A stretch of 21,171 bases of DNA from a virus, in the IMG/VR virus record IMGVR_UViG_3300009154_000333, positions 1-21,171 of that record. The stretch is one strand, 5' to 3'. Shown here piece by piece: positions 1 through 21,171 of the stretch. The notes under the pieces were generated by a model. The model was not told the origin of the DNA. It saw nothing but the letters and a program-made list of their open reading frames with translations, and did no database searches. The stretch's first letter is position 1; every line of letters starts with the position of its first letter. A program made the translations under genes and the position numbers.

Positions 1-19
1 AGAAGCAGAGGAGCTACTC

Positions 20-1321
20 ATGGCGGAATCCGCCAACGAAACGCCCGCCGAGGTCACTGAGACCAAGGTGGAAGCCACGGCGACCGTCGTCGTGGACGCC
101 CCCAAGGTCGATGCCGCCGAGAGCGACGCGCTCAAGGCAACCATCGAAACCCTCACCAAGAAAGTTGACGACATGCAGAAGGTCATTGCGACTCGCGAGA
201 GCCGTGCCCCGGCTGTCCACGTTGTTGAAGACATCCGCAGCGAGCGGGTGATCGAGGCGGCTCTGTGCCTTCAGGGCGGTCTGCCCAACGCCGATAAGGC
301 GTTTGACGACCGGACGCTGGAAGCGGCCCACAAGGCTCGTCGGACCACCAGCATCGGCGAAGTGCTGATCGAGGCTGCCCGTGCCAACGGCTACACCGGC
401 TCGGCTCGGATCTCGGCTGGCAATTGCGAGCCGGTTCTCAAGGCGGCGTTTGCCACGCAGGACATCAGCAACCTGCTGTCTGCCGTGGTCAACAAGTTCC
501 TGCTCAACGGCTTCAACGCCGTCGAGAGCGTTTGGCAGGACGTTTCTGCTGTTCGCAACGTGAACGACTTCAAGGCGATCAACCTCTTCCGGTTGAACGG
601 CTCGTTCAAGTTTCAGAAGGTCGGCAACGCCGGCGATCTGAAGCTGGCGCAGGGTTCTGACTACAAGCGGTCGCTGAACGCCGAGACCTACGGCATCAGC
701 ACCAGCCTGACCCGTCAGGACATGATTAACGACGACTTGAACGCTCTCTCGCAGATCCCGCAGCGGATCGGTCGTGGTGCGGCTCTGTCGCTCAACGAAG
801 TGATCTGGGGCGAGTTCCAGGGCAGCAACAGCAGCTACTACCAATCGGTGTCGGCGGGTTCCGGCAACGCTCTGTCGTTCGACAGCCTCTCGGCTGCCAC
901 GACTGCGTTCCGCAAGCTGAACGATCCCGATGGCAACCCGCTGTCGATTCCTCCCCGCGTGCTCCTCGTTCCGCCGGAACTTGAGCTCACCGCTGCTCGT
1001 CTCATGACGACATCGGCGCTCATCGCTTCCTCGCTCGGCAGCACGTCGAGCAAGGTGGTCGAGCCGTCGGCGAACGTCCTGGCTGGTCGGTATCGGGTGC
1101 TGGTCAGCAACTACCTGACGTCTGCTTCGACGTGGTGGCTGCTTGCCGACGCTGCCGATCTTCCGGCTCTTGACGTCGTGTTTCTGAACGGTCAGCAGGC
1201 TCCGACCATCGAGCAGATGGCCCCTGACTACCAGAACCTCGGCGTGATGATGCGTGGCTACATGGACTTCGGCGTCACCAAGGCCGAGCCGCTGTCGTGC
1301 CTCCGCATGGCGACCGCTTGA
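20..1321 (+). CDS. Major capsid protein, Mu gpT-like
   Basis: Forms the icosahedral phage head. The 433-residue product has a low-complexity Ala/Thr/Val/Glu-rich N-terminus (about residues 1-40) and a short predicted coiled coil (about 42-60). These look like a scaffolding or delta segment that may be removed on maturation. From about residue 110 it resembles the Mu-like major head subunit gpT family: an ISNLLSAVVNKFLL helix, FNAVESVW, a LTRQDMINDDLNAL segment and IGRGAALSLNEVIW. The ATG at 20 has GAGGAG at 8-13, a good ribosome binding site. The frame is also open from 20 back to the left edge, so the ORF could be the 3' part of a longer protease/scaffold-capsid fusion. DUF2190 cement protein follows after a hairpin, the usual order. 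Family recognised by eye from motifs, not by a search. Confidence 0.85.
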   Translation: MAESANETPAEVTETKVEATATVVVDAPKVDAAESDALKATIETLTKKVDDMQKVIATRESRAPAVHVVEDIRSERVIEAALCLQGGLPNADKAFDDRTLEAAHKARRTTSIGEVLIEAARANGYTGSARISAGNCEPVLKAAFATQDISNLLSAVVNKFLLNGFNAVESVWQDVSAVRNVNDFKAINLFRLNGSFKFQKVGNAGDLKLAQGSDYKRSLNAETYGISTSLTRQDMINDDLNALSQIPQRIGRGAALSLNEVIWGEFQGSNSSYYQSVSAGSGNALSFDSLSAATTAFRKLNDPDGNPLSIPPRVLLVPPELELTAARLMTTSALIASSLGSTSSKVVEPSANVLAGRYRVLVSNYLTSASTWWLLADAADLPALDVVFLNGQQAPTIEQMAPDYQNLGVMMRGYMDFGVTKAEPLSCLRMATA

Positions 1322-1343
1322 GCCTAACGAATGCAAACCGTGA

Positions 1344-1375
1344 CCGCCGGGCGGGAGACGAAACCCGCCCGGCGG
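1344..1375. terminator. Perfect 12-bp GC hairpin after the capsid gene
   Basis: CCGCCGGGCGGG at 1344-1355 pairs perfectly with CCCGCCCGGCGG at 1364-1375 around an 8-base loop. It lies in the 98-base gap between the capsid stop and the cement protein start. No T-tract follows, so it is not a classical intrinsic terminator. It could be a leaky terminator, a 3' stabiliser of the capsid mRNA or a processing site. The structure is seen directly; the role is inference. Confidence 0.6.
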
Positions 1376-1419
1376 CATGACGACTCAAACCTTCAAACCA
1401 AAGAAACGAGGTGATTTCC

Positions 1420-1758
1420 ATGGGCTTTGCTCAGGCTTATCAGTGTGATCCAGACCATATCGACTACACGCCGTCCTCGGCTGTCGGCGTTGGCGACGTG
1501 GTGCAGCTCGGCGATCTGTTCTGCATCGCTGATCGTCCGATTCCGGCGAACGTCAAGGGTGCTCTCGCCGTTGAAGGCGCGTTCATTCTTCCCAAGGCGA
1601 GCGGCAGTGCGATTGGCGCTGGCGTTACCGTCTACTGGGATGCCACCAACAACGTGATCACCGCCACGGCTGGCAGCAACAAGCGTGCTGGCAACGCCAT
1701 CGAGGCTGCTGCCTCGGGTGACGTTCTTGTGAAGGTGGCGATCAACTACGTCGGCTAG
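1420..1758 (+). CDS. DUF2190-family capsid cement (decoration) protein
   Basis: Small 112-residue protein, probably bound to the outside of the head to stabilise it. The family signature is visible: SAVGVGDVVQLGDLFCIA near the N-terminus, then a GALAVEGAFILPKA strand, GAGVTVYWD, and a C-terminal AGNAIEAAASGDVLVKVAI. This matches the usual DUF2190 pattern of 'valeGvfelpK', 'GdavyWd' and 'iG.a..aaa.gd..v.vrl'. The ATG at 1420 is preferred over the in-frame GTG at 1411, because GAGGTGAT (1408-1415) is then a correctly spaced Shine-Dalgarno sequence. It sits directly after the capsid gene, as in many siphoviruses, and is flanked by hairpins on both sides. Confidence 0.82.
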   Translation: MGFAQAYQCDPDHIDYTPSSAVGVGDVVQLGDLFCIADRPIPANVKGALAVEGAFILPKASGSAIGAGVTVYWDATNNVITATAGSNKRAGNAIEAAASGDVLVKVAINYVG

Positions 1759-1777
1759 TCCCGTCCCGTCCCACCTG

Positions 1778-1828
1778 CAAGCCGCCGGCCAGCGCGTTTT
1801 CATCCTTTCCGCCTGGCCGGCGGTCTTG
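1778..1828. terminator. GC hairpin after the cement gene
   Basis: CCGCCGGCCAG at 1782-1792 pairs with CTGGCCGGCGG at 1813-1823. The stem extends through CAAG (1778-1781) and CTTG (1825-1828) with a single bulged T at 1824. The 20-base loop includes a short TTTT run. It fills the gap before the connector gene. No U-tract follows. It may be a partial terminator or an mRNA stabiliser that uncouples the highly expressed head genes from those downstream. Role is inferred. Confidence 0.55.
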
Positions 1829-1843
1829 TAGCCAGAGGTGCCC

Positions 1844-2533
1844 ATGTCCGACCTACTCGCCAGCGGTGCAGCGTGGCTCGCCGGTCAGTTGGCGGCGGGT
1901 GCGTCTCGGTCTGTCCGCTACTCTCGAGGTGCGGACTACGGAACGGTCAGCGCCACGATTGGCACAAGCCGGTTTGAGGCTCAAGGCACCAGCGGCGTGA
2001 TTGAGCAGTGGGAGTCGCGTGACTTCGTTATCAAGGCTGGCACGCTCCCTTTTGGTGAGCCACTGCGGCATGACAAGATTGTGGACACGATCAACGGCGT
2101 TGACATCACCTACGAGGTGACGAGCCCGCGTGGCGTCCCGGTGTTCCATTACGGCGACGCATTCAGGCAGACGGTGCGAGTCCACACGATTGCCACTGCC
2201 GAGGCGTCGCAGGTCACTCCGACGCTCAGACGTCGCTTCTGGGGCTCGTTTGCTGCCGAGACGATTACGGACGCACAGATCGTCGCCAGCCTCGCTAATG
2301 ACCTTGGAGGCTCTCGGGCACAGTCGAGGACGATTGCTGCACAGACTGCGTATATCTATGTCGTCCTGCCGACGAGTTTTGGCGTACCGACGTTTGCCGT
2401 CAGCGGTCTGACGTCGTCCGCCTGGGAGACGACGCAGCGGACGATCACGTTCAGCGGTCAGGCGGCGACGAGCTACGGCATCTATCGCTCAACGTATCCG
2501 ATCACCGGCACCGTCAATCTGGTGGTCACATGA
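1844..2533 (+). CDS. Head-tail connector with fused fibre-type C-terminal domain
   Basis: 229 residues. Residues 1-120 look like a complete head-tail joining (neck) protein as seen in planctomycete-type prophages: SDLLASGAAWLAGQL, SVRYSRG, VSATIGTSRFE, a WESRDFVIKAG strand, DITYEVTSP, and FRQTVRVHT. Such connectors normally end here. Residues 128-229 are a second domain: RRRFWGSFAAETITDAQIV, then AYIYVVLPTSFG, FAVSGL, TTQRTITF, YGIYRS and TGTVNLVV. That pattern is typical of the small C-terminal beta domain found on many phage tail fibres ('yiYyayPasfG...y.iYrS...tGt..v.v'). The ATG at 1844 follows AGAGGTG (1834-1840); the in-frame GTG at 1838 lies inside that site. The product probably sits at the portal/neck and displays or anchors fibre material. 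The fusion is seen in the sequence; its role is inferred. Confidence 0.7.
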   Translation: MSDLLASGAAWLAGQLAAGASRSVRYSRGADYGTVSATIGTSRFEAQGTSGVIEQWESRDFVIKAGTLPFGEPLRHDKIVDTINGVDITYEVTSPRGVPVFHYGDAFRQTVRVHTIATAEASQVTPTLRRRFWGSFAAETITDAQIVASLANDLGGSRAQSRTIAAQTAYIYVVLPTSFGVPTFAVSGLTSSAWETTQRTITFSGQAATSYGIYRSTYPITGTVNLVVT

Positions 2534-2796
2534 CGCAGATTCGAGGCACTAACGTACTGGCTCCGGTCGTGCCGTTTGACACGACTGACCAATTTGCCAC
2601 GCACTACGCACTGTACGGAAAAGGTGGATACCGCAGCGTTTCAAACACAACAGAGAGAGACGCGATCACGCTCCTACGGAGAGAGCCTGGGATGCTTGTC
2701 TATGTCTCTGCGACCGGACTGATCTATCGACTTGAAAGCGACCTGACGACGTGGACGGCGCTTGAACAATCAATCACAGACGGGGGCTCCTACTGA
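2530..2796 (+). CDS. Small virion/fibre-associated protein
   Basis: 88 residues, starting in an ATGA overlap with the connector stop. The first half contains a 'RGTNVLAPVVPFDTTDQF' strand and an Ala/His/Tyr-rich segment. The second half, TTERDAITLLRREPGMLVYV followed by TGLIYRLESDLTTW, is a module common in phage fibre genes ('v.t..eRdaI...rR..GMlvyV......Y.L.....W'). The same type of module recurs in the neighbouring genes. It is probably a short structural subunit or adaptor of the fibre cassette. No enzyme motif and no membrane segment are visible. Confidence 0.65.
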   Translation: MTQIRGTNVLAPVVPFDTTDQFATHYALYGKGGYRSVSNTTERDAITLLRREPGMLVYVSATGLIYRLESDLTTWTALEQSITDGGSY

Positions 2797-3563
2797 TGGC
2801 AAACACTATTCGCATCAAGCGTCGGGCAAGTGGTGGCGGCACTGGAGCCCCTGCGAGCCTTCAGAATGCGGAGCTCGCATTCAATGAACAGACGAACGTG
2901 CTGTATTACGGCACGGGCACGGGAGGCTCGGGCGGCTCTGCGACTAGCGTCATCGCAATTGGTGGCAGTGGTGCGTTTGCCACGCAAGCCTACGTGGCAT
3001 CTGCCGTGGCTGGCGTGTCCGTTGACCTGTCTGGCTACGCTGCGCTCGCTGGTGCGTCATTCACCGGCAACGTCGTGGTCGGTGGCAATCTGACGGTAAA
3101 CGGCACCACGACGACGATCAACTCGACGACGCTGACCACTGCCGACAAGAACATCGAGCTAGCCAAGGGCTCAACTACTGACGCAGCTGCTGACGGTGGC
3201 GGCATCACAATTCACGCCGCGGCTGACTACACGTTTAACTGGGTGGCGAGCACCTCGGCCTGGACGTCGTCCACGCACGTCGATCTGGCCAGCAGCAAGG
3301 CGTACAAGATCGCCGGCACAAACGTACTCACGGCTACGGCCCTCGGTTCTGGCGTGACGTCGTCCAGCCTGACGAGCGTTGGCGCTCTGTCGAGTGGTTC
3401 GCTCGCTGCTGGATTCACCGCTGTTGGCGTCGGTCAAGGCGGAACGGGTCTCACGTCTGCCGTTTCTGGTCTGCTCAAGGGAAACGGCTCGGCGTACTCG
3501 GCTGCGACGGCGGGAACGGATTATCTCGATGGCAACTCGACACTTGACTGCGGGACGTTTTAA
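2796..3563 (+). CDS. Fibre protein with Mtd-like N-terminus
   Basis: 255 residues, start overlapping the previous stop by one base (TGATG). Residues 1-40 resemble the N-terminal attachment module of phage fibres and of the major tropism determinant: short basic beta strand TIRIKRRAS, then PASLQNAELAFNEQTNVLYYG. Residues 90-125 contain SFTGNVVVGGNLTVNGTTTT and ADKNIELAKG, a motif widespread in marine phage structural proteins. Residues 205-245 contain GVGQGGTGLTS and GLLKGNG...GTDYL, typical of fibre shafts. The rest is Ser/Thr/Gly/Ala-rich beta material. It appears to lack a large receptor-binding head domain and ends soon after the shaft motif, so it may be a short fibre or spacer. Confidence 0.75.
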   Translation: MANTIRIKRRASGGGTGAPASLQNAELAFNEQTNVLYYGTGTGGSGGSATSVIAIGGSGAFATQAYVASAVAGVSVDLSGYAALAGASFTGNVVVGGNLTVNGTTTTINSTTLTTADKNIELAKGSTTDAAADGGGITIHAAADYTFNWVASTSAWTSSTHVDLASSKAYKIAGTNVLTATALGSGVTSSSLTSVGALSSGSLAAGFTAVGVGQGGTGLTSAVSGLLKGNGSAYSAATAGTDYLDGNSTLDCGTF

Positions 3564-3565
3564 GC

Positions 3566-4447
3566 GTGGCGAACACGATTCAACTACTGCGCTCAACGAC
3601 CGCTGGCAACAAGCCCGCTTCGCTTGTCTCTGGACAGATAGGGATCAACGAGGCGGACGGGCGGCTGTGGTATCGCGGAGTCGGTGGCACCGTTACGCCG
3701 CTGCCGTCTGTGGTGAGCTACGCAACCACGGCATCGTTCCCGGCGACAGGGCTGGCTGGACTTCTGTACCTAAGCTCTGACACATCGAAACTGTATCGCT
3801 GGGAATCAACGATATACGTCGAGGTCGCTTCTGTGGCGACGAGCGTGTCTGCCAGTGACATCACCTCGGGCAGGTTGGATGATGCTCGTCTTAGCTCGGC
3901 AATCGCCACTTATGCAGGCATAGCCACGGCGTGGAATCAACCATCGGCATCGCTGGACATTTATCCGCGTGGAGAGGCTGGCAGTGCAGGCATCGCACAG
4001 GGCTCTGGAACAATTTATTGGACCTTCTTCACACCTTCGGCAACGATCACCGTATCGTCAATAACGATGGTCTCAGGAACCACGGCGGCGTCTGGCCTGA
4101 CGCTTGCGAGAATGGGCTTGTACACGTTTGACGAAACCACGGCCACGCTTGTGGCGCGGACGGCATCCGACACTACGCTCTTCGGCACCGTCAGCACCGC
4201 GTACCAGCGCAGCCTGTCTACAACTGGCGGATACCCAGCCACCTACACCCTCAACGCTGGAAGTCGATACGGGGTCGGTGTTATTTGCGTTGGCACGACC
4301 GCACCTCTGTATTCGGGCCGCTTGATGAACGCTGGCGTATCTGGCCTCACGCCGCGATGCAACGCAGCGTTGGCATCGCAAACCGACCTCGTCACGTCAA
4401 GCAGTTTGGCGACAGCACAGGGGCAACCGTGGGCGAGGCTAACGTGA
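3566..4447 (+). CDS. Fibre / receptor-binding protein candidate
   Basis: 293 residues, GTG start at 3566 just after the previous TAA. Residues 1-40 repeat the Mtd-like attachment module (NTIQLLRSTTAGNKPASLVS, then GQIGINEADGRLWYRG). Residues 50-90 hold the short module 'YLSSDTSKLYRWESTIYVEV' seen again in the 950-residue fibre. Residues 130-293 form a beta-rich domain with the pattern GxxxxxIYWTFFTP, ARMGLYTFDE, LVARTASDTTLF, TTGGYPATYTLNAG and APLYSGRL. I recognise this as a common C-terminal domain of phage minor tail or receptor-binding proteins. It probably contributes to host surface binding; the ligand cannot be read from the sequence. Confidence 0.72.
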   Translation: MANTIQLLRSTTAGNKPASLVSGQIGINEADGRLWYRGVGGTVTPLPSVVSYATTASFPATGLAGLLYLSSDTSKLYRWESTIYVEVASVATSVSASDITSGRLDDARLSSAIATYAGIATAWNQPSASLDIYPRGEAGSAGIAQGSGTIYWTFFTPSATITVSSITMVSGTTAASGLTLARMGLYTFDETTATLVARTASDTTLFGTVSTAYQRSLSTTGGYPATYTLNAGSRYGVGVICVGTTAPLYSGRLMNAGVSGLTPRCNAALASQTDLVTSSSLATAQGQPWARLT

Positions 4448-4608
4448 CCGTCACCACCACCTACATCGGCGTCGTTGACGGCATGCACACGTACGAAGTG
4501 CGTGACGATTCAGGCACGATCATCGGCTGCAACCGCTGCCCATACCCGCCATGCCCAGGCGAGGGCTGGGTGTTGGACGAGGCGAACTGCGTGTGGATTG
4601 AGGCATAG
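4444..4608 (+). CDS. 54-residue Cys-containing small protein
   Basis: GTG start at 4444 overlaps the TGA of the preceding fibre gene (GTGA), with GCGAGG a few bases upstream as a possible ribosome binding site. The product begins TVTTTYIGVVDGMHTYEV and contains CNRCPYPPCPGEGW and ANCVW, i.e. CxxC-x4-C and a fourth Cys near the end. This could bind one metal ion or form disulphides outside the cell. I do not recognise the family. The spacing and overlap with a real gene and the balanced composition support it as genuine. The frame is open further upstream inside the previous gene, but that part looks like non-coding shadow. Confidence 0.55.
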   Translation: MTVTTTYIGVVDGMHTYEVRDDSGTIIGCNRCPYPPCPGEGWVLDEANCVWIEA

Positions 4609-4659
4609 CCGGTCTTTCGGCGACCCTGTGCGGCGACAATCGCCAGCCGAGGTGCCGCG

Positions 4660-5040
4660 ATGTCCAACACGTTCTCATTACTGCCCGGCCAGCTTGACGT
4701 CACCTTTGTGGTTGGCGATGAAGTCAATGTCGCCATTAATCTGGGCGTGAACATCACCGGCTACACGCTTCAATCGGTAGTCTACGTGGCGAGCACGGGC
4801 GGCTTCCAAGGTGGCGGCGGCGGCACTGTTTCGACTGTAGGTGCGACGGCTGCAACGCCAACGATTCAAGTGGTGACTGCGTCCACCGGATCGATCATCT
4901 GGAGTTTGACGGAAGTGCAGACGGCATCGCTGACGCCAGCGTACAAGTACCTCTGGTATCTCCGCTGGATTACGCCTAGCACGACGATGACGAGGACGAT
5001 CTTGGCTGGCAGCTGTATCCCGAGGGCACCGGGCGCATGA
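4660..5040 (+). CDS. Conserved virion protein, BppU-N-like fold suspected
   Basis: 126 residues; GAGGTG at 4649-4654 precedes the ATG at 4660. The pattern is 'LLPGQLDVTFVVGDEVNVAI', then VNITGYTL, a Gly-rich insertion, GSIIWSLTEVQTASL, YLWYLRWI and TRTILAGSCI. It resembles the small beta-sandwich proteins next to phage fibres that read 'GD...i.....g.DltGyt....v.......G.i...Lt...T..l......Y.y.i.....g..rTll.G'. I compare it to the N-terminal domain of upper-baseplate or fibre-anchor proteins. It is followed by the largest fibre with an ATGA overlap, so it may help attach that fibre. Family assignment is by pattern only. Confidence 0.6.
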   Translation: MSNTFSLLPGQLDVTFVVGDEVNVAINLGVNITGYTLQSVVYVASTGGFQGGGGGTVSTVGATAATPTIQVVTASTGSIIWSLTEVQTASLTPAYKYLWYLRWITPSTTMTRTILAGSCIPRAPGA

Positions 5041-7889
5041 GTGAGATTACAGTCTCGGTCGTCGGCTCAACCACGATCAATCCGACAGTTGGCAACGGCG
5101 ACACGGTCAACGTCACGATTGCATCTACCGGCGAGCGTGGACCTACCGGATCGCAGGGCGCTGCTGGCCCTGCCAACTCACTGACGATAGGTACGGTAAG
5201 TCAGGGTGCTGCTGCTGCCACGCTAACCGGCACGGCACCCAACCAGGTGCTGAATCTGGTTCTCCAGAAAGGCGACTCCGGCACGCCGGCCACGAACATC
5301 GAGTTGCAGGCCACTGGCACGCACATCCAGTGGCGTCTCGTCGGTGCGTCAACGTGGACGAATCTCGTTGCATTGTCGGCAATCACGGGACCGACAGGCA
5401 GCACGGGAGCCGCTGGCACTCCAGTGGAGTTGCAGGCCACCAGCACGTACATTCAGTGGCGATACGTTGGCGGCACAAGTTGGACGAACGTCGTCGCGCT
5501 GTCGTCGCTTGTCGGTGCTACGGGTGCCACTGGCGCGACTGGACCGCAAGGACCAGCGGGCACGGTCAACCTATCCGACGAGACGCCGCAGCCGCTTGGC
5601 GTGGCGAATGCTGGCACGGCACTGTCAGCAGCTCGAGCTGACCACGTCCACGCCGTTGGCTCAATCACATACTCATCGCTTTCTGGCATCCCATCGACGT
5701 TTGCCCCATCGGCCCACTCGCACGCTGTGAGCGACGTGACGGGGCTACAGACGGCCTTGGATGGCAAGCAGGCAAGTGGCACATACGCCACGCTGGTGGG
5801 CGGGACGGTGCCATCATCGCAACTGCCAAGCTATGTAGACGATGTCATCGAATACTCGGCGCTCAGTGCATTCCCATCGACAAACGATGGCGGGAAGATT
5901 TTTGTCGCCCGAGACACGGGAAAAATCTACCGCTGGAGCGGCTCGACGTACATCGAGATCTCGCCTTCGCCTGGCTCGACTGACAGCGTGACGGAGGGCA
6001 GTACAAACCTGTACTACACCAACGCTCGCGCTGCTTCTGCGGCTCCCGTGCAGGCCGTCAACAGCAAAACCGGCGCGGTCTCGCTGACCTACTCTGACGT
6101 TGGTGCCGCTGCATCGAGCCACAAGCATTCACTCGCAGACATTTCACAGTCTTCTGCGACGAGCGGTCAGGTGCCAACGTGGAGCGGAACTGCGTGGACT
6201 CCTGCAACGCCTAGTGCCGGTGGAGTGACCAGCGTTGCGGGACAGACCGGCACGGTGACGCTTGCCCAACTAGCGTCATCCGGCACCGCGTCATCCACGA
6301 CGTTCCTCAGAGGCGACGGTGCGTGGGCTGCGGCAGGCTCGACGGATGCCTCGTCGCTCGCGTCTGGCACCGTTCCCGCTGAGAGGTTGCCGCTAGCGAC
6401 AACGAAGGCGGCTGGTGCGGTGATTGTCGGCAGCGGCCTGTCAATTACTGCTGGCGGCGTTCTATCGCGAGTGAAGTACGATCCGGCAGACGCGCCGGGT
6501 GCGCCAAGCGGCATATCATTCAACAATTCCAACGGTCTGTTGTCGTGGAACGCAAGCCCCGGCGGGGTCGCAACCAATTACGAGGTTCAGCGGTCTGCTC
6601 ACGGAACTGAGGCGTACTCCGTACTCTCCACTACCAGCGGGTTGTCGCTTTATCTCAGCAATTACCTAGGTGCGTGGAACAGCGACGACAAGTTTCGTAT
6701 TCGCGGCCTGAACGCCGACTCGCTGCCCGGTGCGTGGGGCTATCAAGAGGGTGCCGTGCCGGGGGGCGGCGGCACCGGCAGCGTGGTGGAGGTGGCTACA
6801 TACTCTGCACTGCCGTCACCGGGCGAAGCTGCGACAATCTATATCATCCTGAACACATCAAAAATCTTCAGATATGATGTTGCAGGCTCGACGTATGTCG
6901 AACTCTCTCCAGACGGTTCTGTCGACGGCCTGCTCCGATCTTTGTTCAGGCCCGGCCCGCCGACATCCGTCACGGCGACGGCGGGCAACGCTCAAGCGAC
7001 CCTGTCGTGGACGGCCCCGACAGGAACAATCGCACAGGCACCAGTAACTGACTATGTTGTCCAGTATTCCACGAACTCTGGTTCGTCGTGGAGTACTTTT
7101 TCCGATGGCACATCGACGGCAACTAGTGCGATTGTGACGGGCTTGCAAAACGGCACCTCGCACACGTTCCGCGTGGCTGCGACAAACGTCCTCGGCACTG
7201 GGACTTATTCCACACCGTCGGCTGCGGTGACGCCGAGTGCAGGTGGCTCAGACCCCAGCATATCCAGCGTATCGCTCCTGCTTCACATGGAGGGAGCGAC
7301 GCTCGTCGATAGCAGCACCAATAACCTCACTGTGACTGCGTTGGAGGACGGTCGCGCTCCAACGAATCCGTATCTGGTCACGACTGAGAAGAAATTTGGA
7401 TCGAAGTCGTTTTACGGCAGTGGAGCCAGTTACTCAGTAAATGCGGAAACGCAGACATCATCCGCTCTTGGATTTGGTACAGGCGATTTCTGCATCGAGG
7501 GCTGGGCTTTTCACAAGTTTGCCGACTCCGGATTGTCATATTTGTTTTACTTTACCAACGGCGTGTTTGTTGCCATACAACGAGTTGATGGTGTCCCGCA
7601 GTTGCGCATAAACAACGGAAGCTGGCTGTACACTGATGGCACTGCCGTGCCCAATGCCCAGTGGAACTACATCGCCGTCTCGCGGACAAGCGGGCAACTC
7701 AATGCCTATGTCAATGGCACGCGAGTGCTTTCTGCTGCCGATACTCGCGACTACGGTTCGAGCAGCAAGTTCTATACGGCGATTAATTTCAACGGATATG
7801 TGGACGAGATTCGCGTCACGAAGGGCACGAATCGCGGAATGACAGGTGCCACTATCGACGTGCCCACGGCAGCGTTCCCCGATTCATGA
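5037..7889 (+). CDS. Large modular fibre/adhesin: collagen-like, FnIII and LamG-like domains
   Basis: 950 residues, the largest fibre-type protein here. Visible modules in order: beta N-terminus (1-30); collagen-like Gly-X-Y runs at about 32-46, 118-129 and 160-175; a 27-residue direct repeat, IELQATGTHIQWRLVG... (88-114) and VELQATSTYIQWRYVG... (130-156); His-rich shaft motifs HVHAVG and HSHAVSDVTGLQTALDGK (203-244); the 'GKIYRWSGSTYIEISP' module (about 271-310), repeated at 586-626; NLYYTNAR and SHKHSLADI; TTFLRGDGAW; a divergent FnIII-like domain (486-572); a clear FnIII domain (638-735); and a C-terminal concanavalin/LamG-like jelly roll (about 742-948; KKFGSKSFYGSG, FCIEGWAF, NAQWNYIAVSR, GYVDEIRVTKG). 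Such jelly rolls commonly bind glycans, so this is probably an adsorption fibre. No catalytic motif was seen. Confidence 0.82.
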   Translation: MSEITVSVVGSTTINPTVGNGDTVNVTIASTGERGPTGSQGAAGPANSLTIGTVSQGAAAATLTGTAPNQVLNLVLQKGDSGTPATNIELQATGTHIQWRLVGASTWTNLVALSAITGPTGSTGAAGTPVELQATSTYIQWRYVGGTSWTNVVALSSLVGATGATGATGPQGPAGTVNLSDETPQPLGVANAGTALSAARADHVHAVGSITYSSLSGIPSTFAPSAHSHAVSDVTGLQTALDGKQASGTYATLVGGTVPSSQLPSYVDDVIEYSALSAFPSTNDGGKIFVARDTGKIYRWSGSTYIEISPSPGSTDSVTEGSTNLYYTNARAASAAPVQAVNSKTGAVSLTYSDVGAAASSHKHSLADISQSSATSGQVPTWSGTAWTPATPSAGGVTSVAGQTGTVTLAQLASSGTASSTTFLRGDGAWAAAGSTDASSLASGTVPAERLPLATTKAAGAVIVGSGLSITAGGVLSRVKYDPADAPGAPSGISFNNSNGLLSWNASPGGVATNYEVQRSAHGTEAYSVLSTTSGLSLYLSNYLGAWNSDDKFRIRGLNADSLPGAWGYQEGAVPGGGGTGSVVEVATYSALPSPGEAATIYIILNTSKIFRYDVAGSTYVELSPDGSVDGLLRSLFRPGPPTSVTATAGNAQATLSWTAPTGTIAQAPVTDYVVQYSTNSGSSWSTFSDGTSTATSAIVTGLQNGTSHTFRVAATNVLGTGTYSTPSAAVTPSAGGSDPSISSVSLLLHMEGATLVDSSTNNLTVTALEDGRAPTNPYLVTTEKKFGSKSFYGSGASYSVNAETQTSSALGFGTGDFCIEGWAFHKFADSGLSYLFYFTNGVFVAIQRVDGVPQLRINNGSWLYTDGTAVPNAQWNYIAVSRTSGQLNAYVNGTRVLSAADTRDYGSSSKFYTAINFNGYVDEIRVTKGTNRGMTGATIDVPTAAFPDS
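5298..5504 (+). repeat. Internal 81-bp repeat pair in the large fibre gene
   Basis: Codons 88-114 (5298-5378) and 130-156 (5424-5504) encode two closely related 27-residue units sharing ELQAT.T.IQWR.VG...WTN.VALS. A collagen-like linker lies between them and another follows. This looks like internal duplication of a small beta hairpin, so the shaft can change length by repeat gain or loss. Seen directly in the translation. Confidence 0.75.
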
Positions 7890-7900
7890 CGAGGTAGCAC

Positions 7901-8053
7901 ATGGCACTCTCTTTTCCAAGCTCGCCCAGTGTGGGCCAGACCGCCACGGTCAACTCGCGGCAATATGTATACGTTGGAAACAACGTCTGGGAACTCGTTG
8001 CAGTGAGCGGCGGGATCAACCCTATGATTCGCACTATTCTGTTCGGGATGTAA
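7901..8053 (+). CDS. 50-residue fibre-module protein
   Basis: Short gene between two larger ones. ATG at 7901 is preceded by GAGGTA at 7891-7896, and TAA is at 8051-8053. The product begins MALSFPSSPSVGQTATVNSR, continues QYVYVGNNVWELVAVSGG and ends in a hydrophobic IRTILFGM. The first part is the well-known fibre module 'FP.sP..GqtytvnGr.yvY.gn.We', which in other phages occurs within large tail fibres. Here it stands alone. It is probably a virion component or trimeric cap. Small size limits certainty. Confidence 0.6.
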   Translation: MALSFPSSPSVGQTATVNSRQYVYVGNNVWELVAVSGGINPMIRTILFGM

Positions 8054-8056
8054 GGC

Positions 8057-8431
8057 ATGGCAAATCCAAACCTCGGCTCGGCTGCAAACGTCTTTGCCAA
8101 CAACGCCTCGTTGTCGCTCACCTCGACGAGCGCGACGTTGCTTGTCAGCAACGCGGCGAGCAGCGGCAAAGTCTATGTGTTGGACGGCATCACCGTTGCC
8201 AACATTGACACTGCCAACGCCGTGACTGTGACGGTGACGTTCTACCGCACTGCCGACAACAGCGGCACCGCTTACGAGTTGGCGTCCACGGTGAGCGTGC
8301 CAGCAAACGCCAGCGTGATCGTCGTTGACAAGGCACAGGGCATCTCGCTGCTTGAGGCCCAGTCGATCTACGCGACGGCGGGCACGGCGTCAAAGCTCAA
8401 GATCAACGCCTCGTGGAAGGAACTCTCGTAA
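8057..8431 (+). CDS. Conserved small phage structural protein
   Basis: 124 residues starting 3 bases after the previous stop. The pattern 'ATLLVSNAASSGKVYVLDGITVANID', followed by VTVTFYRTADNSG, AYELASTVSVPANAS, VIVVDKAQGISLLEAQSIYA and KLKINASWKELS, matches a beta-sandwich family that is widespread in phage structural regions ('v.n...sgkv.kin.i.vaN.d......t...........a.tisvPa.asl.vidk...iyLeegdsl...a').  It is usually annotated simply as a virion or tail-associated protein. It is probably surface-exposed in this cassette. Exact position in the virion is unknown. Confidence 0.7.
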   Translation: MANPNLGSAANVFANNASLSLTSTSATLLVSNAASSGKVYVLDGITVANIDTANAVTVTVTFYRTADNSGTAYELASTVSVPANASVIVVDKAQGISLLEAQSIYATAGTASKLKINASWKELS

Positions 8432-9180
8432 TGCGTCCACGCGGCGGCATTATCGGCGCGAGCATCACGCCCACGCAGACGGCGGCGAGCGGCGTATGGA
8501 CTGTCCGCGAGGCCGATGCGTATGCACGCAGCGGTGCGTGGCCTGCACTTCCCGGTGCGCCTACGAGCGTGAGTGGAACGGCTGGCAACGCGCAGGTTGC
8601 TCTGACATGGACGGCACCGTCGGCTACTGGTGGTAGCTCGATCACTGACTACACGGTGCAGTATTCGAGCAACAGCGGCAGCAGTTGGACGACGTTCACG
8701 CGGTCGGCTTCCACTGCTGCTAGCGCGACAGTGACAGGACTGACAAATAGCACGGCATACATTTTTCGCGTGGCGGCTGTTACGGGTTACGGCACTGGAG
8801 CTTTCTCGGCGGCGAGCAGCAGCGTTACGCCTACCGCTGCGAATTCATTTTCGGCTGTGCCAGCCGGGTGGACAGGATCGGGAACCAGCGGAATCCCAGT
8901 TACTCCAAACGCTGGTTTTTCGACACAAAAAACACTTACAGCAGGAGTCTCTGGCACATTGCGGATCACTGGCTCTGTTCGCGTTGATGTTGACGATACG
9001 TGTGGAGTCATTCAAGTGAACGGAACGACTGTGAAGACATTCTCTTCGCTAGGAACTGACACTGCGCAGTCTGTGAATATTTCACAAACAATCAGTGCAG
9101 GTCAAAACGTAGTGTTCACTGCGTGGAATGGTGCGCAATACTCAAATTGGGGAACAAACCTACAGATTTGGATCGCATGA
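8431..9180 (+). CDS. Fibre protein with GVW..E....WP module and FnIII domain
   Basis: 249 residues; the ATG at 8431 overlaps the previous stop (TAATG) and is preferred to the in-frame GTG at 8413. Residues 1-38 start MRPRGGIIG and hold SGVWTVREADAYARSGAWP. This matches the 'sGvW.l.E.....r.g.WP' module found in many marine phage structural proteins. Residues 41-136 are a fibronectin type III domain (SVSGTAGNAQVALTWTAP, ITDYTVQYSSNSGSSW, VTGLTNSTAYIFRVAAV, SVTP) very similar to the one in the 950-residue fibre. Residues 140-249 form a beta domain ending VVFTAWNGAQYSNWGTNLQIWIA. It is probably a surface fibre or decoration protein with carbohydrate-binding potential. Confidence 0.75.
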   Translation: MRPRGGIIGASITPTQTAASGVWTVREADAYARSGAWPALPGAPTSVSGTAGNAQVALTWTAPSATGGSSITDYTVQYSSNSGSSWTTFTRSASTAASATVTGLTNSTAYIFRVAAVTGYGTGAFSAASSSVTPTAANSFSAVPAGWTGSGTSGIPVTPNAGFSTQKTLTAGVSGTLRITGSVRVDVDDTCGVIQVNGTTVKTFSSLGTDTAQSVNISQTISAGQNVVFTAWNGAQYSNWGTNLQIWIA

Positions 9181-9347
9181 AGCACCTCCTCCTCGACATC
9201 CTGCTCACGTCCGCCGTCACCGGCTTCGTCCTGTGGCGTTGGTCGATGCTGCTACCTCGCGTCCTGCGAGCGGTTCAGCCGGTGGCGTCTGCGGTGTTTG
9301 AGCGGCGACGAGAGATCAAGGCACTGCAAGAGGAGCCAGCGAGATGA
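9177..9347 (+). CDS. 56-residue single-pass membrane protein
   Basis: Starts with an ATGA overlap at the preceding stop and itself overlaps the next start. The product is MKHLLLDILLTSAVTGFVLW, then RWSMLLPRVL and a charged C-terminus FERRREIKALQEEPAR. One hydrophobic helix (about residues 4-26) is followed by an amphipathic, then a charged tail. It could be a holin-like or pinholin-like protein, an inner-membrane accessory protein, or a tail-tip membrane anchor. I do not recognise a family. The frame is open upstream to 9123 within the fibre gene, but the start at 9177 fits the coupling pattern. Confidence 0.5.
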   Translation: MKHLLLDILLTSAVTGFVLWRWSMLLPRVLRAVQPVASAVFERRREIKALQEEPAR

Positions 9348-9796
9348 GCAGCGTCCTCCGAAGCATCGCCGACAGCCTGGCCGCGGGCCTTCAGTCCGTA
9401 ACGTGGGCCATTCCGTCCACCACTGTCGAACGTCGGAACTGGGTGAACGTGGACGTAGACGCGATGAGCGTGCCTCAAGTGTTCGTCGTTCCTGGTAGTG
9501 CGGACATGACGCGGGTCAGCAGGACGCACATGCAGATTGACTACACGGTCAACGTGTTTGTCGGTCGTCAGGCTCACGCGGATTCCGACGTTGACTTGAT
9601 GATGGATCTAGCAGACTCCGTGTCGCTGCAAGTGCGAGCACACTACTTTCAGGGAGTTACGTGGCCGGCTGGCGTAACGAGCCCGCAGGCAGTCAGCATT
9701 GACTTGAATCCCGACGACGCTCTTGCGGAGCGGAACGTCTGGCGTGCGGTGATCACGGCGACGTACAGGGTGTTTGAGAGCAACGTGCTTCCGTAG
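9344..9796 (+). CDS. Tail terminator / tail-completion-like protein
   Basis: 150 residues, ATG overlapping the previous TGA. The pattern fits small tail terminator or neck proteins: an N-terminal helix (SVLRSIADSLAAGL), 'VPQVFVVPGSADMTRVSRTH', the long strand MQIDYTVNVFVG, a DSDVDLMMDLADSVSLQV helix, and a final strand NVWRAVITATYRVFE. Tail terminators have this alternating beta-alpha-beta layout and sit just before the tail-tube genes. It is followed 9 bases later by a gp10/gpG-like gene. Its job would be to cap the tail tube and join it to the head. Assignment is from layout and position. Confidence 0.65.
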   Translation: MSSVLRSIADSLAAGLQSVTWAIPSTTVERRNWVNVDVDAMSVPQVFVVPGSADMTRVSRTHMQIDYTVNVFVGRQAHADSDVDLMMDLADSVSLQVRAHYFQGVTWPAGVTSPQAVSIDLNPDDALAERNVWRAVITATYRVFESNVLP

Positions 9797-9805
9797 GAGG
9801 CTGCT

Positions 9806-10636
9806 ATGCCGTCGATGCTTTCTGGCATGAGCCGGGCATTTATCCGCCCCGGCATGATCGGCGGCAATCGCCGCGAGATGTCATCGGCTACGCTCGGCAG
9901 GCTCCAGCTGCGGGCGAGCATTCGCGGGAACTTCTTTGACAAGGCGAAAGCACAAAGGCTGATCGGCAAAATGAACGCCAGAGTGTTGTCGCTGCTTGGC
10001 AGGGACATCATGCAGGAGGCGAAGAAGGGCATTGGCCAGACTAGGCCAAAGACATCAGCCGCAGCTAGGAAACGTCTTGGTCGTGGAAAACCTGTGGAGT
10101 TCGTCGGCGGTCTGTACCTAGACATCACGGCGTATGGGTCTGGAGAGCCAAGGGCAGCAGGAAACCCGATCAAGTCTTGGGCACCAAAAAGGTGGTTTTA
10201 CAAAGACATCATCTACAAGCTTGATGCCGCTCGCATGACCGCCGTGATCGGCACCTACAAGACGGCACCGTGGATGGCCCAGCTGCACCAGATGGGCGGT
10301 GCGGTGAAGCAGACGGCGTGGCGTATCGGGGTGGGCGCGGCACGGAATGCGTACCTACGGAAGTCGGCTGGCAGGAGCGGTGCAGGGCGTGACGCTACCG
10401 GGCGTTTCACCAAGGGTCAAAGCCTCGGGCCGCAACGCAACCAGTACGAATACGGTGCGTTGATGTGGCAGATCGACAAGGCTGGAAAATTCAAGGGTTC
10501 TAGGAATTGGGAACGCACCACGATGACCCGTATGGCACGCTACCCAGCCCGCCCGTACATGGCTGGCTCTAAGCGTGTAGACGCTGCCGTTGCGAAAGCT
10601 AACGAGAAATGGCGGAACATGCTGGCGAGAAACTAG
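9806..10636 (+). CDS. Tail-completion / virion morphogenesis protein, gp10/gpG-like
   Basis: 276 residues with an excellent ribosome binding site, TAGGAGG at 9794-9800. The product is strongly basic. It has an N-terminal helical part (FFDKAKAQRLIGKMNARVLS, LLGRDIMQEAKKGIGQTRP), a central VIGTYKTAPWMAQLHQMGG strand-loop, a Gly/Arg-rich segment, and a C-terminal ending YPARPYMAGSKRVDAAVAKANEKW. The 'HxxGG... (I/Y)PaRPf(l/m)...s' arrangement is the hallmark of HK97 gp10 and Mu gpG-type tail completion proteins. It is longer than usual (families are commonly 120-200 residues) because of N-terminal and central extensions. Probably needed for head-tail joining. Confidence 0.72.
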   Translation: MPSMLSGMSRAFIRPGMIGGNRREMSSATLGRLQLRASIRGNFFDKAKAQRLIGKMNARVLSLLGRDIMQEAKKGIGQTRPKTSAAARKRLGRGKPVEFVGGLYLDITAYGSGEPRAAGNPIKSWAPKRWFYKDIIYKLDAARMTAVIGTYKTAPWMAQLHQMGGAVKQTAWRIGVGAARNAYLRKSAGRSGAGRDATGRFTKGQSLGPQRNQYEYGALMWQIDKAGKFKGSRNWERTTMTRMARYPARPYMAGSKRVDAAVAKANEKWRNMLARN

Positions 10637-10645
10637 CCACGGCAC

Positions 10646-10659
10646 ACCCGGTCTAGTTT
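10646..10659. promoter_or_regulatory. CCCGGTCTAGTTT motif before the tail-tube genes
   Basis: ACCCGGTCTAGTTT lies in the 89-base gap after the tail-completion gene. The same ACCCGGTCTAGTNT string occurs at 21009-21022. TAGTTT (10654-10659) fits a TANNNT -10-like hexamer. The ATG at 10665 just downstream opens only a five-codon ORF, so a leaderless start there is unlikely to be productive for the tail genes. Possible promoter or operator; function inferred from recurrence only. Confidence 0.3.
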
Positions 10660-10725
10660 CCGCCATGCTGCCCATACCGTGAGCAAACCAGCCGCACCGC
10701 TGGCACTCGCACACAAGGGCACCAC

Positions 10726-11067
10726 ATGCCAGCATCTCCTCCTTCGGTCACGATCACGCTCGGCAAGGACGTGACCGTCACGGGCGTCACCAACGCTCGC
10801 TCTGCCACCGTCACGAACTCGGCTTCGGACGTTGACGTCACCAAGTTTGGCGACACAAGCCGCAAGTTCCGCAAGGCTCTCATCGAGCAGACGATTGAGC
10901 TTGAGTGCGTTGACGCTCCAGGCGTCAGCATCGGCGGCACGTTCACAATCGGCGGCACGCAGACCGGCAACGCCACCTACGTCGTCACGAACATCGCTCA
11001 GAGCCAGCCGCTTGACGGCATCATCACCTACACCGTTTCCGGCAGCCGCACGACCGTTTCTGCCTAA
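10726..11067 (+). CDS. Tail-tube-like protein, paralogue 1 of 3
   Basis: 113 residues, first of three related small genes. The core is VTITLGKDVTVTGVTNARSA, then SDVDVTKFGDTSRKFRKALI, TIELECVD, a GxxFTIGGTQTGNATYVV strand, and a C-terminal PLDGIITYTVSGS. The D(V/I)DVTKFGD...RKFRKAL segment and the closing beta strand fit the tail-tube fold seen in siphovirus major tail proteins. It is preceded by an 89-base gap with a candidate regulatory motif, so it may head a transcription unit. Its two neighbours share the ITLGKD start and the 'DG.(I/V/A)T(Y/F).(V/L)' ending. Probably a tube subunit; which of the three is the major one cannot be told. Confidence 0.65.
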   Translation: MPASPPSVTITLGKDVTVTGVTNARSATVTNSASDVDVTKFGDTSRKFRKALIEQTIELECVDAPGVSIGGTFTIGGTQTGNATYVVTNIAQSQPLDGIITYTVSGSRTTVSA

Positions 11068-11088
11068 CACACACAGGGAACCGCACAC

Positions 11089-11409
11089 ATGGCTATTACT
11101 CTTGGCAAAGACGCAGGCTCCGCTCCTCCGTTTGGCACAGGCGTCATCTCGGCGACCTACACGGAGGAGTGCGAGACGATCGACATCTCCAACCGTTCCA
11201 ACATCGGCGGTTCGTCGGGTGCTCCTGGCCGGAAGGTTAGCAAGGCCGGATTCATTACGAAGACGTGGGAAATCGAGTGCCATGACCCGACCGGACTGAT
11301 CACAAGCCTTGAGGCGTCTGGCTCATCGTTCTCTGTCATGAGCGTGACGGAGAATATCGGCGTGGATGGTGCTGTGACGTTCAACGTGACGGCCAAGGAA
11401 TTCACCTGA
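11089..11409 (+). CDS. Tail-tube-like protein, paralogue 2 of 3
   Basis: 106 residues, ATG at 11089 with AGGGAA upstream. It opens MAITLGKDAG, then VISATYTEECETIDISNRSN, GRKVSKAGFITKTWEIECHD, a short SSFSVMSVTENI strand and GVDGAVTFNVTAKEF. The order of strands follows paralogue 1 (T-x-D-(V/I)-(D/S)... R/K...K... (T/W)(I/L)E(L/I)EC.D ... DG.(I/V)T(Y/F).V). It is slightly shorter. Its stop overlaps the start of the third copy (TGATG). Likely part of the tail tube, or the tube cap, together with the other two. Confidence 0.62.
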   Translation: MAITLGKDAGSAPPFGTGVISATYTEECETIDISNRSNIGGSSGAPGRKVSKAGFITKTWEIECHDPTGLITSLEASGSSFSVMSVTENIGVDGAVTFNVTAKEFT

Positions 11410-11771
11410 TGGCGATCACGCTGGGGAAGGATTGCACCATCTCTCTCGATGGTGGCTACATCGCCAGCGCTCGCAACGTGACGCTGACAGAGTCGGCTCG
11501 CACCATCGAAGTCAATCCGTACGGCAGCCGGTACGCAGCTACCTACAGCACGGGCTACGAATGCACGGTGAGCGTTGAGCTCAACGACGTCGAGGGGCTT
11601 GGCACGGCATTCCAACGAATGCACACGGGCGGCACGTTCATGGTCAATGGCGGTGCCGCTGGGTTCTCGTTCCTGGCCGTGCTAACCGGAATCACCGAGA
11701 CAGACCCCGTGGATGGCGTGGCGACGTTCACGCTCGAGGGCAAGATGACCGACCCGAGGCTTGTGAGGTAG
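11409..11771 (+). CDS. Tail-tube-like protein, paralogue 3 of 3
   Basis: 120 residues, start overlapping the previous stop by one base. It begins MAITLGKDCTISLDGGYIAS, then ARNVTLTESARTIEVNPYGS, RYAATYSTGYECTVSVELND, HTGGTFMVNGG, FLAVLTGITETDPVDGVATF and TLEGKM. The 'ARNVTLTESARTIEV...YGSRY...YSTGYE' version looks the most like the family I associate with planctomycete prophages. Three bases separate its stop from the tail chaperone start, the normal position of the major tail protein. On position alone this copy is the best candidate for the main tube subunit. Confidence 0.66.
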   Translation: MAITLGKDCTISLDGGYIASARNVTLTESARTIEVNPYGSRYAATYSTGYECTVSVELNDVEGLGTAFQRMHTGGTFMVNGGAAGFSFLAVLTGITETDPVDGVATFTLEGKMTDPRLVR

Positions 11772-11774
11772 CAG

Positions 11775-12332
11775 ATGCGTGAGTTCAGGGACGACCAGGG
11801 CAGGCCGTGGCAGGTGGCGTTGACCGTTGCTTCTGCGCTGCGTGTCCGCGACAACGTCACCGTTGACGTCGTGAACGAGCAGACCGGCGAGCGGAAGACC
11901 GTGCCATTCGACATGGTCGATGCCGCCAACATCTCGCAGACCTTCCAAGTGCTGCGAAGCCAGTACGCCAAGATCGGCGAGATCCTTTACGCACTGCTTA
12001 CCAAGCAAGTCGAGACCAAGGGACTGAGCAGAGAAGACTTCCTTGACGGTCTGCGTGGCGATTCTTTGGACGCTGCGACGAAAGCACTTGAGGCAGAGCT
12101 TGTCGATTTTTTCCCGCAGCGCCTCCGCAAGATGATCTCGTTGCTCGCTCAGAAAATGGACGAGGTCGCAAACGAGATGCTGGGTCGAGCGGAGGCGGGA
12201 CTGGAGAAGGCGACGATCGAGAGTCTGGCAGGAGCGTCTGGGACGCAATCTGGGAAGCCGCAGGAATCCTCGGAGTCCATCCCGGCAAGTGGACCGTCAG
12301 ACAACTCTTCGCCGCTCGCGACAGCCGCCTAG
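11775..12332 (+). CDS. Tail assembly chaperone, G (short) product
   Basis: 185 residues. In lambda-like phages the G protein and its frameshifted GT form coat the tape measure protein and guide tube assembly. Here the N-terminus REFRDDQGRPWQVALTVASA is followed by VRDNVTVDVVN, MVDAANISQTFQVLRSQYAK, LYALLTKQVETKGLSREDFL, the DSLDAATKALEAELVDFFPQ segment, a helical region (about 115-155) and a disordered Ser/Pro/Gly-rich tail to the TAG. It sits between the tail-tube and tape measure genes, the standard place. The disordered tail overlaps a well-formed T coding region in the -1 frame, so this ORF is probably the short product of a frameshifting pair. Confidence 0.75.
   Translation: MREFRDDQGRPWQVALTVASALRVRDNVTVDVVNEQTGERKTVPFDMVDAANISQTFQVLRSQYAKIGEILYALLTKQVETKGLSREDFLDGLRGDSLDAATKALEAELVDFFPQRLRKMISLLAQKMDEVANEMLGRAEAGLEKATIESLAGASGTQSGKPQESSESIPASGPSDNSSPLATAA
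12107..12113 (+). promoter_or_regulatory. Candidate -1 slippery heptamer T TTT TTC
   Basis: In the G frame the codons read GAT TTT TTC CCG, giving X XXY YYZ with the right phase for simultaneous -1 slippage. The -1 frame is then open from here to the tape measure start. It is the only canonical heptamer I found in the 12092-12332 overlap. A weakness: the -1 translation just downstream (Pro/Gly/Arg/Ser-rich) does not look native until about 12239, so slippage further downstream at a non-canonical site is possible. Confidence 0.4.
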
Positions 12333-12514
12333 AGCATCAGTGGTGGCATACCGCCAACCTGTTGGCACAGGCAGCGAATATAAACCGAGACAAGCACAGC
12401 CCAAGAGTCGATCCGCGAAAACTCAACCCATACGCCAGACAGCCAAAGCCGAGACAAGCCACGCCGGAAGATCTCGCTAGGCTGTTCGGCAAAGATTGGC
12501 AGAAGCACGTATGA
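12113..12514 (+). CDS. Tail assembly chaperone T domain, reached by -1 frameshift
   Basis: This reading frame, one base back from G, is open from 12092 to the TGA at 12512-12514 but has no ATG, GTG or TTG before about 12360. Its second half is clearly protein-like: VWDAIWEAAGILGVHPGKWT, VRQLFAARDSRLEHQWWHTA, NLLAQAANINRDKHSPRVDP, RKLNPYARQ, then ATPEDLARLFGKDWQKHV. The 'R.L..a...r....W.ht..LLA..aN.nRD......P..lNP' pattern is that of the T half of phage GT chaperones. Its stop overlaps the tape measure ATG (ATGA). Slippage at 12107-12113 would give a fusion of 246 residues. The listed start marks the first codon after that site. Confidence 0.72.
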   Translation, partial: PAAPPQDDLVARSENGRGRKRDAGSSGGGTGEGDDRESGRSVWDAIWEAAGILGVHPGKWTVRQLFAARDSRLEHQWWHTANLLAQAANINRDKHSPRVDPRKLNPYARQPKPRQATPEDLARLFGKDWQKHV

Positions 12515-15282
12515 GCGCGGGAGCAGTCAGAGCCGGCGGCGTGTTCGTTGAGATCGGTGCCGATCCGAGAAAGTTCTTCTCGGCGCTCGGCAAGGTCAAC
12601 GGGCAGATTGGCAAGCTTGGAGCGTCAATGTCGTCCGCTGGGACGAAAATGGCTGCGATGGGCGCAGGCATCGTCGGCCCGATCTTTGCGTCTGCGATGG
12701 CATTTTCCAACGTAGGCAGTGCGCTCAATGACATGAGCAAGCGCACGGGCGTGGCATCGGAATCGCTGTCTGTGTTGCAGTTTGCAGCTGAACAGACCGG
12801 CACAGACATGGCTGGCGTTGAAACAGCACTCAAGAAGATGCAGAAGGCCATCTTCGCAGCTGGCAACGGAAGCGAAGAGGCTGCAAAAGCTCTTGCTTTA
12901 GTTGGGCTGTCTGCTGCGGATTTGTCTGGGCTCTCAGCTGACCAGCAGATTGGGAAGATCGCCGACGGGTTGATGGCGATTCAAGACCCTGGCACGCGGG
13001 CCGCAGTTGCCATGCAGATATTTGGCAAGTCTGGCACTGACATCCTGCCGATGCTGGAAGGCGGCTCTGCTGGCATGGCAGCTTTTGCAGCCGAGGCAAA
13101 GCGGCTTGGGCTCGTCATGGACTCTGACACGGCTGCAAAGGCTGACGCACTCGGGGACGCAATCGACGCCGTAAAAGCGTCAATGAAAGTGGCATTTATC
13201 CAAGTTGGTGGGGCTGTGGCACCGATGCTGACGCAGCTGGCGCAGGGGCTCGCCATCGTCGCCGCAAATGTCGGGAAGTTCATCAGCGAAAATCAGGCGC
13301 TTGTGGTGTCAGTACTCAAGGGCGGTGCGGCTCTTGTGATGATTGGCAGCGGCGTGGGTGTGCTTGGGCGCTCTATCAGCCTGGCGTCTGTGTCGTTTAG
13401 CACTCTTGGAAAAGCAGCCTCACTGGCTGTGTCTCCGCTGACGATGCTGATCGGCAGCGCCAGCGGCGTTGCCAAGAGCTTCACGATGGCGATGCCGCAG
13501 ACGCTCAAACTGGCGAACACAATCGGTTCCTCAATGCTTGGTGCGTCGGCGTCAGTCGTGTCATTCGCGTCAACGGCTGGAAGTTCACTCGCTGGATTTG
13601 CTGTGTCAGGGATACGCAGCGTTACGTCGTACGGAAATGCTTTGCAAGGTGTGTTTGCAAGTCAGTTTCGTATTGCACGGTTCATCGGGCAGTCGTTTGG
13701 CGAAGCAGCGGTCACGGCGTTTTCCAAGACGGCAATGTCAATCGGCGTGGTCAAGTCGGCAGTGAACTCAATCGGCAAGCCGTTAGTGTCGGCTGGTCGC
13801 GGCGTCCTTTCTCTCGCTGTTCAGATTGGGCAGCTTGCAATGCCGTTGGCGTCAGTGGCCGGGTCAGGCATGTCACGATTCGTGTCTGACATCGCTGGCG
13901 GCCTAGCGTTCACATACAAGTCTTTTGTTTGGTGGGCTACTGGTGCGTCAGCACGGATGGCACAGTACGCCGCGAGCCTTGCGGGTGCTACGGGCAAGAC
14001 GATCGCGTCAACCGCTGCGATGTCGGCAGCTTGGCTCGGCACGGCTGCTCGCGGCGTGGCTGCGTTTGTAGGCTCTGCCGTTGCTGGGATCGGTACATAC
14101 CTTGCCGCCACAGTGTTGGCTGTTGCCGGCTCTGTGGCGTCTGCCGCTGCGGTGGCAGCTGCGTGGCTGGCACCGCTGGCACCGCTGCTGCTCTTGTCTG
14201 CTGCCGCTGTTGGCGTCGGCGTTGCCGTCAAGCAGTTTGGCCCGCAGATCGCCGGTGCTTTCTCTGGGCTGGCTGGCTACGTGACCGAGGCTGGCGGTGC
14301 CATAGCTGGCGGCTTCTCGACCGCCGTCTCTGATGGCATCGTCGTCCTGGGCGACCTCGCCAAGACTGCCACGACCACATTCAACGGCGTCTACGAAGCC
14401 GTCGCTGCTGGTGATCTGTCCGGTGCAATGGACGTTCTGTGGGCTGGGCTCGTCGCAGGCTGGCTGCGTGGCACTGAAGCGCTGATGTCTTACGTTGACC
14501 CGTGGGTGGCAGCGTTCCAAGACGTCTTTACTAACATCGGCTCTGGCGTCGTCATCGCGTGGGACAAGCTCTACACCGACTCCGCTGCGATCTTGAACAC
14601 GATGGGAGCCTTCATCATGGGCTTCTTTGACAACATCGCCAACGGCGTCATGGCGACGTTCGACAACCTCGTGGCTGGCATCCAGATCGCGTGGACTCGA
14701 GTTCAGGGATTCATCACGGGTGCCAAGGACACGAAGGAACGAGTGCAGAAGATTAAGGACGCCAACGCCGCTCGAGCAGAGCAGCGGATGCAGGAGCGAC
14801 CTGGCGTGAACGCTCGCACAGACAAGGCTGCGGCAGAGAACGCACAGGCTGAGACGCAGAGGCAGCAGCGAGTTGGTGCCATCATGTCTGGTGCCGAGGC
14901 CGACAAGGCTGCAAGGCAGGCAGAGAATCAAAAGCGAGCCGACGACAGGCGTGCTGGAGTCGTGGCGGCAGAGGCCGTGCTTGGTGACTTGACGGCGAGA
15001 AAGCAAATCGAACGTGACGCAGCCAAGAAAGCGGCGGAAGAAATCGCAGCCACGACCGGAGCATCTGCGGCGTCTCCAGGCGAGAAGTCTGCGACGGCTG
15101 GTGCTGGTGCCGCTGGTGCTGAATCTGCCGTGAGCATGGGTACTGTCGCTGGCACGTTCTCGTCAACGAATCTCGGGCAGATATTTGGCGGAAGTTCGTT
15201 CGCAGAACGTACCGCGAAAGCTGCGGAAGAGACGGCGAGGAATACCCGCAAGATTGACGACGGTGGAAAGGTGGCAGCGTAA
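12511..15282 (+). CDS. Tail tape measure protein (TP901-type core)
   Basis: 923 residues from the ATG at 12511, which overlaps the T stop; an in-frame TTG at 12496 is less likely. The tape measure protein sets tail length and is ejected with the DNA. Residues 1-230 match the TP901 core family (FVEIGADPRKFFSALGKVNG, a MSKRTGVASESLSVLQFAAE segment, ALKKMQKAIF, LADGLMAIQ-like, QIFGKSGTDILPMLEGG, KADALGDAIDAVKASM). The middle is Ala/Gly/Val/Ser-rich with several hydrophobic helices around 495-575 (PLAPLLLLSAAAVGVGVAV). Residues about 738-845 are charged coiled coil (RVQKIKDANAARAEQRMQER). The C-terminus GTFSSTNLGQIFGGSSFAER, TAKAAEETARNTRKI is also typical. At 0.15 nm per residue this predicts about 140 nm. 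Confidence 0.9.
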   Translation: MSAGAVRAGGVFVEIGADPRKFFSALGKVNGQIGKLGASMSSAGTKMAAMGAGIVGPIFASAMAFSNVGSALNDMSKRTGVASESLSVLQFAAEQTGTDMAGVETALKKMQKAIFAAGNGSEEAAKALALVGLSAADLSGLSADQQIGKIADGLMAIQDPGTRAAVAMQIFGKSGTDILPMLEGGSAGMAAFAAEAKRLGLVMDSDTAAKADALGDAIDAVKASMKVAFIQVGGAVAPMLTQLAQGLAIVAANVGKFISENQALVVSVLKGGAALVMIGSGVGVLGRSISLASVSFSTLGKAASLAVSPLTMLIGSASGVAKSFTMAMPQTLKLANTIGSSMLGASASVVSFASTAGSSLAGFAVSGIRSVTSYGNALQGVFASQFRIARFIGQSFGEAAVTAFSKTAMSIGVVKSAVNSIGKPLVSAGRGVLSLAVQIGQLAMPLASVAGSGMSRFVSDIAGGLAFTYKSFVWWATGASARMAQYAASLAGATGKTIASTAAMSAAWLGTAARGVAAFVGSAVAGIGTYLAATVLAVAGSVASAAAVAAAWLAPLAPLLLLSAAAVGVGVAVKQFGPQIAGAFSGLAGYVTEAGGAIAGGFSTAVSDGIVVLGDLAKTATTTFNGVYEAVAAGDLSGAMDVLWAGLVAGWLRGTEALMSYVDPWVAAFQDVFTNIGSGVVIAWDKLYTDSAAILNTMGAFIMGFFDNIANGVMATFDNLVAGIQIAWTRVQGFITGAKDTKERVQKIKDANAARAEQRMQERPGVNARTDKAAAENAQAETQRQQRVGAIMSGAEADKAARQAENQKRADDRRAGVVAAEAVLGDLTARKQIERDAAKKAAEEIAATTGASAASPGEKSATAGAGAAGAESAVSMGTVAGTFSSTNLGQIFGGSSFAERTAKAAEETARNTRKIDDGGKVAA

Positions 15283-16163
15283 TGGCAGATCTCGTCTGGG
15301 TAGAAGACGGCGATTCCCGGCAGGCGACGATTGTCCGCAAGGGAAAAAAGGCGACGTCGTCGTACGTTAAGAGCTACAAGGTCTTTGGCACTGCTGACGA
15401 CACGGTGCTTCACTCCGACATCAATACGCAGGTCAGCGCCTACGGTCGATACTGGCAGTACCCTGGCGTGCCGAGCATGCAGCTGATGGCAGAGTCTTAC
15501 TCTGTCTCGTTCCTCGGCGACAACGCTTGGCAGGTCACGATCAACTACTCAAAGGACGGTGCCGAGGATGGCACTGAGCCTCTGAAGCGTGCTCGGTCTT
15601 TTGACACGACCGGCGGAACGCAACACATCACGCAGGCGTGCTCTGTCGGATCTGGCGGCACGCTGGACTTTGAGAAACGGTTCCCGTCGTCCGCCACCAA
15701 CATGAGCGGTGCGATTGGCGTTGATTCAAACGGCGTCAACGGCGTTGATGTTGTTGTTCCGCAGCTTCAATGGCAAGAAACGTATGACGTGCCAAACACC
15801 TACGTGACAAGTGGTTGGATTCGTGGCGTGGCAGGAGTCACTGGCACGACGAACAACGCCTCGTTTCGAGGCTTTGACGCTGGCGAGGTATTGTTCATGG
15901 GATGCAGCGGATCGCAGGAATGGGACGACCAAAAGGGCAAAGGACCGTGGTCGCTCTCGTTTCGATTTGTGGCGTCAAAGAACGTGACCGGCCAGACCAT
16001 TGGCAGTATCAGCGGCATTGAAAAGAAGGGTCACGAATATCTGTGGGTGCGGTATGAGGACTCTGTAACCAGCAACACGCTGCTAAAGCAGCCCAAGGCT
16101 GTTTACGTGTCTAAGGTCTACAAGGATTCAGACTTCTCGCTGCTTGGCATAGGAACCACCTAA
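15282..16163 (+). CDS. Distal-tail / tail-tip candidate
   Basis: 293 residues, start overlapping the tape measure stop (TAATG), which is the normal slot for the distal tail protein. It starts ADLVWVEDGDSRQATIVRKG, then YKVFGTADDTVLHSDINTQV, WQYPGVPSMQLMAESYSVSF, and the middle RARSFDTTGGTQHITQA. The second half has the pattern LQWQETYDVPNTYVTSGWIR, TGTTNNASFRGFDAGEVLFM, GCSGSQEW..., GPWSLSFRFVASKN, which I associate with conserved proteins of planctomycete prophages. The GEVLF(M/L)G.SG...W.l.F.F motif suggests a beta-sandwich similar to distal tail or hub proteins. No enzymatic motif. Function is by position and pattern. Confidence 0.6.
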   Translation: MADLVWVEDGDSRQATIVRKGKKATSSYVKSYKVFGTADDTVLHSDINTQVSAYGRYWQYPGVPSMQLMAESYSVSFLGDNAWQVTINYSKDGAEDGTEPLKRARSFDTTGGTQHITQACSVGSGGTLDFEKRFPSSATNMSGAIGVDSNGVNGVDVVVPQLQWQETYDVPNTYVTSGWIRGVAGVTGTTNNASFRGFDAGEVLFMGCSGSQEWDDQKGKGPWSLSFRFVASKNVTGQTIGSISGIEKKGHEYLWVRYEDSVTSNTLLKQPKAVYVSKVYKDSDFSLLGIGTT

Positions 16164-16828
16164 TGCCTCGCCCAGACGGACGCCTAGAGCCTGGACAGCC
16201 GATACGAGGTGCAATCTCAGCACGGGCGTGGAATCGAGCGCAGGACGCCGCCGACTTGGTGCTAGGAGCACACTCGGGCACTGAAGGCGGCTCTCCCGGC
16301 TCGCCGGTGCTCAAGCCCTATACGTGGGCGTACTGCCAGCCGTCTGTGACAGTGGCACGCTGGGGCGTGCTGGCGATCACTGGCGTTGCCATCACGCCTA
16401 CGTCGTCGTCAGGTGGAGCCACGGCGTCCTTCGAGGAGATGCCGGTTCTAACTGGCGGCACGCCTTCTGCGACGACGACGGCATGGTGCGTGGCGGTTGA
16501 GCCGATTGAGTCTGGGAAGATCGGCAGGGTGGCTGTGGGTGGCGTGGTGCAGTGCAAGGCGACTGTCACAAACTCATCAGACAAGTACGTGACGTGTGAT
16601 TCAGGCGGTCTAAAAACAGACGTCAAGGGCGAAGGGCTCATTTTGTGGAAGGGTGGCGGCTGGGCGCTTGTGCGTCTCGGCACGACGGCAGCAACCGAGG
16701 TTGATGTCATCACAGGCGTGACGCTTGACTCGTCTGGTCTAGTGTTTACGAAAGAAACGCTTTACGTGATCGGCAAGAAGTCGCCGTCGCCGTCTAGCGT
16801 CACTGTCTCCACCACGGCCTGCACCTAA
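16163..16828 (+). CDS. Tail-tip/structural protein with SARAWNRAQDAAD motif
   Basis: 221 residues, start overlapping the previous stop. The N-terminal part PRPDGRLEPGQPIRGAISAR, AWNRAQDAADLVLG looks like a short attachment helix found at the start of several planctomycete prophage structural proteins. The remainder is beta-rich (WGVLAITGVAITP, FEEMPVLTGG, TAWCVAVEPIESGKIGRVAV, GGVVQCKATV, GLILWKGGGWALVRLG). It lies in the tail-tip block after the distal-tail candidate. The pattern 'A.eP....kiG.vavgGvv.c.v.v' is also typical of this group. No known catalytic residues. Probably a virion component at the tail tip; exact role unknown. Confidence 0.55.
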   Translation: MPRPDGRLEPGQPIRGAISARAWNRAQDAADLVLGAHSGTEGGSPGSPVLKPYTWAYCQPSVTVARWGVLAITGVAITPTSSSGGATASFEEMPVLTGGTPSATTTAWCVAVEPIESGKIGRVAVGGVVQCKATVTNSSDKYVTCDSGGLKTDVKGEGLILWKGGGWALVRLGTTAATEVDVITGVTLDSSGLVFTKETLYVIGKKSPSPSSVTVSTTACT

Positions 16829-17550
16829 TGCCACTCGCAACCAAAAACGGCTCGCTGATCGTCAAGGACGGCCTGCTCGCGGAGGGCTGCGGGTGCTGCG
16901 GTGGGTGGTATTGCGATGGGTTGCAGTGCGGAATGTGCAACCTCACGACATTTCCGCCCCAGTGTTCGTCGTACTGGGACTCATCGTGTACTACGCAAAA
17001 TGGATGCAAGACCGTGTATTCAGCATCCCCTTGTAGTCCGTTGACATCCACTGCGTCAGTGTCGGGGCTTGGCGAGACGGTGTTTGACTTTTGTAAGCAA
17101 GCCACGGTCATTGCTACCACTTTTAGCGGATGCAATAAGACGTATTCGTCGTATGAGCTGTGCGGCTATTCGAGCATATCGGAGCGAGTTCAGGAGCCTT
17201 ACACGCTGCCAACACTTTATCTTGGCGCCGTGTGGCACTTTGGGACATTTTTTAGATTTCAAGCCGGATTTACGACACTCCTCGCTTCAGGAGCAAGGAC
17301 TGCTTCCGGTTACGTTGTATTCCGAGCGTCAGCATCTGCGCAAGTGCGATACATCGAGAGCTTTACGTCTATTGACTGGAATATCTCTGGCGCCTACGAG
17401 TCGGCAGCTTTGTCGATTGACTCGCTTCCGACAAACGGATCGTGGCTGTCTGGTCGCTCAACTGTCATTAGCATGCCGGGCACGTACGGCACTGTTGCCG
17501 GATTAAGGTGCACAATAGCTGCGCAAGACGTGACCATATCCTTTTCATGA
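16828..17550 (+). CDS. Tail-tip protein with Cys-rich N-terminus
   Basis: 240 residues, start overlapping the previous stop by one base. The N-terminus reads PLATKNGSLIVKDGLLAEGC, then GCCGGWYCDGLQCGMCN, with ten Cys in residues 21-69 (21, 23, 24, 29, 34, 37, 46, 54, 60, 69). The 'NG.LI.KDG.LA..C.CCG.WYC' opening is familiar from planctomycete prophage proteins. The second half, from about residue 120, has few Cys and is beta-rich (FFRFQAGFTTLL, TASGYVVFRASASAQVRYIE). It has no signal peptide. The Cys cluster could hold structural metals or disulphides. Codon use becomes more AT-rich after about 17060, so the C-terminal part may have a different history. Confidence 0.6.
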   Translation: MPLATKNGSLIVKDGLLAEGCGCCGGWYCDGLQCGMCNLTTFPPQCSSYWDSSCTTQNGCKTVYSASPCSPLTSTASVSGLGETVFDFCKQATVIATTFSGCNKTYSSYELCGYSSISERVQEPYTLPTLYLGAVWHFGTFFRFQAGFTTLLASGARTASGYVVFRASASAQVRYIESFTSIDWNISGAYESAALSIDSLPTNGSWLSGRSTVISMPGTYGTVAGLRCTIAAQDVTISFS

Positions 17551-17556
17551 ATTGCC

Positions 17557-18429
17557 ATGCCCTGCTACCAACCAGCTAACTTCCCACCCGGCTTCACGTC
17601 CACAGGCCGCACGGGCTACCGCACCGAGGCCGAGTGCGTTAACGCCTGCCGCGAGGGCGCGTGTTGCGAGGGCACGACGTGCGCCGTCAAGCCAGCGTGT
17701 CAGTGCCAAGGGGCGGGGAAGGTGTTCAAGGGCGTGGGGACGACGTGTACTCCGAATCCGTGTTGCACAAGGTGCGTGTCGTGCTTACAGCCAGACTGCC
17801 TTCCGCAATACATTGTGATTTCTTACGTCGCCACATTTAGCGACCGCGTGGGGGCTGGCTTGCCACCGACTCTGTTGCCGAGCCGCACTTTTTCAAATAC
17901 CGTCACACTGGCTCGCACTGGTGAGTCCAGTGATGCTGTGTGCGGTATGTATACGCTTTTACTACGTGGTGCTGCCGCGCAATCGCTAGGTGGTACTGTG
18001 GCTTATTTTGAACTGCGACCCAAAGAAACCGCTTTTCTTATTAGCTTTTTAAGGCGCGCTGAGAACACAACGTGCGTGCGTGATCCTTGCGTCGGATCAT
18101 TTGCACAATCTGGGCAAGGGCGATTCGGGAACCCGACATTCTGCACAATTACGCAAACATCAACCGGTGCTCTTAATCCGGGAGTTCCTAATGGCGAACT
18201 TGCTGACCCGGCTGCGGTGCAGTACACGGGCCAAGCTTTCTTTGGAAACGGCTACACGTCAAAGAACGGTTTTTGTTTTGCCGGTGGTGCTACGAATAGC
18301 TCTTTTTGCGACTCTGGCTCTATTGATTTTGGAAGGTTAAACGATCCGTGTAGCGTTACGTCTGGCACAATAATTCAGCGGGGGCAGTCGTTTAACACCA
18401 TCAGCGTGACGATACTAGATGCCTACTGA
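17557..18429 (+). CDS. Cys-rich tail protein with GACC...PNPC module
   Basis: 290 residues. Residues 27-81 are Cys-rich: 14 Cys lie in the first 81 residues, including EGACCEGTTCAVKPACQCQG, KVFKGVGTTCTPNPCC. The 'GACC..(t)C.....C...G..fkGvGt.C.pnPC' pattern matches a small repeat common in planctomycete secreted proteins. The rest (90-290) is beta-rich with scattered Cys (DAVCGMYTLL, TTCVRDPCVGSF, TFCTIT, NGFCFAGGATNSSFCDSGSI), so disulphides in a virion surface protein are plausible. It follows another Cys-rich tail-tip gene after six bases. No signal peptide or transmembrane segment. Likely an adhesion component; function unproven. Confidence 0.6.
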   Translation: MPCYQPANFPPGFTSTGRTGYRTEAECVNACREGACCEGTTCAVKPACQCQGAGKVFKGVGTTCTPNPCCTRCVSCLQPDCLPQYIVISYVATFSDRVGAGLPPTLLPSRTFSNTVTLARTGESSDAVCGMYTLLLRGAAAQSLGGTVAYFELRPKETAFLISFLRRAENTTCVRDPCVGSFAQSGQGRFGNPTFCTITQTSTGALNPGVPNGELADPAAVQYTGQAFFGNGYTSKNGFCFAGGATNSSFCDSGSIDFGRLNDPCSVTSGTIIQRGQSFNTISVTILDAY

Positions 18430-18808
18430 CAGCCCAGCCATTGTATGCGTTTACGATGCCTCAACTTCCGCATGCTCTGCATGCGGTGTGCGGATGCCGT
18501 ATCCACACGCTGTGAGAAATTGCCTTCCGCAATCCTCTCCATCAGCGCCCGCCCTACCCACCCACGGCCCCGGCACCGAGTTAAAAAAGCTGCTTGCCAA
18601 AGTCGGGGTCACCGCGACGCCCGACTGCTCCTGCAACGCTCGCGCCGCCGAGATGGACCGCCAAGGCGTCGAGTGGTGCGAGGCCAACCTAGACACCATC
18701 GTCGGCTGGCTCCGCGAGCAGGCCACGGCTCGCGGCCTGCCGTTCCTCGACCTTGCCGGGCGGCTGCTCGTGCGGCGGGCGATTGCCAACGCCCGACGGA
18801 TCGCTTGA
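18419..18808 (+). CDS. Conserved small phage protein with N-terminal CxxC
   Basis: 129 residues, starting 11 bases inside the end of the previous gene. Residues 1-36 contain ACSACGVRMPYPHAVRNC, a CxxC that, with C10 and C35, may form a small zinc site. From residue 50 there is a helical part GPGTELKKLLAKVGVTATPD, CSCNARAAEMDRQGVEWCEA, then NLDTIVGWLREQATARGLPF. The 'GPGTELK.LLa..G......C.C...A..Md..G...C......I..WLr' pattern recurs in planctomycete prophages. Function unknown to me. The conserved Cys/helical layout suggests a DNA-binding or assembly factor, but that is a guess. Confidence 0.6.
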   Translation: MPTDSPAIVCVYDASTSACSACGVRMPYPHAVRNCLPQSSPSAPALPTHGPGTELKKLLAKVGVTATPDCSCNARAAEMDRQGVEWCEANLDTIVGWLREQATARGLPFLDLAGRLLVRRAIANARRIA

Positions 18809-18829
18809 CAGCCCTGCCACGCTGTTGGC

Positions 18830-19024
18830 ATGGGACGCACCAAGCCAAAGCCGAAGCCCGAGGCGGTGATCCTGCCGCCAGACCTCGATGACGACGAGGA
18901 GCACGCTGGCGGCGGCATCCCAGACGACGACGGCTGGATTCATCTGGAACGCAAGGAGGCACAGCGTGAAGACGAAAATCCAAAGCGGCGGTCTGCTCGA
19001 CGACGTGCGAAAGGCAGTAAATGA
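18830..19024 (+). CDS. Small charged hypothetical protein
   Basis: 64 residues. The ATG at 18830 lacks a Shine-Dalgarno sequence. The product is basic at both ends and acidic in the middle (MGRTKPKPKPEAVILPPDLD, DDEEHAGG, then DENPKRRSARRRAKGSK). It overlaps the next gene by 59 bases in another frame, and that gene has a strong ribosome binding site inside this ORF. It could be a genuine small regulator or nucleic-acid-binding peptide, or a chance ORF. The lack of any other gene in 18809-18965 slightly favours it. Confidence 0.4.
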   Translation: MGRTKPKPKPEAVILPPDLDDDEEHAGGGIPDDDGWIHLERKEAQREDENPKRRSARRRAKGSK

Positions 19025-19229
19025 CGCTCGCATCGGTCCTGCGACGTGGTACGAGCGGCTGGCACCCGAGCACCGCGAGGAACTCGATGCCATCAAAGCC
19101 GAATGGATAGCTGGCGATCTGGGCACTCGCAAGAAGACCGTCGCTCGAGCACTCGCCGAGAACATGCGTGTCCGTGGCATCTCCGACGTTGGCATGCAGG
19201 GGGTAATCGCATGGCTAGAAAAAGCCTGA
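18966..19229 (+). CDS. Small helical protein, possible DNA-binding/terminase-small-like
   Basis: 87 residues from a GTG at 18966, chosen because AAGGAGG (18953-18959) sits six bases upstream. The frame is open further 5' but the upstream part looks non-coding. The product MKTKIQSGGLLDDVRKAVND, ARIGPATWYERLAPEHREEL, DAIKAEWIAGDLGTRKKTVA, RALAENMRVRGISDVGMQGV, IAWLEKA has the layout 'WyeRL.pe...El..i...W......tk..va.al......RGi......v..WL'. The last 40 residues look like a helix-turn-helix. It overlaps the phosphoesterase start by 19 bases, so the two are co-translated. Role not established. Confidence 0.6.
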   Translation: MKTKIQSGGLLDDVRKAVNDARIGPATWYERLAPEHREELDAIKAEWIAGDLGTRKKTVARALAENMRVRGISDVGMQGVIAWLEKA

Positions 19230-20287
19230 GAGACGATGTCGCCGCTGACGTCAGCCACTCGCAGCAGCTGGCTGCCGACGCTGAACTCGCACGGCTGCGG
19301 TCAGAACTGGCGACGTACCGAAATAGGTACAAGGCGGCTTTGGCTCAGATCGACCGCGAGCGTGAGCGTGGTGACGCACTGGTGCAGCTGCACGGCATTG
19401 AGGCTGCGAAGCCGTCCTTGACCAAATCTGTCAAAGGACCGAAGCACTCCGCGACGATGGTCGTGCTACTGTCCGACATCCACTGCGAAGAGCGTGTCGA
19501 TCCCGAGACCGTCAACGGGTTGAACGACTACTCACTTGACGTATGTCAACTTCGCCTAAACGAACTCCACGAGCGGTTCTTCCGGCTCCTTGAGCACGAA
19601 CGCCAGCTTGCAAAGATTGACCGCGTCGTCGTCTGGCTCGGAGGTGACTTCCTGAGTGGTCACATCCACGACGACACTGCCGAATTGGCTCAACTCGCAC
19701 CGCTGGCGGCTACCCGCTGGATAGGTGAAAGGCTGCGGGCGTTTATTGACGCCGTTGCCGATAGCGCCAAGTCTGTAGTCGTCGCCACCAACAGCGGCAA
19801 CCACGGGCGAAGCACCGAAAAGCTACGCATCGGCACCGAGATGGAGCACTCTTTTGAGCAGCACCTATACCTCACGCTCGCCAGCAGCGAGAAGCGAAAG
19901 AACGTGCGGTGGCAAGTGGGCACCGGCTATCTGAACTACGTTGACCTTGATGGGTTCCTCGTACGCTTCCACCACGGGCACGCCATCAAGTACGGCGGCG
20001 GAATCGGTGGCATTACGATCCCGACCAACAAGGCTATCGCCGCGTGGGACGCTGTGAAACGAGCGGATCTCACCTGCTTCGGGCACTGGCATCAGTTCCA
20101 GTGGCTTCGGGCAGGTCGCTACGTCGCCAACGGCAGCGTCATCGGGCATTCTGCATACGCCACAAGGATCAAGGCGGCATACGAACCACCGTGCCAGGCG
20201 TGCATCGTCATTGACCACGGACGCCACGAGGTGACGAAGGCGATGCCGATCTACTGCGACCGTGACCTACGGACGCCCAAGGCTTGA
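19211..20287 (+). CDS. Calcineurin-like metallophosphoesterase
   Basis: 358 residues from the ATG at 19211 (AGGGGG just upstream). This family hydrolyses phosphoester bonds in nucleic acids, nucleotides or proteins using two metal ions. All core motifs are present: DIH (D89, H91) in LLSDIHCEE; GGDFLSG (D146); NSGNHGR (N197, H198, R200); HHGH (H254-H257); and GHWH (H292, H294). Residues 15-55 form an N-terminal coiled coil (LARLRSELATYRNRYKAALA). The rest is about the normal domain length. In phages such proteins are often DNA-processing (SbcD/Mre11-like) or nucleotide phosphatases. The substrate cannot be read from sequence. It lies among late genes beside the small helical protein and before the MazG-like gene. 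Catalytic set appears intact. Confidence 0.85.
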   Translation: MARKSLRDDVAADVSHSQQLAADAELARLRSELATYRNRYKAALAQIDRERERGDALVQLHGIEAAKPSLTKSVKGPKHSATMVVLLSDIHCEERVDPETVNGLNDYSLDVCQLRLNELHERFFRLLEHERQLAKIDRVVVWLGGDFLSGHIHDDTAELAQLAPLAATRWIGERLRAFIDAVADSAKSVVVATNSGNHGRSTEKLRIGTEMEHSFEQHLYLTLASSEKRKNVRWQVGTGYLNYVDLDGFLVRFHHGHAIKYGGGIGGITIPTNKAIAAWDAVKRADLTCFGHWHQFQWLRAGRYVANGSVIGHSAYATRIKAAYEPPCQACIVIDHGRHEVTKAMPIYCDRDLRTPKA

Positions 20288-20290
20288 CGC

Positions 20291-21019
20291 ATGGAATACG
20301 AATTGACTGACGAGTATATCGCCGAGGCACGCCAGCGAGCGTATCGCTATCAGGGCCAGTGGTGCGGCACAAGTGGATCACTGGCAGCAGACGTCGCCAG
20401 ACTTCTCCTCGAAAGGAAACGCATGCAGGGACACATCACGGACATCGAAAACACGAACGCACAACTCCGAGCCGCTGTGGAGACTCGCCTGGCTGGCGGC
20501 TGCTGCGACGGTGGCAAGTGCCAGCCGGCGGCGGACGACGCACCGGCTCGGTGGAAGGACATTACGCAGGCCAGCGCTGCCAAGTACGCCGCAGACAGAG
20601 CCGAGCCCGAGGAGACAGTGCCTGTGGATTGGATTCTTCAGGGGCAGAAGGAGATGGAAGCCTCAACGGACGACATCCGCTGGACGGGTGACAGCATCCT
20701 TGCCAAGCAGGACGACATCCGTCCCGGCTCTCGCGAGTTCCTTGACGTGCTTGATGAGCTCAAACAGCTGCACCTTCGCAAGACGCTTGACTACGGCGTT
20801 GACGAGGACGCACTTAGCAACATCCGACAGAGTTCTGACGTGGTGAACATGCCCGCTTGGGCTGGCTGCATCTTGCGAATCAGCGACAAGATGCACCGGC
20901 TCAAGGCGTACTTCCGGCGTGGCAAGTGCGAGTTTGACGGCGTTGAGGACACGCTCAAGGACATCGCCTGTTATGCGGCGATTGCGCTGGTTCTCCACCG
21001 AGAGTCAGACCCGGTCTAG
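20291..21019 (+). CDS. MazG/Nmad1-like protein with N-terminal extension
   Basis: 242 residues, ATG three bases after the previous stop. Residues 148-238 (SREFLDVLDELKQLHLRKTL, DYGVDEDALSNIRQ, MPAWAGCILRISDKMHRLKA, GVEDTLKDIACYAAIALVL) match the helical phage family annotated MazG-like or nucleotide modification-associated domain 1: 'H..K..DYG...D...Ni......ipaW.g...R..DK..RL........ eg.eDsl.Dla.Ya'. The ExxL and EDxxxDxxxY acidic clusters would bind metal and a nucleotide. Residues 1-110 are an extra helical region with a Cys patch GGCCDGGKC (69-77) and a low-complexity acidic Ala/Asp linker. The extension is unusual for the family. It may act on (d)NTPs, but activity is inferred only. Confidence 0.65.
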   Translation: MEYELTDEYIAEARQRAYRYQGQWCGTSGSLAADVARLLLERKRMQGHITDIENTNAQLRAAVETRLAGGCCDGGKCQPAADDAPARWKDITQASAAKYAADRAEPEETVPVDWILQGQKEMEASTDDIRWTGDSILAKQDDIRPGSREFLDVLDELKQLHLRKTLDYGVDEDALSNIRQSSDVVNMPAWAGCILRISDKMHRLKAYFRRGKCEFDGVEDTLKDIACYAAIALVLHRESDPV

Positions 21020-21044
21020 TCTGCCTTCCCCCCGGCCTAGTCTG
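21011..21044. promoter_or_regulatory. Paired CCGG(T/C)CTAGTCTG repeats before the last gene
   Basis: CCGGTCTAGTCTG at 21011-21023 and CCGGCCTAGTCTG at 21032-21044 are near-identical direct repeats whose starts are 21 bases apart, about two helical turns. The first overlaps the stop codon of the preceding gene. The second ends six bases before the ATG at 21050, and contains TAGTCT, a TANNNT-type -10. A similar string is at 10646-10659. The arrangement fits an operator pair or a leaderless promoter. Repeat is seen; role is inferred. Confidence 0.4.
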
Positions 21045-21049
21045 GCGGC

Positions 21050-21171
21050 ATGGCAGAAGATGCTCCATCCGCCGTCGCCGTCATCGACGCACAAATATCG
21101 TCATTCCTCGCCGATGCACGGCGCACGGCAGCGGATGGGCTTACATGGCAGGAGTTCGGAGAGTTGCTCAT
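21050..21171 (+). CDS. Phage protein, cut by the right edge
   Basis: Only the first 40 codons are present: MAEDAPSAVAVIDAQISSFL, ADARRTAADGLTWQEFGELL. The 'fLadAr..AaDGLTw.EFgELl' opening is known to me from small planctomycete prophage proteins of about 100-150 residues with hydrophobic C-terminal parts, some holin-like. The gene is incomplete here, so neither length nor membrane segments can be judged. It starts six bases after a paired repeat. There is no Shine-Dalgarno sequence. Confidence 0.55.
   Translation, partial: MAEDAPSAVAVIDAQISSFLADARRTAADGLTWQEFGELL

Follow-up and report, generated by a model that had tools for sequence, protein, structure and literature searches.

A probable programmed −1 frameshift joins tail chaperone-like G to T in a family of uncultured viruses

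Introduction

How is a reading frame translated that lies between a tail chaperone-like gene and a tape measure gene, encodes a conserved domain and opens without a start codon? The question is raised by the window, that is, the whole stretch of DNA analysed, a 21,171-base IMG/VR virus record containing a capsid gene, tail fibre-like genes, three small tandem tail protein genes, G, the tape measure gene and later genes. The order along it is tail protein, G, T and tape measure and, as in phage lambda, two overlapping ORFs in the 0 and −1 frames stand between the tail protein and tape measure genes. In lambda-type systems the products G and GT are made at a low, fixed GT:G ratio, and neither protein is present in the virion. 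The initial annotation of this locus had judged a programmed −1 frameshift giving a GT fusion to be probable, a view that the invariance of the slippery heptamer and the avoidance of −1-frame stops described here strongly support. A programmed −1 frameshift at T_TTT_TTC that fuses G to T, as in phage lambda (mechanism reviewed in PMC5009743), is given a probability of about 95%; conservation of the site and the point of frame entry are read directly from the relatives, whereas the slippage itself we infer.

Genes around the frame switch

11409..11771, + strand: upstream tail protein, major tail protein-like (phrog_1407 major tail protein, E 1e-4)
11775..12332, + strand: G, tail assembly chaperone-like, 185 aa, 0-frame product (ORF; homologues; AF2 model; directly upstream of T and tape measure)
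12236..12514, + strand: T domain (VWDAIWEAAGILGVHPGKWTVRQLFAARDS...HV) and TGA stop (conserved across families; weak PF06223 matches of relatives, one above gathering)
12511..15282, + strand: tape measure protein (PHROG tail length tape measure matches; ATG overlaps the T stop as ATGA)

Homologues of G, with the conserved motifs F-D-W-RV and [E]LVDFFP, occur at more than 200 loci. The AF2 model of the protein is confident for residues 1-144 and has a pLDDT below 50 for residues 155-181; this low-pLDDT part, from about 12237, overlaps T and is modelled as disordered. By sequence, no family in Pfam, PHROGs or NCBIfam was matched by G, a fold search against PDB and BFVD folds gave no significant match (best tail-chaperone fold, E 0.12), and no relatives were found in cultured phages. 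The designation of G as tail chaperone-like rests on its position, the frameshift and its linkage to T.

Relative to G, the −1 frame stays open over 12092-12514, a length of 140 codons between stops, and contains no ATG, GTG or TTG until the TTG at 12362, inside the T domain, while its stop (TGA, 12512-12514) overlaps the tape measure ATG at 12511. The initial annotation had given the same limits for G (11775-12332) and for the open frame, had placed the first usable start no earlier than about 12360 and had ended T at the tape measure ATG, all of which is borne out, as is its warning that a start-to-stop ORF search misses T, which is unlisted at a length threshold of at least 60 aa. Relatives of T match mainly PF06223 (Phage_tail_T), mostly under the cut-off at 17-24.5 bits, and the T homologue of locus L267 reaches 34.5 bits, over the gathering cut-off of 25.9 bits; the T domain of the window itself matches no Pfam, PHROG or NCBIfam model. 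The best match in a fold search with T was the phage N15 'Tail assembly protein GT', at a non-significant E of 2.7, and a search for cultured-phage relatives of T gave only three matches, all at chance level. Judged from its relatives, the domain can be called weakly Phage_tail_T-like.

The next ORF downstream of T is at least 500 aa long in 83 of 87 viral relatives, and a start offset of −1 is seen in 98. The ATGA in which the end of T overlaps the start of the tape measure gene (12511-12514 in the window) also forms the T end of 125 of 149 relatives. Since T ends in ATGA over the tape measure start, translation of the tape measure may be coupled to the frameshifted ribosomes. Further upstream, at 10726-11771, three tandem genes of 106-120 aa share a (M)xITLGKD-like start and are probably paralogous tail tube-type proteins.

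Among the matches in bacterial genomes, 28 of 29 lie in MAGs that their records label as planctomycete or related, a count that takes in one record labelled only 'uncultured bacterium' because its sequence groups with the rest. The host of the window virus is therefore probably a planctomycete, as far as these sequence matches indicate. The sole genome match from another named phylum is a partial T match (L289) on a short contig binned as Spirochaetes, an assignment that is possibly a binning error. Planctomycetota are a phylum with few cultured phages.

A slippery heptamer conserved in phase

12107..12113, + strand: slippery heptamer T_TTT_TTC (U_UUU_UUC; 92/92 unbiased contexts, 151/156 T-selected loci)

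The heptamer, which the initial annotation had correctly placed in phase at 12107-12113, is read as X_XXY_YYZ over the G codons GAT TTT TTC. A search with G only returned 236 viral contigs, and among the best 80 of these 236, kept at 90-100% identity, the heptamer lies at the same place in all 79 scorable relatives, and no stop interrupts the −1 frame between it and the start of the tape measure gene. So that the heptamer itself was not a selection criterion, an unbiased search was made with a degenerate back-translation (GARNTNGTNGAYTTYTTYCCNCARMG) that does not require it; this retrieved 92 distinct contexts whose G identity to the window goes down to below 50%, and GAT TTT TTC is present in every one (92/92). 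When loci were picked by T-domain homology alone, the in-phase heptamer was found in 151 of 156 distinct loci. For a more distant set the count is 53/71 by script and 57/71 once four mis-framed cases are read by eye.

Heptamer-bearing loci fall into 42 clusters at 75% nt. In the rest of these G genes, GAT makes up 22% of Asp codons and TTT 26% of Phe codons, and the first T of the heptamer is retained though its codon varies, encoding D, G, H, V, S or A. Recurrence at the same place in 79/79, 92/92 and 151/156 cases is far beyond chance. The table of synonymous identity was built from loci selected for TTTTTTC, so that the 1.0 it gives for the codons of the heptamer arises by construction; the unbiased counts are 92/92 and 151/156.

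The point of frame entry

12104..12106, + strand: last place with a −1-frame stop in relatives, upstream bracket of frame entry (9/149 distinct relatives)
12113..12235, + strand: −1-frame linker of GT (PAAPPQDDLVARSENGRGRKRDAGSSGGG...; 0/777 stops; dual-coding with the C-terminal helix of G)

Where translation enters the −1 frame can be read from the use of stops, a potential −1 stop being a codon ending in T followed by a codon beginning AA, AG or GA. Upstream of the heptamer 501 of 2535 potential stops are used (20%), as compared with 0/1275 downstream over the whole overlap and 0/777 within the 114 nt that follow the heptamer. Moreover, in 9 of the 149 distinct relatives the last −1 stop ends one base before the heptamer, and the −1 frame opens exactly there. 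Stop usage and these nine abutting stops bracket frame entry to about 12105-12128, with the heptamer inside, and the bracket is the same in families with unrelated linker sequence.

The initial annotation had proposed aligning related phages over the overlap and had noted that the −1 protein looks native only from about 12239. The comparison agrees with a native look from about 12236-12239: variability at 0-frame third positions, measured as codon-position entropy, yields to variability at −1-frame third positions at about 12225-12240, close to where the pLDDT of G drops below 50 (about 12237). Because the G signal is dominant to about 12225 and the −1 frame after it, the stretch 12113-12235 is read as a translated but loosely constrained linker, which in the relatives is hydrophilic, R/G/D/S-rich and poorly conserved. 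The dual-coding overlap measures 219 nt.

These data also bear on the second option of the initial annotation, that ribosomes slip later, at a novel, non-canonical site. Were such a site near 12230-12250, GT would contain almost the whole of G, with the T domain coming straight after it. The native look of the G helix and of the T domain on either side of about 12236, and the poor conservation of the −1 protein before that point, would suit such a site. However, the −1 frame is already stop-free from the first possible site past the heptamer (0/777 in 114 nt against 501/2535, or 20%, upstream), the heptamer is invariant, and the entry bracket does not move in families with unrelated linkers. 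Stop avoidance downstream of the heptamer leads us to reject a later site as highly improbable. The same stop counts strongly support the first option, in which ribosomes slip early, at T TTT TTC, and a flexible linker follows.

The downstream hairpin and other candidate stimulators

12120..12197, + strand: predicted stimulatory hairpin (stem P1 12120-12128 / 12189-12197, starting 6 nt past the heptamer)

P1 is a 9-bp stem (CGCCTCCGC/GCGGAGGCG) that closes a long hairpin. Among 149 loci all nine pairs are kept in 108 and eight of nine in 7, with a C-G to G-C flip in 10 and with G-U changes, and the raised synonymous conservation of the two arms is seen in loci selected for TTTTTTC. The MFE of the 78-nt region is lower than that of synonymous-codon controls in most of 21 representatives. 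Permutation of codons within the gene gives a folding z of about −2 to −4.7 in the window's clade, and for the window itself (represented by L001, identical in G) the hairpin has p = 0.007 under permutation and 0.03 when codons are drawn. In L107 and L125, the most distant relatives, the hairpin does not exceed codon controls, and a dinucleotide-shuffle fold test on the window alone is not significant (z −0.35). Together, the codon controls and the pairing of P1 across loci support the stem well as a selected RNA structure in the window's clade, and the hairpin probably raises the slippage rate. A Shine-Dalgarno stimulator was also considered for the window and rejected: only 14% of its clade carry a 6-mer of this kind, and overall the codon controls are exceeded only marginally.

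A likely exchange of the frameshift signal in relatives

In a sister clade (L370-L441), homologous G/T pairs carry T_TTC_TGC in place of the heptamer. A degenerate search gave 61 distinct contexts of this clade, which form only 13 clusters at 85%; the tetramer T_TTC is invariant in them and the full T_TTC_TGC is present in 59/61. The codon preceding Phe stands for S, G, D or A, but its third base is T in 61/61, and elsewhere these residues seldom have T-ending codons (S 5/110, G 16/342, D 85/424, A 11/623). Use of −1 stops is 0/661 downstream versus 34/679 upstream. There is no hairpin excess in this clade (mean z −0.6), and GGAGGA stands 9 nt upstream in 58/61 contexts, whereas only 14% of the window's clade have any 6-mer of that sort. 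Two Planctomycetota MAG loci, L267 and L270, have A_AAT_TTT at the same place in G. Site variants are also seen in L276, L333, L340 and L338 (T_TTT_TCC, T_TTC_TCC and T_TTT_CTC), T_TTY being common to all.

In bacterial insertion sequences (IS), −1 signals are X_XXZ_ZZN heptamers or Z_ZZN tetramers accompanied by a Shine-Dalgarno sequence and/or a hairpin; U_UU.U_UU.C, used by IS elements, belongs to the class of motifs with the highest efficiency measured in E. coli, and the tetramer U_UU.C is known to be prone to shifting but to require a stimulator (PMC4066793). The window's clade, with U_UU.U_UU.C and a hairpin, and the sister clade, with U_UU.C and the upstream Shine-Dalgarno-like GGAGGA, resemble these elements, although the genes and their function are unrelated (tail assembly rather than transposase). 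It is reasonably likely that one homologous planctomycete-virus G/T pair has exchanged its frameshift signal in the course of evolution, between U_UUU_UUC with a hairpin, U_UUC with GGAGGA and, in two loci, A_AAU_UUU. The signal appears to have been re-tuned while the GT fusion was retained. If true, the G/T family would offer a natural series for testing the trade-off between motif strength and stimulator.

The variants also weigh against slippage of RNA polymerase on the T run, which would produce mRNAs with an extra U from which GT is translated without any ribosomal shift. Although six T's followed by C, invariant in the window's clade, would lend themselves to this, the same frame switch occurs without a long homopolymer, at A_AAT_TTT with its five T's (L267, L270) and at T_TTC_TGC with three T's (59/61 sister contexts). 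In addition, the codon phase of the motif is conserved, and the downstream hairpin together with the Shine-Dalgarno-like element of the relatives points to ribosomes. Transcriptional slippage is rejected on account of the variants that lack the T run, its chances being as slim as those of a later site. Independent initiation of T from a non-AUG or reinitiation start, for which the ATG of T in L287 (no G found upstream) and a GTG after the heptamer in 2/149 loci could be cited, is the least credible of all, as the other 147 of 149 heptamer loci have no ATG, GTG or TTG between heptamer and T domain and as it leaves heptamer invariance and linker stop avoidance unexplained.

The initial annotation had held that relatives with G and T in one continuous frame, or peptides from a T initiated on its own, would speak against frameshifting; no relative has the two joined or separated, apart from the odd L287. 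At that locus (L287:10001) the T domain is preceded by an ATG of its own and no overlapping G was found; a degenerate element or a faulty assembly could account for this.

Discussion

In the mechanism proposed here, a programmed −1 ribosomal frameshift at the heptamer, one message would give two products, G and GT. Most ribosomes would read G (185 aa), and a minority would slip back one base on U_UUU_UUC (12107-12113), while one tRNA-Phe occupies UUU in the P site and a second occupies UUC in the A site; both tRNAs would re-pair perfectly on UUU UUU and the ribosome would go on in the −1 frame. The predicted GT has 246 aa, made up of G residues 1-113 (...ELVDFF) and 133 −1-frame residues comprising the PAAPPQDDLVAR... 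linker and the T domain, and would end on the tape measure start codon. Its junction would read ALEAELVDFF/PAAPPQDDLVAR, and slippage at the heptamer would yield the tryptic junction peptide ALEAELVDFFPAAPPQDDLVAR. With 219 nt (73 codons) left between the heptamer and the G stop, GT would lack the last 72 residues of G and with them the C-terminal helix, retaining 113 of 185 G residues. The slippage rate and the stimulatory role of the hairpin are likewise putative. The hairpin, the host group and the loss of the helix in the fusion were absent from the initial annotation. The lambda G protein binds the tape measure and lambda T binds the tail tube protein, in a ratio of about 30:1 (PMC5009743); by analogy, the tape measure would here be coated by the G part of the fusion, and the tail tube protein would be recruited by the T part.

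The sequence characters of a lambda-type G/GT pair are found here: a 0/−1 overlap directly upstream of the tape measure gene, an in-phase slippery sequence in the overlap that is conserved in relatives, and a T without a start, with selection on the −1 frame from the heptamer on. As in lambda, T has no start in the −1 frame, the slippery heptamer is canonical and the T domain, judged from its relatives, is weakly PF06223-like. In contrast, descriptions of lambda place the shift close to the 3' end of g, whereas here it lies 73 codons before the G stop and the GT of the window swaps the C-terminal helix of G for linker and T. Compared with lambda, the window system also has U_UUU_UUC with a clade-conserved downstream hairpin, and a G without detectable sequence or fold similarity to known chaperones. 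The early shift site is a variation of layout, as it is the frameshift fusion, and not the distance to the G stop, that defines this kind. The G/T pair of the window most probably represents lambda-type GT frameshifting of an ordinary sort, in which the site comes early, the dual-coding overlap is long and the hairpin is specific to the clade.

In all, the analysis annotates a gene overlooked by ORF callers in hundreds of uncultured viruses, with a frame switch that seems to have been retained by a large unannotated family of related viruses and with Planctomycetota pointed to as hosts. Lambda-style GT frameshifting is thereby extended to a family in which the G protein is unrecognised, the shift comes early and 219 nt of overlap are dual-coding. 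The relatives provide evidence, drawn from sequence only, of signal turnover under a retained frame switch, which is testable in ordinary reporter assays.
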